Positions 1 to 64,000 of a stretch of 64,000 nt of DNA are shown here, piece after piece (position 1 is the stretch's first letter; the number at the start of each line of letters is the position of its first letter). The DNA is taken from positions 124,001 through 188,000 of the forward strand of contig NZ_NGJN01000001.1 of NCBI RefSeq assembly GCF_002266855.1, in the 5' to 3' direction. The notes under the pieces were generated by a model. The model did not search any database, was not told the DNA's origin, and worked only from the letters and a program-made list of their open reading frames with translations. Source of the stretch: Winogradskyella aurantia. Lineage in GTDB: Bacteria; Bacteroidota; Bacteroidia; Flavobacteriales; Flavobacteriaceae. The position numbers and the translations under genes are program-made.

Positions 1-2449
1 TTAATCCAGCATCCGCTAAAGTATAGGCAGGTAGTTTTTGAGATTCGTAAACTCGTCCTGCAAGCGCATCCGCTACAGCTTCTTCTACATCTACAAATTC
101 ATATAAATCCGTATAGATATTATAATCCATATCTACTGATAATCCTTGGGTGATGTCAAGAACAAATCCTACACCAAAAGAGGTTTGAGGTGCATTACCT
201 ACTTTAACATCAGTTAAATTAACTTCTCCAGCTTCATCATCCAGGAACTCACCAGTATCGTCATTTTGTAAGGTAAATGGTGTAGTACCTTCATATTTCC
301 AATTTCCTAAAGAACCATAACCTCTTAAAGAGAATTTACCGCCAAGTGGTCTGTATTCAAAATCAAATTCAACACCTTGGTGTACTTGTGTAACATCGGT
401 AAATCTGTAAATTCCGAATTCTTCGTTCTCTAATTCAGTGCCAAAACTTAAGAACCTATTACCCCATTCAGTTCTGTAAACATCTACATTTAATCTAAAC
501 ACATCATTTTTAAAACGATAACCCGCTTCAAGACCAACAATTTCTTCATTATCAATTTCTGGTTCAACCAAATCATTAGAGTTTCTAATGTCTCTGAAGA
601 TGTTATCCAAGAAAGGTTGTCTTGAGAAGGTACCCACATTTGCAAAAACAGAGTGACTCTCATCTAAATTATATGATGCACCACCTTTTACTTGGTATCC
701 CACTTTATTAACTTTTTCAGACTTTCCTAAACCATTACCTGTACCAACAAAACGTCCCGTTCTTTGAAAGGATTGAGTTGATAAAGCACCCTGTACAAAT
801 ACAGAGAATTTTTCAGTAGCATATTCAGCTTGACCAAAACCACCGATATAGTTGATATTCTCTGAATAATCAAATTGTGTTCTTTGATCTTCGTCGGCAA
901 AGTCAAATAATGCCGACCATGGATTAGCTTCAAATGTTTCTGTAAACACATAGTCATCTGGCCTGTCAGTTCTAAAGTTATCTACAAAACCATTTAGCCC
1001 CATCAAATCATTGATTTGTCTCCAGTGGTCACCTTTGTATAAACGTCCATCGAAACCAACATTAAATGTCCAGTTTTCACCAGACTCTATATTTAAGTTA
1101 GATAAAAGACCATACCAGTTATGATTGTTAACAGAAGATCTTCTAACAAAACCATCACTAAAGCCGGCAAAACCATTAGAGTCTGCAGCAGCGATGTTGT
1201 TCTGCACAATTTGATCAAAATCAATTTCACCATTTGATTCTAACCTTACTCTGTTACCACTGCTACCTAACATTCCTGTTCCACCACCACGGCCCCAAGA
1301 GGCGTACAACACAGTAGAGAGGTCTAATTTTTCATTGATATCAAAATCCCAGTTTAAGTTAGCTACTGGTTTGTGATAATAGTTTCGTCGTTCTGTAAAA
1401 CGCTCGCCATCTCTAAAGCCAGTATTCGGATTATATTTATCACTGTACAATTCATAATCCTCAATATCAGTTGAAAAGTTTTGGTCATGCCATTGTGGTG
1501 CTCCAGTAATTAAAAAGTTGAAGGTATTTTTTTCATCTGGCTTATATCCCACTGAGAATAAATAGTTTTGGCCTTGACCTGCCGTACCAAAAGAATACTT
1601 TCTGTGGGCTTGCCAATGATCTACTAATACAGAGAATGCCCAGCCTTTGTCATTAACGCCAGTGTTATAAGAAAGTGTTGCCTTCATAAAACTATCATTA
1701 CCTCCCATGAATCTAACAAATCCTCCCTGTCTTTGCTCAGTTGTTTTCGATACAATATTTACTGTTCCACCAACAGATGAGATAGCCAGCTTAGAAGATC
1801 CTAGACCTCTCTGTACCTGAACCGCATTGGCAACATCTGCCATACCAGCCCAGTTAGACCAAAATAAACGACCGTCTTCAACACTATTGATAGGCTGTCC
1901 ATTTAAAAGGAATGCTGTATTTGTGTCATTAAAACCACGCAAAAATAATTGGCTATCACCAAAACCTCCCGCTTGGTTAGATACATAAATGGAAGGAGTA
2001 TTCTTCATGGACTCTGTAAACTCCACGTTACCAGCAATCTTTAGTTGAATATCCTTTCCTTTAATTGTAGATACTGCAACAGGTGTTTTTCTTGCTTCTG
2101 CGATATCGATTACCCCAGTACCAACAACGATTACCTCCTCCAAAGAGTTATCTAGGTTTAAGATTATCCTACCAAAGTCAGTGTCACCATTAAATTTCAA
2201 TACTTTAGTAGCAAAACCAACGTAGGAAATTACAATTTCTCCTGATGACGCTTTTGTTGTTAAGGTAAAATTACCTTCAAAGTCAGTTATAACGCCGTTG
2301 GTTGTGCCTTTTTCTAGAACATTAGCTCCTGGTAGAGGAGAGTTCATTTCAGCATCAATTATAATACCTTTAATTGTGCTTTGAGCGAATGTCACTGCAG
2401 AGCATAAGAATAATGCAGCGATAAAAAATAATTGAGTAGTTTTTTTCAT
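1..2449 (-). CDS. TonB-dependent receptor, 5' part (cut by window edge)
   Basis: The reading frame starts at ATG 2449 and stays open to base 1, giving about 816 residues; the C-terminal end lies outside the window. It begins with a signal peptide (MKKTTQLFFIAALFLCSAVTFAQ region), then a carboxypeptidase-regulatory-like beta domain (GANVLEKGTTNGVITDFEGN) and a TonB plug containing LLNGQPINSVEDGRLFW, followed by a long beta-barrel. Such receptors sit in the outer membrane and import large or scarce nutrients using TonB energy. The substrate cannot be told from the visible part, and no SusD-like partner is in view. A TAnnTTTG element lies about 36 bp upstream. Confidence 0.9.
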   Translation of the reverse strand, partial: MKKTTQLFFIAALFLCSAVTFAQSTIKGIIIDAEMNSPLPGANVLEKGTTNGVITDFEGNFTLTTKASSGEIVISYVGFATKVLKFNGDTDFGRIILNLDNSLEEVIVVGTGVIDIAEARKTPVAVSTIKGKDIQLKIAGNVEFTESMKNTPSIYVSNQAGGFGDSQLFLRGFNDTNTAFLLNGQPINSVEDGRLFWSNWAGMADVANAVQVQRGLGSSKLAISSVGGTVNIVSKTTEQRQGGFVRFMGGNDSFMKATLSYNTGVNDKGWAFSVLVDHWQAHRKYSFGTAGQGQNYLFSVGYKPDEKNTFNFLITGAPQWHDQNFSTDIEDYELYSDKYNPNTGFRDGERFTERRNYYHKPVANLNWDFDINEKLDLSTVLYASWGRGGGTGMLGSSGNRVRLESNGEIDFDQIVQNNIAAADSNGFAGFSDGFVRRSSVNNHNWYGLLSNLNIESGENWTFNVGFDGRLYKGDHWRQINDLMGLNGFVDNFRTDRPDDYVFTETFEANPWSALFDFADEDQRTQFDYSENINYIGGFGQAEYATEKFSVFVQGALSTQSFQRTGRFVGTGNGLGKSEKVNKVGYQVKGGASYNLDESHSVFANVGTFSRQPFLDNIFRDIRNSNDLVEPEIDNEEIVGLEAGYRFKNDVFRLNVDVYRTEWGNRFLSFGTELENEEFGIYRFTDVTQVHQGVEFDFEYRPLGGKFSLRGYGSLGNWKYEGTTPFTLQNDDTGEFLDDEAGEVNLTDVKVGNAPQTSFGVGFVLDITQGLSVDMDYNIYTDLYEFVDVEEAVADALAGRVYESQKLPAYTLADAGL

Positions 2450-2484
2450 ATAGAATAACGATTAATTAATTTCTAATATTGACG

Positions 2485-2492
2485 CAAAATTA
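2485..2492 (-). promoter_or_regulatory. Bacteroidota -7 element for the TonB receptor gene
   Basis: On the minus strand the bases read TAATTTTG, a full match to the TAnnTTTG -7 consensus of Bacteroidota sigma-A promoters. It lies 36 bp upstream of the ATG at 2449. I do not see a good TTTG -33 element at the usual spacing, so this is a candidate only. Confidence 0.4.
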
Positions 2493-2612
2493 CATAATGC
2501 TATAAGTATAACATTACGTAATTGTTAAAAGTTGGGGGTGGGCTAATATAATTGTTATATCCTGAAAATCTTTATCTTCTAAATAATATTATTTGCATTT
2601 TTTTAACAAAAA

Positions 2613-4259
2613 TTATCGATTATTCCTATAAAATCGAATCAAACCTTGAGTTGAGGCATCATTATTTGAGGTAGAAGAATCATTCTTTAATTCAGTTAAT
2701 ATAGATTTTGCCAATTGTTTGCCTAGTTCCACACCAAATTGGTCATAGCTAAATATATTCCATATAATACCTTGAACAAAAATTTTATGCTCGTACATGG
2801 CTATGAGTTTACCTAGACTCTTAGGTGTAAGTTTCTTAATCAATATGGAGGTTGTAGGCCTATTACCATCAAATACCTTAAAAGGAAGAAGAGTTTCGAT
2901 CTGTTCTTCTGAATACGATTGTTCCTTTAACTCTATAATGACCTGCTCTCTTGTTTTTCCATTCATCAAAGCTTCGGTTTGCGCAAAATAATTGGACATC
3001 AACTTGTCTTGATGATCTTTGTTCCCATATAAGGACTCCGCAAACCCAATGAAATCAGTCGGAATCAGTTTTGTGCCTTGATGGATTAATTGAAAAAACG
3101 CGTGCTGCGCATTGGTTCCTGGCTCACCCCATATTAAAGTTCCCGTTTGGTAATTAACCGGATGACCATCTCTATCTACGCTTTTTCCGTTACTTTCCAT
3201 AATACCTTGTTGAAGGTATGTCGTAAACTGGTTAAGATATTGCGTGTAGGGTATGACGGCCTCACTTTCAGAATTAAAAAAGTTGTTATACCACACCGTT
3301 AGTAATGCCGCTACGACTGGGATGTTTTCATCAAAATTAGCGGATTTAAAGTGCTCGTCCATATGATGTGCACCATCGAGCAGACTTTCAAAATTATTGT
3401 ATCCTAATGCCAGGCTGATAGACAAACCAACGGCACTCCATAAAGAAAACCGTCCTCCTACCCAGTCTTTCATAGGAAAGATGTTGTCTTCATCGATACC
3501 AAAGGCTTTAACACTTTCAATATTTGTCGACACGGCTACAAAATGCTTGGAAATAGCTTGTTGAGGCAATGATTCTAAAAACCAAGCCCTAACAGATTTT
3601 GCGTTAGATAAGGTTTCTTGAGTTGTAAAGGTCTTTGAAACAATTACAAACATGGTGGTCTCCGGGTTAAGGTCTTTTATGACTTCTTGGAAATGATCAC
3701 CGTCTACATTACTTATAAAATGAGCTTGAAGATGGTTCTTATAGAATTGTAAAGCTTCTACTACCATCGCCGGACCGAGGTCAGACCCACCTATTCCAAT
3801 ATTCACAATATCAGTAATAGGCTTACCTGTAAATCCCTTGTGCGTGCCAAAAACTACTGACTCGGTGAACTCCTTTATTTTCTGCTTTACCTTAAATATT
3901 CCAGGGACAATATTTTCTCCCTTTACAAAAATTTCTGATGATTTCGGAGCTCTTAATGCTGTATGCAATACGGCTCTTCCCTCTGTTGCATTTATAATAT
4001 CTCCACTAAAATACTTAGAAATGGCATCGGTTAAATTGACCTCTTCAGCCAATTCAACTAATAATTCCATCGTTTTAGGGGTGATTCTGTTTTTTGAAAA
4101 ATCGACATAAAAATCCTCCCATTCAACGGTTAATTTTTCTGCTCTGCTAGAATCGGCAGCGAACAAATCCTTTAGGTGTTTTGATTTTAAACTCTCAAAG
4201 TGGGATTGTAATTTTTTCCAAGAATGAGTTGTTGTGGGATTTGTTGCTTTTAATGCCAT
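2613..4259 (-). CDS. pgi: Glucose-6-phosphate isomerase
   Basis: This is a 548-residue cytoplasmic enzyme that interconverts glucose 6-phosphate and fructose 6-phosphate in glycolysis and gluconeogenesis. The family signatures are present: GIGGSDLGPAMV for phosphate binding, SKTFTTQETL, GGRFSLWS and QGIMESNGKSV. The length matches the long bacterial form (E. coli is about 549). It begins 7 bp after the M23 peptidase gene and is the last gene of a minus-strand run with DUF3108, tryptophan dioxygenase and M23 genes. Nothing unusual is seen in the coding sequence. Confidence 0.97.
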   Translation of the reverse strand: MALKATNPTTTHSWKKLQSHFESLKSKHLKDLFAADSSRAEKLTVEWEDFYVDFSKNRITPKTMELLVELAEEVNLTDAISKYFSGDIINATEGRAVLHTALRAPKSSEIFVKGENIVPGIFKVKQKIKEFTESVVFGTHKGFTGKPITDIVNIGIGGSDLGPAMVVEALQFYKNHLQAHFISNVDGDHFQEVIKDLNPETTMFVIVSKTFTTQETLSNAKSVRAWFLESLPQQAISKHFVAVSTNIESVKAFGIDEDNIFPMKDWVGGRFSLWSAVGLSISLALGYNNFESLLDGAHHMDEHFKSANFDENIPVVAALLTVWYNNFFNSESEAVIPYTQYLNQFTTYLQQGIMESNGKSVDRDGHPVNYQTGTLIWGEPGTNAQHAFFQLIHQGTKLIPTDFIGFAESLYGNKDHQDKLMSNYFAQTEALMNGKTREQVIIELKEQSYSEEQIETLLPFKVFDGNRPTTSILIKKLTPKSLGKLIAMYEHKIFVQGIIWNIFSYDQFGVELGKQLAKSILTELKNDSSTSNNDASTQGLIRFYRNNR

Positions 4260-4266
4260 TATCTAA

Positions 4267-5562
4267 TTATGAAATTGGGTCTTCAGTGATTGTGTTTTCT
4301 TTGGTCTTAGGTTCGGCTTCTATGAAATAGATGTTGTCCAAACGTTCTTTAATGGGTTTTATAAAGTCTAAATACCTAGCTTTTAAGCTTTCTGAGATTG
4401 GTTCTGCTTCTGGCAGTTTCTCCCTAAATGGATCTACTTGTCTACCATTTTTCCAGAATCTGTAACAGACATGTGGTCCTCCAGTATTACCTGTCATACC
4501 CACATAGCCAATTATGTCGCCTTGCTTAACAAATTGGCCTTTTTTAACGGCACGCCTACTCATGTGCAAATACTGTGTGCTATAGGTTGCATTATGCCTT
4601 ATTTTTACATACTTACCATTTCCTCCTCTTCTTGTAGATTCCACAACCGTACCATTGGCAGTGGCCATAATCGGTGTTCCTACAGCTGCAGCAAAATCAG
4701 TTCCTTTGTGAGGACGTACCTTGTACCCGTAGTAAGCTATACGGCGCTTCAAGTTATAGCGTGAAGAAATTCTGCTATATTGCACGGGTGCTTTTAAAAA
4801 GGCCCGTCTTAGGTTTTTTGCGGTTTCACTGAAATAATCCTTAATTCCTTTTATGGAATCTGTTTCAAACTGAAAGGCGTAAAGGGAATCGCCGTTGTGC
4901 TCAAAATAGGAGGCTTTTACATCGTGCACTCCCGCGTATAAGGTGTCATCAATATATTTATCCGTATAAATTACTTTAAAACGATCTCCTTTTTGCAAAC
5001 GTCTAAAGTCTATGGTCCACGCATAGATATCATCAGCCAATTTATTAACCAAAACCTGACTGAGACCCATTTCTTCAATAGTTTCCGATATTGAGCTTTC
5101 AATTATTCCGGTTGCGGTTTTTTCCACATATTTTATGGGCTTTTTACTTGTGTAAGCATGAATAGAATCCTTAAAATTTATAACCACATAATCTTCTAAG
5201 CTCTGTTGATAAATAAAACAGGTAGGCAACTCCAAACTATCCTTTGAACACAACAAGGTATAGGGTTTCCCTATTTGCAATCGTCTAATATCAAACGTGT
5301 CCTTGGCCTTCTCGGCAATTTGGTAGATTTTTGGATAATCTAGTTTATTGCGCTCTAGAATTTCCCCAAAGCTATCTCCATTTTTAATGGTATCGCGCTT
5401 AACAATATAGTCGCTGAGGTTAAATCCGAATTCTAAAATTTTCTCTTTCTCTACTTTTTCAGCAAGCTCTTGTTTTAATACCTTTTCTTCCGGATAATCC
5501 TCTTTACAGGCATAAAAGCTTACTGCAATTACGGCTATTGCTACTAATCGTTTTAATTGCAT
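4267..5562 (-). CDS. M23 family peptidase, putative lipoprotein
   Basis: The protein has 431 residues with a short N-terminal hydrophobic segment ending in a lipobox-like SFYAC (Cys19), so it is probably an envelope lipoprotein. Residues about 50-110 resemble a LysM/OapA-type domain. The C-terminal half is a LytM/M23 zinc endopeptidase domain that would cut peptidoglycan cross-links: zinc ligands His285 and Asp289 in HKGTD, His333 in YLHM, and a GPHVCYRF motif. In canonical LytM enzymes the last motif is HxH; here it is His364-Val-Cys366, so one zinc ligand is cysteine. The gene follows the tryptophan dioxygenase by 14 bp. It may act in cell division or envelope remodelling. Confidence 0.88.
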   Translation of the reverse strand: MQLKRLVAIAVIAVSFYACKEDYPEEKVLKQELAEKVEKEKILEFGFNLSDYIVKRDTIKNGDSFGEILERNKLDYPKIYQIAEKAKDTFDIRRLQIGKPYTLLCSKDSLELPTCFIYQQSLEDYVVINFKDSIHAYTSKKPIKYVEKTATGIIESSISETIEEMGLSQVLVNKLADDIYAWTIDFRRLQKGDRFKVIYTDKYIDDTLYAGVHDVKASYFEHNGDSLYAFQFETDSIKGIKDYFSETAKNLRRAFLKAPVQYSRISSRYNLKRRIAYYGYKVRPHKGTDFAAAVGTPIMATANGTVVESTRRGGNGKYVKIRHNATYSTQYLHMSRRAVKKGQFVKQGDIIGYVGMTGNTGGPHVCYRFWKNGRQVDPFREKLPEAEPISESLKARYLDFIKPIKERLDNIYFIEAEPKTKENTITEDPIS

Positions 5563-5576
5563 TAATCTAAAGCTAA

Positions 5577-6509
5577 TTATAAATTATTTCCCCAATTTTT
5601 CAATTCATCCTCAGTCCATAAATCCGGAAAAAAAATACGTCTTTGATATTTTGGATGCATATATTTTTTCCAGTCACTTCCTCCCGTTGCCTCACCATCG
5701 CCAATACCACTTTCAATATAATGTTTTGCAGTATTATAATGTGCCATTACCCATGTGACATTAACTGTATAATCATAATGTCTCATGGCTTTTATTAAAT
5801 CCTCGTCCTTTTGATCATCAAAGGGCAACTCTTTAAACCGTGTCCAAAGGTTTTTAGTGTTATAGGTTTCCATAAAACTTAAAAACTCATCTTTATAACG
5901 GTTTTCAAAATTAACCAAAAGTGTAGATTTTTTGCCTGTTTTGTGATTTTTTCCTGCAGCCTGCCAATACAAGTGCTCAAAGGCATGGGTAAAAGGCGTA
6001 TTCCTGTCAATATTTGATCTAAACCTGTAATCTATTAGATTGATAAGTTCTGTTGAAGCGAACTCAATGAGTCGGTATTGAGCACTCTGAAATCCACTTG
6101 CCGGCGTTAAGGTATACCGAAACTTCATATACTGTTCAACATCCATGCCCTCCCTCATGATATTGAATGAGGTTGTCAACATATCAAAATAACGACTGAT
6201 TCGCATTATTTTACCCTCAAAAAAAGTAGCGTCCAGTTCCGTTTTTTCCGCTACTTGGGAAATTTCCCATAAAATCATCTTAAAAATCAACTCATTTATT
6301 TGATGATAGGCTATAAAAACCATCTCATCTGGTAAGGTTGTCCGCTGTATTTGAAGGTTTAGTAAGGCATCTGTTTGAATATAATCCCAATATGTAATAG
6401 GCTTACTATAAAGAAGACCATATAAATGGTCGTCTGTTTGTTGGTCTATTTTTTGGTACTTCTCTTGAAGTGCATTGATGATGTCATCGAAATTTTGTTG
6501 GTCAGGCAT
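5577..6509 (-). CDS. kynA: Tryptophan 2,3-dioxygenase family protein
   Basis: The protein has 310 residues and is related to haem-dependent tryptophan 2,3-dioxygenase, which opens the indole ring to give N-formylkynurenine. Recognisable motifs are YHQINELIFKM near residue 90, LTPASGFQSAQYRLIEF in the middle, and HAFEHLYWQAAG. The length is slightly above the bacterial norm (about 280-310). It starts 3 bp after the DUF3108 gene, so translation is probably coupled. No kynurenine pathway gene follows in this window, but the tyrosine catabolic genes hppD and hmgA lie just upstream on the same strand. The gene symbol is by homology; substrate specificity is untested. Confidence 0.88.
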   Translation of the reverse strand: MPDQQNFDDIINALQEKYQKIDQQTDDHLYGLLYSKPITYWDYIQTDALLNLQIQRTTLPDEMVFIAYHQINELIFKMILWEISQVAEKTELDATFFEGKIMRISRYFDMLTTSFNIMREGMDVEQYMKFRYTLTPASGFQSAQYRLIEFASTELINLIDYRFRSNIDRNTPFTHAFEHLYWQAAGKNHKTGKKSTLLVNFENRYKDEFLSFMETYNTKNLWTRFKELPFDDQKDEDLIKAMRHYDYTVNVTWVMAHYNTAKHYIESGIGDGEATGGSDWKKYMHPKYQRRIFFPDLWTEDELKNWGNNL

Positions 6510-6512
6510 AAA

Positions 6513-7301
6513 TTAAAATTCTACTTTAAAAGAATGTTTTAGTCCTTTGAAAGCCACAAGATCGGCCCGTAATGACCCTACCGCTAAATCTGCTTTTATC
6601 TTTAAAGGTAATTTATTTTTATCTGCGCTTACCCAAAGGGTTAAACTTTCTTCTTCCTTAAAGACGCGACCCGCCATTACATAAGGTCTAAATTTAAGGG
6701 TTTTTATCCTTCCAAACTCGGTTTTAATGGTTTGTCGTCCCAAATATTTTAATTTAAATCCATAATTCTCTTCATCAAAAAACATATTTAACGAGACTAT
6801 ATCTCCCCTTTTTATTTTTTCAGTATCGTAATTATTTCTCAAGTAATAGAAAGCAGAGACCATGTCCTGCACATCTTGTTCGGTGCGCACCGTACTGACT
6901 TTATCGTGTTTTTTGTTGTAGACTGTGGCCTTTCTTTCCTTATGGTTGAAATCTATTTCAATGTCTTTTGTATGACCTCCCTCATCCGTTTTTCTGATAA
7001 ACCTGTAAGGCACAACCGATTCCTTATCAAAATAACTTTCATAGCGGTCTTCAACCTTAAAAAACCAACTGATGGCACCAGTCGTCCAGCCCTTACCCAC
7101 TACATGATATACCGGTTTTCCGTTTAAAATAGTATCTGCTACCGTTAATGTGGCATTACCTGCTTTTAGGAAACCGCTATAGCTCATTTCAAATTTAAAC
7201 CATTCCCCATCTTGAAATGCAGATTCTTTGTTTACATCTGCAAGTTGAAGACCAATTAAAAGGCATACCGCTGTTAAAATACTTTTCATAATTCTTTGCA
7301 T
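6513..7301 (-). CDS. DUF3108 domain-containing exported protein
   Basis: The product has up to 262 residues with a signal peptide; a second ATG at 7289 (giving MKSILTAVC) is an equally good start. The body is a beta-rich DUF3108 domain with the typical RYESYFDKESVVPYRF segment and LTLWVSADKNKLPLKI near the C-terminus. Members are periplasmic or outer-membrane-facing proteins of unproven function. The gene opens the operon that continues with tryptophan dioxygenase, the M23 peptidase and pgi. The 266 bp upstream (7302-7567) contain no gene that I can support and presumably hold its promoter. Confidence 0.85.
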   Translation of the reverse strand: MQRIMKSILTAVCLLIGLQLADVNKESAFQDGEWFKFEMSYSGFLKAGNATLTVADTILNGKPVYHVVGKGWTTGAISWFFKVEDRYESYFDKESVVPYRFIRKTDEGGHTKDIEIDFNHKERKATVYNKKHDKVSTVRTEQDVQDMVSAFYYLRNNYDTEKIKRGDIVSLNMFFDEENYGFKLKYLGRQTIKTEFGRIKTLKFRPYVMAGRVFKEEESLTLWVSADKNKLPLKIKADLAVGSLRADLVAFKGLKHSFKVEF

Positions 7302-7567
7302 TATATAGGCAAACCATAAGTTGTCTTATTTCATTTACCTCAATCTTTAACGCATTTACCACGTTATTGATTGTGCATATACAATTACTATTCCAAATGT
7401 ATTAAAACATTGAAGCACAAACCAAAATGATTTGATAATTTTAATACTTTTTACCATCTATGCCCTCAATTTGATTTTTATGAGATATTATAGCAGCGGC
7501 AAGCTTTACAACCTTAAAAACACTTTGTGATTTTGTAAATCTTTGGTTTTTACTCTAGTACTTTTCC

Positions 7568-8728
7568 CTAGAGTGTACCTCTTTTGGCTTGCTCACGCTC
7601 AATAGATTCAAAAAGAGCTTTAAAATTACCTGCCCCAAAGCCTTGTGCTCCCATTCGCTGGATAATTTCAAAAAATAATGTAGGCCTATCCTCAACGGGT
7701 TTTGTAAATATTTGAAGTAAATACCCTTCTTCATCCGCATCGACTAAAATAGACAATTTTTGAAGCTCATTAATATCTTCTTTCATCATTTCCATATGCA
7801 CTCCTAGACGTTCTGGAATCATATCGTAATAGGATTGTGGTGGTGGTGGAAGAAACTCAACACCCCTAGCTTTAAGCTGAGCAACTGTTTTTATTATATC
7901 ATCAGTAGCAACCGCTAAATGCTGTACCCCTGAGCCCTCATAAAAATCGAGATATTCTTCAATCTGCGATTTCTTAGCAGCTTCTGCTGGTTCGTTTATT
8001 GGGAATTTTATGCGGCCGTTTCCATTACTCATTACTTTACTCATAAGCGCAGAGTACTCAGTGTGTATTTGTTTGTCGTCAAACGACAAAAAGTTCACGA
8101 ACCCCATCACATCCTCATACCATTTTACCCATTGGTTCATTTCACCCCAACCCACATTACCAACCATGTGGTCAATATATTTTAAACCTACAGGCTCAGG
8201 ATTGTAGTCACTTTCCCAGGCTACAAATCCTGGCATAAAAACACCCTTGTAATTTTTTCGTTCGACAAACATGTGTACTGTTTCACCATACGTATAAATT
8301 CCTGCCCGTACCACTTCTCCAAATTCGTCTTTTTCAACCACAGGTTCCATGTAAGACTTAGCACCTCTTTTTGTCGTTTCTTCAAAAGACTTTCGCGCGT
8401 CGTCCACCCATAGGGCAATAACCTTTACACCATCCCCATGCTTTACAATATGGTCGTTTATTGGTGATTTACTAGTTAGAGGCGTTGTTAGCACTAACCT
8501 TATTTTGTCTTGTTTCAGCACGTAACTGACAGAGTCCCTAGAGCCTGTTTCTAGCCCTCTATAAGCATAGGATTGAAATCCGAATGCTGTCTTATAAAAG
8601 TGAGCAGACTGCTTTGCATTACCCACATAAAACTCCACATAATCCGTACCTAAAAGCGGCAGAAAATCTTGAGCTCCTTCGAATATTTTTTCTAGACCAT
8701 AGTCTACACTTTTTACCTCTTTTGCCAT
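7568..8728 (-). CDS. hppD: 4-Hydroxyphenylpyruvate dioxygenase
   Basis: This 386-residue Fe(II) enzyme turns 4-hydroxyphenylpyruvate into homogentisate, the second step of tyrosine degradation. Two vicinal-oxygen-chelate domains are visible. The iron ligands of the catalytic C-terminal half are His in KYIDHMVGNV, His in GVQHLAVATDDII and Glu in EGYLLQIFTKP. The conserved C-terminal FEIIQRMGAQGFGAGNFKAL closes the active site. The gene lies 55 bp downstream of hmgA, which acts on its product, so the two are probably co-transcribed. Confidence 0.97.
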   Translation of the reverse strand: MAKEVKSVDYGLEKIFEGAQDFLPLLGTDYVEFYVGNAKQSAHFYKTAFGFQSYAYRGLETGSRDSVSYVLKQDKIRLVLTTPLTSKSPINDHIVKHGDGVKVIALWVDDARKSFEETTKRGAKSYMEPVVEKDEFGEVVRAGIYTYGETVHMFVERKNYKGVFMPGFVAWESDYNPEPVGLKYIDHMVGNVGWGEMNQWVKWYEDVMGFVNFLSFDDKQIHTEYSALMSKVMSNGNGRIKFPINEPAEAAKKSQIEEYLDFYEGSGVQHLAVATDDIIKTVAQLKARGVEFLPPPPQSYYDMIPERLGVHMEMMKEDINELQKLSILVDADEEGYLLQIFTKPVEDRPTLFFEIIQRMGAQGFGAGNFKALFESIEREQAKRGTL

Positions 8729-8783
8729 AATTTATTGACTTATTTTGTTATTGTTGATTGATTAATTTATTGTCTTTGAGAAT

Positions 8784-9941
8784 TTACTCCAACCAAGATT
8801 TAAAATAATCTTCGTCAGCGATTTTCAAAGCTTCTTCGGTTACTTTTAAAGGTTTAAATGTATCTACCATAACCGCCAATTCATCGGTTTTCACTTTGCC
8901 AATACTGCGCTCCATTGCTCCAGGGTGTGGACCATGAGGAATCCCTGCTGGGTGTAATGAAATGTGGCCCGCTGCAATATCGTTTCTGCTCATAAAATCA
9001 CCATCCACATAATACAATACCTCATCACTATCAATATTACTATGGTTGTACGGTGCCGGAACAGCGAGCGGATGATAATCATATAACCGTGGCACAAAAC
9101 TGCACACCACGAAAGCATCCGTCTCAAAGGTTTGATGAACTGGTGGTGGTTGGTGAATACGACCTGTTATAGGTTCAAAATCGTGAATGGAGAAGGCATA
9201 CGGATAGTTGTAACCGTCATAGCCCACAACATCAAAAGGATGTGAGGCATAAACCATATCAAAAATCTCATCTTGTTTTTTTATTTTTATTAAAAATTCA
9301 CCAGACTCGTTATAAGTCTCTAGTTCTTGTGGTTGGCGCAAATCGCGCTCACAAAACGGAGAATGTTCTAATAATTGTCCAAACCAATTGCGGTAACGTT
9401 TTGGTGTGTATATTGGCCGATAGGATTCTACAATAAACAAGCGATTGTCCTCATTATCAAAATCGAGCTTGTAAATGGTTCCTCTAGGTACTAATAGATA
9501 ATCTCCATATTTAAAATCGAGATTGCCTAGCATGGTTCTCAATTTTCCGGTGCCTTTATGAACAAAAATCAATTCGTCGGCATCGGTATTTTTATAAAAA
9601 TAATCTTTGGTTGCGTGTTTTGGAGCGGCTAAGATGATATTACAATCGCTATTGGTGAGTACTACCTTTCGGCTTTCTAAATAATCGTTTTCTGGTTTTA
9701 CTTGAAAACCTCTAAATCGATAGGATTGCATATTATTAGCTTTGGCCACTTTTGGCGCTACGCTGTATTGCTTTCTAATCTCTTTGACCTGTGTTGGGCG
9801 TTGCTCGTGATAACTATTGGTAGACATCCCATCGAAACCAATGGTACCGAACAATTGCTCGTAATAAAAGCTGCCATCAGGCTTTTTAAACTGCGTATGG
9901 CGCTTTGGTGGAATTTTTCCTAATTTATGATAAAATGGCAT
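8784..9941 (-). CDS. hmgA: Homogentisate 1,2-dioxygenase
   Basis: This 385-residue cupin-type Fe(II) dioxygenase opens the ring of homogentisate to give maleylacetoacetate. The iron-binding region HPAGIPHGPHPGAMERSIG near residue 345 and the upstream PPPVHQTFETDAFVVCSFVPR are clear. At 385 residues it is shorter than the roughly 430-440 of animal and proteobacterial enzymes, as I would expect for Bacteroidota forms. It is the first gene of the hmgA-hppD pair. The next enzymes, maleylacetoacetate isomerase and fumarylacetoacetase, are not in this window. The 235 bp upstream (9942-10176) hold no gene. Confidence 0.96.
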   Translation of the reverse strand: MPFYHKLGKIPPKRHTQFKKPDGSFYYEQLFGTIGFDGMSTNSYHEQRPTQVKEIRKQYSVAPKVAKANNMQSYRFRGFQVKPENDYLESRKVVLTNSDCNIILAAPKHATKDYFYKNTDADELIFVHKGTGKLRTMLGNLDFKYGDYLLVPRGTIYKLDFDNEDNRLFIVESYRPIYTPKRYRNWFGQLLEHSPFCERDLRQPQELETYNESGEFLIKIKKQDEIFDMVYASHPFDVVGYDGYNYPYAFSIHDFEPITGRIHQPPPVHQTFETDAFVVCSFVPRLYDYHPLAVPAPYNHSNIDSDEVLYYVDGDFMSRNDIAAGHISLHPAGIPHGPHPGAMERSIGKVKTDELAVMVDTFKPLKVTEEALKIADEDYFKSWLE

Positions 9942-10176
9942 GGTATTAGAATTTATTATTATGACAATATCCCCTTGATATTGAATTATATGAGGGGCTT
10001 AATAAATTATCTTAAAGGTACAAAAAATGCGCAGTTATTCCGGGTTCCTTTTTATAAGGAAATGCAAATGAAGTTTGAGATTTTCCCAGAATAGTTTCAT
10101 AAAAATACAAATATCTAAAATTTAAATGAGATACTGAAATGCAGAAATAATCTCAGTTTATAATCGTCTTGATTTA

Positions 10177-12441
10177 TCAGAACCAAAAACCAAGATTAAA
10201 AAACCAATAGCTATTGCCTGTTTCTGGTGAGTAGGTATATTTCCCTTCCAAAGGTCCTAAAAAAGTCTCTAAGGAATAGCCTATAGCGTAGCCCGTAAAA
10301 TCTGGTGAAGACAGCCAATTACCAGTATCGAATAAACGGTCTTCTACATTGGCATAATTTGCTGCAAAAATGATATGATGATTATTCAACCACTCATAAT
10401 CTAAAGTAAATACCGCCTTCACAAAACTATCTCCTGTTATATCAATAAAATCATAGCCATAAAAGGAACTAAAATTATTGATGAAGTTATTTGCATAACC
10501 TCCAAGTGCAAATCCAAGGGTCGTAGTAGAATTATCGCCAAGTTTAAAACCGCCACTGGTTTCTGTTCTAAAGGCTAACTTATCATTAAAGCTAAAGGCA
10601 TAGCCTATATCTGCCTTTGCAATAGAAAACGGCCGAAAAGTCTCATTAAAGCCTGATGCCCCAAGATACCAATGAAAATCACCACTAAAGTAAGCTCCAC
10701 GTTTAGGAAAGTAGGGATCACTAAACGAGTCAAAATCAAGACTCCCAAAAACACTGTAGTAATCCGTATTCTCAAAAATAAAGTCATCCTCTTGGTTAGG
10801 GTCAATTAATGTTTCTGAGGTGATTTTTAAAAGCTTATGCTCACCTCCCAACCTTAGGGCAAAATCTTTTCTAAATAAGGTTTGGATATAAACCTGATTG
10901 GTAAAATCTTGAAGCTGAACTTCAACTTTGTTCAAATTAGCTAAAAGTGGTGATGTATCCTCTAAAATTAAATCGGGATTGATATTTTTACTGAACTGGT
11001 TGTAACGCGAATTAAAACCCAAACTGATGTAAAACCCTTTGTCAATGAAATAATCAAAATTATACCTAGAATTATCTCCCAAAATTAAATCCAATGAAGC
11101 AATATCATTATTAAATAAAAGTCGTTTTTTAGTGATGTTGGCCAAAACAGCACTTTTATAAAGATCATCATAATGTAAGCCCAATTTTAGGAAGGTACTT
11201 GTCCTAGACTCCCTAATTTGACCTCTTAAATGATATTCTCCTTGCGTCTCTGAAGGCTGTAATTCATATCTAAATGTGTCGAAATTATTAGTAGCAATTA
11301 GGTTGTTAATGCCGCGTCTAAACCTTTCATACGTAATATTCTCTCCTCCCCGCAATTTCAATTTCCCTAAGAGATAGGACCTTGTATACTTTTCATTTCC
11401 GGTGAGTTCAATGGACGCAATTTTAATACTATCTGGTGGCGTAATGGTTGCCTCACTGAATTCTTCAGGCTGTTTTTTCACTAAGCCTCTTAGTTCCTGG
11501 ACTTTTGCTCGTGCCGCAGTCTCTCCATTTGCAATGATATCCTGACCTTCGCTAAATGAAACGACTGAATAATCCATGATATCGGGTTTGATATAGATAT
11601 CCGTTAAGGGCGCTTTATCCTTCATGGCATAGACCGTACGGAAATTATTGATTTGTGCTAGAATATCGATAGCTGACTCTAGAGATTCCCTGTCTCGTAA
11701 ATCATCCTGTACATCTACACCTATAATAATATCCATTCCTTTGTCGCGGAGTTCTTCAACAGGGAAATTATTAGTTACACCTCCATCAACTAATATCCTA
11801 TCGCCTATAACCACAGGCTGAAACAATGATGGTAATGCACCACTAGCGGTTACAGCTTCCGCCAAATTGCCTTTATCCATTACTAAAGATTCTCCTGTTT
11901 CTATATCGGTGGCTATACAAAAGAAGGGGATGGGCAAATTTTCAAAATTATCTATATGGTTAACGGGAAGCATTAGTTGGTACAATAGATTATAGACGTT
12001 CTGACCTCTAGAAAGTGCTGATGGTAAGGAAATTCTAAATTTCTCAAAAGGTAAAGAAACAGCATATTTTGCGGCGCCTTCGCGCTCAAAAAAAGACTGC
12101 GCCGAACGCTCAAATTTATCGTTTATGAGTAAATCAAAATCTTGACTGTTGAATAACTCCTCTAATTGTTTCCCAGAATAGCCCGAAGCATATAAGGAGC
12201 CTATTATTGCTCCCATACTCGTACCTGCGATATAATCTATTTTAACACCTAGGCTATCTATAATCTTTAGGGCACCAATATGTGCAAAACCTTTGGCCCC
12301 ACCACCGCTTAAAACAAGTCCGATTTTTGGTTCATTGGAATCTTGTGAAAAACAGCCACAAGAAATCAAAAATACCGCAATCAAAGTCATTAAAAGCTGT
12401 AAGCCTTTTACGGATATAGAATATTTTTTATACGTTTTCAA
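10177..12441 (-). CDS. Patatin-like phospholipase with BamA-like barrel (type Vd-like)
   Basis: Up to 770 residues in three parts: a signal peptide, a patatin lipase domain and a C-terminal POTRA plus 16-strand BamA-like barrel. In numbering from the upstream ATG at 12489, the lipase shows the oxyanion motif GGGAKG (62-67), nucleophile Ser91 in GTSMG and Asp235 in DGG. This is the PlpD-like design of type Vd autotransporters, anchored in the outer membrane. I favour a TTG start at 12441, 1 base after the uvrC stop, because it gives a normal signal peptide with a basic n-region. ATG 12489 would overlap uvrC by 47 bp, and ATG 12390 would lack the basic region. Confidence 0.9.
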   Translation of the reverse strand: MKTYKKYSISVKGLQLLMTLIAVFLISCGCFSQDSNEPKIGLVLSGGGAKGFAHIGALKIIDSLGVKIDYIAGTSMGAIIGSLYASGYSGKQLEELFNSQDFDLLINDKFERSAQSFFEREGAAKYAVSLPFEKFRISLPSALSRGQNVYNLLYQLMLPVNHIDNFENLPIPFFCIATDIETGESLVMDKGNLAEAVTASGALPSLFQPVVIGDRILVDGGVTNNFPVEELRDKGMDIIIGVDVQDDLRDRESLESAIDILAQINNFRTVYAMKDKAPLTDIYIKPDIMDYSVVSFSEGQDIIANGETAARAKVQELRGLVKKQPEEFSEATITPPDSIKIASIELTGNEKYTRSYLLGKLKLRGGENITYERFRRGINNLIATNNFDTFRYELQPSETQGEYHLRGQIRESRTSTFLKLGLHYDDLYKSAVLANITKKRLLFNNDIASLDLILGDNSRYNFDYFIDKGFYISLGFNSRYNQFSKNINPDLILEDTSPLLANLNKVEVQLQDFTNQVYIQTLFRKDFALRLGGEHKLLKITSETLIDPNQEDDFIFENTDYYSVFGSLDFDSFSDPYFPKRGAYFSGDFHWYLGASGFNETFRPFSIAKADIGYAFSFNDKLAFRTETSGGFKLGDNSTTTLGFALGGYANNFINNFSSFYGYDFIDITGDSFVKAVFTLDYEWLNNHHIIFAANYANVEDRLFDTGNWLSSPDFTGYAIGYSLETFLGPLEGKYTYSPETGNSYWFFNLGFWF

Positions 12442-12442
12442 G

Positions 12443-14236
12443 TTATTCTTTATGATAGTAATTGTAAATTTTATTTGCTCTAGAAGCACCTATAATAGGC
12501 TCTAGCTCATCTAATTTAGCATTGGCAATACGCTTTACGGTTTTAAAGTGCTTCATTAAATCAACGATGGTTTGCTCGCCTACACCATTAATGTTTTCTA
12601 GTTCTGTTTTCAGCGCACTCTTACTGCGTTTGTTTCGGTGATGTTCAATTCCAAATCTATGTGCTTCGTTACGTAATTGTTGAATAATCTTTAAGGTTTC
12701 ACTTTTCTTGTCTAAATATAAAGGAATTGGATCATCTGGGTAAAACAATTCCTCTAATCTTTTTGCAATTCCGATAATCGCTATTTTTCCGCGTAAGCCT
12801 AACAGGTCTAGACTTTTTAACGCTGACGATAACTGCCCTTTTCCCCCATCAATGATGACTAATTGTGGTAAAGGCTGGTCTTCCTCCAATAATCTTTTAT
12901 AACGTCGATAAACAACTTCTTCCATAGAAGCAAAATCATCTGGTCCTTCTACTGTTTTTATATTAAAATGCCTATAGTCTTTTTTACTTGGCTTTCCGTT
13001 TTTAAAGACCACGCAAGCCGCCACCGGATTAGTCCCTTGGATGTTGGAATTATCGAAACATTCTATATGCCTTGGCTCTTCACTTAAGCGTAAATCGGCC
13101 TTCATTTGCGCCATAATACGATTGGCATGCCTATCTGGATCGACTATTTTTATTTGCTTTAGTTTATCCATTCGGTAGTACTTCGCATTTCGTTCAGACA
13201 GATCCACTATGCTTTTTTTATCGCCTAACTTGGGGACGCTAACCTTTACTTCCTCTCCCAAGTCTACTTTAAATGGGACATAAATCTCTTTCGAGTTAGA
13301 GTTGAAGCGCTGCCGTATTTCGGTTATGGCCAATTCTAGCAGTTGTTTATCTGATTCTTGTAGCTTCTTTTTTAGTTCAAGGGTATGCGATCTAATTATT
13401 GAACCATAACTCAATTGCAAAAAATTAACATAGGCATATGTTTCATCACTTACAATAGAAAAGACATCGACATTACTGATTTTAGGGTTGACTATAGTTG
13501 ATTTAGATTGATAATTCTCAAGGATTTCAAGCTTTTCCTTAATTTTCTGTGCATCTTCAAACTGCATATTTGCAGCAAAGGTTTTCATTTGCTTTCTAAA
13601 CTGTTGGAGGGAATCTTTAAAATTGCCTTTTAATATTTCCCGGATTGCCTCAATATTGGAATGGTATTCTTCTTCGGTCTCTTTGCCTTCACAAGCGCCC
13701 TTGCAATTACCTAAATGATATTCTAAACAGACTCTATATTTACCGGCTTCAATTTTAGCTTCAGATAAATCATAATTACACGTTCGCAATTGATACAATC
13801 CTTTTATCAGTCCTAAAAGTGTTTTAACGGTTTTCATACTGGTGTATGGGCCAAAATACTCAGACCCATCCTTAATGACCCTGCGTGTAGGGAACACTCT
13901 AGGAAAACGTTCGTTTTTGACGCATATCCAAGGATAAGATTTATCATCCTTGAGCATTACATTATACTTGGGCTGATACTTCTTTATAAAATTATTTTCA
14001 AGCAGTAAGGCATCATTTTCGGTATCGACAACAATATGTTTTATGGAGGCAATATTTTTTACTAAAACCCTGGTCTTACCATAGTCGTGATGTTTTGTAA
14101 AATAACTGCTTACCCGCTTTTTGATATCCTTTGCCTTCCCCACATAAATCAACCTGTCATCAACATCAAAATATTGATAAACCCCAGGTTGGTGGGGTAA
14201 TGTTCTAATCTGAATATCCAAGGCTGTTTCTGGCAT
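12443..14236 (-). CDS. uvrC: UvrABC excinuclease subunit C
   Basis: This 597-residue protein makes the two incisions flanking DNA damage in nucleotide excision repair. Domains in order are GIY-YIG endonuclease (LPHQPGVYQYF, LIYVGKAKDIKKRVSSYF), a cysteine-rich middle segment, a UVR motif (FEDAQKIKEKLEILENYQ), an RNase-H-like endonuclease (IECFDNSNIQGTNPVAACVVF) and C-terminal helix-hairpin-helices (LENINGVGEQTI). Length and domain order are normal. It is divergent from the rimB-like gene. Confidence 0.97.
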   Translation of the reverse strand: MPETALDIQIRTLPHQPGVYQYFDVDDRLIYVGKAKDIKKRVSSYFTKHHDYGKTRVLVKNIASIKHIVVDTENDALLLENNFIKKYQPKYNVMLKDDKSYPWICVKNERFPRVFPTRRVIKDGSEYFGPYTSMKTVKTLLGLIKGLYQLRTCNYDLSEAKIEAGKYRVCLEYHLGNCKGACEGKETEEEYHSNIEAIREILKGNFKDSLQQFRKQMKTFAANMQFEDAQKIKEKLEILENYQSKSTIVNPKISNVDVFSIVSDETYAYVNFLQLSYGSIIRSHTLELKKKLQESDKQLLELAITEIRQRFNSNSKEIYVPFKVDLGEEVKVSVPKLGDKKSIVDLSERNAKYYRMDKLKQIKIVDPDRHANRIMAQMKADLRLSEEPRHIECFDNSNIQGTNPVAACVVFKNGKPSKKDYRHFNIKTVEGPDDFASMEEVVYRRYKRLLEEDQPLPQLVIIDGGKGQLSSALKSLDLLGLRGKIAIIGIAKRLEELFYPDDPIPLYLDKKSETLKIIQQLRNEAHRFGIEHHRNKRSKSALKTELENINGVGEQTIVDLMKHFKTVKRIANAKLDELEPIIGASRANKIYNYYHKE

Positions 14237-14292
14237 AAGACCAAAGGTAAGTAATCATAAAAAAATAGTGAATTTTGATTGAAGTTTATCAC

Positions 14293-14300
14293 TATCTTGC
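14293..14300 (+). promoter_or_regulatory. Candidate -7 element upstream of the rimB-like gene
   Basis: TATCTTGC resembles the Bacteroidota -7 consensus TAnnTTTG with one mismatch, and a TTTG lies 15 bp upstream (14274-14277), slightly closer than ideal. It is 26 bp before the ATG at 14326. The same 11-base string TATCTTGCGCC occurs at 53816-53826 upstream of another plus-strand gene. Confidence 0.35.
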
Positions 14301-14325
14301 GCCACTTTTTATAATTCGAATCTTT

Positions 14326-14769
14326 ATGAAAAAAATATTGGGGCGTACGGATATTATTGACTTTCCAAAGCTTAAGCTATATAATGTTAATGTAAAAATT
14401 GATACGGGTGCTTACACTTCGGCTATTCATTGTTCAAGTATTATGGAACGCGATGGAAAATTGCACTGCATCTTTGATCCCATGGATGATAAATCACACA
14501 AAGAACAAAGCATAGTATTTGACAATTATTCCCTTACCGATGTTAAAAGCAGCAATGGTCACAGGGAAAACCGATTTAAAATCAAAACTGAGGTCATTTT
14601 CTTTGGGAAACAGTACAATATTAACTTAACTTTAAGCACCAGAGACGATATGAAATATCCTGTACTTATCGGAAGGCAGTTTCTAAGTAAAAAATTTTTA
14701 GTCGACGTTGATTTAGTCAATCAATCCTTTAATCATACCATTAATGAATATAGTAATTCTCTCACGTAA
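14326..14769 (+). CDS. RimB-like retropepsin-type protease (ATP-dependent zinc protease family, COG4067)
   Basis: The 147-residue protein carries an aspartic-protease-like [12 protein letters not shown] segment (Asp26-Thr27-Gly28) and the GRQFL segment near the end that is typical of the family often labelled ATP-dependent zinc protease. The nearest characterised relative known to me is RimB, which works with the glutamate ligase RimK on ribosomal protein S6. I chose ATG 14326; an upstream TTG at 14275 would add 17 poorly matching residues. It overlaps rimK by 26 bp, so the two are translationally linked. Confidence 0.82.
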
Positions 14770-15619
14770 TTCTCATTTATACTCCACAAAGCGTCTAATT
14801 GAAGAGGCAGAAAATAGAGGCCATGACGTAGAGGTTATTGACCCACTTAAGTGTGATATTATTATAGAGAAAGAAAAACCAACCATTTATTATAAGGATC
14901 GGTACCTTGACTATGTGGATGCCATTATACCGCGTATTGGTGCGTCCGTAACCTTTTTTGGTTGTGCCGTGGTCCGTCAGTTTGAAATGATGAACGTCTT
15001 TACAACCGTTACCTCAGACGCCATAATACGAAGTAGGGATAAATTACGAAGTTTTCAAAGACTGTCTAAGGCCGGTGTGGGTATGCCCAAAACTGTTTTT
15101 ACCAACTATTCGCGAGATGTTGAAGAAGTCTTAGCCCATGTTGGTGGCCCTCCTGTTATTATAAAACTACTTGAAGGTACACAAGGACTGGGTGTGGTTT
15201 TGGCAGAATCAAAAAATGCGGCAGAATCTGTTCTTGAAGCCTTTAATGGTTTACAGGCAAGAGCATTGGTTCAAGAATATATTCAAGAAGCTAAAGGGGC
15301 AGATCTAAGAGCCCTTATTGTCGATGGTCAAGTGGTTGGCGCTATGAAACGTCAGGGCCGAGACGGAGAGTTCCGCTCTAATCTGCATAGAGGCGGAAGT
15401 GCACAATATATTAAACTCTCTGAAGACGAACTTAAATTAGCCATTAAGGCTGCACGGGCACTGAAGTTGCCGGTTTGTGGTGTGGATATGTTGCAATCTA
15501 GCCGAGGGCCTTTGATAATGGAAATTAACTCTACCCCAGGGCTAGAAGGCATAGAAGGCGCAACCCAAAAAAATATAGCACGCGCTATCATTACTTTTAT
15601 AGAACGTAATAGAAGTTAG
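14744..15619 (+). CDS. rimK: RimK-type alpha-L-glutamate ligase
   Basis: The 291-residue ATP-grasp enzyme is very close in layout to RimK, which adds glutamates to the C-terminus of ribosomal protein S6. Visible are the N-terminal RimK domain ([20 protein letters not shown]), the ATP-binding loop [30 protein letters not shown] and the magnesium site [17 protein letters not shown]. It starts inside the 3' end of the rimB-like gene and its TAG stop abuts the ATG of the next gene. Its neighbours, a peptidase and a desuccinylase-type hydrolase, fit a modify-and-remove cycle, but the actual target here is inferred. Confidence 0.93.
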
Positions 15620-16588
15620 ATGAGTGAAAGGGAAGTATTACATATTTTAGGTGAAAAAGTTGGGCTTGGTAAAAGTGCTAGGGTCAGTTTTAATGTCGCT
15701 AAACTACATACCCAGAATAGCATAGATGTCCCGGTGATTATTGAACGGTCAAAAAAGCCAGGTCCAACCGTACTGATTACTGCAGGTATTCATGGTGACG
15801 AAGTCAATGGTGTAGAAATTGTGCGTCAAATTATTGCGAAAGGCATTAATAAACCTAAGAAAGGAACTGTGATCTGCATTCCGGTTATCAATGTGTTTGG
15901 CTTTATTCATATGGATAGGGAATTTCCGGATGGACGAGATCTAAACCGTGTGTTCCCAGGAAGCAAAACCGGATCTTTAGCCGGTAGGGTAGCCCATAAG
16001 CTAATGACAGAAATCGTGCCGCATGCCGACCTAGTTTTAGATTTTCACACAGGAGGATCTGATCGTTTTAACGCTGCACAAATCCGAATTGCTAAAAATC
16101 AGATTATTCTAAATGAGCTAGCAGAGGTTTTTGGAGCACCATTGATATATTATTCTAAAAACTTAAATAAATCATTTCGTAATTCATGCTACAAACAAGG
16201 ATTACCTATGTTATTATTTGAAGGTGGAAAATCCTTCCACATCGATAAAACCATAACCAACACAGGCGTCAACGGTACTAAACGTATCCTTCACCATCTC
16301 GGTATGCTGGGCAGTAAATTTAAAGTGTCTAGACCTAAAAAGAGCTGCATACGGATTTTAGATAGCAAGTGGGTCAGAGCCAACCATTCTGGAATGTTCA
16401 AAGCCACGGTAAGCGTAAATACACAAGTAAAAAAAGGTAAGGTGTTAGGACACATCACCGATCCCTACGGAAGTTTTAACCATTTTGTAAAAGCCCCTAA
16501 CGATGGCTATATTTTTAACGTAAACGAATCGCCCATAATCTATCAAGGCGATGCTATATTTCATATTTCTACAAAAGTTGAATCTTGA
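15620..16588 (+). CDS. Succinylglutamate desuccinylase/aspartoacylase family hydrolase
   Basis: The 322-residue zinc hydrolase belongs to the AstE/AspA branch of the M14 carboxypeptidase superfamily. Zinc ligands are His58 and Glu61 in GIHGDEVNG and a His in DFHTGG, and the substrate-binding DLNRVFPG motif is present. A C-terminal beta domain (about 260-320) resembles the lipoyl-like end of the family. It follows rimK with no gap and overlaps the next start by one TTGA. Family members remove acyl groups from amino acids; cleavage of glutamate tails added by RimK is an inference from context. Confidence 0.88.
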   Translation: MSEREVLHILGEKVGLGKSARVSFNVAKLHTQNSIDVPVIIERSKKPGPTVLITAGIHGDEVNGVEIVRQIIAKGINKPKKGTVICIPVINVFGFIHMDREFPDGRDLNRVFPGSKTGSLAGRVAHKLMTEIVPHADLVLDFHTGGSDRFNAAQIRIAKNQIILNELAEVFGAPLIYYSKNLNKSFRNSCYKQGLPMLLFEGGKSFHIDKTITNTGVNGTKRILHHLGMLGSKFKVSRPKKSCIRILDSKWVRANHSGMFKATVSVNTQVKKGKVLGHITDPYGSFNHFVKAPNDGYIFNVNESPIIYQGDAIFHISTKVES

Positions 16589-17151
16589 AAAAACAAGAAC
16601 TCAGAAAGACCTATAAAACCCTGCGCAAATCCTTAAATGCAGAACAGATTGAGGAGTATAGCTTGGCCATTGCCAATCAACTCTTACGATTAGATATTTG
16701 GGATTTTGAGTTTTATCATTTGTTCTTACCAATTAAAGAACAGCATGAAATTAATACCGAGTATATCCTCAATATTTTGGCGGGGAAGGACAAAAATGTG
16801 GTCATTTCTAAAAGTAATTTTGAAGACCGTAGTATGAAGCATTACCTATTAACGGATACTACTACAATAAGAAAAAACAGCTACAATATTCCAGAACCCG
16901 TTGGTGGTATCGAAATAGCAACATCTCAGTTAGAGGTGGTTTTTATTCCGCTATTAGCTTTTGATAAAACCGGAAATCGTATTGGGTATGGCAAAGGCTT
17001 TTATGATCGCTTTTTAGCCAGTTGTAAACCTGAAACGCTTAAAATTGGCCTATCTTTTTTTGACGCTGAAACTGAAGTCTTTGACGTTTCAGACGAAGAT
17101 ATTGGTCTAGATTATTGTGTGACGCCTGAAAAAATTTACAGATTCAATTAA
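16585..17151 (+). CDS. 5-Formyltetrahydrofolate cyclo-ligase
   Basis: The 188-residue enzyme converts 5-formyl-THF into 5,10-methenyl-THF using ATP, recycling a folate storage form. The family motifs are an N-terminal KKQELRKTYKTLRKSL and the C-terminal GNRIGYGKGFYDRFL nucleotide-binding segment. The start codon is TTG, overlapping the TGA of the preceding gene (TTGA at 16585-16588), so translation is probably coupled. It converges with the response regulator gene, leaving only 4 bp between stops and no hairpin terminator. Confidence 0.93.
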   Translation: MKKQELRKTYKTLRKSLNAEQIEEYSLAIANQLLRLDIWDFEFYHLFLPIKEQHEINTEYILNILAGKDKNVVISKSNFEDRSMKHYLLTDTTTIRKNSYNIPEPVGGIEIATSQLEVVFIPLLAFDKTGNRIGYGKGFYDRFLASCKPETLKIGLSFFDAETEVFDVSDEDIGLDYCVTPEKIYRFN

Positions 17152-17155
17152 ATGA

Positions 17156-17755
17156 CTATCCCAGTTTTTTGATGAGTTCTACTTTTGAACTTACCTCAAA
17201 TAACTGATAAATGCGTTTCTGATAGCTTTTAACGGTATTAACGCTGATATGCAGTGTTTCGGCTGCTTCTTTATAAGAGGACCCTGTTACAAATGCCTTG
17301 AGCAGATCAAATTCGCGATCTGAGAGGAGAACATTAAAATGGTCTGAAATATAAGTACGGCTTAGCGTTAGTTTTTCATTTTCGGAATTGAATTTGTGCA
17401 AGGCGAAGTCTACATTAACCTTTAAATCAAGCTCATTAAAAGGTTTTACAATATACCCATAGGGCAAGGTCGCTTTTGCTTTGTTTAAGGTATAATCATC
17501 CGTAGAGGCGGTGAGAAAAATATATGGTAAACGGTATTTTGTTCTGATAATCTCTGCCAAATCTATACCCGATAAACTTCCCTTAATATTAATATCCAAT
17601 AGCACTAAATCAATATCTGGATTGGCAATAGCATCTAAAGCCCGGTCGCCATTCATCACAATACCACTGACCACATGGCCTAACTTTTCTAAGTTAAATT
17701 TAATGTCTTCAGCAATAAGACCTTCATCTTCAACGATTAAAATAGTTGCCTTCAT
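17156..17755 (-). CDS. LuxR-type response regulator
   Basis: The 199-residue protein has a receiver domain (IVEDE at the start, phosphoacceptor Asp54 in LVLLDINIKG, Lys104 in GYIVKPFNEL) followed by a LuxR/NarL helix-turn-helix (LSDREFDLLKAF, HISVNTVKSYQKRI). I chose ATG 17755; a longer frame to 17836 would run into the kinase gene. It starts 13 bp after the stop of the TPR histidine kinase gene, its likely partner. DNA targets are unknown. Confidence 0.93.
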   Translation of the reverse strand: MKATILIVEDEGLIAEDIKFNLEKLGHVVSGIVMNGDRALDAIANPDIDLVLLDINIKGSLSGIDLAEIIRTKYRLPYIFLTASTDDYTLNKAKATLPYGYIVKPFNELDLKVNVDFALHKFNSENEKLTLSRTYISDHFNVLLSDREFDLLKAFVTGSSYKEAAETLHISVNTVKSYQKRIYQLFEVSSKVELIKKLG

Positions 17756-17768
17756 AGCAGTAAGATAT

Positions 17769-19730
17769 TTAGTTTTTACTTTCTCTTGATATTTTATAGT
17801 CCTTAAACGCCATGGAAATTTTAGTACCATGGTCAATTTTGGTCTCTAAACTACCGTCTAATTGTTGAATTAGCGATCTGATTAGTTTGTTTCCGAAGGA
17901 TTTTGTATTGAGCTGATTTAAATCGTATCCTACGCCATTGTCATTAACATTTAACTTTAAGACATTCTTTTCTTCTTTTAAGCTAATCTCAATGGTTCCT
18001 TTTTCAATTCCTTTAAAAGCATATTTCAGAGCGTTAGTAATGAGCTCATTAATAATTAATCCAATAGGGATTAACGTATCTACATCTAAATACAGTGGCT
18101 CTATATGCGTTATAAGTTTAATTTGATCTTTTTTAATGTTATAGGTGTCAAAAAGTTCATTACATAATTTAAGAAAATACGTCTGCGCACTCACCGAGGT
18201 AATATTATCTGTTTGATATAAATCTTGGTGGATTAAAGCCATTGAGCGCACACGACTCTTACCTTCATTTATGGCCTTAAGCGCTATATCATCTGTAATT
18301 GATTGGCCTTGCAAGGTCAATAAGCTCGACACCAGTTGTAAATTGTTTTTAACACGGTGATGGATTTCCTTTAAGAGTAAGCTTTTTTCGTCTAAAGCTT
18401 TGGCCAATACTTTTTGTTGTTTCAAATATTTTCTGATAATAACATATAAAATCACACTCAAAAGCGTGATTAAAACTAAAGCAATACTTACAATGATAAT
18501 GGTTCTATTTTTTCGGCTAATTTGTAGTTGGGCGTTTTGATTTTCAAGATCTAATAATGCAATTTGCTTTTCTTTCTTTTTTGTCTCATAGATAATGTCA
18601 AGTTCGGTCTGATAGGCAATGTCTAGCTCATTGATTTTATTTCTGGCATTTTCCCCTGTTAGACTATCGTTATACTTCTTTAAAAGTTCTAAACTCTCAA
18701 AGGCTTCTTTATAATTTCCACTTTGCTTATAAACCTTAACTGCGACCTTATAATTTTCAATCTTGTTCTTTAAACCAAGGGTTGCTATTTCTTCATCTGT
18801 AATACTTCTAACTACTTTTAATGCTTGATTAATTCTACCTTGGTCGGCTTGAAGGTCTGACATTAGATTTTTTGCAACAATAGAAATTGATGGAACATCG
18901 ATTACTTTTGAAATCTCAATCATTTTTTGCCCATAATATAGTGCTGAATCCAAATTCTTTCGTTTTTGATGAATAGTTGCCATGTTGTAGCGATTATTAA
19001 ACTTTGAGTAATCGTCTGTTAGGCTTTCACCAATTTTGTAGGCCTTCCTGTAATAGTTTAATGCTAAATTGAAGTTTTTTTGTTTTTCATGCACTATGGC
19101 GATGTTGGTATATGCATTAGCTTCGTCTCTTTTTTCCGCTATCAATTCCGCCAATTCCGCCGATGAATTTAGATACTTTAAGGCCTCATCGAATCGATCA
19201 ATCTCTGATAGTAAATAACCTAATTTATTACCTGCAATTACGATACCTGAGGTGTCGGGTATTTCTTCATACATTTTTAACGCAAGTGCGGCAGCCTCTG
19301 AACTTTTTTCATAATTCCCTAAATCTGAAAACATATTGGCTTTCGCCATATTAACAGAGGCTACCCTGCCCTTGTGATTATACTTTTCATGTAATTCTTG
19401 ATACTTATTAAAATTTTGTTCGCTTAACTCAAATTGATTACTGTTTTTATAAAAAACACCGTAATAATACCAAACAACGTCTTCTTTAAACTTGGGGTCA
19501 AGCCCACTGTTAATTGAATCTATTCTACCTAAAATTTGTAAGCTTTTTTCTGGATTAGTACGTCCGAGCTTCCATGCATTTTTCAATAATTTATTAATCG
19601 TGTCTTTGCTAGATTGGTTTTGGTCTTGAATAGCATCTTGAGCGTTTAGACTAGCCGTAAGCAACAGACAAATCAACAAGCCGTAGATACCATTAGAATT
19701 AATAAATATGACATTAGAAATAGACTTCAT
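17769..19730 (-). CDS. TPR-containing HisKA_2 sensor histidine kinase
   Basis: The 653-residue protein has a signal peptide (1-30), tetratricopeptide repeats over about 45-360 in the periplasm, a coiled coil (about 365-405), one membrane helix (about 409-432) and a cytoplasmic HisKA_2 kinase. The phosphoacceptor is His457 or His458 in LKEIHHRVKNNLQ; the ATP-binding lid shows INELITNALKYAFKG and DNGVGYDL. This form is common in Flavobacteriia. The signal is unknown but would be read by the repeats. The adjacent response regulator is the presumed partner. Confidence 0.93.
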   Translation of the reverse strand: MKSISNVIFINSNGIYGLLICLLLTASLNAQDAIQDQNQSSKDTINKLLKNAWKLGRTNPEKSLQILGRIDSINSGLDPKFKEDVVWYYYGVFYKNSNQFELSEQNFNKYQELHEKYNHKGRVASVNMAKANMFSDLGNYEKSSEAAALALKMYEEIPDTSGIVIAGNKLGYLLSEIDRFDEALKYLNSSAELAELIAEKRDEANAYTNIAIVHEKQKNFNLALNYYRKAYKIGESLTDDYSKFNNRYNMATIHQKRKNLDSALYYGQKMIEISKVIDVPSISIVAKNLMSDLQADQGRINQALKVVRSITDEEIATLGLKNKIENYKVAVKVYKQSGNYKEAFESLELLKKYNDSLTGENARNKINELDIAYQTELDIIYETKKKEKQIALLDLENQNAQLQISRKNRTIIIVSIALVLITLLSVILYVIIRKYLKQQKVLAKALDEKSLLLKEIHHRVKNNLQLVSSLLTLQGQSITDDIALKAINEGKSRVRSMALIHQDLYQTDNITSVSAQTYFLKLCNELFDTYNIKKDQIKLITHIEPLYLDVDTLIPIGLIINELITNALKYAFKGIEKGTIEISLKEEKNVLKLNVNDNGVGYDLNQLNTKSFGNKLIRSLIQQLDGSLETKIDHGTKISMAFKDYKISRESKN

Positions 19731-19748
19731 TCAAGTGACTGATGTTGT

Positions 19749-19937
19749 TTAACTTGTAAAAGCTAAGAATTTTATGATTACCTTAAGTAGTTTTGATTTG
19801 ATTTTTAACGAATTATGAGATTCCAAAGCATAAATTTTATTCATCTTTCTGTCTATCTCCAAGAGATCACTTCCTATCTGGCTCAATACCAATTGTTGAT
19901 TTACGGATAATTCTATAAAGCTATTATTACTGTTCAT
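19749..19937 (-). CDS. Small hypothetical protein (62 aa)
   Basis: An ATG-started frame of 62 residues lies 18 bp upstream of the histidine kinase start, on the same strand. The sequence is hydrophilic with one mildly hydrophobic end (KLLKVIIKFLAF) and no motif that I recognise. A TATTTTG element sits just before the ATG. Composition and position fit a real small gene or leader, but nothing else supports it. Confidence 0.4.
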   Translation of the reverse strand: MNSNNSFIELSVNQQLVLSQIGSDLLEIDRKMNKIYALESHNSLKIKSKLLKVIIKFLAFTS

Positions 19938-19989
19938 ACAAAATATTTTAGATCTGGGAATGGTCTTTAATTTTTAAGGCCCTTAGGTG

Positions 19990-20298
19990 TTAGTCAAATA
20001 AATCTTCTTTAATTATTTGTTCTAAATTATCGACTTCAGTGAACTTGATTTCGACATCATAAGCATATTTAAAATACGCTAACACATAAAATAAAACGGA
20101 CGCTATAATAATGACACTAACCCCTATAATCGTAAGGTTAAATAAGATACATAAGGTACCTATTAGACAGAGCAAAGCGTAAATTAGACCGCGTTTGGTT
20201 ATTTTTAATTTTAAACTTTTGCTAATTGCTTTTTTTGAAGGAACTGAAGATTGGAGAGAGAAAAGGTTTAAATCCTCGAAGATAATAGTGACTTGCAT
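19990..20298 (-). CDS. Small two-helix membrane protein
   Basis: The 102-residue product has a hydrophilic N-terminus with basic residues (SKSLKLKITKRG), two adjacent membrane helices (about 40-60 and 62-80) and an acidic C-terminal tail ending in IIKEDLFD. I recognise no family. It lies 138 bp after lspA on the same strand and may be a separate unit. Residue composition is normal for a membrane protein, so I regard it as probably coding. Confidence 0.6.
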   Translation of the reverse strand: MQVTIIFEDLNLFSLQSSVPSKKAISKSLKLKITKRGLIYALLCLIGTLCILFNLTIIGVSVIIIASVLFYVLAYFKYAYDVEIKFTEVDNLEQIIKEDLFD

Positions 20299-20435
20299 GA
20301 TTAATAGATTTTGTAATTATATAGTCCAAAATTCTACCAATCAAAACTTATATCATACGCCCATATGGGTGATTTTTATGTATTTACCAAAAAAAACGGA
20401 ATGGCAACCAATATTTAAGCAAAAAAAGCTGATAT

Positions 20436-21050
20436 TTAATTGAACGCCCTCTTATTAAATACAAGCAGCACGCTTATGCCAGATGTAATAGCGACATCGG
20501 CAATATTAAATACAGGGTCAAAAAAGGAAAAGTATTTTCCGCCAATAAAAGGTATGCCTTCTGGTAGGACACCACTCCATATAGGAAAATGTAGCATATC
20601 TACAACCTTACCATAAAATAGTGGGGCGTAACCGCCCTCTGGCGGAAACAATGTAGCCGCATTATATTCACTATCTTCAAATAAAACGCCGTAAAAAACA
20701 GAATCAATAATATTGCCTAAAGCGCCTGCAAAAATTATAGCAATAGCAAATATCAAGGTCTTGGACTTCTTAGTTTTAGTTGCCTTAAACAGCCAAATGG
20801 CAATTCCAGTAACTGCTAAAATCCTAAATAAGGTCAAGGCCAGTTTAGCATATTCTTCTGAAATAAAAGGAATAACATCATTCAGTTTGGTACCCCAGGC
20901 CATACCATCGTTTTCAACAAAGGCAATTTTAAACCATGAAAATACCTCAACATCCTCGTTCAGAGCAAAGTGCGTCTTTATATATATTTTACTCACTTGA
21001 TCAAGCAAGAGAATAATAAAAATGAGTAATGTGGCTTTTCTAAGGGACAT
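20436..21050 (-). CDS. lspA: Lipoprotein signal peptidase (signal peptidase II)
   Basis: The 204-residue inner-membrane aspartic protease cleaves lipoprotein signal peptides after lipidation. It begins with LDQVSKIYIKTHFALN and carries both catalytic aspartates, in GALGNIIDSVFYG and FNIADVAITSG, among four membrane helices. A loop of about 40 residues between them, with a PPEGGYAPLFYGKVVDMLHF segment, is longer than in E. coli, as expected in Bacteroidota. It sits downstream of ileS and the dksA-like gene, with a DUF4097-like gene between. Confidence 0.95.
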   Translation of the reverse strand: MSLRKATLLIFIILLLDQVSKIYIKTHFALNEDVEVFSWFKIAFVENDGMAWGTKLNDVIPFISEEYAKLALTLFRILAVTGIAIWLFKATKTKKSKTLIFAIAIIFAGALGNIIDSVFYGVLFEDSEYNAATLFPPEGGYAPLFYGKVVDMLHFPIWSGVLPEGIPFIGGKYFSFFDPVFNIADVAITSGISVLLVFNKRAFN

Positions 21051-21077
21051 AACTAAAAAACGCTGTAAATGTAATTT

Positions 21078-21755
21078 TTATTCTTGCTTTTTTACAGATA
21101 TGTTTCCATAAATTGATTTTAATCGCCAAACTGCTTGCTTTAGCGGAATTATTTCGGTTTCCACGCTCCCATATGTACTATTTGCAATAACCTCAGCATT
21201 TGAAGTTTTAATATCAATATCACCGTCAACAGTATTAACAAGGGCTGCCTTTGCTTGTCCCTGTACTTTACAAAACCCTGTAAACAATTGGACCGTAACA
21301 TCCTTGAAATAACCCGTAAGATCTACAGAGCCTATATCACTTTTGATATCTATATCTAAATTTACAGGAATAACTAAATTTAAACTAGCAGCTACCACCT
21401 TATGTGCATTACGCTTATCATCTGGTATAGTCATTAACGGGTTTTGTTCTAGTTTTAAATATAGTGTTTGATTGTGTTTTGTATTGGTAATTTGAAACTG
21501 TTCTTGATATTCACCGTCGATGGTAGACCGCATTGTAATATTCTTAGATTTATGGGTCGACACTGAAATGTTGAATATCTGATTGCCATTGACTACAATT
21601 CTTTCTATATCTGAAGCCTCAATACGTCTCTCAAAACTATTCTGCGCACCTATTGAACGGGTACCGCAAAACGCAAGGATAAAAAAAACCTTGAACGGCA
21701 AAATCCAAGGCTTTATATAATTGAGTGTAATCAAAATAAAACTCATTATTCTCAA
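21078..21755 (-). CDS. DUF4097-like beta-helical exported protein
   Basis: The 225-residue protein has a hydrophobic N-terminal export segment ending near GTRSIGAQ, then a beta-rich body with repeated short strands (SDIGSVDLTG, NTVDGDIDIKTSNAEV, STYGSVETEI, SIYGNISVKKQ). This ladder is typical of DUF4097/GIN-type putative adhesin domains. Function is unknown; it probably sits in the periplasm or on the outer membrane. It lies between lspA and the dksA-like gene on the same strand. Confidence 0.65.
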   Translation of the reverse strand: MRIMSFILITLNYIKPWILPFKVFFILAFCGTRSIGAQNSFERRIEASDIERIVVNGNQIFNISVSTHKSKNITMRSTIDGEYQEQFQITNTKHNQTLYLKLEQNPLMTIPDDKRNAHKVVAASLNLVIPVNLDIDIKSDIGSVDLTGYFKDVTVQLFTGFCKVQGQAKAALVNTVDGDIDIKTSNAEVIANSTYGSVETEIIPLKQAVWRLKSIYGNISVKKQE

Positions 21756-21838
21756 CCTAATTCAAAATAGTTAGTTATAAAACTGTCCGTTGAGAATTTG
21801 AAAGAGATTGGTTTAATTCAAAATTAGCAATGCTTCTA

Positions 21839-22222
21839 TTACTTCTGCATATTTTTAGCTTCAATACTTAAAGTAGCATGAGGCACTAACTTTAATCGCT
21901 CTTTATTAATGAGCTTACCTGTTACGCGGCATATGCCATAGGTTTTGTTCTCAATGCGGATTAACGCATTTTTCAAGTCGCGAATAAATTTTTCTTGACG
22001 TATCGCCAGAGCCGAATTAGCTTCCTTGCTCATAGTGGCACTTCCTTCCTCAAAAGCCTTGAATGTCGGCGATGTATCATCAGTTCCGTTATCGTGATCA
22101 TTCATGTAAGCGCTTTTAATGAGCTCTAAGTCGTGCTCAGCTTTATCAATTTTTTCTTGAATTAAAACCCTGAATTCTTCTAAATCTTTATCAGAGTATC
22201 TGTTTTTTGATTCTGTAGCCAT
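21839..22222 (-). CDS. DksA/TraR-like protein with degenerate zinc finger
   Basis: The 127-residue protein has the DksA layout: a coiled coil (about 10-90) and a C-terminal finger. Of the four zinc cysteines only Cys98 remains (YGICRVTGK); the other positions hold Thr101, Ser119 and Ala122 (PHATLSIEAK). DksA proteins bind the RNA polymerase secondary channel and tune transcription with ppGpp; cysteine-poor versions exist. I chose ATG 22222, 4 bp after the ileS stop; the longer frame would overlap ileS. The ileS-dksA-lspA order suggests a conserved operon. Confidence 0.88.
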   Translation of the reverse strand: MATESKNRYSDKDLEEFRVLIQEKIDKAEHDLELIKSAYMNDHDNGTDDTSPTFKAFEEGSATMSKEANSALAIRQEKFIRDLKNALIRIENKTYGICRVTGKLINKERLKLVPHATLSIEAKNMQK

Positions 22223-22226
22223 AAGT

Positions 22227-25200
22227 TTAGTGTTTTTGAATAAACAATTTAGTATTGACCTCATCAAAAGAAATCTCTATACCATTGTTTACGTTGTCCA
22301 TAATTTTTAAATCTTCGGTTAAGGTTTCAGACTTAATGTAAGCCTCATTTGAAGCAATAGCTGCTGCCACGTAAGTATCCTTTTGTAACTGCACATCAAT
22401 TCTATCTGTAACCTCAAAACCAGAATCTTTACGTAAGTTTTGAATACGATTTACAAGTTCGCGTGCAATACCTTCTTTACGCAGGTCATCTGTTATAGTT
22501 ACATCAAGAGCCACAGTCAAGGAACCTTCATTAGCAACCAACCAACCCTCAATATCTTGGGATGTTATCTCTATATCTTCCAATCCTAAAATAATCTTTT
22601 TTCCATTAATTTCCAGCTCTAACGTACCGTTTTGCTCAATATTTTTAATGTCATCCGTATTTAAAGCATTTATCTTATTAGAAATCAACTTCATATCCCT
22701 ACCAAATCGTGGACCCAACACCTTAAAGTTTGGTTTAATTTGTTTAACCAAAATGTCAGAGGCATCTTCAAGCAATTCAATTGATTTAATATTTACTTCG
22801 TGCTTTATTAAATCTGCAACAGCTTCAATTTCTTCTTTTTGTTGATGATTATCTACCGGTATCATTATCTTCTGTAGAGGTTGTCTCACCTTTATTTTCT
22901 CTTTGGCCCTCAAGGATAATACCAGTGATGAAATCGTTTGGGCATTTTCCATTTTGCGCTCCAGTACCTTGTCAATAAACCTATCTTCAGCTTCCGGGAA
23001 TTTTGCTAAATGTACGCTCTCAAAAGATTCCTTATTGGTAACCACATTTAAATCTAAATACAATTTATCCATGTAAAACGGTGCTATTGGAGCTCCAAGC
23101 TTGGCCAAGGTTACCATACAAGTATAAAGTGTTTGATAAGCAGATATCTTATCATTTTGATAATCCCCTTTCCAAAAACGTCTTCGACTCAACCTTACGT
23201 ACCAATTACTCAAATAATCCTGTGTGAAGTTAGAAATTGCCCTTGCTGCCTTTGTTGGTTCATAATCGGCATAATACGCATCAACACTTTTAATTAATGT
23301 ATGTAACTCTGAGAGAATCCATCGGTCTATTTCAGGACGCTCATTTAAGGGTATATCTTCTTCGCTATAGGTAAAGGAATCAATATTTGTATATAAACTG
23401 AAAAACGAGTAGGTATTATAAAGTGTCCCAAAGAATTTTCTACTGACTTCCTCAATGCCATCGCTATCAAATTTAAGATTGTCCCATGGATTTGCATTCA
23501 TTATCATATACCAGCGTGTGGCATCAGCCCCGTATTTAGATAAGGTATCGAAGGGATCAACGGCATTACCTAAACGCTTAGACATTTTCTGTCCGTTTTT
23601 ATCTAAAACCAATCCGTTTGATACCACATTTTTGTACGCTACCGAATCAAAAACCATTGTTGCTATGGCGTGAAGCGTATAAAACCAACCGCGCGTTTGA
23701 TCAACACCTTCTGCAATAAAATCTGCCGGAAAAGCTTCATGCTTATCTATTAAGTCCTTGTTTTCAAATGGGTAGTGCCATTGCGCATACGGCATGGAGC
23801 CAGAATCAAACCAAACATCAATTAAATCGCTTTCGCGCTTCATAGGTTGGCCGGATGGTGATACTAGTGTGATCCTATCAACTACATTTTTATGTAGGTC
23901 AATCTTTTCATAATTCTCTTCAGTCATATCGCCAACTTCAAAATCCGAAAAAATAGCCTTAGACATGAAGCCCGCATTAACAGCCTTTTGCATTTCCGAT
24001 TTTAATTCTTCAACGGAACCAATACACAATTGTTCCTTTCCATCTTCTGTTCTCCAAATGGGTAAGGGTATTCCCCAAAACCGACTTCTCGACAAGTTCC
24101 AATCATTGGCATTTGCCAACCAATTGCCAAAACGGCCTTCGCCCGTAGATTTTGGTTTCCAATTAATGGTTTGGTTAAGTTGATACATTCTGTCTTTAAC
24201 ATCAGTTATCTTTATAAACCAAGAATCTAATGGGTAGTATAGAATAGGCTTATCCGTTCGCCAACAATTCGGATAGCTGTGTTTGTATTTTTCTACTTTA
24301 AAGGCTTTATTTTCTGTCTTAAGTTTAATGGCCAACTCTACATCAACTGACTTTTCTGGGGCTTCGCCTTCAGGATAGTATTCATTCTTCACATACTTCC
24401 CTGCAAATTCACCAAGTTCTGGTCTAAAGCGGCCTTGTAAATCAACTAAGGGTACTAAATTACCATTATCATCTTTTACTAAAAGTGGCGGTATTTCTGG
24501 TGTCGCTTGTTTAGCTACCAATGCATCGTCTGCACCAAATGTGGGTGCCGTATGCACGATTCCTGTACCATCCTCTGTTGTAACGAAGTCTCCTGAAATG
24601 ACCCTAAAGGCATTTTCTGGATTATTATAAGGTAATATGTATGGTAAAAGTTGCTCGTAACGAATACTAACCAGATCTTTTCCTATAAAATCCTTAACAA
24701 TACGGTACGGTATTTTTTTATCGTTTGGTGTATATGCATCAAGTTCATCATGGGATTCCACTTGAACAAATTTTCCTTCGAATTGTTTGTTCACTAAACT
24801 CTTGGCCAAAACTACTTTTATAGGCTCAAACGTGTATTGATTGAAGGACTCTACTAAGACATAATCAATCTTTGGCCCTACGGTCAAGGCTGTGTTACTG
24901 GGCAAGGTCCAGGGCGTGGTCGTCCAAGCTAAAAAGTAAATATCACCTTCATTTTGTAAAAAGTCTGGTAATGAATCTTGCTTGGCCTTAAACTGGGCTA
25001 CTACAGTTGTATCCGTAACATCTTGATAGGTTCCTGGTTGATTGAGCTCGTGAGAACTTAACCCTGTACCTGCCTTTGGCGAATACGGCTGAATGGTATA
25101 GCCTTTGTATATTAAATTTTTATCGTAAATCTGTTTGAGCAACCACCAAACACTTTCCATATATTTGGATTTGTAGGTGATATAAGGATTATCCATATCT

Positions 25201-25631
25201 ACCCAATAGCCCATTTTCTGGGTGAGGTCATTCCAGATATCCGTATAACGCATTACTGCTTTTTTACAGGCTTCGTTATACTCTTCTACCGTAATTTTGG
25301 TACCGATATCCTCTTTGGTAATACCAAGCTCTTTTTCTACACCAAGTTCTACAGGTAATCCATGAGTATCCCATCCTGCTTTGCGCTTTACTTGATAGCC
25401 CTTCATGGTTTTATACCGCGGGAATATGTCCTTTATTGCCCGTGCTAAGACATGATGTACCCCTGGTAATCCGTTTGCCGATGGTGGCCCCTCAAAAAAG
25501 ACATAAGGCGTTCTACCCTCTCGCGTGGTAACGCTTTTATGAAAAATATCGTTTTCCTGCCAATACGCCTGAATTTCTTCAGAAACTTTTGACAAGTCAA
25601 GTCCTTTGTATTCAGGGAACTTTGTGCTCAT
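22227..25631 (-). CDS. ileS: Isoleucyl-tRNA synthetase, type 2-like with GVHH motif
   Basis: This 1134-residue class I enzyme charges tRNA-Ile. The N-terminal catalytic core, CP1 editing domain, KMSKR loop (GQKMSKRLGNAV) and anticodon-binding region are all present. The signature normally written HxGH reads Gly57-Val-His-His60 (SANGLPGVHHVL), so the first and third residues are swapped. That GxHH form is reported to mark mupirocin hyper-resistant IleRS2 enzymes. The sequence resembles eukaryote-like type 2 IleRS (WDTHGLPVE) rather than type 1. It heads the operon with the dksA-like gene and lspA. Confidence 0.97.
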   Translation of the reverse strand: MSTKFPEYKGLDLSKVSEEIQAYWQENDIFHKSVTTREGRTPYVFFEGPPSANGLPGVHHVLARAIKDIFPRYKTMKGYQVKRKAGWDTHGLPVELGVEKELGITKEDIGTKITVEEYNEACKKAVMRYTDIWNDLTQKMGYWVDMDNPYITYKSKYMESVWWLLKQIYDKNLIYKGYTIQPYSPKAGTGLSSHELNQPGTYQDVTDTTVVAQFKAKQDSLPDFLQNEGDIYFLAWTTTPWTLPSNTALTVGPKIDYVLVESFNQYTFEPIKVVLAKSLVNKQFEGKFVQVESHDELDAYTPNDKKIPYRIVKDFIGKDLVSIRYEQLLPYILPYNNPENAFRVISGDFVTTEDGTGIVHTAPTFGADDALVAKQATPEIPPLLVKDDNGNLVPLVDLQGRFRPELGEFAGKYVKNEYYPEGEAPEKSVDVELAIKLKTENKAFKVEKYKHSYPNCWRTDKPILYYPLDSWFIKITDVKDRMYQLNQTINWKPKSTGEGRFGNWLANANDWNLSRSRFWGIPLPIWRTEDGKEQLCIGSVEELKSEMQKAVNAGFMSKAIFSDFEVGDMTEENYEKIDLHKNVVDRITLVSPSGQPMKRESDLIDVWFDSGSMPYAQWHYPFENKDLIDKHEAFPADFIAEGVDQTRGWFYTLHAIATMVFDSVAYKNVVSNGLVLDKNGQKMSKRLGNAVDPFDTLSKYGADATRWYMIMNANPWDNLKFDSDGIEEVSRKFFGTLYNTYSFFSLYTNIDSFTYSEEDIPLNERPEIDRWILSELHTLIKSVDAYYADYEPTKAARAISNFTQDYLSNWYVRLSRRRFWKGDYQNDKISAYQTLYTCMVTLAKLGAPIAPFYMDKLYLDLNVVTNKESFESVHLAKFPEAEDRFIDKVLERKMENAQTISSLVLSLRAKEKIKVRQPLQKIMIPVDNHQQKEEIEAVADLIKHEVNIKSIELLEDASDILVKQIKPNFKVLGPRFGRDMKLISNKINALNTDDIKNIEQNGTLELEINGKKIILGLEDIEITSQDIEGWLVANEGSLTVALDVTITDDLRKEGIARELVNRIQNLRKDSGFEVTDRIDVQLQKDTYVAAAIASNEAYIKSETLTEDLKIMDNVNNGIEISFDEVNTKLFIQKH

Positions 25632-25690
25632 ATCGTTAAAATTCGATTTGAGTCGCGAAATTAAGAATTTAAGTTTAAAGGATTGATTAT

Positions 25691-25726
25691 TAAATAAAAA
25701 AAAGCAAACGACTCACGTTTGCTTTT
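25691..25726 (-). terminator. Rho-independent terminator after the Crp/Fnr gene
   Basis: An 11-bp perfect stem (arms 25700-25710 and 25716-25726, loop ACTCA) is followed on the minus strand by a run of eight T and more A/T. It lies about 100 bp after the stop of the Crp/Fnr-like gene and before the ileS start, so it separates the two units. Confidence 0.85.
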
Positions 25727-25827
25727 CTTGTTAGTTAGGGTCAACAGATTAATCTTGGTTAGTAGAATATTAATCTCTATCCAAAATTATATTGAATTGA
25801 CTTAAAATAAATTAACATATGTTAAAA

Positions 25828-26400
25828 TCAATTAAGCACCTTCCTAATTCTGCTCAATTGCACAGGAGAAATATTTAAATAGGAAGCTATCTGGTACTGA
25901 GGTATTAAATTATCTATATGAGGTATGCCTTGTTTTAATGCCAAATATCTTTGTGTAGCATTTAATGATGCGGTTTGGAGTTGTTTTCTTTCATAAATAA
26001 TAAAAATGTATTCCAAAACCCTGTTGTATAAATTGCTCATCGCAATATTGGAATTTGCTATTTCTATAAACTGATTAAAATCTACCTCGTAGATTACAGA
26101 ATCTGTAAGCGATTCATAGCAGAAAATTGAAGGTTCATCATTAATTATTGATGAAAACGCCCCAACAAAAGCAATAGGTGTAAAAATATTCTTTGTAATT
26201 TCTTTTCCTGTCTCTAAAGTCGTGTAAGCACGCATTAATCCTGAGGTTAAAAAAGCAATTTTATTACTTTTTGCACCTTGCTTTACAATGTCTTCGCCGG
26301 TTCTTAACTTGCGCCTGTAAGAGAGTCTCTTTAAGATGACATATGTTTCTTTAGATATATGAAATTTTGATTTTAGAAAATCAAAGCTAGGGTCTGCCAT
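25828..26400 (-). CDS. Crp/Fnr family transcriptional regulator
   Basis: The 190-residue protein has an N-terminal cyclic-nucleotide-binding-like beta-barrel (KLRTGEDIVKQGAKSNKIAFLTSGLMRAY) and a short C-terminal helical part ending in QIASYLNISPVQLSRIRKVL, a winged-helix recognition segment. No Fnr-type cysteine cluster is present, and the cAMP-contact residues are not conserved, so the ligand is unknown. It is monocistronic, with a strong terminator downstream. Confidence 0.88.
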   Translation of the reverse strand: MADPSFDFLKSKFHISKETYVILKRLSYRRKLRTGEDIVKQGAKSNKIAFLTSGLMRAYTTLETGKEITKNIFTPIAFVGAFSSIINDEPSIFCYESLTDSVIYEVDFNQFIEIANSNIAMSNLYNRVLEYIFIIYERKQLQTASLNATQRYLALKQGIPHIDNLIPQYQIASYLNISPVQLSRIRKVLN

Positions 26401-26548
26401 GCCACACGGGATATTTGTTCGGTATAATTACATATTTAATTTTAATATTTCCTAATTAAATCTACCAACGATAAAGGAACAAAGTTGATTTGCTTCTTTA
26501 GGCAAGATAGATACCATTTAGTTTGTCTTTTTGAAGTAGCCCCTTTTA

Positions 26549-27907
26549 CTATACCAAGTGGCCCACTAAATCCTCAATCCTAGAAATTAATTGAACTTTT
26601 ATAGCCGTATTTTTTAATGCGATTTTATTGTACTTGGAAACAAAAATAGTAGAGAATCCTAATTTTTCGGCTTCTGAAATCCGCTGCTCTACACGTTGTA
26701 CGGGTCTAATCTCCCCAGATAATCCAACCTCAGCAGCGAAACAAAAATCGCTTGGTATAGCTACATCTTCATTAGATGATAAAATTGAAGCTGCCACTGC
26801 CAAATCAATAGCGGGGTCATCCACTGTTATGCCACCTGTAATATTAAGAAAAACATCTTTTGCTCCTAATCGGAAACCTGCACGCTTTTCTAAAACAGCC
26901 AAGAGCATATTTAAACGTTTAGCGTTGAAACCTGTAGCAGAACGTTGTGGTGTACCGTAAACTGCGGTGCTCACGAGTGCCTGAACTTCTATCATTAATG
27001 GTCTTAGACCCTCAAGGGTAGCAGCGATAGCATTACCTGATAATTCACCGTCCTTTTCAGAGATTAAAATCTCAGACGGGTTGGACACTTCCCTTAAACC
27101 AGAGCCTTGCATTTCATAAATTCCCATTTCGTTCGTAGAACCGAAACGGTTTTTGTGTGCTCTAAGGATTCTAAAAACATGATTGCGGTCACCTTCAAAC
27201 TGAAGAACCGTATCTACCATATGCTCTAGTATCTTCGGCCCTGCTATATTGCCATCTTTGGTAATATGCCCTATTAACAATACTGGTGTTGCGGTTTCCT
27301 TAGCAAATTTTATAAGTTCAGTAGTACATTCCTTGATTTGTGATATACTACCAGCAGAAGATTCTATATAGTCACTATGCAATGTCTGGATAGAATCGAT
27401 TATTACAATTTCGGGCTCAAGAGCCTCTATTTGCTTAAAAATGTTTTGGGTCTTGGTTTCGGTAAGTATATAGCAATTATTACTTTCTGGATTTATACGC
27501 TCTGCACGCATTTTTATTTGCTTTTGGCTTTCTTCTCCAGAAACATATAAGGTTTTGTAAGGTAATTGCAGTGCTATTTGCAGTAAAAGTGTACTTTTTC
27601 CTATGCCTGGTTCGCCTCCTAATAAAGTTAGGGCTCCATGCACCATACCCCCACCGAGAACCCTGTTAAATTCTTCATCCCTAAGATTAAGGCGAGTCTC
27701 TTGTGACAGGTCAATTTCATTAATTTTAAGTGGTTTGGAAATACGTTTTACGGCTTGGTTTTGAGATTTCCAATCGCTTTTCTCCGGTTTTTGGACAACT
27801 TCTTCTACAATAGTATTCCATTGCTTACAAGAATTACACTGGCCTTGCCATTTCGCATACTGACTACCGCAATTCTGACAATAAAAGGTAGTTTTTACTT
27901 TAGCCAT
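26549..27907 (-). CDS. radA: DNA repair protein RadA
   Basis: This 452-residue RecA-like helicase promotes branch migration during recombination. It has an N-terminal zinc finger (Cys10, Cys13, Cys24, Cys27), Walker A in GGEPGIGKSTLL, the RadA-specific KNRFG motif (HKNRFGSTNEMG) and a C-terminal Lon-like domain (GGITVDDPAIDLAVAASILS). Length is normal. The 190 bp upstream to the esterase gene hold no convincing gene. Confidence 0.97.
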   Translation of the reverse strand: MAKVKTTFYCQNCGSQYAKWQGQCNSCKQWNTIVEEVVQKPEKSDWKSQNQAVKRISKPLKINEIDLSQETRLNLRDEEFNRVLGGGMVHGALTLLGGEPGIGKSTLLLQIALQLPYKTLYVSGEESQKQIKMRAERINPESNNCYILTETKTQNIFKQIEALEPEIVIIDSIQTLHSDYIESSAGSISQIKECTTELIKFAKETATPVLLIGHITKDGNIAGPKILEHMVDTVLQFEGDRNHVFRILRAHKNRFGSTNEMGIYEMQGSGLREVSNPSEILISEKDGELSGNAIAATLEGLRPLMIEVQALVSTAVYGTPQRSATGFNAKRLNMLLAVLEKRAGFRLGAKDVFLNITGGITVDDPAIDLAVAASILSSNEDVAIPSDFCFAAEVGLSGEIRPVQRVEQRISEAEKLGFSTIFVSKYNKIALKNTAIKVQLISRIEDLVGHLV

Positions 27908-28097
27908 ATTTAGCTCTATGAATTCTGAAATTGAATAAAAAGCTAAATTAAGACAATTTTAGTTGATGTCTTTAAACCAGTGAAAAATAGCCAGAAACTT
28001 AAATACCGTATACCTTTAAGGTTCCCCAGACGACAAAAACAGCTTTATTCTCGCGTACAAGGCCTCAAAGAAATAGTCTGTGGATGGTATTCTCTTT

Positions 28098-29282
28098 TTA
28101 GTTCTCTTCATTATCTTCACCTTGTTCTTCATCTTCATCAGTATCCACTATCGTTAACTCATCAATTTTGGAAAAAATATACTCTCTGTTTATATAACTT
28201 ACATCATTTAACTCAAGCGCAGATTCGTAAAGTTTTTTTGCCTTTTTGGTTTTACCCATTTTTTCTGCATGTTGTGCCAGGTAATAAGTGCCCAACAATG
28301 ATTCTGGCTTCATCTTTTTAACCAACTTACCAATCTTCTCAAGTGATTTTAAATCATCTCGTTTCTCAGCTATTTTAACGAGATCCTCAAATTCTTGATC
28401 TGATATCGGTTTATGAATACCGAAATAGTCTTCAATTCTATCGTACCGCCCTATTAGATATTCGTCTAAAGTGCCTTCATAAGGCAATACTTTTTCTTCC
28501 AGTTCTTTTTCCCTTAGTGGCTGGTACAATTCAAAAATCTTATCAAATGATTTTGAAATTGCCGTACTTACCATGGTAAAGTGGTTATAGATTTGAAACT
28601 CATCAAAATAATAGGTTAAGTTTTGATTTTCAACCGTTGCGATTTTAGAATTTACATTTAAAACAGCTTCTCTAATATGAGATACATCTTTGGTTGATGT
28701 GGACATGTAATAAAAAATAGGCTCATTAACGAAGTTGAGTTGATTGCCAAGATTGTTTTTAATGTCTCCTGTTAAATCTGGACTAATACATACGTAAGCC
28801 TGAAAAAACGGTTTGTCATTATACAGGAAAGAATTGATGAAATTACCCATCAGGTCATGACCAACGGCCACTTTAAATTTACTTTCACCATAGGAATTTT
28901 CAATGTATGGCACTAGTTCATTTACAATAAAATTATAAAAACGAAAACCTGATTCAACAGGCAAACCCGAATACTCATCAGAATAACCGTCATAACCTCT
29001 TTCGTTACCTTGTATTACACCCACTACGATAGAAGCTGGCATGTCGTCAAAATAGGTTTGAAAATCCACTTGGCCTGCTACAGGCTCAAACATGTAGTCC
29101 CCATCAAAAACGATTATCAATGGGTGTTTTAAGTCTGATAAAGGGTCGTAATTCTTTGGGAGTTTTATTTTTAATTGACGCTCAGTATTTAGGTGCACTG
29201 AACGAATCTTTTCATATATAATCTGGGCAGATAAATGAATGCAAATAAAACAAGTAAAAACTATAAGAATAGTCTTTCTCAT
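28098..29282 (-). CDS. Esterase-fold exported protein with Asp in the nucleophile elbow (copy 1)
   Basis: The 394-residue protein has a signal peptide (1-20), an alpha/beta-hydrolase fold related to the esterase D/enterochelin esterase group (KHPLIIVFDGDYMFEP), and C-terminal TPR-like helices (about 300-370) ending in an acidic tail. The usual GHSxG elbow reads VGHDLMGNF, so the nucleophile serine is Asp143. A histidine in YNHFTMVST remains where the catalytic one belongs. It lies 78 bp after its paralogue. It may be a non-catalytic binding protein or may use Asp; I cannot decide. Confidence 0.82.
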   Translation of the reverse strand: MRKTILIVFTCFICIHLSAQIIYEKIRSVHLNTERQLKIKLPKNYDPLSDLKHPLIIVFDGDYMFEPVAGQVDFQTYFDDMPASIVVGVIQGNERGYDGYSDEYSGLPVESGFRFYNFIVNELVPYIENSYGESKFKVAVGHDLMGNFINSFLYNDKPFFQAYVCISPDLTGDIKNNLGNQLNFVNEPIFYYMSTSTKDVSHIREAVLNVNSKIATVENQNLTYYFDEFQIYNHFTMVSTAISKSFDKIFELYQPLREKELEEKVLPYEGTLDEYLIGRYDRIEDYFGIHKPISDQEFEDLVKIAEKRDDLKSLEKIGKLVKKMKPESLLGTYYLAQHAEKMGKTKKAKKLYESALELNDVSYINREYIFSKIDELTIVDTDEDEEQGEDNEEN

Positions 29283-29360
29283 AACTTAGTAGGTTTAGAG
29301 TTGGTATTTCAAACATACTAAATTATCGTTAACAAGCTAATTATTTTCGATGAAATGCAA

Positions 29361-30518
29361 TCAATTTTTCATTGCATCTCTGGTTTCGTACATTTTTTCA
29401 AGTATAATTTCCTTATCTATAAATTGTGATGGCTCTAGTAATAGCCCAGATTTGTAGCGTTGGAGTGCTCGTTTCAAATTACCTTCCTTTTCGTAATACA
29501 TACCCATATAGTATGCACTAAGCATTGAGTCTGGAAATTCGTTTTTTACGAGTTTTGCGAGCTTCTCAAGTGATTCCAAATCGTCTTTTTTGTTGCAAGC
29601 GGCGGCTATGGCCCTAATATCATTCTCAATTAATTTTTTTTCAAAACCGTAAAAATATTCAATGTCCTTATATTTTTCTATTAAATAATCATAGGGCGAG
29701 CCTTCAAACGGTAAAATCTTCTCATTATACTCCTTACCACTAATTGGTTTGTACAGTGCAAAGATTTCATTCAATGCTTTTGGAATTCCACGGCCCACCA
29801 AAGAATAGTGATTAGCATCCTCAAAATTATCGAACTTATAACGCAATGCTTTATTTTCTATGGCTTTCAATTGGGCGTCACACTCAATAATGGCATTTCT
29901 CAATACTTTAACATCAGCATCTGCCGTTGCCATATAATAAAATGTTTCTTGCTCTATTATGGCCAAGCGCTCTTTTAATCGTATGGACATCATAGGGGCC
30001 AAGTCAGGACTAAGCGCTATATACGCTCTAAAAAGAGGGTTGTCCTTGAAGAGGAAGAAATTCATAAAGTTAGCACTCAAATCATGACCAACTATTATTC
30101 TAAAATCAGAGGCATTATATTTCTCTTCGATATAAGGCACTAATTCAGCAGCAACAAACTCATAAAAGGCGGCACCGTCATGAGCAGGAAAATAGGTGTC
30201 CTCGTCATAAAAAAAATCATCTGTCCTTGTAGTGCTCTGATTGACCCCAACAATAATGCAGTCTGGGATATCTTCCCAATAGGCTTGATAATCGATATTT
30301 CCAGCAACAGGTTCAAACAAATAGTCCCCGTCAAGAACGATTACCAAAGGATAAAGTCGCTTAGCACTACTATCGTAATTACGCGGTAATTGAATTTTCA
30401 GCTCCCTTTTGCCTTCAAGCTTGTACGAATCTATTGTCTCGAGTAAGGCCTGGGACTGAAGATTATAACTAGCTAAAAAACAAAAGAGTACAACTAAGAA
30501 ATACTTCATACGGACCAT
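29361..30518 (-). CDS. Esterase-fold exported protein with Asp in the nucleophile elbow (copy 2)
   Basis: The 385-residue protein is a clear paralogue of the downstream gene: signal peptide, alpha/beta-hydrolase domain (YPLVIVLDGDYLFEPVAG) and C-terminal TPR-like helices (SAYYMGMYYEKEGNLKRALQ). Its nucleophile elbow reads VGHDLSANF with Asp146 in place of Ser, and the histidine in ANHYSLVG is kept. An ATG at codon 4 is an equally good start. It lies 34 bp after the YbhN-like gene and is probably in the panC-panD operon. The shared Ser-to-Asp change predates the duplication. Confidence 0.82.
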   Translation of the reverse strand: MVRMKYFLVVLFCFLASYNLQSQALLETIDSYKLEGKRELKIQLPRNYDSSAKRLYPLVIVLDGDYLFEPVAGNIDYQAYWEDIPDCIIVGVNQSTTRTDDFFYDEDTYFPAHDGAAFYEFVAAELVPYIEEKYNASDFRIIVGHDLSANFMNFFLFKDNPLFRAYIALSPDLAPMMSIRLKERLAIIEQETFYYMATADADVKVLRNAIIECDAQLKAIENKALRYKFDNFEDANHYSLVGRGIPKALNEIFALYKPISGKEYNEKILPFEGSPYDYLIEKYKDIEYFYGFEKKLIENDIRAIAAACNKKDDLESLEKLAKLVKNEFPDSMLSAYYMGMYYEKEGNLKRALQRYKSGLLLEPSQFIDKEIILEKMYETRDAMKN

Positions 30519-30552
30519 TAGCTTAAATGTTTAAGCAAGTTAAAAAATATTT

Positions 30553-31512
30553 CTAAACCTTGAGTCGCTTTCTATTATATATTGGAAGATAAATAAGTGA
30601 TAAGCCCCCAATTATGATAATTACCAAGGTTTGGGTAGACCACATAATCCAACCAAATGCCCTACTTGCATCCTCGGGTAAGTTAAAAATTAAAAATGCA
30701 ATAACGACGGCCTCAGGAAAAGATCCAATACCACCATTGGTAGCGGCTATACTAAAACTTGCTAGTATAAAACCAATAAGAGCTGCTGCTATGGAAATAT
30801 GACCTAATTCTGGCAAAGCAAATGTCGTAACATAGAACATAAGCACATACATTGTCCAGATAAAGAAGGTATGGAAAATAAACGCCCATTTATGCTCCAT
30901 TTTGAAAATACTTAATAAGCCTTCTACAAGACCACTGAGAAAGCTTTTTAGCTTTAAAACCAATTTGTTAGTGCTTTTTTTGAGAAATAAAATGGTCACT
31001 ATAGCTGCAATTACCAGCCCTAAGCCACCTAGAATGAGTGTCCCTAAGTTAAACTTATCGGTAAAGAACTCATAAATAAACTCAAACTCCAAAAACAACG
31101 CTACAGTTATAACCAATAAGAGCATTAAGGTATCAGCAATTCGCTCTGCTACAATGGTACCAATACCCTTATCAAAAGGCACCTTTTCGTAATTAGTAAG
31201 AATGGAGGCCCTTGCCAATTCACCTGCCCTTGGAATGGTAAAGTTTATAAGATATGCTGAATAAACAGCCATGAAGCTATTGGCAAACTTTGGCTTAAAG
31301 CCTAATGGTTGCACCATATACAACCATCTGTAAGCCCTTGAGGAATGACTTAAAATCCCTAATAAGGCTCCCAACAGAATCCAAACGTAATCTGCATCCT
31401 TGAAATATTGAACCAAGGTTGGAATAGAAATTTTTGATAACGAATACCAAACCAAAGCTATACCAAGTAGCAATGGCAGTATAACTTTGAGAATAAATTT
31501 AGGCTTATTCAA
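30553..31512 (-). CDS. Lysylphosphatidylglycerol synthase TM region/YbhN-like membrane protein
   Basis: The 319-residue protein has about eight membrane helices and matches the UPF0104/LPG_synthase_TM family (VQYFKDADYVWILLGALLG; SRAYRWLYMVQPLG; RAGELARASILTNYE; AATNGGIGSFPEAVV). It is the flippase-like half of MprF without the aminoacyl-transferase half, so lipid transport in the inner membrane is plausible but unproven. It starts 4 bp after panD. Confidence 0.87.
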   Translation of the reverse strand: MNKPKFILKVILPLLLGIALVWYSLSKISIPTLVQYFKDADYVWILLGALLGILSHSSRAYRWLYMVQPLGFKPKFANSFMAVYSAYLINFTIPRAGELARASILTNYEKVPFDKGIGTIVAERIADTLMLLLVITVALFLEFEFIYEFFTDKFNLGTLILGGLGLVIAAIVTILFLKKSTNKLVLKLKSFLSGLVEGLLSIFKMEHKWAFIFHTFFIWTMYVLMFYVTTFALPELGHISIAAALIGFILASFSIAATNGGIGSFPEAVVIAFLIFNLPEDASRAFGWIMWSTQTLVIIIIGGLSLIYLPIYNRKRLKV

Positions 31513-31516
31513 TCGG

Positions 31517-31867
31517 TTATTTTAAGAGATTTGTAGCCTCATCAGGAAACACTAAAGAGGGCTTGAAAACTTTAGCCTTTTCAATTTCCATAAAGGCGTA
31601 GGTAATTAAAATTAAAGTATCCCCAACAGAAACCTTTCTGGCAGCTGCACCATTTAAGGTAATTTCTCCACTGTTTCTTGGTCCAGGAATACAATAAGTC
31701 TCTAAACGTTCTCCATTATCGTTGTTTACGATTTGTACTTTCTCTCCCTGAATAATATTTGCTGCATCCATCAAATCTTCATCAATGGTGATACTGCCGA
31801 TATAGTTTAAATCAGCACCTGTGCATTTGACACGGTGTATTTTAGATTTTACAACTTGAATTTGCAT
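31517..31867 (-). CDS. panD: Aspartate 1-decarboxylase
   Basis: The 116-residue pyruvoyl enzyme makes beta-alanine for pantothenate and CoA synthesis. The self-cleavage site is Gly24-Ser25 in NYIGSITID, where Ser25 becomes the pyruvoyl group. Tyr and Asn of the active site are in NGAAAR and ILITYAFM. It is 13 bp downstream of panC, which uses its product. Confidence 0.97.
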
Positions 31868-31880
31868 GAGGCAAAGATAA

Positions 31881-32732
31881 TTAATTTAATGCGATATTAT
31901 CTATGAGTCTAATATCACTAGCATAAACAGCTATAAAGGCCCTGTATGCTTTTTGTCTTGATTTTCGTTTTATCGGTTTTAAGGTTTTAGAGTCTGCAAT
32001 TACAAAATATTCCAATTCCAAAAGTGGCTGTATTTCAAATTGCTTCTTCACCCATTCCGTAATTTCCTTAGCACTTTTTATGCCAAACTGTTCTCTAACG
32101 TCTTTTAAGGTTTTATAAATAAAAGGTGCTGCTTCTCTGTGCTCCTTGGACAATCTCTTATTCCTAGAGCTCATGGCCAAACCATCTGCGTGCCTATAGA
32201 TAGGGCAGCCCACTATTTTAACTGGTAAACTATGTTGCTCTACCAATTTTCTGACAATTTGTAATTGCTGGTAGTCCTTTTCTCCAAAAAAGGCAAAGTC
32301 AGGTTGTACAATTTCAAATAGTCTTTTGACTATTGTACCAACACCGTCAAAATGTCCGCTCCTAAATGCACCTTCCATTTCGTGTTCTAACCCGGCAAAG
32401 TGAAACGTTTCCGAAGTTATGTTGTCATCGTAAATATCTTCGGTTAGTGGTGCATAAACCATAATTTTTTTATCGTTTAAACTTTTTAATAGCTCCAAGT
32501 CTGCCTCTAGGGTTCTAGGGTACTTTAACAGGTCTTGTTGGTTGTCAAATTGAGTAGGATTAACAAAAATACTAACCACCACAAGGTCTGTATGTTTTAA
32601 TGCCGTTTCTATTAAAGATAAATGACCTTGATGCAAAGCACCCATGGTAGGCACAAATCCAATAGAATTGCCACTATTTTTTAATTCATTGATGTGATGA
32701 ATTAATTTCGTTTTAAGGTAAAATACATCCAA
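31881..32732 (-). CDS. panC: Pantothenate synthetase
   Basis: This ATP-dependent ligase joins pantoate and beta-alanine. It has the nucleotidyl-transferase HIGH-type motif ([15 protein letters not shown]), FVNPTQFDN and the KMSKS-like SSRNKRL. I prefer the TTG at 32732 (283 residues, beginning [10 protein letters not shown]) to the ATG at 32759, because the -7 element of a strong promoter (32757-32764) covers that ATG and the family usually starts near the TTG. The gene heads a minus-strand operon with panD, the YbhN-like gene and two esterase-fold genes. Confidence 0.93.
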
Positions 32733-32756
32733 GACTTTTCGAAAAATAAATGCGTG

Positions 32757-32788
32757 CAAACATAATATTTACTCGCAATCTGCACAAA
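32757..32788 (-). promoter_or_regulatory. panC operon promoter
   Basis: On the minus strand TTTG (32788-32785) is followed after exactly 20 bp by TATGTTTG (32764-32757). This matches the Bacteroidota consensus TTTG-N19/20-TAnnTTTG very well. Transcription would begin near 32752, placing the TTG start at 32732 about 20 bases into the message. Confidence 0.7.
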
Positions 32789-32794
32789 TTTTTG

Positions 32795-32802
32795 TACTTT
32801 TG
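32795..32802 (+). promoter_or_regulatory. -7 element for the glycogen-synthase-like gene
   Basis: TACTTTTG matches TAnnTTTG and lies 38 bp before the ATG at 32840. I see no TTTG at the ideal -33 distance. The element is back-to-back with the panC promoter, forming a divergent promoter pair. Confidence 0.45.
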
Positions 32803-32839
32803 CATGTTTTTACTTTTAATTTTCAAAAGCAGCAGATTT

Positions 32840-33652
32840 ATGAAAGATAAACGAATATTGTACGTGTCCTCAGAAGTTGTTCCCTATTTACCAGAGACGG
32901 AGATTTCTTCAATGTCATTTGAAGCACCGCGCATGGTAAATAAGCAAGGAGGACAAATACGAATATTTATGCCGCGTTTTGGTAATATAAATGAAAGACG
33001 ACATCAATTACATGAAGTAATTCGTTTATCAGGTATAAATCTAGTCATAAATGATCTGGATATGCCATTGATAATTAAGGTGGCATCCATCCCTAAAGAA
33101 CGTATTCAAGTCTATTTTATAGATAATGAAGACTACTTTAAACGTAAGGCTACATTAACAGATGAAGACGGAAATCTATTTCCTGATAATGATGAGCGCG
33201 CCATATTTTTTGCAAAGGGTGTTATTGAAACTGTCAAAAAACTAAACTGGGCACCAGATATCATTCATGTTAATGGTTGGTTAGCCTCGTTATTGCCACT
33301 ATACCTTAAAGAGTTTTACAAAACCGAACCTCTTTTCACTGAGAGTAAAATTGTGACCTCTGTGTACAATCAAAGCTTCGAAGGAACGTTAGATATGAAG
33401 ATGTTAGAAAAAGTAAAATTTGATGGACTGGATACTGAGGCGATAAAACCTTTGAAAAATCCAGACTATATAAACTTAATGAAAATTGCGATGGATAATT
33501 CTGATGCTGTTATACGGGGATCGGAAGAATTGCAAAAAGATTTAGATGATTATATAAATAACTTGTCTAAACCTGTTTTGGAGTACCATTCCATTGAAGA
33601 ATTTGCAGACCCATACACTGAATTTTATACCACCCAGGTATTAAACAGCTAA
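32840..33652 (+). CDS. Glycogen/starch synthase-like protein, N-terminal GT5 half only
   Basis: The 270-residue protein matches the N-terminal Rossmann half of GT5 glycogen synthases (MKDKRILYVSSEVVPYL; NDERAIFFAKGVIETVKKL; PDIIHVNGWLASLLPLYL). The C-terminal half of a normal synthase (about 480 residues) is absent, and the ADP-glucose motif KTGGL is replaced by ETEISSMSFE. It is therefore unlikely to be a working glycogen synthase. I chose ATG 32840; an upstream frame to 32750 would overlap the promoter region. It is divergent from panC and 7 bp before the DUF4270 lipoprotein gene. Confidence 0.85.
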   Translation: MKDKRILYVSSEVVPYLPETEISSMSFEAPRMVNKQGGQIRIFMPRFGNINERRHQLHEVIRLSGINLVINDLDMPLIIKVASIPKERIQVYFIDNEDYFKRKATLTDEDGNLFPDNDERAIFFAKGVIETVKKLNWAPDIIHVNGWLASLLPLYLKEFYKTEPLFTESKIVTSVYNQSFEGTLDMKMLEKVKFDGLDTEAIKPLKNPDYINLMKIAMDNSDAVIRGSEELQKDLDDYINNLSKPVLEYHSIEEFADPYTEFYTTQVLNS

Positions 33653-33659
33653 ATGTCCT

Positions 33660-35360
33660 ATGAAAAAATATAAATTTGCCCCAGAACTTATATGCCTCTG
33701 CTTGATTGTGCTAAGTTTTGTCGGTTGCAATACAGATTTCGTGACCCTAGAATCCGATGTCTTAAATAGCGACGACATCAATAATTTTAATATCCAAGAC
33801 ATTAGTTATGATGTTGTTTCCTATAATAAAGTTCTTGGCCCAGTACAAACAGAAGATATGTCCCTTGGAACTTTGGGAATTTACAACGATAATTTCGGGA
33901 CCACTGCTTCATCTTTTGTTAGCCAATTAACGCTATCAGACTTTAACCCGCAGTTCGGTGAAGGAGTAATAATAGACTCTGTGGTTTTAACCATACCTTA
34001 CTTTATAAAATCTACTCAATTTGACAATGAAAATAATTTAATTTTTGATATTGATTCTGTCATTGGAAGAGACCCAATTATTCTAAGAATTTTTGAAAAT
34101 CAATATTTTATAAGAGACTTTGACCCCAATGGTGACTTTGATGCCAAACAACCTTACTTCTCTAACAAATCAGCTTCTGAATCTGAGCCTATTCCATTAT
34201 CGCTTTTAGAAGGTGGGGAGTTAGGCTTTGTTGAATATAATGCTGAGACAGAACAACTAGAGCCCATTGATAATATTATTGATATTAATGAAAATGGATA
34301 TATTCTAACAGAAGTGGATAATGAGGATGAGGATGAAGATCCACAATTTATCTCCATACAGCCCCCTGGACTAAGAATATTATTAGACCCAACTTTTTGG
34401 GAGGATAAAATTATAGAGAAAGAAGGAGAGCCCGAATTAGCTAGCCCAAACAATTTCAATGACTACTTCAGAGGCCTATACTTTAAGGCTGAACCAGTCA
34501 ATGGCAGTGGCAGCCATTTAATGTTAAATTTAACCAATACCAATCCAAATATAACTATTTTTTATTCCCGACTCACCGAAGATCCTGATGACGACCCCGA
34601 TACTCGGGAAAATGATAGCTATATCCTCAATTTTGGACCAAATAGGATCAACTTTATGGATAACGATTTCTCGGTGGAGTTAAGCGATGGAGATGAAACT
34701 AACGGAGACGCAAGGCTTTTATTGAAAGGTGGTGAAGGTTCTGTTGCAAAAATCAAGTTATTTAATGGTGAGGATATCGATGATGATGATGACAATATAA
34801 ATAGTTTTGAATTTTGGAAGAGTCAATATGTTGAAACTGACGACAACGGCAACTTCCAAGGTATAAAACGCTTAGTCAATGAGGCTAACCTGGTATTTTT
34901 TGTTGATCAAGATCTTGTTGGAAGCAGGGAGCCTAACAGAATTTACTTGTATAACACAGAGAATAAAACACCTTTGATAGATTATTTTTTAGATATACAA
35001 AACAATGGACTACCTTCTGCCTCTATTATTAATCATCTCGGGCCGCTACAACGTGAGGGAGATGAGTCTAACGGGCAAGGCATAAAGTATAAAATTAAAA
35101 TTACAGAACATATCAAAAATCTTTTGGTCAGAGACTCTACCAATGTAGAATTAGGTTTAGCCGTTTCCTTAAATGTGAATTTAGAAAATCCAGCCACGAA
35201 CCCACCTCAACGTATCATGCAGCAACCGAGTACTGAAAATTTTACAGTCCCTATTAGCTCAGTGCTATCGCCGAGAGGAACCGTATTGCACGGAAACAAT
35301 TCAGAAGATGAAAGCAAAAGGGTTTATCTTGAGATTTATTATACTGAACCAAATAACTAA
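33660..35360 (+). CDS. DUF4270 domain-containing lipoprotein
   Basis: The 566-residue protein has a lipoprotein signal peptide ending in SFVGC (lipid-anchored Cys23) and then a long beta-rich DUF4270 body with the opening GTLGIYNDNFGTT typical of the family. Several very acidic stretches (about residues 215-232 and 370-380) may bind calcium. DUF4270 is confined largely to Bacteroidota and its role is unknown; the outer membrane is the likely location. It is between the GT5-like gene and glmS, with 7 and 26 bp gaps. Confidence 0.87.
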   Translation: MKKYKFAPELICLCLIVLSFVGCNTDFVTLESDVLNSDDINNFNIQDISYDVVSYNKVLGPVQTEDMSLGTLGIYNDNFGTTASSFVSQLTLSDFNPQFGEGVIIDSVVLTIPYFIKSTQFDNENNLIFDIDSVIGRDPIILRIFENQYFIRDFDPNGDFDAKQPYFSNKSASESEPIPLSLLEGGELGFVEYNAETEQLEPIDNIIDINENGYILTEVDNEDEDEDPQFISIQPPGLRILLDPTFWEDKIIEKEGEPELASPNNFNDYFRGLYFKAEPVNGSGSHLMLNLTNTNPNITIFYSRLTEDPDDDPDTRENDSYILNFGPNRINFMDNDFSVELSDGDETNGDARLLLKGGEGSVAKIKLFNGEDIDDDDDNINSFEFWKSQYVETDDNGNFQGIKRLVNEANLVFFVDQDLVGSREPNRIYLYNTENKTPLIDYFLDIQNNGLPSASIINHLGPLQREGDESNGQGIKYKIKITEHIKNLLVRDSTNVELGLAVSLNVNLENPATNPPQRIMQQPSTENFTVPISSVLSPRGTVLHGNNSEDESKRVYLEIYYTEPNN

Positions 35361-35386
35361 AAGTATAAACCAAAAAGTATTAACCT

Positions 35387-37234
35387 ATGTGTGGAATTGT
35401 AGGATATATAGGTCATAGAGAGGCTTATCCAATTATAATCAAAGGACTCCAAAGACTGGAGTATAGAGGCTATGACAGTGCTGGAATCGCTCTATATGAT
35501 GGCACACAAATAAAACTTTCCAAAACAAAAGGGAAAGTATCAGATTTAAAAAACAAACTTGAAGCTGACATCACAACTAATGGCACGCTTGGTATTGGCC
35601 ATACACGATGGGCAACCCATGGTGTACCCAATGACGTAAATTCGCATCCGCACTATTCCAATTCTGGAGATTTGGTAATTATTCACAATGGAATTATTGA
35701 AAATTACGAGTCTTTAAAAAAAGAACTTGTAAAAAGAGGATATACGTTTAAGTCTGATACTGATACCGAAGTTCTTGTCAACTTAATTGAAGATGTTAAA
35801 AAACACGAGAATATAAAATTAGGAAAAGCTGTTCAAATTGCTTTAAATCAGGTAGTCGGTGCGTATGCCATTGCTGTATTTGACAAGAATAAACCCAATG
35901 AAATAGTTGTTGCCAGATTAGGTAGTCCTTTAGCTATTGGCATAGGTGACGATGAGTTTTTTATAGCAAGTGATGCCTCACCCTTCATTGAGTATACCAA
36001 AAATGCCATTTATCTTGAAGATGAAGAGATGGCAATTATTAGAAGAGGTAAGAATGTTAAGGTTCGAAAAATAAAAGATGACAGTTTGGTTGATCCTTAT
36101 GTACAAGAACTTCAACTTAACCTTGAACAAATAGAAAAAGGTGGTTTCGACCATTTTATGCTTAAAGAGATTTATGAGCAACCTAGTGCTATATTAGACA
36201 CTTTTAGAGGTCGCTTGTTGACAAATGAAGCTATAATTAAAATGGTAGGTGTTGAAGATAACATGAAAAAGTTTCTTGCGGCCAATCGTATTATCATTGT
36301 GGCCTGTGGCACCTCTTGGCATGCGGGATTGGTTGCAGAATATATTTTCGAAGACCTTGCCAGAATTCCTGTTGAGGTGGAATATGCCTCTGAGTTTAGA
36401 TATAGAAATCCTGTTATTACTGAAAATGATGTTGTAATTGCTATTTCCCAATCTGGTGAAACGGCAGATACCTTAGCAGCCATAAAACTAGCTAAGTCTA
36501 AAGGTGCCTTTGTATTTGGAGTTTGTAATGTTGTAGGATCTTCTATCGCAAGAGAATCTCATGCTGGTGCGTATACACATGCAGGACCTGAAATTGGGGT
36601 GGCGTCAACCAAAGCCTTTACTACTCAAATTACAGTATTGACTTTAATGGCTCTTCGATTGGCCAGAGCAAAGGGTACTATTTCCAGTTCGGAGTTCAGA
36701 CATCATCTCATTGAGCTTGAAACTATTCCAAGAAAAGTTGAGGAAGCGCTGTCTTCTGATGCATACGTTCAAACTGTTGCAGATATTTATAAAAACGCTA
36801 CCAACTTTTTATACCTTGGTCGCGGTTATAATTTCCCTGTAGCACTAGAGGGTGCATTGAAGTTAAAAGAGATTTCATATATTCATGCCGAAGGTTATCC
36901 TGCTGCCGAAATGAAACATGGCCCCATTGCTCTAATTGACGAGCACATGCCAGTTGTTGTTATAGCAACCAAAAAAGGGCACTATGAAAAAGTGGTGAGT
37001 AATATCCAAGAGATTAAATCAAGAAAAGGCAAAATAATCGGTATCGTCACAAAAGGTGACGAGAGCGTTAAGGCCTTGGCAGACCATGTTATTGAAGTGC
37101 CAGAAACCTTAGAGTGTTTAACACCATTATTGACGACTATTCCTTTACAATTATTGTCTTATCATATTGCCGTGATGCTTGGCAAGAATGTGGACCAACC
37201 GAGAAACTTGGCAAAATCTGTAACAGTGGAGTAA
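35387..37234 (+). CDS. glmS: Glutamine-fructose-6-phosphate aminotransferase (isomerizing)
   Basis: The 615-residue enzyme makes glucosamine 6-phosphate, the first step toward peptidoglycan and LPS amino sugars. The N-terminal glutaminase has the nucleophile Cys2 (MCGIVGYIG) and GHTRWATHG; two SIS sugar-isomerase domains follow (CGTSWHAG, ISQSGETADT, GRGYNFPVALEGALKLKE) and the enzyme ends in PRNLAKSVTVE. No glmS ribozyme is seen; the upstream gap is only 26 bp, so it is probably co-transcribed with the DUF4270 gene. Confidence 0.98.
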   Translation: MCGIVGYIGHREAYPIIIKGLQRLEYRGYDSAGIALYDGTQIKLSKTKGKVSDLKNKLEADITTNGTLGIGHTRWATHGVPNDVNSHPHYSNSGDLVIIHNGIIENYESLKKELVKRGYTFKSDTDTEVLVNLIEDVKKHENIKLGKAVQIALNQVVGAYAIAVFDKNKPNEIVVARLGSPLAIGIGDDEFFIASDASPFIEYTKNAIYLEDEEMAIIRRGKNVKVRKIKDDSLVDPYVQELQLNLEQIEKGGFDHFMLKEIYEQPSAILDTFRGRLLTNEAIIKMVGVEDNMKKFLAANRIIIVACGTSWHAGLVAEYIFEDLARIPVEVEYASEFRYRNPVITENDVVIAISQSGETADTLAAIKLAKSKGAFVFGVCNVVGSSIARESHAGAYTHAGPEIGVASTKAFTTQITVLTLMALRLARAKGTISSSEFRHHLIELETIPRKVEEALSSDAYVQTVADIYKNATNFLYLGRGYNFPVALEGALKLKEISYIHAEGYPAAEMKHGPIALIDEHMPVVVIATKKGHYEKVVSNIQEIKSRKGKIIGIVTKGDESVKALADHVIEVPETLECLTPLLTTIPLQLLSYHIAVMLGKNVDQPRNLAKSVTVE

Positions 37235-37261
37235 GTATATTCTTATGAATCACTATCTCAT

Positions 37262-37298
37262 AGGCCTTAAAATTAGGGATTAACTAATTTTAAGGCCT
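37262..37298 (+). terminator. Hairpin after glmS
   Basis: A perfect 15-bp stem (37262-37276 and 37284-37298, loop GGATTAA) follows the glmS stop by 27 bp. The tract after it (TCTCGTTT) is only weakly T-rich, so termination is likely but the U-run is poor. The near-perfect symmetry would let it act on both strands. Confidence 0.6.
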
Positions 37299-37403
37299 TC
37301 TCGTTTAACAGATAGACTATTTCAATATCATTTTTTGAGAATTTCTTATTTAATTTATGATATTTATTTATATTGCTAGCTATATAAAAATTAATTCTCT
37401 AAA

Positions 37404-40232
37404 ATGAAGACAATATTAAAGCTTTTGACACTACTCTTTTGTGTGGGATCGTTTGCACAATCCACGGTGAAGGGTAAAGTTACAGATGAGTCTGGGTTAC
37501 CCTTACCTGGAGCTAACATCGTTGTAGTTGGTACCACCTCTGGTACCGTTTCGGATTTCGATGGTAATTATACCATTACCACAGATTTAAATCCACCTTT
37601 CTCAATACGAGTTAGTTATACAGGGTTTGAAGATCAAACCTTAGAGGTAACCAGCAACAATCAAACCTTAAACATTACATTAAAAGAGGGGAATCAGCTT
37701 GATGAGGTGGTCATCTCTGCCTCTAGAACGCCCGAACGTATATTTGAATCGCCTGTAACCGTTGAACGTTTTGGTTTAAAGGAAATTAAAAATACAGCTT
37801 CTGTTGACTTCTACGACGGTTTGGAAAATCTAAAAGGAGTTGATATTAACACGAATAGTTTAACATTTAAGTCTATCAACACAAGAGGTTTTGCAACGTT
37901 TGCAAATACGCGTTTTATGCAATTGGTTGATGGTATGGACAACTCGGCACCAGCGCTTAACTTCCCATTAGGAAATTTATTAGGAATGACCGAGACGGAT
38001 GTTCAGAGCGTTGAATTGTTACCTGGAGCAGCATCGGCGTTGTACGGTGCAAACGCCTTTAACGGAATATTATTTATGCGCAGTAAAAGCCCTTTCGATC
38101 ACCAAGGTATTAGTGGTTATGTAAAACGAGGTATTACTTCCCAAGAAGCTGCTGGGGACAACGATTACACGGATTTAGGTATCCGAATGGCTTATAAGTT
38201 CAGTGAAAAATTTGCTGTAAAAGTTAACTTCGGCTACTTAAAAGGAACAGATTGGGCAGCCACAAGCGAAGAAGATAAATTAAATAGAGGTCTTACCCGA
38301 GCAGACATCGATTATGACGGAATCAATGTCTATGGTGACGAGGTAAGTACAAACATCAATGGCGTTGCTGAAACCCTTGAAGGCCTTGGTATAATTCCAT
38401 CTGGCTCAAGTGCTTTAATTCCATCAGTCAATGTCAGTAGAACGGGTTATAACGAACAGGACTTAACCAATTACAATGCCGAAAGTATCAAAGCAGATTG
38501 GGGGCTCTATTTCAGACCTTGGGAAAACGATTTTGAAATTCAATATGTTGGAAAAATTGGTTCTGGAAACACTATTTATCAAGGGGCCAATCGCTATAAC
38601 ATAAAGAACTTTTTTCTTCAGCAACACAAACTCGAGATTAGAAACGATAATTTCTTTGTTAGAGGTTACATAACTGAAGATAAAGCTGGTGATTCTTATG
38701 ATATGGTCTTTACAGGTATCAATATAAACAGAGCTTGGAAAGATGATAGCACATGGTTTGGACAATACGTAGGGGCTTATCTTCAAGGAACTTTAGGGGG
38801 GCTCACAAGTGATCAAGCACACAATGTTGCTCGCCAAACAGCAGACACAGGTCGCTTATTACCAGGGACCCAAGAATTCCAGGATACATTTAATCAAATC
38901 ATTAACGATCCAGATTTAACAACAGGTTCGCGTTTCCAAGATAACTCGCAAATTTATCATGCTGATGCCAATTACAATTTTGGAGATATGGTGGATTTTG
39001 CAGAAATCCAAGTTGGTGGGTCTTTTAGAACATACAGATTAAATTCATTCGGAACAATATATACGGATGTTGACGGCCCAATTACTTATTCTGAAGTTGG
39101 ATTCTATACACAATTACAGCGATCCTTAGAATTATCTGAGAGCGTAGAGTTAAAATTAACAGGATCCCTACGCTATGATAAGTCAGAGCTGTTCGATGGC
39201 TTCTTCTCTCCGAGACTTTCAGCTGGATTTACGGTTAACGAAAATCATAATTTTAGGGCGTCATTCCAAACGGGCTTTAGAAATCCTACCACTCAAGATT
39301 TGTACATAGGATTAGATGTAGGTCGCGCAATATTGGTTGGTGGTGCTTCAGACAACCCAGCACGAGATCTGAGAACCTACAATGTTGACGACGGAACGTT
39401 AAGTTCTTTTGCAGCAAATAATATTTTTGGAGGTCAGCAGTCAATTACAAGAGATGCTACTGGCGCATATAATAACTCCTTCTTTGCAAGTTCGGTGCTC
39501 AACGGTTTTGCTCAATCCGGTAATCCTGCTGATTTAGAAATTGCAAATTCTAACCTTGCACAGCCAGAACAGGTAAGTTCATTTGAGGTCGGATATAGAG
39601 GTAAATTAAACGACATTATTATAGACGCTTCTGCCTATTACAATTCTTATCAGGATTTCCTAGCAAATGAAACGGTTATAGCACCTTTTTATGGTGATGT
39701 TCAATTAACTGAAACTATCCCAGGAACAAGTACACCTCTAGCTGTTGCTGCAATAGCTAACGGTGATTTCCAAGCCTACCAAACCTATACCAATTCTGAT
39801 GCAGAGGTTAATTCTTATGGCGCTGCGATTCAAGTTTCTGCCAAAGTCTTCGACGAATTTGATTTGAGCGCTAATTACACTTATGCAAAACTTGATTTTG
39901 ATGTTGCAGCAAATCCAGATTTCAGAACCAATTTCAATACGCCAGAGCACAAAGTAAAAGTGTCTTTTGGTAAGACTGAGTTGTTTAAGAATTTTGGTTT
40001 TAACACTTCATGGCGTTGGAGCGATAATTTCTTCTGGGAATCCTCTTTCGGTGATGGCGAAATTCCAGCATATAATGTTTTGGATGCCCAAATCAATTAT
40101 AGAATTCCAAGTTTAAAAGCCACTATAAAATTAGGAGCGACCAATTTATTACAAGATGAATACTTCACCGCCTTCGGAACTGGTTTTATTGGATCGATGT
40201 ATTACGCTTCCCTTACCATAAATAATTTATAA
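37404..40232 (+). CDS. TonB-dependent receptor with carboxypeptidase-regulatory-like domain
   Basis: The 942-residue outer-membrane receptor has a signal peptide (1-18), a CarboxypepD_reg-like domain (GKVTDESGLPLPGANIVVV), a plug (EVVISASRTPERIFE; GAASALYGANAFNGILFM) and a full beta-barrel ending in YYASLTINNL. It is 23 bp upstream of a GDSL-type lipoprotein gene and probably forms an uptake pair with it; no SusD homologue is present. The substrate could be a lipid or acylated molecule, which is an inference from the neighbour only. Confidence 0.94.
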   Translation: MKTILKLLTLLFCVGSFAQSTVKGKVTDESGLPLPGANIVVVGTTSGTVSDFDGNYTITTDLNPPFSIRVSYTGFEDQTLEVTSNNQTLNITLKEGNQLDEVVISASRTPERIFESPVTVERFGLKEIKNTASVDFYDGLENLKGVDINTNSLTFKSINTRGFATFANTRFMQLVDGMDNSAPALNFPLGNLLGMTETDVQSVELLPGAASALYGANAFNGILFMRSKSPFDHQGISGYVKRGITSQEAAGDNDYTDLGIRMAYKFSEKFAVKVNFGYLKGTDWAATSEEDKLNRGLTRADIDYDGINVYGDEVSTNINGVAETLEGLGIIPSGSSALIPSVNVSRTGYNEQDLTNYNAESIKADWGLYFRPWENDFEIQYVGKIGSGNTIYQGANRYNIKNFFLQQHKLEIRNDNFFVRGYITEDKAGDSYDMVFTGININRAWKDDSTWFGQYVGAYLQGTLGGLTSDQAHNVARQTADTGRLLPGTQEFQDTFNQIINDPDLTTGSRFQDNSQIYHADANYNFGDMVDFAEIQVGGSFRTYRLNSFGTIYTDVDGPITYSEVGFYTQLQRSLELSESVELKLTGSLRYDKSELFDGFFSPRLSAGFTVNENHNFRASFQTGFRNPTTQDLYIGLDVGRAILVGGASDNPARDLRTYNVDDGTLSSFAANNIFGGQQSITRDATGAYNNSFFASSVLNGFAQSGNPADLEIANSNLAQPEQVSSFEVGYRGKLNDIIIDASAYYNSYQDFLANETVIAPFYGDVQLTETIPGTSTPLAVAAIANGDFQAYQTYTNSDAEVNSYGAAIQVSAKVFDEFDLSANYTYAKLDFDVAANPDFRTNFNTPEHKVKVSFGKTELFKNFGFNTSWRWSDNFFWESSFGDGEIPAYNVLDAQINYRIPSLKATIKLGATNLLQDEYFTAFGTGFIGSMYYASLTINNL

Positions 40233-40255
40233 TAACCCCTTAAGACGAATAAAAC

Positions 40256-41902
40256 ATGAAACGAATTAGATATATAGGACTGTCATTACTCCTTTTGGGA
40301 CTATTCTCTTGCGAGAATGATACACTAGACGATTTAAGAAATAGAGTTAATCAAGAGACGGAACCCTTACCGGAACTAACGGCTGGTGAAGCCGATTTTT
40401 CTAACTACGTAGCACTTGGAGCTTCATTTACGGCAGGTTTTACTGATGGAGGTCTATTTATTGCAACACAGGAAAACTCCTTTCCTAATATCATGGCGAA
40501 CAAGTTTGCAAATGCAGGAGGAGGTGCCTTTACCCAACCTTTTATGAATGATAACATTGGAGGTCTTGCCTTAGGGGGTAATAGAATTGCAGACCCAAGG
40601 TTAGTTTTTGGTGGTGCAGGTCCTGTACCATTGGAATCGATAATTGGCCCTGTAACGGTTACTACGGACATAGCAACCAACAATCCTGTTGGCCCTTTCA
40701 ATAATCTAGGTATCCCTGGGTCAAAAAGTTTTCACTTATTGGCACCAGGATATGGCAATATTCAAAACTTACCTAGTGCCGCAAATCCATACGCTGTTCG
40801 TGTTACGGGTAATGCCCCCAATGCCACAATTCTAGAATTGGCTATAGCCCAAGACCCAACTTTTTTCTCACTTTCTGAAATAGGCGGAAATGATGTCCTT
40901 GGCTATGCGTTATCTGGTGGTGACGGAAGTAATCCTATCACACCTGTAGGCACTTTTGATGCCTCAATAAATGCTATTGTTGCGGGTTTAACTGCAAATG
41001 GCGCCAAAGGCGTTATAGGTAACATTCCAAATATTACAAGTTTATCTCATTTTACGTCAGTTCCGTTTAATCCATTGGACCCATCAAATGAAGATTTTGG
41101 ACCATTAATTCCAACATTGAATAACCTCTTTGGTGCATTGAACGGAGTATATGCCTTTTTAGAGTCACAAGGCGCTATTAATGATGCGGCACAGAGATCG
41201 ATTATTTTTTCAGACACAGCAGCGAATGCGGTTGTAGTTTTTGATGAGAACTTAGCAGATATTTCGCCTCTAATTACACAAACTCTTTTGGCTAATCCTA
41301 GCTTTCCTGCGTTCTTAGCACAATTTGGACTTCCTCCAGAAGCAGCACAACCAGTAGCAGGTTTATTAGGTCTTATCTATGGCCAATCTAGACAAGCGAC
41401 GGCAGATGATTTATTCGTGTTACCAAGTTCTTCGGTTATAGGTACCGTAAACCAAGATTTTGCTGCTTTTCTTCAAACTCAAGGCCTTTCTAGTGCTGTT
41501 GCAGCTCAATTCGCAACCGAAGGTGTTACCTTACCTTTAGAAGACAAATGGGTATTGCTGCCGTCAGAACAAGATGAAATAGCCAGTGCAACACAAGGTT
41601 ACAATGCCACAATTTCCACAGTAGCTAGTTCAAATGGTCTTGCACTAGTGGATTTAAACTCTATTCTAGAGCAGGCTTCTTCTACAGGTATTGTATTTGA
41701 TGACTATACTTTGACTACAGATTTAGTCGTCGGTGGTCTGGTAAGTTTAGATGGAGTTCATCTAACCTCTAGAGGCTATGCCTTAATGGCCAATGCCTTT
41801 CTAGAAGCAATAGATGAGACCTATGGCTCAAATTTTGAAGCTTCTGGGAACTTTGCTCAAGCAGGAGATTTCCCGACAAATTATTCACCATTATTACAAT
41901 AA
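40256..41902 (+). CDS. SGNH/GDSL-type hydrolase lipoprotein
   Basis: The 548-residue protein has a lipoprotein signal ending in GLFSC (Cys19) and an SGNH hydrolase fold. Block I reads VALGASFTAGF, with the likely nucleophile Ser57 in GAS rather than GDS; block III is SEIGGNDVLGYA and block V is SLDGVHLTSRGYALM with the Asp/His pair. It probably faces the cell surface or periplasm next to the partner receptor encoded 23 bp upstream. A strong terminator follows. Confidence 0.87.
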   Translation: MKRIRYIGLSLLLLGLFSCENDTLDDLRNRVNQETEPLPELTAGEADFSNYVALGASFTAGFTDGGLFIATQENSFPNIMANKFANAGGGAFTQPFMNDNIGGLALGGNRIADPRLVFGGAGPVPLESIIGPVTVTTDIATNNPVGPFNNLGIPGSKSFHLLAPGYGNIQNLPSAANPYAVRVTGNAPNATILELAIAQDPTFFSLSEIGGNDVLGYALSGGDGSNPITPVGTFDASINAIVAGLTANGAKGVIGNIPNITSLSHFTSVPFNPLDPSNEDFGPLIPTLNNLFGALNGVYAFLESQGAINDAAQRSIIFSDTAANAVVVFDENLADISPLITQTLLANPSFPAFLAQFGLPPEAAQPVAGLLGLIYGQSRQATADDLFVLPSSSVIGTVNQDFAAFLQTQGLSSAVAAQFATEGVTLPLEDKWVLLPSEQDEIASATQGYNATISTVASSNGLALVDLNSILEQASSTGIVFDDYTLTTDLVVGGLVSLDGVHLTSRGYALMANAFLEAIDETYGSNFEASGNFAQAGDFPTNYSPLLQ

Positions 41903-41921
41903 ATTTCAGTATAATAAAATT

Positions 41922-41954
41922 AAAACCACGTGCCAAAACACGTGGTTTTTTTAT
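41922..41954 (+). terminator. Rho-independent terminator after the GDSL lipoprotein gene
   Basis: An 11-bp stem (41922-41932 and 41939-41949) with a 6-base loop is followed by a run of T. It lies 20 bp after the stop codon and ends the TonB-receptor/GDSL unit before atpD. Confidence 0.88.
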
Positions 41955-41999
41955 TTAAAAAAGCAATTAAAAAAGCCTTTATTATTTTAAATAAAACTC

Positions 42000-42007
42000 T
42001 ATCTTTG
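42000..42007 (+). promoter_or_regulatory. -7 element for atpD
   Basis: TATCTTTG matches the TAnnTTTG consensus, with a TTTA at 41978-41981 (18 bp upstream) as a fair -33 element. The message would have a leader of about 60 bases before the ATG at 42070. Confidence 0.6.
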
Positions 42008-42066
42008 CAGCGCGAAAAACAGCTCGCAATTTCGTATTTAAATTATTGCAAAACAAAAACATATAA

Positions 42067-43578
<1,512 letters not shown>

Positions 43579-43655
43579 AACAGTATAAAGGGACTTTGAG
43601 TAGTGTTAAAATAGAAGATGCTACCTCAAATACACACAACTCAATACTATAAAAT

Positions 43656-43931
43656 ATGTATTTAGAAATCGTATCACCCGAAGCAACATTATTTAATGGC
43701 GAAGTAGATTCTGTCACGGTACCTGGTGTTAATGGTGAATTTGAAATGCTGAAAGATCACGCTCCCGTAGTGTCCATTTTAAAGGAAGGTTATGTGAAAA
43801 TAGCTGGTAGTATTGAGCTAGATGAAGAGGTTGAAGCTAAGTTCAAAAAATCTGACAAAGGTTTTTGGCTTTCAATTAACTCTGGTACTATTGAAATGAA
43901 AGACAATAGAGTTATCGTCTTAGCCGACTAA
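43656..43931 (+). CDS. atpC: F1F0 ATP synthase subunit epsilon, short form
   Basis: The 91-residue protein is the N-terminal beta-sandwich of epsilon (MYLEIVSPEATLFNGEVDSV; FEMLKDHAPVVSIL). The C-terminal two-helix inhibitory domain of the roughly 130-residue form is missing. The gene is 77 bp after atpD and ends before a hairpin terminator. Without the helical arm, epsilon-type inhibition of ATP hydrolysis would be absent; short epsilons are common in this phylum. Confidence 0.93.
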   Translation: MYLEIVSPEATLFNGEVDSVTVPGVNGEFEMLKDHAPVVSILKEGYVKIAGSIELDEEVEAKFKKSDKGFWLSINSGTIEMKDNRVIVLAD

Positions 43932-43955
43932 ATTATTAAAATAAAATACTTTTCT

Positions 43956-43992
43956 AAAGCGTATGGTTTTTATTAAATCTTACGCTTTTTTT
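43956..43992 (+). terminator. Terminator after atpC
   Basis: An 8-bp stem (43956-43963 and 43981-43988) with a 17-base loop is followed by more T residues. It lies 24 bp after the atpC stop. The T-run touches the stop codon of the small minus-strand gene at 43991. Confidence 0.7.
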
Positions 43993-44167
43993 ATGGAGTA
44001 GTGAAGCCTCCTAATTGGGCAATAGTGTTAGAATATACTTCCGTTTCAAAAGCACCCATTACTGTAATGATTGACTTAGCAAAGAATGCTAGGAAAAGTA
44101 AAAACACCAATAACGCAATAAAGTCGAAGGCTCTGTGATAGTGAAAATCTTGATTAAGCTTTCCCAT
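43991..44167 (-). CDS. Small single-helix membrane protein (58 aa)
   Basis: An ATG-started frame of 58 residues, too short for most gene calls: a charged N-terminus (GKLNQDFHYHRAFD), one membrane helix (about 16-36, FIALLVFLLFLAFFAKSII) and a short polar tail ending in FTTP. The reading frame has no breaks, its composition is that of a real membrane peptide, and the 95 bp to the next gene (44168-44262) are otherwise empty. I do not recognise the family. Position next to atpD-atpC hints at an energy-related role, but nothing in the sequence proves it. Confidence 0.65.
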   Translation of the reverse strand: MGKLNQDFHYHRAFDFIALLVFLLFLAFFAKSIITVMGAFETEVYSNTIAQLGGFTTP

Positions 44168-44262
44168 TTTAATTCATTGTTTTGGTTAGTTAGGGACGAA
44201 TATAACTAATTTTTTAACAAAGTCTTAACTTTTTTAAAATTATTTTGTTGACTTTCAATAAA

Positions 44263-45030
44263 TTAAAATTTTCCTACAGCTTCCAATTCTACTTTCAGCT
44301 CTTGAAACATGGTCATAATACTGCTTAGTTTAAGCTCTTTTTCATCATACTCTTGAGTATTGATGCAACATGTAAATTCCCAGAGCTCCAAAATATCATC
44401 TTTATCTGTCAAATAAGGTTTATACGCTTTATTGTCTGAACTTAACAGCAAATTTTGGGGGTCGTTTTCTGGGGTATAAACGCGCTTATAGACCAACCCA
44501 TCATGCTTTGTGAGTACCACATAGGTTCTTCCATTTTTAATATCATTAATATCCTCAATAAATTTTGCAACTATAAAAGACCCATCTTTTACAGGTAACA
44601 TAGAGTCACCTTTTATAGGGAAAGCTCTATGTGTCCCCGTAGGCAAAAAAGGCAATTTAATCTTTTGTAATTGCTCAATATATTCCGGGTCGTCATAGCC
44701 CGATAAATACCCTGCTGTTGCTTTTGCTGGAATGATTTCTATTAAATCCTGATTATCCTCATTTACCGTTATTGGAAATAAGATACGCTTATTGCCTACC
44801 TCAATAAAGGAGGTGTCTTTGGCTTTTCGCAAATCTTTTTTTACCAAAATATCTATAGGAATATCAAAATAATTAGAGAGCTCTATCAAACGGTCTATCG
44901 GTGGTTCCGAACGGCCTTCCTCATAAGCCCCAACAATTGAGCGCGTCCAATTAAGCTCATCTGCAAAACGCTCTTGCGATAGTTTTCGTAAGGTCCTGAG
45001 ATGCTTTATGTTAGTTTGAACGGGTTTCAT
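44263..45030 (-). CDS. XRE/S24-type self-cleaving repressor (LexA/CI-like)
   Basis: The 255-residue protein joins an N-terminal Cro/CI helix-turn-helix (HLRTLRKLSQERFADELNWT) to a C-terminal LexA-like S24 peptidase domain. The predicted self-cleavage site is Ala106-Gly107 (KATAGYLSG), with nucleophile Ser143 (KGDSMLP) and base Lys182 (VYKRV). Such proteins are inactivated by RecA-stimulated self-cleavage after DNA damage. It is divergent from a DnaE2-like and a Y-family polymerase gene, which it probably represses together with itself through the repeats at 45050-45089. Confidence 0.9.
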   Translation of the reverse strand: MKPVQTNIKHLRTLRKLSQERFADELNWTRSIVGAYEEGRSEPPIDRLIELSNYFDIPIDILVKKDLRKAKDTSFIEVGNKRILFPITVNEDNQDLIEIIPAKATAGYLSGYDDPEYIEQLQKIKLPFLPTGTHRAFPIKGDSMLPVKDGSFIVAKFIEDINDIKNGRTYVVLTKHDGLVYKRVYTPENDPQNLLLSSDNKAYKPYLTDKDDILELWEFTCCINTQEYDEKELKLSSIMTMFQELKVELEAVGKF

Positions 45031-45049
45031 GCTGGAGTAACTTTAACAC

Positions 45050-45089
45050 TATTTGCTACAAATATAAGCAATACTTACTACAAATAGTA
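45050..45089. promoter_or_regulatory. Double operator candidate between the repressor and polymerase genes
   Basis: The 9-base element CTACAAATA occurs at 45056-45064 and again at 45078-45086, 22 bp apart, close to two helical turns. The first lies in the inverted repeat TATTTG-CTA-CAAATA (45050-45064) and the second overlaps TACTA-CAAA-TAGTA (45076-45089). A minus-strand -7 element TATATTTG (45066-45059, for the repressor) overlaps the first copy, and a plus-strand -7 element TAATTTTG (45092-45099, for the polymerase) lies 2 bp after the second. Binding here would block both promoters. Confidence 0.6.
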
Positions 45090-45091
45090 GC

Positions 45092-45099
45092 TAATTTTG
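45092..45099 (+). promoter_or_regulatory. -7 element for the dnaE2-like/dinB operon
   Basis: TAATTTTG is a full match to TAnnTTTG and lies 8 bp before the ATG at 45108, so the leader would be very short. The region upstream at the -33 position is occupied by the inverted repeat rather than a clear TTTG, consistent with a regulated promoter. Confidence 0.5.
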
Positions 45100-45107
45100 T
45101 TAATCAT

Positions 45108-48080
45108 ATGTATTTAAACTGTCACACATATTACAGCTTGCGCTACGGTACTATAAAACCTGAGCAATTACTCGCTATTGCTTCAGAAAATGGTGTACAA
45201 ACCTTGGCGCTGACTGATATCAATAGTACTTCAGCGTGTTTAGATGTGATGCGCTTATCAAAAAAGTACAAGATAAAACCTGTGCTTGGTGTTGATTTTA
45301 GAAACGGAGTACAACAGCAATTTATCCTTATTGCCAAAAGTAATCTGGGGTTTCAGCATATGAATGTTTATTTATCGCAATTTTTGCATAACCAAGATTT
45401 GGACATCCCTGAACGACCTGATACGATTTTAGACGATTGTTTTGTGATTTATCCCTATAAAAAAGGGAAACGCTTCAACCTAAAATCCAATGAATTTTTA
45501 GGTATTGCCCCTGAAGACCTCAACCATTTAAAATTTTCAAAATGGAACCAGTTCCGCGAAAAGTTGGTTGTCCTTAAAACAGTATCCTTTCAAAATAAAA
45601 AGGGATTCAACACACACCGTTTGTTAAGGGCTATAGATAATAATACCTTATTGAGTAAACTCCCAAAGTCTGAAGAAGGTCAACCTCAGCATACCATGTT
45701 GCCTTACGATAGTTTATGCAATATCTACGATGATTATCCTGAACTTATTGACAATACCAATACGCTTTTAAAACACTGCAGCATACATTTTGATTTTTCT
45801 AGTAAAGCACCAAAAAATCAACATTCTTATACTAACAATGCTGAGTTAGATTTTAAACTGCTTAAAAAGCTGAGTTATGATGGTTTGTACTATCGTTATA
45901 AAAAACCTGGGGAACGCATTTTTAAGCGTATTGAAAAAGAATTAACTATCATAAAAGAAAAGGGCTTTGTATCGTACTTTCTCATCAACTGGAAAATTCT
46001 AAAATACGCACGTAGCAAAGGCTATTTTTATGTGGGTCGTGGTAGTGGCGCCAACAGTATCATCGCCTATTTATTGCGAATTACAGATGTTGACCCTGTA
46101 GAGTTGGATTTGTATTTTGAGCGTTTTATAAACCTGTTTCGTACCAATCCACCAGACTTTGATATTGATTTCTCTTGGCGCGACCGTGAGGATATTACAC
46201 AGTTCATTTTTAAGCGTTTTAAGCATACCGCATTATTGGCCGTTTATAACACCTTTAAGTTTAGAGCTTCGGTACGGGAATTAGGAAAAGTATTTGGTTT
46301 GCCAAAAGCCGAAATAGACGGTCTTACAGGGGGTAAATATCAGATAGCTAAACTAGATAGACTATCACAGCTAGTTATTAAATACAGCATATATATTGAA
46401 GGGTTTCCCAACTACCTCGGGATACATGCTGGTGGTATTTTAATCTCAGAGAAGCCTATACACTACTACACCGCAACCTTTATGCCTCCTAAAGGCTTTG
46501 CAACCACTCAATTTGATATGGTTGTGGCCGAAGATATTGGTCTGTACAAGTTTGATATTTTAAGTCAACGTGGCTTAGGTAAAATTAAAGAAGCAACAGA
46601 AATCATTGCCTACAATCACCCTAAACAACCTCCCATAGACATTCACGATATTAAGCGCTTTAAGCAAGACCAGCGTATTAAATATTTGTTGCGCAATGCT
46701 AAGGCCATTGGTTGTTTTTATGTAGAATCGCCTGCCATGCGTATGCTATTAAAGAAATTGCAGGTTGATAATTATTTAGGCTTGGTAGCCGCAAGTTCAG
46801 TCATTAGACCTGGTGTCTCTAAATCTGGTATGATGCGCCAGTACATCTTACGCTACCGCTATCCTGAAAAACGAAAAGAAGCCCATCCCATATTGCGCGA
46901 AATAATGCCAGAGACCTACGGTGTTATGGTTTATCAGGAAGATGTTATTAAAGTAGCGCATCATTTTGGTGGTCTTACACTTGGTGAAGCGGATATGTTA
47001 CGTCGTGGTATGTCTGGCAAGTTTCGCTCTAGAGATGAGTTTTTAAAAGTAAAACAGCAATTTTTTAACAACTGCCTAAACGATGGAAAACCCGAAGATA
47101 TCACAGCCGAAATTTGGCGACAGATTGAAAGTTTTGCAGGTTACGCATTTGCTAAAGGCCACTCAGCATCTTATGCCGTAGAAAGTTATCAAAGTCTATT
47201 TTTAAAGGCCTATTACCCATTAGAATATATGGTAGCCACCATTAATAATTTTGGCGGTTTTTACAGTACCGAATTCTATGTGCACGAGGCACGCATGCAT
47301 GGCGGCAGCATTGAAGCACCTTGCATCAACAACTCACAGAACCAAGCTGTAATTAAGGATAACGTCATTTATCTAGGCTTTATGTTTTTACAGTCCTTAG
47401 AGTCTAAGACCATTTCTCGTATTCTTAAAGTACGTGAGACTGGAGGTGGTTTTAAGTCTCTTGATGATTTTATTGAACGTGTTCCTATTTCCATAGAACA
47501 AATCACCATCTTAATTAAGATTAATGCCTTTAGGTTTACTGACGCTAATAAACGTGAATTGCTCTGGGAAGCTCACTTAAAAATTAATAAAACCTCTATT
47601 CAGGAAGAAGTTGTAACCTTATTCAAAACTGAGCGCATCAATTACAGCACACCCGAATTGCCGAGCACAACACTAGAAAATGCGTTTGATGAAATTGAAT
47701 TGTTGGGCTTCCCCTTATGCAATCCGTTTGATTTATTGGAAAAACCATCCACAAACAGCTTACGAGCCAAAGATTTAGAGCAGTTGGAAGGTAAGACCGT
47801 TAGTATTGAAGGCTATCTGGTAACTACAAAACAAACCAAAACGTCTAACAGAAAACTGATGCACTTTGGTACATTCTTAGACCGTGATGGCGATTTTATA
47901 GATACGGTTCACTTTCCACCAGTAGCTGCTAAGTATCCGTTTAGAGGTAAAGGTGTTTATGAAATTATCGGTAAGGTTATGATAGAATTTGATTGTGTAA
48001 CAGTTGAAGTTTCAAAATTAGAACGCTTGGCGATTATTGAAGACCCTAGGTATTCCGATAAAAAACTAAAAGCCTCATGA
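45108..48080 (+). CDS. DNA polymerase III alpha subunit, DnaE2-like
   Basis: The 990-residue C-family polymerase is shorter than replicative DnaE1 and resembles error-prone DnaE2/ImuC. The N-terminal PHP domain is degenerate (NCHTYYSLRYG, LTDINST), so no PHP proofreading is expected. The catalytic aspartates are in NPPDFDIDFSW, and VGRGSGANSIIAYLLRITDVDP and the FAGYAFAKGHSASYAVESYQ helix-hairpin-helix region follow; an OB fold ends the protein. Its stop overlaps the dinB start (ATGA), so both are translationally coupled. Likely role is translesion synthesis under SOS-like control. Confidence 0.93.
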   Translation: MYLNCHTYYSLRYGTIKPEQLLAIASENGVQTLALTDINSTSACLDVMRLSKKYKIKPVLGVDFRNGVQQQFILIAKSNLGFQHMNVYLSQFLHNQDLDIPERPDTILDDCFVIYPYKKGKRFNLKSNEFLGIAPEDLNHLKFSKWNQFREKLVVLKTVSFQNKKGFNTHRLLRAIDNNTLLSKLPKSEEGQPQHTMLPYDSLCNIYDDYPELIDNTNTLLKHCSIHFDFSSKAPKNQHSYTNNAELDFKLLKKLSYDGLYYRYKKPGERIFKRIEKELTIIKEKGFVSYFLINWKILKYARSKGYFYVGRGSGANSIIAYLLRITDVDPVELDLYFERFINLFRTNPPDFDIDFSWRDREDITQFIFKRFKHTALLAVYNTFKFRASVRELGKVFGLPKAEIDGLTGGKYQIAKLDRLSQLVIKYSIYIEGFPNYLGIHAGGILISEKPIHYYTATFMPPKGFATTQFDMVVAEDIGLYKFDILSQRGLGKIKEATEIIAYNHPKQPPIDIHDIKRFKQDQRIKYLLRNAKAIGCFYVESPAMRMLLKKLQVDNYLGLVAASSVIRPGVSKSGMMRQYILRYRYPEKRKEAHPILREIMPETYGVMVYQEDVIKVAHHFGGLTLGEADMLRRGMSGKFRSRDEFLKVKQQFFNNCLNDGKPEDITAEIWRQIESFAGYAFAKGHSASYAVESYQSLFLKAYYPLEYMVATINNFGGFYSTEFYVHEARMHGGSIEAPCINNSQNQAVIKDNVIYLGFMFLQSLESKTISRILKVRETGGGFKSLDDFIERVPISIEQITILIKINAFRFTDANKRELLWEAHLKINKTSIQEEVVTLFKTERINYSTPELPSTTLENAFDEIELLGFPLCNPFDLLEKPSTNSLRAKDLEQLEGKTVSIEGYLVTTKQTKTSNRKLMHFGTFLDRDGDFIDTVHFPPVAAKYPFRGKGVYEIIGKVMIEFDCVTVEVSKLERLAIIEDPRYSDKKLKAS

Positions 48081-49294
48081 ACCAAAACCGGTCTATTGTA
48101 CATATGGATTTAGATACTTTTTTCGTGTCCTGTGAACGACGTTTAGACAGTCGTTTGGAAGGTCGGCCAATACTTATTGGTGGTACTAGCGATAGAGGTG
48201 TTGTAGCGTCATGTAGTTATGAAGCCCGAAAATTTGGTGTGCATTCTGCCATGCCCATGCGTATGGCAAAACAACTTTGTCCAGAAGCTATTGTACTTCG
48301 AGGAAATACAGGAACCTACACTAAGTTTTCAAATGAGGTTACAGATATCATTAAAGAAAACGTTCCTATGTATGAAAAGTCTTCTGTTGATGAATTTTAT
48401 ATCGATCTTACAGGTATGGACAAGTTTTTTGGCTGTCACAAATTAGCCTCAGAACTGCGCCAAAAAATCATACATGAAACAGGCTTACCTATTTCCTTTG
48501 GCTTATCTATTAACAAAACCGTATCTAAAATCGCTACTGGTGAGGCCAAGCCCAATAATGAAATTAGAATTCTTAACGGCACAGAAAAACCATTCTTGGC
48601 TCCACTATCCGTTAAAAAAATACCTATGGTTGGGAAAGTGACCTATAAATCACTCTGCGACTTAGGTGTAAAACGCATTAAGACCATACAAGATATGCCC
48701 ATGGAGCTCATGCACAAAGTTCTAGGTAAAAATGGTTTGGTTATCTGGAAAAAAGCCAATGGTATAGACAACTCTCCTGTGATACAGTATCATGAACGTA
48801 AGTCTATTTCTACCGAGCGCACCTTTGGGCAAGACACCACCAATATCTACAAGCTGAAAGGTTTGGTCATTGCTATGGCAGAAAATTTAGCCTATCAATT
48901 GCGGCGCGGTAATAAACTTACGGCTTGTATTACCTTTAAGATTCGGTATTCCGATTTTCAAACCTATACCCAGCAACAGCGTATTCCATATACTGCAATG
49001 GACCATAATATCATTCCTATAGTACTAGACTTATTTAAAAAATTGTACAATCGCAGATTATTGGTAAGACTTGTCGGTGTGCGTTTTAGCCATTTGGTAG
49101 AAGGAGGGCACCAAATCAATTTATTCCAAGATGATGAGACACAGCTTAATCTGTGTAAAGCGATTGACAAAATGCGTAAGCGCTATGGAGATAGAGCCGT
49201 AATTAATGCCGCAGGTATGGAGGCCAAAACCATCAGTCGTTGGAATCCCTTTACAGGTGAACCGCCACCACTACTAGCTAATAGACATCAGTAA
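48077..49294 (+). CDS. dinB: Y-family DNA polymerase (DinB/Pol IV-like)
   Basis: The 405-residue polymerase has the Y-family palm motifs HMDLDTFFVSCERRL and SSVDEFYIDLTGMDKFFG, a fingers segment with PMRMAKQLCPEA, a thumb helix-hairpin-helix (VKKIPMVGKVTYKSLCDLGV) and a little-finger domain (RKSISTERTFGQDTT). It lacks the beta-clamp end that I would recognise at once (the tail is NPFTGEPPPLLANRH). It overlaps the dnaE2-like gene by 4 bp. Together they form a mutagenesis pair comparable to ImuB-DnaE2, but this protein seems to have an intact active site. Confidence 0.93.
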   Translation: MNQNRSIVHMDLDTFFVSCERRLDSRLEGRPILIGGTSDRGVVASCSYEARKFGVHSAMPMRMAKQLCPEAIVLRGNTGTYTKFSNEVTDIIKENVPMYEKSSVDEFYIDLTGMDKFFGCHKLASELRQKIIHETGLPISFGLSINKTVSKIATGEAKPNNEIRILNGTEKPFLAPLSVKKIPMVGKVTYKSLCDLGVKRIKTIQDMPMELMHKVLGKNGLVIWKKANGIDNSPVIQYHERKSISTERTFGQDTTNIYKLKGLVIAMAENLAYQLRRGNKLTACITFKIRYSDFQTYTQQQRIPYTAMDHNIIPIVLDLFKKLYNRRLLVRLVGVRFSHLVEGGHQINLFQDDETQLNLCKAIDKMRKRYGDRAVINAAGMEAKTISRWNPFTGEPPPLLANRHQ

Positions 49295-49296
49295 AT

Positions 49297-51909
49297 TTAT
49301 CGCTTTAATGTAAAATGAGACGTAAACACTCTTGGTGAGCCATTCTCGTTAAAATAGTCCACCTTAAACCAATAATCATTCGCCGGCATTAGAGCGCCGT
49401 TGTATGCACCATCCCAACCAGAGCGTGTTGGTCTAATGGTGGCAAGGATTTTACCGTATCTATCAAAAATACTTATCCTGGCATTTGGTTGATTCCTTAA
49501 ACAGGTAATATTCCAAAAGTCATTATCTGAATCACCATTGGGCGTAAAGAATTTAGGGTATTCCAAAATACGAAAGGTTTCACTGGCAACATTACTACAA
49601 CCTGAGGATTCACGTGCCCTTATAATATGTTCCTCACAACCGGATACTCTTCTAAATACATTAGTCTCAACCCAAGGGCCACCGTCTAATTGATATTCAT
49701 ACGTGCCCGTACCACCTATCACAGTGGCCACCACAGTTTGATTATCACTAAATGGCTCCGTTACGACCTCAACCTCCAAAGACAATTCCGATATGGGAAT
49801 AACCTCAACCGTCAAGGTGGTTTGGCCCGCACATTGATTTGCGTTAGGCGTAAATGTGTAAGTCGTTGTTTCCAGATTATTCAAATCTGGTGTCCAGACC
49901 CCAGTTATGCCGTCATTTGAAACGATAGGTAAGTTGTCTAAATTATCTCCTGTACAAATAGGTCCAACAGCATCAAAGGATGGGACAATAGGCTCTGTTA
50001 CCACAATTTCTAAAGTTGTAGAGACTACACAACCCTGCCCTGGCTCTGGTGTAAAGGTATAGACTGTTGTTTCAACATTATTCAATTCGGGTGTCCAGGT
50101 TCCAGAAATCCCATTTAGGGATACGACAGGCAAATCAGCGATAAACTGCCCTGGGCAAACTGGCCCCACAGCATCAAACAAGGGTATTTCATTAGGAATC
50201 ACTTCAACCGTTAGGGTAACCTCAACAGCACATTGATTGCCCGAAGGTGTGAAGGTATAGATAGTGGTTTCGGTATTATTTAATTCAGGCGTCCAGGCAC
50301 CACTAATTCCGTTATTGGATATTGTAGGCAAATCATTGAGGGTATCACCTTCACAAATGGGAGGTACGGCATCAAAGACGGGAATCTCATTGGGCACCAC
50401 CTCAATTTGAAGCGTTGTGGGTATTGCACATTCTTCAACATTTGGTGTAAAGGTATAAGTTGTAGTGGTTGTATTGTCTATTTCAGGAGACCATGTTCCA
50501 GCGATACCATTGGTGGATGTCGTCGGTAATTCTACCCCAGTATCTCCTTCACAAATTGGCCCTACTGATTGAAACGTTGGTGTAAGTATTGGGTTGACAA
50601 CAACCTCCAAGGTTGTTTCTTGGGCACAAATTTGACCGGCATCAGGCGTAAAGGTATAGGTAGTTGTTGCCAATGGGTTTAACGCAGGGGCCCAAGTTCC
50701 TGTTATGCCATTAGTAGATGTGGTTGGCAAAGGGGCAAGTGCATCACCTTCACAGATAGGGTCTACAGGGTCAAAGGTTGGAAATTGTAAAGGGTTAACT
50801 ACAATTTCAAGCGTGGTTGAAGTAGCGCATAGATTGTTTGGCGTAAATGTATACGTTGTCGTTTGGGTGTTATTAAGAGCGGGAGACCAAGTACCCGTCA
50901 ACCCATTGTTTGAGGTTGTTGGTAAATTGTCTAAGGCATCTCCCTCACATATTGGTGCTACCGCGTCAAAAATTGGGTCTTCAATAGGAAGAACAAATAA
51001 TGTAAATTCTTCTTCTGTGATATTACCACATACATCTGCAATGGTTACCGTATACGTTGTGTTCGTATTTGGTGAAAGTGTAGGGTTGGCAATATTTGGA
51101 TTACTTACGCCGTTAATTGGTGACCATGAATAGGTTTCTCCACTTGGAATTGTGGCATCAATTACTTTAGAAGAGCCTTCGCAAATGAAATCATCCTCTA
51201 TCTGTAAATTATCCACAAATGAAATGCTGTTAAAACAGACTTCATGTATGTTGGTCAAACCTCCTGTTGACCCTACAAAGCCAAAAAAAACAGAATCATC
51301 ACCGGAAAATATGACATTTTTAACATCCTGATTCAATGTTAGTCTCAATTCGCAATCAAAAAACACACTTAAAATGTTGGTAGTCGCATTCCACTCTATT
51401 TTTATTTCATGGGTATTTCCATCTTCGATGTTTGCACTTGTAGCACTGGCTTGAATTGGACCAGATAAGTTACTGGCACCACTGTTATGGTTAGGGCTGC
51501 CGTTTCTCATTATGGAGATGTGATCAAAAAATGGGTCCCCCAAATCCCCATTCTGATAGGTATCAAACTCTATAACCAACGATGGGGATATGCCTTCATA
51601 GCCTACACCTCCGCCCGCATTTCCTAACTCAGGAGTTGGATTACCTTTAAACACCAATGCCATACCGTCGGCACCATTAGCATCTAAGGCACCAAAATTA
51701 TTTTGATATAAAATGGTAAAGTCTTCGTCAAAATCAATGGGATTATTATACCAAACACCTCCGGCCTGGAATTCTAAATTTTGGGTAATAGTATAACAAT
51801 TATTGCCTTGGTCAATAGCATCTCCAATTACAGCAGCGTTTAATTGAGCCATAACAGAACCTGTCACACACAGGGCTATTACCACAAAACCGTAAATTTT
51901 AGAATGCAA
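49297..51909 (-). CDS. T9SS type B secreted protein with lectin-like domain and six tandem repeats
   Basis: The 870-residue protein has a signal peptide (1-21), a legume-lectin-like domain (about 25-235: DGMALVFKGNP, GYEGISPSLVIEFDTYQN), a PKD/Ig-like module (about 240-310), six repeats of 65-67 residues (312-707), a further Ig-like segment, and a T9SS type B (gliding-motility-associated) C-terminal signal (FFTPNGDSDNDFWNI to TSHFTLKR). It is probably exported by the type IX system and attached to the surface. Adhesion or sugar binding is an inference from the lectin fold. It converges with dinB with 2 bp between stops. Confidence 0.92.
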   Translation of the reverse strand: MHSKIYGFVVIALCVTGSVMAQLNAAVIGDAIDQGNNCYTITQNLEFQAGGVWYNNPIDFDEDFTILYQNNFGALDANGADGMALVFKGNPTPELGNAGGGVGYEGISPSLVIEFDTYQNGDLGDPFFDHISIMRNGSPNHNSGASNLSGPIQASATSANIEDGNTHEIKIEWNATTNILSVFFDCELRLTLNQDVKNVIFSGDDSVFFGFVGSTGGLTNIHEVCFNSISFVDNLQIEDDFICEGSSKVIDATIPSGETYSWSPINGVSNPNIANPTLSPNTNTTYTVTIADVCGNITEEEFTLFVLPIEDPIFDAVAPICEGDALDNLPTTSNNGLTGTWSPALNNTQTTTYTFTPNNLCATSTTLEIVVNPLQFPTFDPVDPICEGDALAPLPTTSTNGITGTWAPALNPLATTTYTFTPDAGQICAQETTLEVVVNPILTPTFQSVGPICEGDTGVELPTTSTNGIAGTWSPEIDNTTTTTYTFTPNVEECAIPTTLQIEVVPNEIPVFDAVPPICEGDTLNDLPTISNNGISGAWTPELNNTETTIYTFTPSGNQCAVEVTLTVEVIPNEIPLFDAVGPVCPGQFIADLPVVSLNGISGTWTPELNNVETTVYTFTPEPGQGCVVSTTLEIVVTEPIVPSFDAVGPICTGDNLDNLPIVSNDGITGVWTPDLNNLETTTYTFTPNANQCAGQTTLTVEVIPISELSLEVEVVTEPFSDNQTVVATVIGGTGTYEYQLDGGPWVETNVFRRVSGCEEHIIRARESSGCSNVASETFRILEYPKFFTPNGDSDNDFWNITCLRNQPNARISIFDRYGKILATIRPTRSGWDGAYNGALMPANDYWFKVDYFNENGSPRVFTSHFTLKR
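49789..50976 (-). repeat. Six tandem coding repeats of about 198 bp
   Basis: Residues 312-707 consist of six copies of a 65-67-residue unit with the frame P-x-F-D-x-V-x-P-I-C-x-G-D, LPTTSxNGI-x-GTW-x-P, TTTYTFTP, C and LEIVV. Two conserved cysteines per unit suggest a disulfide. DNA identity between copies is clearly lower than protein similarity, so these are old duplications. Confidence 0.9.
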
Positions 51910-52010
51910 TTTTTTTTTCTTTGGACAAAAGATATTAAATATAGTACTGAACTACAATAAAAGAGGTTGATGCGTTCAATATTAACGTTGATACTACTCT
52001 TAGACTAGGG

Positions 52011-52220
52011 TTAGTCGTCTGACACATATTCTAAAATATCACTGGGTTGGCAATCTAAAGCCTTACAGATAGCTTCAAGTGTAGAAAAACGGATGGCTTT
52101 AGCCTTACCCGTTTTAAGTATAGACAGATTTGCTGTTGTAATTCCAACCTTGTCTGCCAATTCATAGCTCTTCATGCCTCGTTTGGCCAACACCACATCT
52201 AGATTTACAATTATTGGCAT
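52011..52220 (-). CDS. Small Cro/CI-type HTH regulator
   Basis: The 69-residue protein is a single helix-turn-helix domain (RGMKSYELADKVGITTANLS; AIRFSTLEAICKALDCQPSD), the YozG-like form that regularly accompanies DUF2975 membrane proteins. It starts 2 bp after the DUF2975 gene. It probably controls its own operon through the inverted repeats upstream of 52732. Confidence 0.9.
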   Translation of the reverse strand: MPIIVNLDVVLAKRGMKSYELADKVGITTANLSILKTGKAKAIRFSTLEAICKALDCQPSDILEYVSDD

Positions 52221-52222
52221 AA

Positions 52223-52732
52223 TTAGACGGTTAATTCATTTTCTTCCTTAGCGTGCTTGGCTACTTTAAATACTTCACTGAGTACCATAAAGAACAATCC
52301 CAAACAGACTATTAATAAGTATGAACTTATTCCTAACTGGATTCTAAATTTATTATCCACAAATAGCCGTGCCAAAAAGAATACCATTAAAGCACTAATT
52401 CCTATTCCTGAAAGCAAGTACCCTATCTTATAAAAGTTTGCAATGACATCCTCGTGAAAAGGCTTCACCTGTTGAAAATACCTTAGTGTCTTTCTAAATA
52501 AGTATAGACAATAGATACCAATAAAGCATAATACAACAAGTACTAATGCAATAAGTTGAACTTGTAACGTTGAGGCCTCGGTCTTAGAAACACCAGTATC
52601 TATTACAAAATTTACTGAGTCCGGATTGATAAATACAAACACCATAAAAAACAGAAGTAACGGTATACCAGGAATACAGGTCACTATCCAAATAAAATCT
52701 ACAAGACTTTTTAAAATAACTAATTTTCTCAT
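52223..52732 (-). CDS. DUF2975 domain-containing membrane protein
   Basis: The 169-residue protein has four membrane helices (about 12-35, 55-77, 95-120 and 133-155) and the DUF2975 middle segment FRKTLRYFQQVKPFHEDVI. The family is always found with a small HTH regulator, here encoded just downstream. The biochemical role is unknown; it may sense a membrane or envelope state. Confidence 0.87.
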   Translation of the reverse strand: MRKLVILKSLVDFIWIVTCIPGIPLLLFFMVFVFINPDSVNFVIDTGVSKTEASTLQVQLIALVLVVLCFIGIYCLYLFRKTLRYFQQVKPFHEDVIANFYKIGYLLSGIGISALMVFFLARLFVDNKFRIQLGISSYLLIVCLGLFFMVLSEVFKVAKHAKEENELTV

Positions 52733-52737
52733 AATAT

Positions 52738-52788
52738 ATTATTGTTTTTCGATAACAAAACTATAAAAATTTATTGTAAAACAATAAT
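52738..52788. promoter_or_regulatory. Inverted repeats upstream of DUF2975/HTH pair
   Basis: Two 11-bp arms (52738-52748 and 52778-52788) are perfect inverted copies 29 bp apart. The right arm is also part of a compact palindrome with 7-bp arms (52771-52777 and 52781-52787) around AAA, and the left region holds a partial TTGTT/AACAA palindrome. This is a reasonable operator for the small HTH regulator. It also faces the divergent gene at 52832. Confidence 0.45.
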
Positions 52789-52819
52789 TTCTTTCTTTTT
52801 TTCAATAAATCACATTGTT

Positions 52820-52827
52820 TATATTTG
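52820..52827 (+). promoter_or_regulatory. -7 element directly before the 52832 start
   Basis: TATATTTG is a full consensus match and ends only 4 bp before the ATG at 52832, with a T-run at the -33 distance. If used, transcription would start at or next to the initiator codon, giving a leaderless message. Confidence 0.5.
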
Positions 52828-52831
52828 AATA

Positions 52832-53398
52832 ATGAACGCTGAAAAAATTATCATTTCTGAAAGCAATAGACCAATTTGGCAAATTCCTATTGCCGCCTTG
52901 TGTTTTACAATTGCTTTTGGATTTATGGCCTACAAAGTATTTCTATGGCTAACCAGCGATGTTCCGCTTGATATAAATAGTTCAGATTTTCATATCGCTA
53001 TTTATTTTAGCGCAATAGGCGTTAGTTTTACGTACACAAAACGAATTTATATTCATCTTGAAGACTCAAAGTTTAGGCCTACTTTTGAAGTTGGGCCTTT
53101 AAAATTCGGAAAATGGAAAACCATAAAGCACTATGAATATGTCTCTGTGTTTCACCAACCTTTGACAGATGGTAGTTACATCTATGAGGTAAATTTGTGG
53201 TACGACAACAATAAACATTTCCAACTTTATGAAAAAAATGATTATAAAGAAGCTTTTTTAATTGGCTATGAACTATCAGAAGAACTAGGTATTGATTTAC
53301 TCGATGCCACAGTACCCAACGATTTTAAATGGATTGACAAGGAAGCGTGGAAAACGAAAATGAACGATTCAATTGAAACACAAAATCCGAAAACTTAA
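52832..53398 (+). CDS. Two-helix membrane protein of unknown function
   Basis: The 188-residue product has two membrane helices (about 15-38 and 50-68) followed by a soluble domain (FEVGPLKFGKWKTIKHYEYVSVF onward, beta-rich) of PH-like appearance. I recognise no named family. Its TAA is followed directly by the ATG of the DUF2007 gene, so the two are translated together. Confidence 0.75.
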   Translation: MNAEKIIISESNRPIWQIPIAALCFTIAFGFMAYKVFLWLTSDVPLDINSSDFHIAIYFSAIGVSFTYTKRIYIHLEDSKFRPTFEVGPLKFGKWKTIKHYEYVSVFHQPLTDGSYIYEVNLWYDNNKHFQLYEKNDYKEAFLIGYELSEELGIDLLDATVPNDFKWIDKEAWKTKMNDSIETQNPKT

Positions 53399-53812
53399 AT
53401 GACAAACACATTTGCAACCATAGCACGTTATCAGTATTCCTCCGAAGCCCAAATCATAAAAGGACGACTAGAAGCAGAGGGCATTCAAGTATTTCTGAGT
53501 GATAATATCACCATTGACACAGATCCTTTGGTTAGCAATGCTATTGGCGGTGTTAAACTTAAAGTTCTGACAGAAGATGTTATAAAAGCTAAACACATCT
53601 TAGGGTTAATAAATTCTTATTCTCTTGATGATGATGGAAAGCGCATTTATTGTCCCAAATGCTCAAATGACCATATCGGTATGTACTCAAGTATAAAAGA
53701 TTTTAAGTCCCTTTTTTCGTTTATTGTAGGCTTTCTCTTTGGGACTCTTCCATTTAGCACAAGGTACCACTACAAGTGTGAAAACTGCTATTTTGAATTC
53801 CCCCTTAAATAA
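53399..53812 (+). CDS. DUF2007 domain-containing protein with zinc ribbon
   Basis: The 137-residue protein starts with a DUF2007 ferredoxin-like domain (ATIARYQYSSEAQIIKGRLE; VKLKVLTEDVIKAKHIL). The C-terminal part has two CxxC pairs (YCPKCSND and YKCENCYF) flanking a short hydrophobic stretch, likely a zinc ribbon interrupted by a membrane-associated segment. Function is unknown; DUF2007 is sometimes called a putative signal-transducing domain. Confidence 0.85.
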   Translation: MTNTFATIARYQYSSEAQIIKGRLEAEGIQVFLSDNITIDTDPLVSNAIGGVKLKVLTEDVIKAKHILGLINSYSLDDDGKRIYCPKCSNDHIGMYSSIKDFKSLFSFIVGFLFGTLPFSTRYHYKCENCYFEFPLK

Positions 53813-53823
53813 TATTATCTTGC
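53792..53823 (+). promoter_or_regulatory. Promoter candidate for the BtuB-sized receptor gene
   Basis: TTTG (53792-53795), 20 bp, then TATCTTGC (53816-53823): good spacing, with one or two mismatches in the -7 element. It overlaps the 3' end of the DUF2007 gene and lies 16 bp before the ATG at 53840. Confidence 0.45.
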
Positions 53824-53839
53824 GCCGAAACCAATAGCC

Positions 53840-55666
53840 ATGCGCCTAAAATTAGTCTTTACGACAGTTGTTTTGCTAATACTAACAACTTGGGTTTTCG
53901 CTCAAGATTTTCCTCAACAGGACTTGGATTCCATTACCTTGACATCCGCTAGAATTGACTTGCCATTTAAAGAAAACTCAAGAACCCTAAATATTATCAC
54001 CTCTGCCGATATCAAAAATAGTGCAGCGGTTAATGTGGCCGATTTACTTCAACAAGTTGCTGGCGTTGACATAAGGCGCAGAGGTACGGGAGGAAGTCAG
54101 GCAGATTTGCATATTAGAGGTGGCGGGTTTGACCAAACCCTATTATTGATTGATGGTATAAAAATGGACGATGCCCAAACGGGCCACCATACCATGAATG
54201 CCGCGCTCCCTATTGAAGTCATTGAGCGCATTGAAATTATAAAAGGCCCAGCAGCTCGCGTATTTGGCCAAAATGCTTTTACCGGTGCCATTAATATTGT
54301 AACTAAGAAAAAGTTAAAGAATAGTGTCTCTACTAATATCGAGGCCGGTTCTTTCGGTCAGCTTAACGGCAATGTTACTGCTGGAATTGAACTGGAGAAT
54401 TCATCTCATATTGCACATTTTGGTCGGGTTACTTCAGAAGGTTACCGTTTTAACTCAGATTACGATAATGCCAACTACTTTTTAAAAAGTATCCTTAATA
54501 AGGATAAGCAACCTATTGAATTGATTGCATCGTTTTTGGAACGGAAGTTTGGAGCCCAGAACTTTTACACACCTCCAAGTCGTGGGTTTAATGAGTACGA
54601 AGAAACACAAAACAGTCTTGTTGGGCTAACCACTACCTTTAGAAAAAACAACCTTAAGATTTCCCCAAGACTCTATTGGAAACGTAACCAAGACATTTTT
54701 TTGTTAGAGCGTGAGGACCCTACCTTTTTTAGAAATATTCATATCACAGATAAAATTGGAGCAGAAACCAACGCATCTTATACATCTAAACTTGGAGTCA
54801 CAGGTTTTGGTGTGGATTTAGCAAAAGTATACTTGAGAAGTAATAATCTAGGGAATCGCGACCGTTTTATGGCCACGGCATTTTTAGAACACCGTTTTAA
54901 AATGAGCAACGGAAGATTAGATATTACGCCGGGTGTGGCAATGACCTATTTTTCAGATTTTAAGTTTAATGCCTTCCCAGGTGTTGATATTGGATTTGCC
55001 ATTACCGATGATTTTAGAATATATGGAAATGTTGGATATACTTATAGGATTCCTACCTATACGGATTTGTTCTACAGTGACCCTGCAACTCAAGGAAATC
55101 CTAATTTAGAGCCGGAAGAAGCATTTGCCCAAGAATTAGGTTTAAAATATATAACCCCAGTGATTTCAGCTTCAGTCGCGGTATTTAATCGCGATGCAGA
55201 AAACCTAATTGACTACATTAGACCAAACGTTACCGATGGTATTTTTACCGCTACCAATATTAGAACGGTCAATACACAAGGTGTTGAGTTTGACGCGTCC
55301 TACAATTTTAAAATCAAAGATTTCAATCAGACCCTAGCTTTGGGCTATTCTTATATTGATGATAATATCTTAGACCAAGACCCCGATTTATCGCGCTATT
55401 CACTAAATACCTTAAGACACCAATTTATTGCTCGTTTTAGCTCGCGATTGTTTAAACATATGAGTCAGAATATCGTTTATAAATATGCGGAGCGCACCAC
55501 AGGCGATACTTATAACGTCTGGGATGCTTCCTTGATACTGCGTCTTAAACAAATGGAACTAACGGTTACGGCAAGCAATATTTTTAATGCTGAATACATT
55601 GAAACAGGCTTTGTACCCATGCCGCCAAGCAACGTATTATTCGGACTCAGATACACATTTAAATAA
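53840..55666 (+). CDS. TonB-dependent receptor, BtuB-sized
   Basis: The 608-residue outer-membrane receptor has a signal peptide (1-21), no carboxypeptidase-regulatory-like domain, a plug (NVADLLQQVAGVDIRRRG; GPAARVFGQNAFTGAINIV) and a 22-strand barrel ending in MPPSNVLFGLRYTFK. The size and plug resemble the BtuB/iron-siderophore group. No cobalamin riboswitch or B12 transport genes are adjacent, so I do not call it BtuB. Confidence 0.93.
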   Translation: MRLKLVFTTVVLLILTTWVFAQDFPQQDLDSITLTSARIDLPFKENSRTLNIITSADIKNSAAVNVADLLQQVAGVDIRRRGTGGSQADLHIRGGGFDQTLLLIDGIKMDDAQTGHHTMNAALPIEVIERIEIIKGPAARVFGQNAFTGAINIVTKKKLKNSVSTNIEAGSFGQLNGNVTAGIELENSSHIAHFGRVTSEGYRFNSDYDNANYFLKSILNKDKQPIELIASFLERKFGAQNFYTPPSRGFNEYEETQNSLVGLTTTFRKNNLKISPRLYWKRNQDIFLLEREDPTFFRNIHITDKIGAETNASYTSKLGVTGFGVDLAKVYLRSNNLGNRDRFMATAFLEHRFKMSNGRLDITPGVAMTYFSDFKFNAFPGVDIGFAITDDFRIYGNVGYTYRIPTYTDLFYSDPATQGNPNLEPEEAFAQELGLKYITPVISASVAVFNRDAENLIDYIRPNVTDGIFTATNIRTVNTQGVEFDASYNFKIKDFNQTLALGYSYIDDNILDQDPDLSRYSLNTLRHQFIARFSSRLFKHMSQNIVYKYAERTTGDTYNVWDASLILRLKQMELTVTASNIFNAEYIETGFVPMPPSNVLFGLRYTFK

Positions 55667-55798
55667 TCATGACCATAGCTTTTTGTCTCAAAGGAAATTA
55701 AAAATTAAACATCACAGAAGGGTGTTTTACACAGCTCTCATTTTCAACATTATGCTATTTTAAAACAGTGTAATACTCATATTTTACTAACGTTTTAT

Positions 55799-55806
55799 TA
55801 ACTTTG
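55799..55806 (+). promoter_or_regulatory. -7 element for the JmjC-like gene
   Basis: TAACTTTG matches TAnnTTTG and lies 20 bp upstream of the TTG start at 55827. No clear -33 TTTG is present at the expected spacing. Confidence 0.4.
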
Positions 55807-55826
55807 ACTTAATAATCAATAGAACA

Positions 55827-56687
55827 TTGCAATTAAACCTACAGCAGATTCCTCGTGTTGAAACTATAACCAAGGAGGATTTTTTAAAAAACTACTTTAA
55901 GCCGCAAAAACCTCTGGTTATTGAACAGGGTATTAAAGACTGGCCTGCCTATTCAAAATGGAACTTAGATTATATGAAAGCTGTCGCAGGCGATATTACC
56001 GTTCCGCTTTACGACGATAGGCCTGTAGATTATAAGGATGGTTTTAACGAAGCTCACAAAAGAATGAAGATGGGCGACTACATAGAACTGTTAAAACGTG
56101 AACCCACAAAATATAGAATCTTTCTTTGGAATATACTGAAGGAAGTGCCTCAATTACAAAACGATTTTAAGTATCCCGATTTTGGTCTTAGGCTCATGAA
56201 GAGTTTACCCATGCTGTTCTTTGGTGGCAGGGATTCCTATACCTTTATGCACTACGATATTGATTTGGCCAATATATTTCATTTTCATTTTCAGGGAGAA
56301 AAGCAGTGTATCCTATTTGATCAAAATCAAAACAAGTACCTCTACAAGGTACCACATTCCCTCATTACGCGAGAAGATATCGATTTTGCCAATCCAGATT
56401 TTGAAAAATGGCCAGCACTACAACATGCCAAAGGTTGGATTTGTGATTTAAATCATGGCGAAACGCTCTATATGCCTGAGGGCTACTGGCATTATATGCG
56501 TTATATTACGCCAGGGTTTAGCATGAGTCTAAGATCTATTGCAAGAAACCCAAAAAATTTAGGTAAGGCTGTATACAATGTCTTCCTTATGCGGAACTAT
56601 GACAACGTCATGCGTCGAATTAGAGGCCAGAAGTGGATTGATTGGAAAAACGACAAAGCCATTTCGAACACCAATCGATTCCTATAG
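55827..56687 (+). CDS. JmjC-like cupin (Cupin_8) oxygenase family protein
   Basis: The 286-residue protein has the N-terminal PLVIEQGIKDWPAYSKW typical of Cupin_8/JmjC hydroxylases and a double-stranded beta-helix with iron ligands His142-x-Asp144 (MHYDIDLAN) and His222 (PEGYWHYM). This is the set expected of a 2-oxoglutarate/Fe(II) oxygenase, possibly hydroxylating a protein residue. The start is TTG 55827; no ATG offers a full-length alternative. The substrate is not known. Confidence 0.85.
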   Translation: MQLNLQQIPRVETITKEDFLKNYFKPQKPLVIEQGIKDWPAYSKWNLDYMKAVAGDITVPLYDDRPVDYKDGFNEAHKRMKMGDYIELLKREPTKYRIFLWNILKEVPQLQNDFKYPDFGLRLMKSLPMLFFGGRDSYTFMHYDIDLANIFHFHFQGEKQCILFDQNQNKYLYKVPHSLITREDIDFANPDFEKWPALQHAKGWICDLNHGETLYMPEGYWHYMRYITPGFSMSLRSIARNPKNLGKAVYNVFLMRNYDNVMRRIRGQKWIDWKNDKAISNTNRFL

Positions 56688-56716
56688 ATTTCAACCCCAA
56701 GCTAAAATTCTATTTG

Positions 56717-56724
56717 TATATTTG
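56717..56724 (+). promoter_or_regulatory. -7 element for the small outer-membrane barrel gene
   Basis: TATATTTG is a full match to TAnnTTTG, 23 bp before the ATG at 56748. The -33 region shows only a TTTC 23 bp upstream. Confidence 0.45.
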
Positions 56725-56747
56725 TTTGTATTAAAACTATTTATGAT

Positions 56748-57239
56748 ATGAAAAAAATTGTATTAATAGCAGCTTTACTATCGTTTACTTTTGGAAATTC
56801 ACAAGCCTTTAAAGGTAAGGATGACAGCAAATTTCAGGTTGGTGCCAATTTTCAATCTGGGGGTACTGGTATCAATGCCTCGTATGATTATGGCGTAGGC
56901 GAAAATATTTCCTTGGGCCTATCGTCTACCTATGTGCTAGGTGTTGATAATGACATTGACGCTGATTTTACGGATCGCTTCGATGTAAGGGCGCGGTTTA
57001 ATGCTAATATCGGTAACGTTTTAAAAATAGATGATAATTTTGACCTTTATCCAGGTTTAAGCTTCGGACTTAAAAATTTTGGAGGTCACCTAGGGGCGCG
57101 CTATTTTTTCTCGGATGGTTTTGGAATCTATACTGAGCTTAACACACCATTTGCAAAATATGATACTGGTGATTTAACACCAGCCGAAGAATTAAACAAC
57201 CAATTTACCATAAGCTTCGGCGCATCATTTAATTTATAA
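56748..57239 (+). CDS. Small outer-membrane beta-barrel protein
   Basis: The 163-residue protein has a signal peptide ending near FGNSQA and alternating amphipathic strands (FQVGANFQSGGTGINASYDY, ISLGLSSTYVLGV, LYPGLSFGLK, LGARYFFSDGFGIYTELN), ending in FTISFGASFNL with a C-terminal aromatic-hydrophobic pattern of outer-membrane proteins. An eight-strand barrel is likely. Function is unknown; it might be a structural or small-porin type protein. Confidence 0.8.
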   Translation: MKKIVLIAALLSFTFGNSQAFKGKDDSKFQVGANFQSGGTGINASYDYGVGENISLGLSSTYVLGVDNDIDADFTDRFDVRARFNANIGNVLKIDDNFDLYPGLSFGLKNFGGHLGARYFFSDGFGIYTELNTPFAKYDTGDLTPAEELNNQFTISFGASFNL

Positions 57240-57261
57240 CGAATCTAAAAATTTATTAAGG

Positions 57262-57298
57262 AAGCCTTTTCAGACCAATACTGAAAAGGCTTTTTTTA
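57262..57298. terminator. Bidirectional terminator between the barrel gene and recX
   Basis: A perfect 12-bp stem (57262-57273 and 57281-57292) with loop ACCAATA is followed by a T-run on the plus strand and preceded by A-rich bases. It sits between the convergent stop codons at 57239 and 57296 and probably serves the plus-strand unit best. Confidence 0.85.
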
Positions 57299-57766
57299 TA
57301 AGTATTCATTAAGTTTTTCATACACCAAATGCGACTCCCAGCCACGGTATAGCAAATAATCTGCTACCTTTTTCTTCTTTTTGTAATGGTTCTTTTCCTT
57401 CACCTGTTGTATTCGCTTTTGCACAAGGTCATCTAAGGTCTTGTAATAATCGTCCAAGTCTATTTCCTTTAGGGCACTATCAATACTGTAGGTTGAAATT
57501 TCCCTAAACTTCAGTTCTCTAACCAATCGGTTTTTACCCCATTTTTTAATTCTGAATTTACCCCTCACGAAGGTCTTGGCAAAGCGCTCCTCGTTTAAAT
57601 AATTGTGCTGAATGAGATGCACCATAATCGTATCTATGGCCTCAGGAATCATCCGCATTTCCTTTAGTTTAGACTTAACCTCTTTATGACAACGTTCTTG
57701 GTAGGCGCAGTAGTGTTCTAACTTTTTCTGCGCTTCATCGACAGTATATGTTTTTTGCAGATCCAC
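57296..57766 (-). CDS. recX: RecX family regulatory protein
   Basis: RecX proteins bind RecA filaments and limit recombination. The product shows three-helix repeats (KKLEHYCAYQERCHKEVKSKL; IDTIMVHLIQHNYLNEERFAKTFV; KWGKNRLVRELKFR) and a C-terminal DYLLYRGWESHLVYEKL. I prefer the GTG at 57766 (156 residues, VDLQKTYTVDEAQ) to the ATG at 57826: the longer form has an odd N-terminus, and a TATTTTTG -7 element (57779-57772) lies between the two. Confidence 0.9.
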   Translation of the reverse strand: MDLQKTYTVDEAQKKLEHYCAYQERCHKEVKSKLKEMRMIPEAIDTIMVHLIQHNYLNEERFAKTFVRGKFRIKKWGKNRLVRELKFREISTYSIDSALKEIDLDDYYKTLDDLVQKRIQQVKEKNHYKKKKKVADYLLYRGWESHLVYEKLNEYL

Positions 57767-57873
57767 AGCGCCAAAAATATAACATTTTGTTAATAAAATC
57801 GTATCTTGCAAGAGTCTGAGGTACAAGGTTTTTGCTGTACCTTTACGACAATTTAATCCACTAATTCTCCCTC

Positions 57874-59883
57874 ATGAAAAAAATTACCTTCGCATTCTTA
57901 GTTTTTTTAAGCTACTTAACATTAGGGTTTGCTGAAGCTAAATTCAACAACGCTACAACAGACCCAAACCCCAGTCTTGTCACCCCTTATAACAACGAAC
58001 TAGGCCTTAACTCTAAAACGGTAATTTCAGAAATTGATAAGGAAAATGGAATTGAAGGCCTTAGTGGTAGTGTCTCTGCAGCGCCTTGCACAGGTACTAC
58101 AATTACTTGGGATGGGGCTAACTGGAGTAATGGTGTTGGGCCAGATAATACCACGCCAGCCGTTTTAAATGGGGATTATAATACCGCTGTTAATGGTAGT
58201 TTTACGGCTTGTAGCTTGCTCGTAAACAATACCTTTAATTTAAATATCCAAAACGGAGATTTTATTGACATTGAAGGCAGTATTGTCGTAGATGGTACTA
58301 TTACTGTTTCGTCACAAGGCTCGGTCGTTCAAAGAGATGATTTGGCAACAATAACGGGGACAGGGACAATGCAAGTTACAAAACGTACGGCACCAATGAA
58401 TAATGCCTTTGAATACACCTATTGGAGTTCTCCAACCGCAAACACGACTATAAATGTCGCTCTATCGCAAGGTGATATTAATAGGCGATTTCTGTTTAAT
58501 GCCCAAAACTATTTAGACCAGACCTCAGAAACGAACAATGATAACACTACCGTTGCCGGCCCAGATGATATAGATGATGATAATAATGATTGGACGCCTG
58601 TTATCGGAACTGATGTTATGCAAGCTGGTGTAGGTTATGCCTCTACACATGACCCAACATTATTTGCCAGCACACCTGGCACACCCCCGTATCAATTTGA
58701 TTATATTTTTGAGGGGCCATTCAATAATGGTGTCATTACAGTGCCTGTTTATCGAAATGATTCATATTTATTGGATAACAACTGGAATTTTATTGGCAAT
58801 CCATATCCATCTGCAATTGATGTTAATGCCTTCTTCGCTGAAAATGCTCAACCATTAAATGCTAATGGTGCCATGGATGGTGTTATTCATTTTTGGTCAC
58901 ATGACACAGATCCTGATGCTAATAATAATGGGAATCAAAATATAAACTTTGATCAAGGGGATTACGCCACGATTAACACAGTTGGTGGAATTGGACCGAG
59001 TAATGACGGTCAATCTCCAAATGGATTTATTCCCTCTGGACAGGGTTTCTTTGTAGCCATGAGTGACGCAGTTACTCCAACAACAGTTTCTGGCGATATT
59101 GCAACGAGCGAAGTAGTCTTTAATAATTCCATGAGGGTTACTGGAAATAACAATCAGTTCTTCAGAAATCCTAATCCAGACAATAAACTTTGGATTAATT
59201 TGACTTCTGATGATGGTATATTCAGCCAAATACTCATTGGATATGTGAATGATGCAACAGCAGGATATGATGGAAATTATATAGACGCACCTCGTCATCT
59301 AGGAACTGACATATCTACAAGGCTATATTCTTCAATCGAAGATTCAACTAAGAAATTTGTTATTCAAGGTAAAGCAACAACGGACCTTTCATTAGATGAA
59401 ATAATTCCTTTAGGGATTTCCACTACATTAGAGTCGCCCACGATATACAACATTTCTATTGCACAATTACAAGGTCAATTTTTAAATGATAATTCTATTT
59501 ATATAAAAGATAATCTTTTAGATACAATTCATAATCTAAAAGAGTCAGACTATAATTTCACTTCAGAAGCTGGCGAGTTTAATGACAGATTTGAAATAGT
59601 ATTTCAAGAAAGTGCGCTAAACATCAATACCATTGAAATTGGAAGCTCAGATCTTAGCATTGTTGAACTTAACGATGGCCGTGTAGAATTTACTATAAGA
59701 AAAAACCTTACCATCCAAGAAGTGGTTATTCAAGACCTTGTTGGTAGAGAAATCTATCGATTAAGTGGCCATAGTTCAGTAGAAATCTATAATCTAGACA
59801 AACTGACTCAAGCGGCTTACATCGCACAAGTGCGCCTCTCAAATGGCCAAATTATTACCAAAAAAGCCATTAAACGCAGATAG
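57874..59883 (+). CDS. T9SS-exported protein with C-terminal sorting domain
   Basis: The 669-residue protein has a signal peptide (1-21), a beta-rich body opening with ITWDGANWSNGVGPDN, aspartate/asparagine-rich loops that may bind calcium (PDDIDDDNNDWTP, DTDPDANNNGNQNINFD) and a C-terminal T9SS sorting domain (VVIQDLVGREIYRL, YIAQVRLSNGQIITKKAIKR). It would be exported by the type IX system and may be surface-attached. No catalytic domain is recognisable. Confidence 0.85.
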   Translation: MKKITFAFLVFLSYLTLGFAEAKFNNATTDPNPSLVTPYNNELGLNSKTVISEIDKENGIEGLSGSVSAAPCTGTTITWDGANWSNGVGPDNTTPAVLNGDYNTAVNGSFTACSLLVNNTFNLNIQNGDFIDIEGSIVVDGTITVSSQGSVVQRDDLATITGTGTMQVTKRTAPMNNAFEYTYWSSPTANTTINVALSQGDINRRFLFNAQNYLDQTSETNNDNTTVAGPDDIDDDNNDWTPVIGTDVMQAGVGYASTHDPTLFASTPGTPPYQFDYIFEGPFNNGVITVPVYRNDSYLLDNNWNFIGNPYPSAIDVNAFFAENAQPLNANGAMDGVIHFWSHDTDPDANNNGNQNINFDQGDYATINTVGGIGPSNDGQSPNGFIPSGQGFFVAMSDAVTPTTVSGDIATSEVVFNNSMRVTGNNNQFFRNPNPDNKLWINLTSDDGIFSQILIGYVNDATAGYDGNYIDAPRHLGTDISTRLYSSIEDSTKKFVIQGKATTDLSLDEIIPLGISTTLESPTIYNISIAQLQGQFLNDNSIYIKDNLLDTIHNLKESDYNFTSEAGEFNDRFEIVFQESALNINTIEIGSSDLSIVELNDGRVEFTIRKNLTIQEVVIQDLVGREIYRLSGHSSVEIYNLDKLTQAAYIAQVRLSNGQIITKKAIKRR

Positions 59884-59903
59884 CTAAACCACAGCATCAT
59901 ATC

Positions 59904-59929
59904 AAAAACCCGTATTAATAAGGCTTTTT
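59904..59929. terminator. Weak bidirectional terminator-like hairpin
   Basis: Arms 59904-59911 and 59922-59929 pair with one mismatch around a 10-base loop, and a T-run ends the right arm. It lies between the convergent stops at 59883 and 59929. Confidence 0.35.
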
Positions 59930-62361
59930 TATAAAGTGTAACGAAGCGCTAAGATAAGATTTCTGCCAGCTGCAGAGAGGCCGGAAGAATACGGCCTATA
60001 TCTTTGGTCGGTGATATTCTCTAAACTCGCCGTCAATGTAAATTGTCCACTAAATGCATACTGTGTCCTTAGGTTTAAGGTGTGCCAAGAAGGCGCATAA
60101 GGATTCCCGTTTTCATCCATGGCGTAGAGATACGCTTTAGACGGTTCGGAAGGCGCCAATTGATTGAAGGATAATTCGTCATTATAAACCAAAAAAGCAT
60201 CAAATAAGAGATTGTCTTTTTTCCAAATTAAGTGAGTGCGTCCAAAATTTGGCGCTACATGTCTTACCGGCACCTCAACCCCATTGGTTTCTTCTGAGCC
60301 CCCAATAACATTATACTGGGAACGTAATTTTAAGTGGTCTGAAAAGTTGACTTCCATACCGACTTCAAAACCGTAAATCCAGGATTTTGATGCATTCTGA
60401 ATGGCCTGAATATTACTCAATTCACCATCATAAATAATCTCGGTTTCACCGTTTAATTCAAAATCGCGTCTGATCAAAGCATTATCTAAAAAGGTATAAT
60501 ATGTCGCCATATCGAGTATCAACTTATTAGAAAAATTCAACTTCAAACCAAGTTCACCACCATATGCGTACTCTGCCTCCAAATCGTTATTAGGCACAAC
60601 GATAGAACCTGGTTCAGAGTCAAATACTTTGCCTATATCATCAATATTTGGTGCTCTAAACGCAGTTGAAAAGTTCAATTTCCACTGAATCATTTCACTT
60701 GGTGACCATGTCATACCCGCTGATCCCGTTAAGGCTCCCGTATTCACTTCGGCCTTTTCAAAAGGTAAATTTAAGAACACATTATTCTCGCTGAAGTCTG
60801 CTTTTGTAATAATATGGTTATAACGCAACCCAGACTGAAAGACAAAGGCTTTACTAGGTTTAAATTTTAAGCTTGTATAAGCAGCCATAGCTTGCCAGGT
60901 AGATCCATTAGGATAACGGGTTACATTTGGTAGACTTGTGTTGGTATCAATATTTTCCTCTCGACCTGTTGAACCTACTTTATTGAATAGGTATTCTAAC
61001 CCATAAAAAAGACTTGTACTTGTGCTTAACCGTTTTTCCAAGTCCGTATTAAAAGAAAAAACATCGACATTTTCCTCACGGATTTGTCTAATGGGTGACT
61101 GAAAATTTCTATCTTCTCTGCTCTCTTTAAAGTTTTGATAGGCCAAGGTAGTCTGTATCTTGTCATATAAGTTGGAGGAGCTGCTTAATTTGGTCACTTG
61201 AAAATTACCCATAAACCACTGTTGTGGCCCATAATTCCATTCAGCCGAACGGAGCGTGTCACCGCGTGGTCTAAGTAACCTATCATATCTTGAATATTCA
61301 GAAGTGGATGTATAATAAAGGCCAAGAACGAAATCTAAATTTGAGCTAGGCTCAAAACGTACCTTCTGCATTAGATTGATCTGGTCGTATTCCGTTGGTA
61401 CTTGGATTTTAGGGTTTGGGTTGTCCACCAGGATATCTTCACCATTTTCCCTAACCACATAATTAGGTCTTAAATACGCGTCTGGACCATGACTTCCCAT
61501 ACGTAAATCATCAAAATCGGTATAGCTTACATTAGTTAGAAAACCCCATTTTTTATAGCCCAAATTAATATCGAAATGACCTGTTTTCTCTGTGTTGGCA
61601 CTTGCAAATCTGGTCATTGCACCACCATCAATCATCAACTCATCATTATAGGATAATTGAGGTTTCTTGGTGTAAAAACTCATTACACCACCAATAGCAT
61701 CGCTTCCGTATACAACAGACCCTGCCCCAAGGGTTACTTCGGTGTTTTGAACTGATAGAGGGTCTATGGATATGACGTTTTGAAGGTTTCCTCCTCTGAA
61801 TATTGCATTGTTCATTCTTACGCCATCTATAGTAATGAGTAACCGGTTAGTAGAAAACCCTCTTATCATAGGACTTCCTCCTCCCATCTGGCTTTTTTGA
61901 ATGAAAATATTCCCGGTATTGTCCAATAAATCTGCAGAGGTTTGGGGATTAGCAAGTGCAATATCCTTAGCGCTGAAACTCACGATAGTTTTAGGAATAT
62001 CTCGCTTGCGTTGTTGAAATTTCGAAGCAGATAATACGATTTGCTTTAATGCCTCCACCGTTGGATTGAGATACACCACAAAATCTGAGTCAGACAGTTC
62101 TGACTTTTTAATTTGAAAATCTTCATAGAGGAAGTTCTGAAAATAAATAATCTCATCCTCCTTAAAATCGTTCAAACTTGCTTTGCCTTCAAAATCGGTA
62201 ACCACCGATGTGTTCTTTTTTAGGTTATACAAGGTTACGCCAACTATAGGCTCCTTAGTTTGAGATTCCAGTACTGTAACTGTTTGGCCAAGGATTCCTT
62301 GTGTAAATAAGACTACAAAAAAGATAATATAACTGTACTTCACGTCAAGACTGTTCAACAT
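59929..62361 (-). CDS. TonB-dependent receptor with N-terminal carboxypeptidase-regulatory-like domain
   Basis: The roughly 810-residue receptor has a signal peptide, a short CarboxypepD_reg-like domain (KEPIVGVTLYNLKKNTSVV), a plug (GGGSPMIRGFSTNRLLITID; GAGSVVYGSDAIGGVMSFY) and a barrel ending in GRNLILALRYTL. The plug resembles haem/siderophore-type receptors. I chose ATG 62361; a TTG at 62385 overlapping the recO stop (TTGA) would couple the two genes. It follows recO directly. Confidence 0.92.
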   Translation of the reverse strand: MLNSLDVKYSYIIFFVVLFTQGILGQTVTVLESQTKEPIVGVTLYNLKKNTSVVTDFEGKASLNDFKEDEIIYFQNFLYEDFQIKKSELSDSDFVVYLNPTVEALKQIVLSASKFQQRKRDIPKTIVSFSAKDIALANPQTSADLLDNTGNIFIQKSQMGGGSPMIRGFSTNRLLITIDGVRMNNAIFRGGNLQNVISIDPLSVQNTEVTLGAGSVVYGSDAIGGVMSFYTKKPQLSYNDELMIDGGAMTRFASANTEKTGHFDINLGYKKWGFLTNVSYTDFDDLRMGSHGPDAYLRPNYVVRENGEDILVDNPNPKIQVPTEYDQINLMQKVRFEPSSNLDFVLGLYYTSTSEYSRYDRLLRPRGDTLRSAEWNYGPQQWFMGNFQVTKLSSSSNLYDKIQTTLAYQNFKESREDRNFQSPIRQIREENVDVFSFNTDLEKRLSTSTSLFYGLEYLFNKVGSTGREENIDTNTSLPNVTRYPNGSTWQAMAAYTSLKFKPSKAFVFQSGLRYNHIITKADFSENNVFLNLPFEKAEVNTGALTGSAGMTWSPSEMIQWKLNFSTAFRAPNIDDIGKVFDSEPGSIVVPNNDLEAEYAYGGELGLKLNFSNKLILDMATYYTFLDNALIRRDFELNGETEIIYDGELSNIQAIQNASKSWIYGFEVGMEVNFSDHLKLRSQYNVIGGSEETNGVEVPVRHVAPNFGRTHLIWKKDNLLFDAFLVYNDELSFNQLAPSEPSKAYLYAMDENGNPYAPSWHTLNLRTQYAFSGQFTLTASLENITDQRYRPYSSGLSAAGRNLILALRYTL

Positions 62362-62381
62362 CACATTTTCCTCAATATACC

Positions 62382-63101
62382 TCAATGAAATACCTCATTG
62401 AGCACTTGTAGTGACTTGGGTTTTTTAAAACCGTCCAAATGTAATTCAAAATAATACAATAACATCTTTAAAAATGATTGTCTATATTCTGAACTAATTT
62501 TAATCGTGTCTAACGCATCAAAATTTATGCCCAACAACTGTTTTAGCAACACTAAATTTTCTCCCGAAACAGAGTAAATCCCATTATTGACGTTTTCAAA
62601 AACGCCTGATTCGAGATTGAAATACGGATACTCCAAATTCAGATTTTCTGGCTGAAACCCTAAATATCTTGTTAACTTTAATAGGAAAAGTAAATGGAAA
62701 TTCGAAAAGTTATTTTCACTATCCAAATATTGAAATGCCGTTTCCATATAAGAATATAAGTCCGAGTTCTGTTCTTCTTCCTTTAAAACCTGAGCTAATA
62801 TTTCTGATAAGAACATTACAATGGCACTCTTGAATATATTGGTATGTAGTGTCTTAAAAATATAAGTTGGTTTTACTTCACTAATAGTTTGTAAGGATTG
62901 GTTGGCTTTATAATTTTCCTCAATGAACAACTGAGACAAGGGCTGAAAATAAATGGTTTTAGCTTGGCTTTTTTTTGACTTTAAAACCCCGCGAAGTATA
63001 TAACTCACCAAACCACGTTCTGAGGTATAACATCTTACGATAAGGTCGTAATCTCGATATTTGAGCTTGGAGAGAACAATACATTTATTTTTAGAAAGCA
63101 T
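62382..63101 (-). CDS. recO: DNA repair protein RecO
   Basis: The 239-residue protein has the N-terminal OB fold (KCIVLSKLKYRDYDLIVRCY; RGLVSYILRGVLKSKKS) and a C-terminal helical domain (LLFLLKLTRYLGFQPE) of RecO, which loads RecA with RecR during RecF-pathway repair. It is 2 bp after the PorZ-like gene and overlaps the start of the receptor frame, so the three genes form a tight operon. Confidence 0.95.
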   Translation of the reverse strand: MLSKNKCIVLSKLKYRDYDLIVRCYTSERGLVSYILRGVLKSKKSQAKTIYFQPLSQLFIEENYKANQSLQTISEVKPTYIFKTLHTNIFKSAIVMFLSEILAQVLKEEEQNSDLYSYMETAFQYLDSENNFSNFHLLFLLKLTRYLGFQPENLNLEYPYFNLESGVFENVNNGIYSVSGENLVLLKQLLGINFDALDTIKISSEYRQSFLKMLLYYFELHLDGFKKPKSLQVLNEVFH

Positions 63102-63103
63102 GA

Positions 63104-64000
63104 CTACCTAATGATTAGTACTTTTAAAACCTTAGTTTCAAACGATTCTAAATCTGAAATCATTACCAAATACACACCAGACCTTACGATATTGTTACCA
63201 AGATTTCTACCGTTCCAAATGGCAGTTCCACCATCAATAGCAAAATTATAGTTCGCTCCCGAAGATCTCAAGTTGACGTTTGACTGGGCCTCCGCCACCA
63301 AATTACCTTCTATGTCTGTAATTTTAATATTCACACGGTCCGTAAGACCACTAATTTTAATGCCCTTGGTAATATCACTTAAATCATTAGACCCTAAGAT
63401 GTTGTATTCAGGCCGAACAGGGTTTGGATAGACATAAGCATTTTCCAGGTTTTCATCTGGTTCAGACCCTCCAGCTCTAAAGGATAACATTCCCCTGGTT
63501 GTTGCTATATAAACAAGCCCGTTTTGCGGATTAATAGAAATGTCTAAAATTCGATTTGACGGCAGTGGTGAGTTGTCTCGCGTAAAGTGGAAAATAGTAT
63601 TTTGCCCATCTGGTGAAAAATAAAACACACCTGAGTCTACGGTACCAACCCATTTATTGTTAGAACCATCCACCTCAATATCTGAAATCGTTTGGCCTGC
63701 TAACAACTCTTGTGGTATGCCGTCCTCTAAAATCACAATGGTGTTTAATCTTGGGTTTGGGTTATCATAAAACCCTGCCGTATTAAACAGTACTCTGAGA
63801 CCTGTAAAAGTACCGACCCAAAGTTGGTTTCTGTTATCTATTTCCAATGCTGTTATTCTTGGAAATGGCACATTTTGCTCTTCTGTACTCAAGGTTCTCA
63901 ATGGGTTATTAGCAATAGTTTCATTAAAGGCATATAATCCATTAGAATAGCCTCCAATCCATTTCGTCCCATTATTATCAATAGCAATATCATAAAAACC
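63104..64000 (-). CDS. porZ: PorZ-like beta-propeller protein, 3' part (cut by window edge)
   Basis: The frame is open from the right window edge to the stop at 63104, giving about 298 C-terminal residues. It has two-component-regulator-type propeller blades (NRNQLWVGTFTGLRVLFN, SNNKWVGTVDSGVFYF, NGLVYIATTRGMLSF, and upstream IDNNGTKWIGGYSNGLYAF) and a C-terminal domain with YPNPVRPEY and SGVYLVMISDLESF. This matches PorZ, a T9SS component that helps attach cargo to anionic LPS. I recall porZ next to recO in related genomes, but the N-terminus is missing here. Confidence 0.7.
   Translation of the reverse strand, partial: GFYDIAIDNNGTKWIGGYSNGLYAFNETIANNPLRTLSTEEQNVPFPRITALEIDNRNQLWVGTFTGLRVLFNTAGFYDNPNPRLNTIVILEDGIPQELLAGQTISDIEVDGSNNKWVGTVDSGVFYFSPDGQNTIFHFTRDNSPLPSNRILDISINPQNGLVYIATTRGMLSFRAGGSEPDENLENAYVYPNPVRPEYNILGSNDLSDITKGIKISGLTDRVNIKITDIEGNLVAEAQSNVNLRSSGANYNFAIDGGTAIWNGRNLGNNIVRSGVYLVMISDLESFETKVLKVLIIR

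Follow-up and report, generated by a model that had tools for sequence, protein, structure and literature searches.

The locus raises two questions: whether a phage-type repressor and the two polymerase genes divergent from it form a damage-inducible mutasome with a switch of its own, and how such a switch relates to those already described. It lies in the window, by which we mean the whole 64,000-nucleotide stretch of DNA that was analysed (G000:C1:124001-188000 of a 3.2-Mb genome). A preliminary description had placed here an S24 repressor transcribed away from two polymerase genes, the first of the C-family and the second an active Y-family member whose start overlaps the stop of the first. 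This arrangement was found as claimed, with all three open reading frames in place (Table 1), the Y-family ATG overlapping the polymerase TGA (ATGA) and a gap of 77 bp between the repressor and polymerase genes. The closest polymerase homologs are from Winogradskyella, at 82% identity. The gene downstream of the cassette (49297-51909, minus strand) codes for a protein that has a legume-lectin-like domain and carries a type IX secretion signal of the CHU_C kind.

Table 1. Genes and predicted regulatory features of the cassette (window coordinates)
Feature	Position	Strand	Basis and remarks
CI-like S24 repressor, non-canonical LexA type	44263..45030	-	ORF, 255 aa; HTH_3 + Peptidase_S24 (Pfam)
Putative cleavage site A106-G107; S143/K182 dyad; recognition helix (about residues 30-38)	within 44263..45030	-	Alignment and predicted model
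Predicted operator 1, GCTAC-aaata-TAAGC	45055..45069		Overlaps predicted -10 of repressor promoter; conserved register
Predicted -10 (TATATTTG) of repressor promoter	45059..45066	-	Inside operator 1; sequence
Predicted operator 2, ACTAC-aaata-GTAGC	45077..45091		22 bp from operator 1
Predicted -10 (TAATTTTG) of polymerase operon	45092..45099	+	Abuts operator 2; sequence
Short C-family polymerase, DnaE2B-like	45108..48080	+	ORF, 990 aa; PHP + DNA_pol3_alpha + finger + HHH (Pfam)
Active Y-family polymerase	48077..49294	+	ORF, 405 aa; IMS + IMS_C (Pfam)

Our reading, to which we give a probability of roughly 85%, is that the cassette is a mutasome operon for translesion synthesis under a repressor of its own, and that it would be induced by DNA damage through RecA-dependent cleavage of that repressor. 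At the level of sequence the support comes from the layout, the self-cleavage residues, two conserved dyads, the catalytic residues of both polymerases, and the clamp and RecA-like motifs of the Y-family protein.

The repressor is CI-like rather than LexA, as first described: its N-terminus gave only HTH_3, HTH_19 and HTH_31 matches in Pfam, joined to an S24 domain, and no match to the canonical LexA winged-helix domain PF01726. Its PHROG matches are repressors, and its predicted fold matches the lambda and 186 repressors and LexA (Foldseek; whole-model pLDDT 61.7). The N-terminal part of the model, in which residues 30-38 form the recognition helix, is confident. The Ala-Gly cleavage site and the Ser-Lys pair were located where the description had put them, and Ala106, Gly107, Ser143 and Lys182 are invariant in 72/72 aligned orthologs, a set that excludes the distant L081, L082, L096, L099 and L104 and further repressors below 55% identity. 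Seven loci (L002, L005, L109, L111, L113, L120 and L123) had been dropped before any counts because they duplicate the window or another locus. A related repressor on a Chryseobacterium plasmid (L300:4983-5762) has Met-Gly in place of the expected cleavage Ala-Gly. Within its own genome the window repressor is the only match of a protein query to cover the S24 part, three other matches being weak and HTH-only, in keeping with its proposed role as a stand-in for LexA. This census used the protein query, a Pfam S24 profile search at E 0.001 having missed even the window repressor. It is the only SOS-type repressor found in this genome, and its regulon appears reduced to the cassette and possibly splB.

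The intergenic gap holds two sequences, TATATTTG and TAATTTTG, that we take to be Bacteroidetes -10 boxes (consensus TAnnTTTG), and the second of them would leave a very short leader, or none, ahead of the polymerase ATG. A putative palindromic operator with a 5-bp spacer is present in the sequence of the repressor's own promoter. The predicted operators overlap or abut both predicted -10 boxes, and binding of the repressor would be expected to shut both promoters. An RCTAC operator pair at exactly 22 bp was found in 64/72 orthologous repressor loci. In 62 of them two sites, each with at least one RCTAC half, stand at this spacing in the stretches first examined (up to 330 bp per gap, or 200 bp where the sequence covered showed no divergent polymerase). 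The other two, L037 and L038, the only loci for which whole gaps were read, have the pair farther out in longer gaps. Eight other spacings (18-26) used as controls gave 0-2 loci, and the shuffled mean was 0.0 over 20 rounds. The loci outside the 64 are L130 and L274 (GCTAA/GCTCA/GCTTA-like halves), L275 (ACTAA/ACTCA-like) and five with changed halves, L048, L053, L058, L285 and L282. The operator type, RCTAC-N5-GTAGY, matches neither published motif (CTAA-N5-TTAG, GGA-N5-TCC). A literature search on the SOS response of Winogradskyella gave no description of this clade's operator, and neither did the first 10 of 1,798 matches of a search on non-canonical LexA in Bacteroidetes since 2022. The strings 'CTAC', 'GTAG' and 'Winogradskyella' are absent from the main text of PMC8565304.

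In the C-family polymerase both the catalytic PDFDIDF motif and the third Asp are kept. The PHP domain of this enzyme is degenerate, which agrees with the earlier view: it has LNCHT and TDIN where the replicative DnaE of the genome has LHNHS and TDHG, so that the TDH motif lacks its His and only the second His of HxH remains. The clamp motif is weakened as well (TLF versus QVSLF in the other DnaE), and no exonuclease domain was found in the cassette enzyme. Since the genome holds a second C-family enzyme, a DnaE of 1461 aa at G000:C1:16682 with an N-terminus that by eye is exonuclease-like, the objection that the cassette polymerase might be the only replicative DnaE does not apply. The available sections of PMC3919608 describe a PHP and a thumb that are reduced in the DnaE2 of Bacteroidetes, and an exonuclease-like N-terminus in some Bacteroidetes DnaE1. 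The label 'DnaE2-like' stands by the literature, but DnaE1-type models outscore the DnaE2-type model on the cassette polymerase by 507.7 to 431 bits. In a 21-row tree with long branches the Bacteroidota cassette polymerases form a group of their own, joined neither by the three alphaproteobacterial DnaE2 nor by the four further DnaE included.

The separate, longer DnaE also bears on whether the polymerases might be constitutive or replication-linked, for example in gap filling, with a repressor that tunes only its own gene. Both enzymes do keep their catalytic residues, unlike ImuB systems, as such a role would suit. Given that other DnaE, and an operator 2 conserved in register right next to the predicted polymerase -10, we find this account hardly credible.

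The catalytic acidic residues that the Y-family protein was said to retain, Asp11, Asp105 and Glu106, are present in 74/74 homologs from polymerase loci, window included. Near its C-terminus stands a clamp motif, QINLF (346-350), with Q346 and F350 kept in 74/74 and L349 in 73/74, followed at about 359-381 by a stretch like the RecA N-terminus in which D364, R367 and G371 are kept in 74/74; the latter was recognised by eye after PMC6511836. The genome has two Y-family matches, both with intact catalytic residues, and the other enzyme lacks the clamp motif and the RecA-like stretch, none of their conserved residues aligning in it. With both elements on the Y-family protein, the contacts with the clamp and with RecA would sit there, an arrangement that fits a mutasome in which the Y-family partner would bring in the second polymerase. 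As to the reported lack of imuA, the only match of an ImuA model in the genome was a RecA far below the cut-off, a cut-off that no control genome passed either.

A competing view accepts the proposed regulation and holds that the polymerases work independently, the Y-family protein as an ordinary Pol IV and the C-family protein as an enzyme of its own, with no complex with RecA. It is unlikely, in our judgment. Catalytic residues kept in both proteins, a gene order that is swapped and a spacing that varies between lineages would all be expected under it. The two genes frequently co-occur, however, and overlap here, and the Y-family protein has a strong clamp motif with a RecA-like stretch where the C-family one has only a weak clamp motif, which points to the joint mutasome.

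Distribution was assessed in 149 Flavobacteriaceae genomes, our own included, each of a different genus code. The repressor had a match in 104/149, and an ortholog at >=59% identity was present in 43 genomes (45 places; counted from the listing); the cassette is common in the family, as had been proposed. A second, more distant S24 homolog, full or nearly so, is present in seven of the 43, and this genome is not among them. A divergent polymerase start was found within 800 bp of the repressor in 36/45 places, which bears out the expected co-occurrence, and the C-family gene comes first in 24 of these pairs and the Y-family gene in 12. In the remaining 9/45 none was seen at that distance; for 30/45 places the flank covered was no more than 1500 bp.

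Relatives of the repressor also occur on plasmids. On an Emticicia plasmid (NC_018742.1; L291, conjugative) and a Chryseobacterium plasmid (NZ_CP033916.1; L300, mobilizable) a related repressor is divergent from dinB-dnaE. Cassettes on conjugative and mobilizable plasmids suggest that the mutagenesis module can probably travel. A Dyadobacter plasmid (NZ_CP099631.1; L302, 1-5801) carries a related CI-like S24 repressor, and the genes divergent from it are annotated as imuA, a Y-family polymerase and dnaE2 (error-prone); a repressor of this type opposite imuA-type genes suggests that the same kind of repressor guards either mutasome. No polymerase was seen within 5 kb of the repressor homolog on a Runella plasmid.

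The predicted regulon is probably small, comprising the cassette and, in some genomes, splB, and not recA. No such operator was found upstream of recA, unlike in the canonical SOS regulon. A perfect site lies upstream of a splB-like radical-SAM gene (Radical_SAM) of this genome. The gene itself (L139:393-1466, minus strand; G000:C1 about 244977-246050) is outside the window and has an in-frame TAG about 48 codons past its likely start, and the perfect predicted operator is about 35 bp upstream of that start. The splB gene is present in 20/30 relatives searched. With this genome included, 9/21 regions upstream of splB show a site at up to one mismatch, 4/21 show an exact one, and 12 are without. 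The permuted half-site TCACR also gave 9/21 at one mismatch, perhaps from conserved coding, and 1 exact, and the mean over 60 permutations, the real one included, was 0.65. From these sequence comparisons we regard splB as a probable second target in some genomes. The claim that the cassette is self-contained therefore holds nearly for regulation, but not fully, given this probable target and a RecA that comes from elsewhere.

A larger regulon was considered and rejected, as motif counts did not exceed those of reversed-pattern controls. Genome-wide, the 14-base site at up to three mismatches occurs in 375/363 places versus 490/490 for the reversed pattern, RCTACN5GTAGY at up to one mismatch gives 192 sites versus 281 for its control, and across 16 genomes CTACWWNWWGTAG gives 2-9 sites per genome versus 4-19. 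For the target check 75 CTACWWNWWGTAG sites were listed from 14 genomes (G000 and G009 not listed); 10 cassette and 2 splB sites were set aside, and the remaining 63 were joined by 9 RCTACN5GTAGY sites of this genome (those at splB and at a recombinase among them) to make 72. Twelve of these further sites fall outside any ORF of at least 70 aa, and no intergenic-site target recurs between genomes. Four groups of similar neighbouring genes do recur, in 2-3 genomes, with the site inside an ORF in each. The tyrosine recombinase (Phage_integrase) has a perfect CTAC-type palindrome about 65 bp upstream (L144:1501-1515; G000:C14:12658-12672); it was rejected as a chance match, with a site at up to one mismatch in 0/14 related places within 500 bp upstream.

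The operator series also pointed to a candidate specificity residue. Residue 34 lies in the recognition helix. Most of the 72 orthologs have Gly there (60), the others Ser (7), Ala (3), Met (1) or Thr (1). In 62 loci, all with Gly or Ser at 34, C stands as the second base in 242/248 halves, a count that leans towards C because the register was chosen by RCTAC. In the five loci with another residue no C stands at that position in any of the four halves: with Ala34 the halves are GATAC/GTGTA (L048) or GGTAC/GATAA/GGTTA (L058, L285), with Met34 GTTTC/GTTTA (L053) and with Thr34 GTTAC/GTTTA/GTTCG/GTTTG (L282). The register was fixed by the -10 box for L048, L053 and L058, and by eye in the homologous register for L285 and L282. 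An unbiased search returned the RCTAC register in most loci; L048, L282 and several Gly-34 loci preferred another. Half-sites and residue 34 thus change together in 5/72 loci, and 3/3 independent pairs agree (p 0.25). Three pairs are too few for significance, and the paired change is suggestive only.

The same operon is also found under other operators. Among 80 polymerase loci, 32 have a close ortholog of the repressor, 5 a distant one and 43 no match in the stretch examined. Upstream of the first polymerase gene, GGA-N5-TCC occurs in 25 of these 43 (21 with at least two copies), CTAA-N5-TTAG in 7 and CTAC sites in 2; scrambled controls gave 2, 1 and 0, respectively. L036 and L076 have CTAC operators upstream of the polymerase and no repressor match nearby; the repressor may sit elsewhere. 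GGA, CTAA and CTAC sites before the same operon indicate one operon type under three operator systems, according to lineage, and hence under repressors that are probably interchangeable.

The GGA and CTAA sites, which are the published SOS motifs of the phylum, tell against a further possibility, that the repressor answers to a different signal, or was domesticated from a prophage or plasmid and controls the cassette without RecA-dependent cleavage. A CI-like N-terminus, PHROG matches to repressors and relatives on plasmids, one of them conjugative, would be in keeping with such an origin. The four cleavage residues are nevertheless invariant in 72/72, and the available text of PMC8565304 reports related repressors as damage-induced, which makes this possibility highly unlikely in our view.

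In a tree of 99 whole repressors, HTH included, with 27 distant repressors (not all) taken back in, three groups each made up one side of a branch, with an SH-aLRT support of 79 for the CTAC group (72), 100 for the CTAA group (6) and 100 for the GGA group (8), on long branches. The names of the last two groups were assigned from the sites at their promoters, not from sequences of PMC8565304. Window-type repressors would on this basis form a group of their own, with a support of only 79. It is an even bet, we believe, that in many Flavobacteriaceae a third phage-type SOS repressor lineage, its gene lying within the mutasome cassette, took the polymerase operon from LexA substitutes of the GGA or CTAA type, or lost it to them, with the SOS regulon shrunk to mutagenesis and splB and the operator drifting by paired changes of half-site and residue 34, the 22-bp spacing and the -10 boxes staying fixed.

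As a damage-inducible mutasome operon the cassette would work as follows. Bound as dimers to the two operators, the repressor would keep both its own gene and the polymerase operon silent. Once DNA is damaged, RecA filaments formed on it would trigger self-cleavage of the repressor at A106-G107, and the polymerase operon would be derepressed. The Y-family subunit, tethered to the clamp and to RecA, would bring the DnaE2B-type polymerase to lesions, and resynthesised repressor would reset the switch.

LexA-type operators differ drastically between bacterial groups, and it is difficult to observe how one form passes into another. In this case a short intergenic region can be aligned over many genera. 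Its two promoters stay the same, and the halves are RCTAC, GATAC, GGTAC, GTTTC or GTTAC, each kind paired with its own recognition helix; the polymerase operon is found under three operator systems. Natural pairs of repressor and operator, few but open to testing, are thereby at hand, together with the candidate specificity residue, and comparison of the relatives suggests how a switch of this sort evolves in step with the sites that its repressor binds.

The cassette is real, and it is of a kind already described. The imuA-imuB-dnaE2 cassette of other bacteria is SOS-linked, and its ImuB is catalytically dead. Both are operons that join a Y-family protein to a second DnaE, but here no imuA was found, the Y-family active site is kept and the polymerase falls outside the alphaproteobacterial DnaE2 group in our tree. 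Another counterpart is the DnaE2B-PolY-RecA module of Bacteroidetes (PMC12926913, as far as its available text goes), which likewise sets a DnaE2-type polymerase beside an active Y-family protein with a RecA-NT motif, with no ImuA found; that text does not take up the repressor or the operators of the group. The accessible part of PMC6511836 lists PolY2 with DnaE2 in Bacteroidetes, both apparently active, including an operon of Cellulophaga algicola. The non-canonical LexA of Bacteroidetes (Sanchez-Osuna et al. 2021, PMC8565304) is CI-like, with two motifs. In the sections available, the family was tested by EMSA and by RT-qPCR with mitomycin C, and its members were reported to bind dyads of this sort and to be induced. 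The preliminary description's view that there is little experimental description was thus mistaken or incomplete, the polymerase pair also having been catalogued (PMC6511836, PMC12926913). The same sections report an Elizabethkingia member, with the site TTAC-AAATT-GTAA, opposite an error-prone polymerase, diverged operators in some paralogs and in Weeksellaceae, SplB in Bacteroidetes SOS regulons and a control of recA that is itself variable. As far as they go, our repressor shares with non-canonical LexA the HTH_3 N-terminus, the S24 C-terminus with Ala-Gly and Ser-Lys, a dyad with a 5-bp spacer, often in two or more sites, and a control, here predicted, of a DinB-DnaE operon and splB. It differs in its RCTAC-N5-GTAGY operator, its separate tree group (support 79) and a predicted regulon without recA. 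What our analysis adds to the known kind is the CTAC operators, a probable small regulon, the exchanged control systems and the matched series of repressors and operators.
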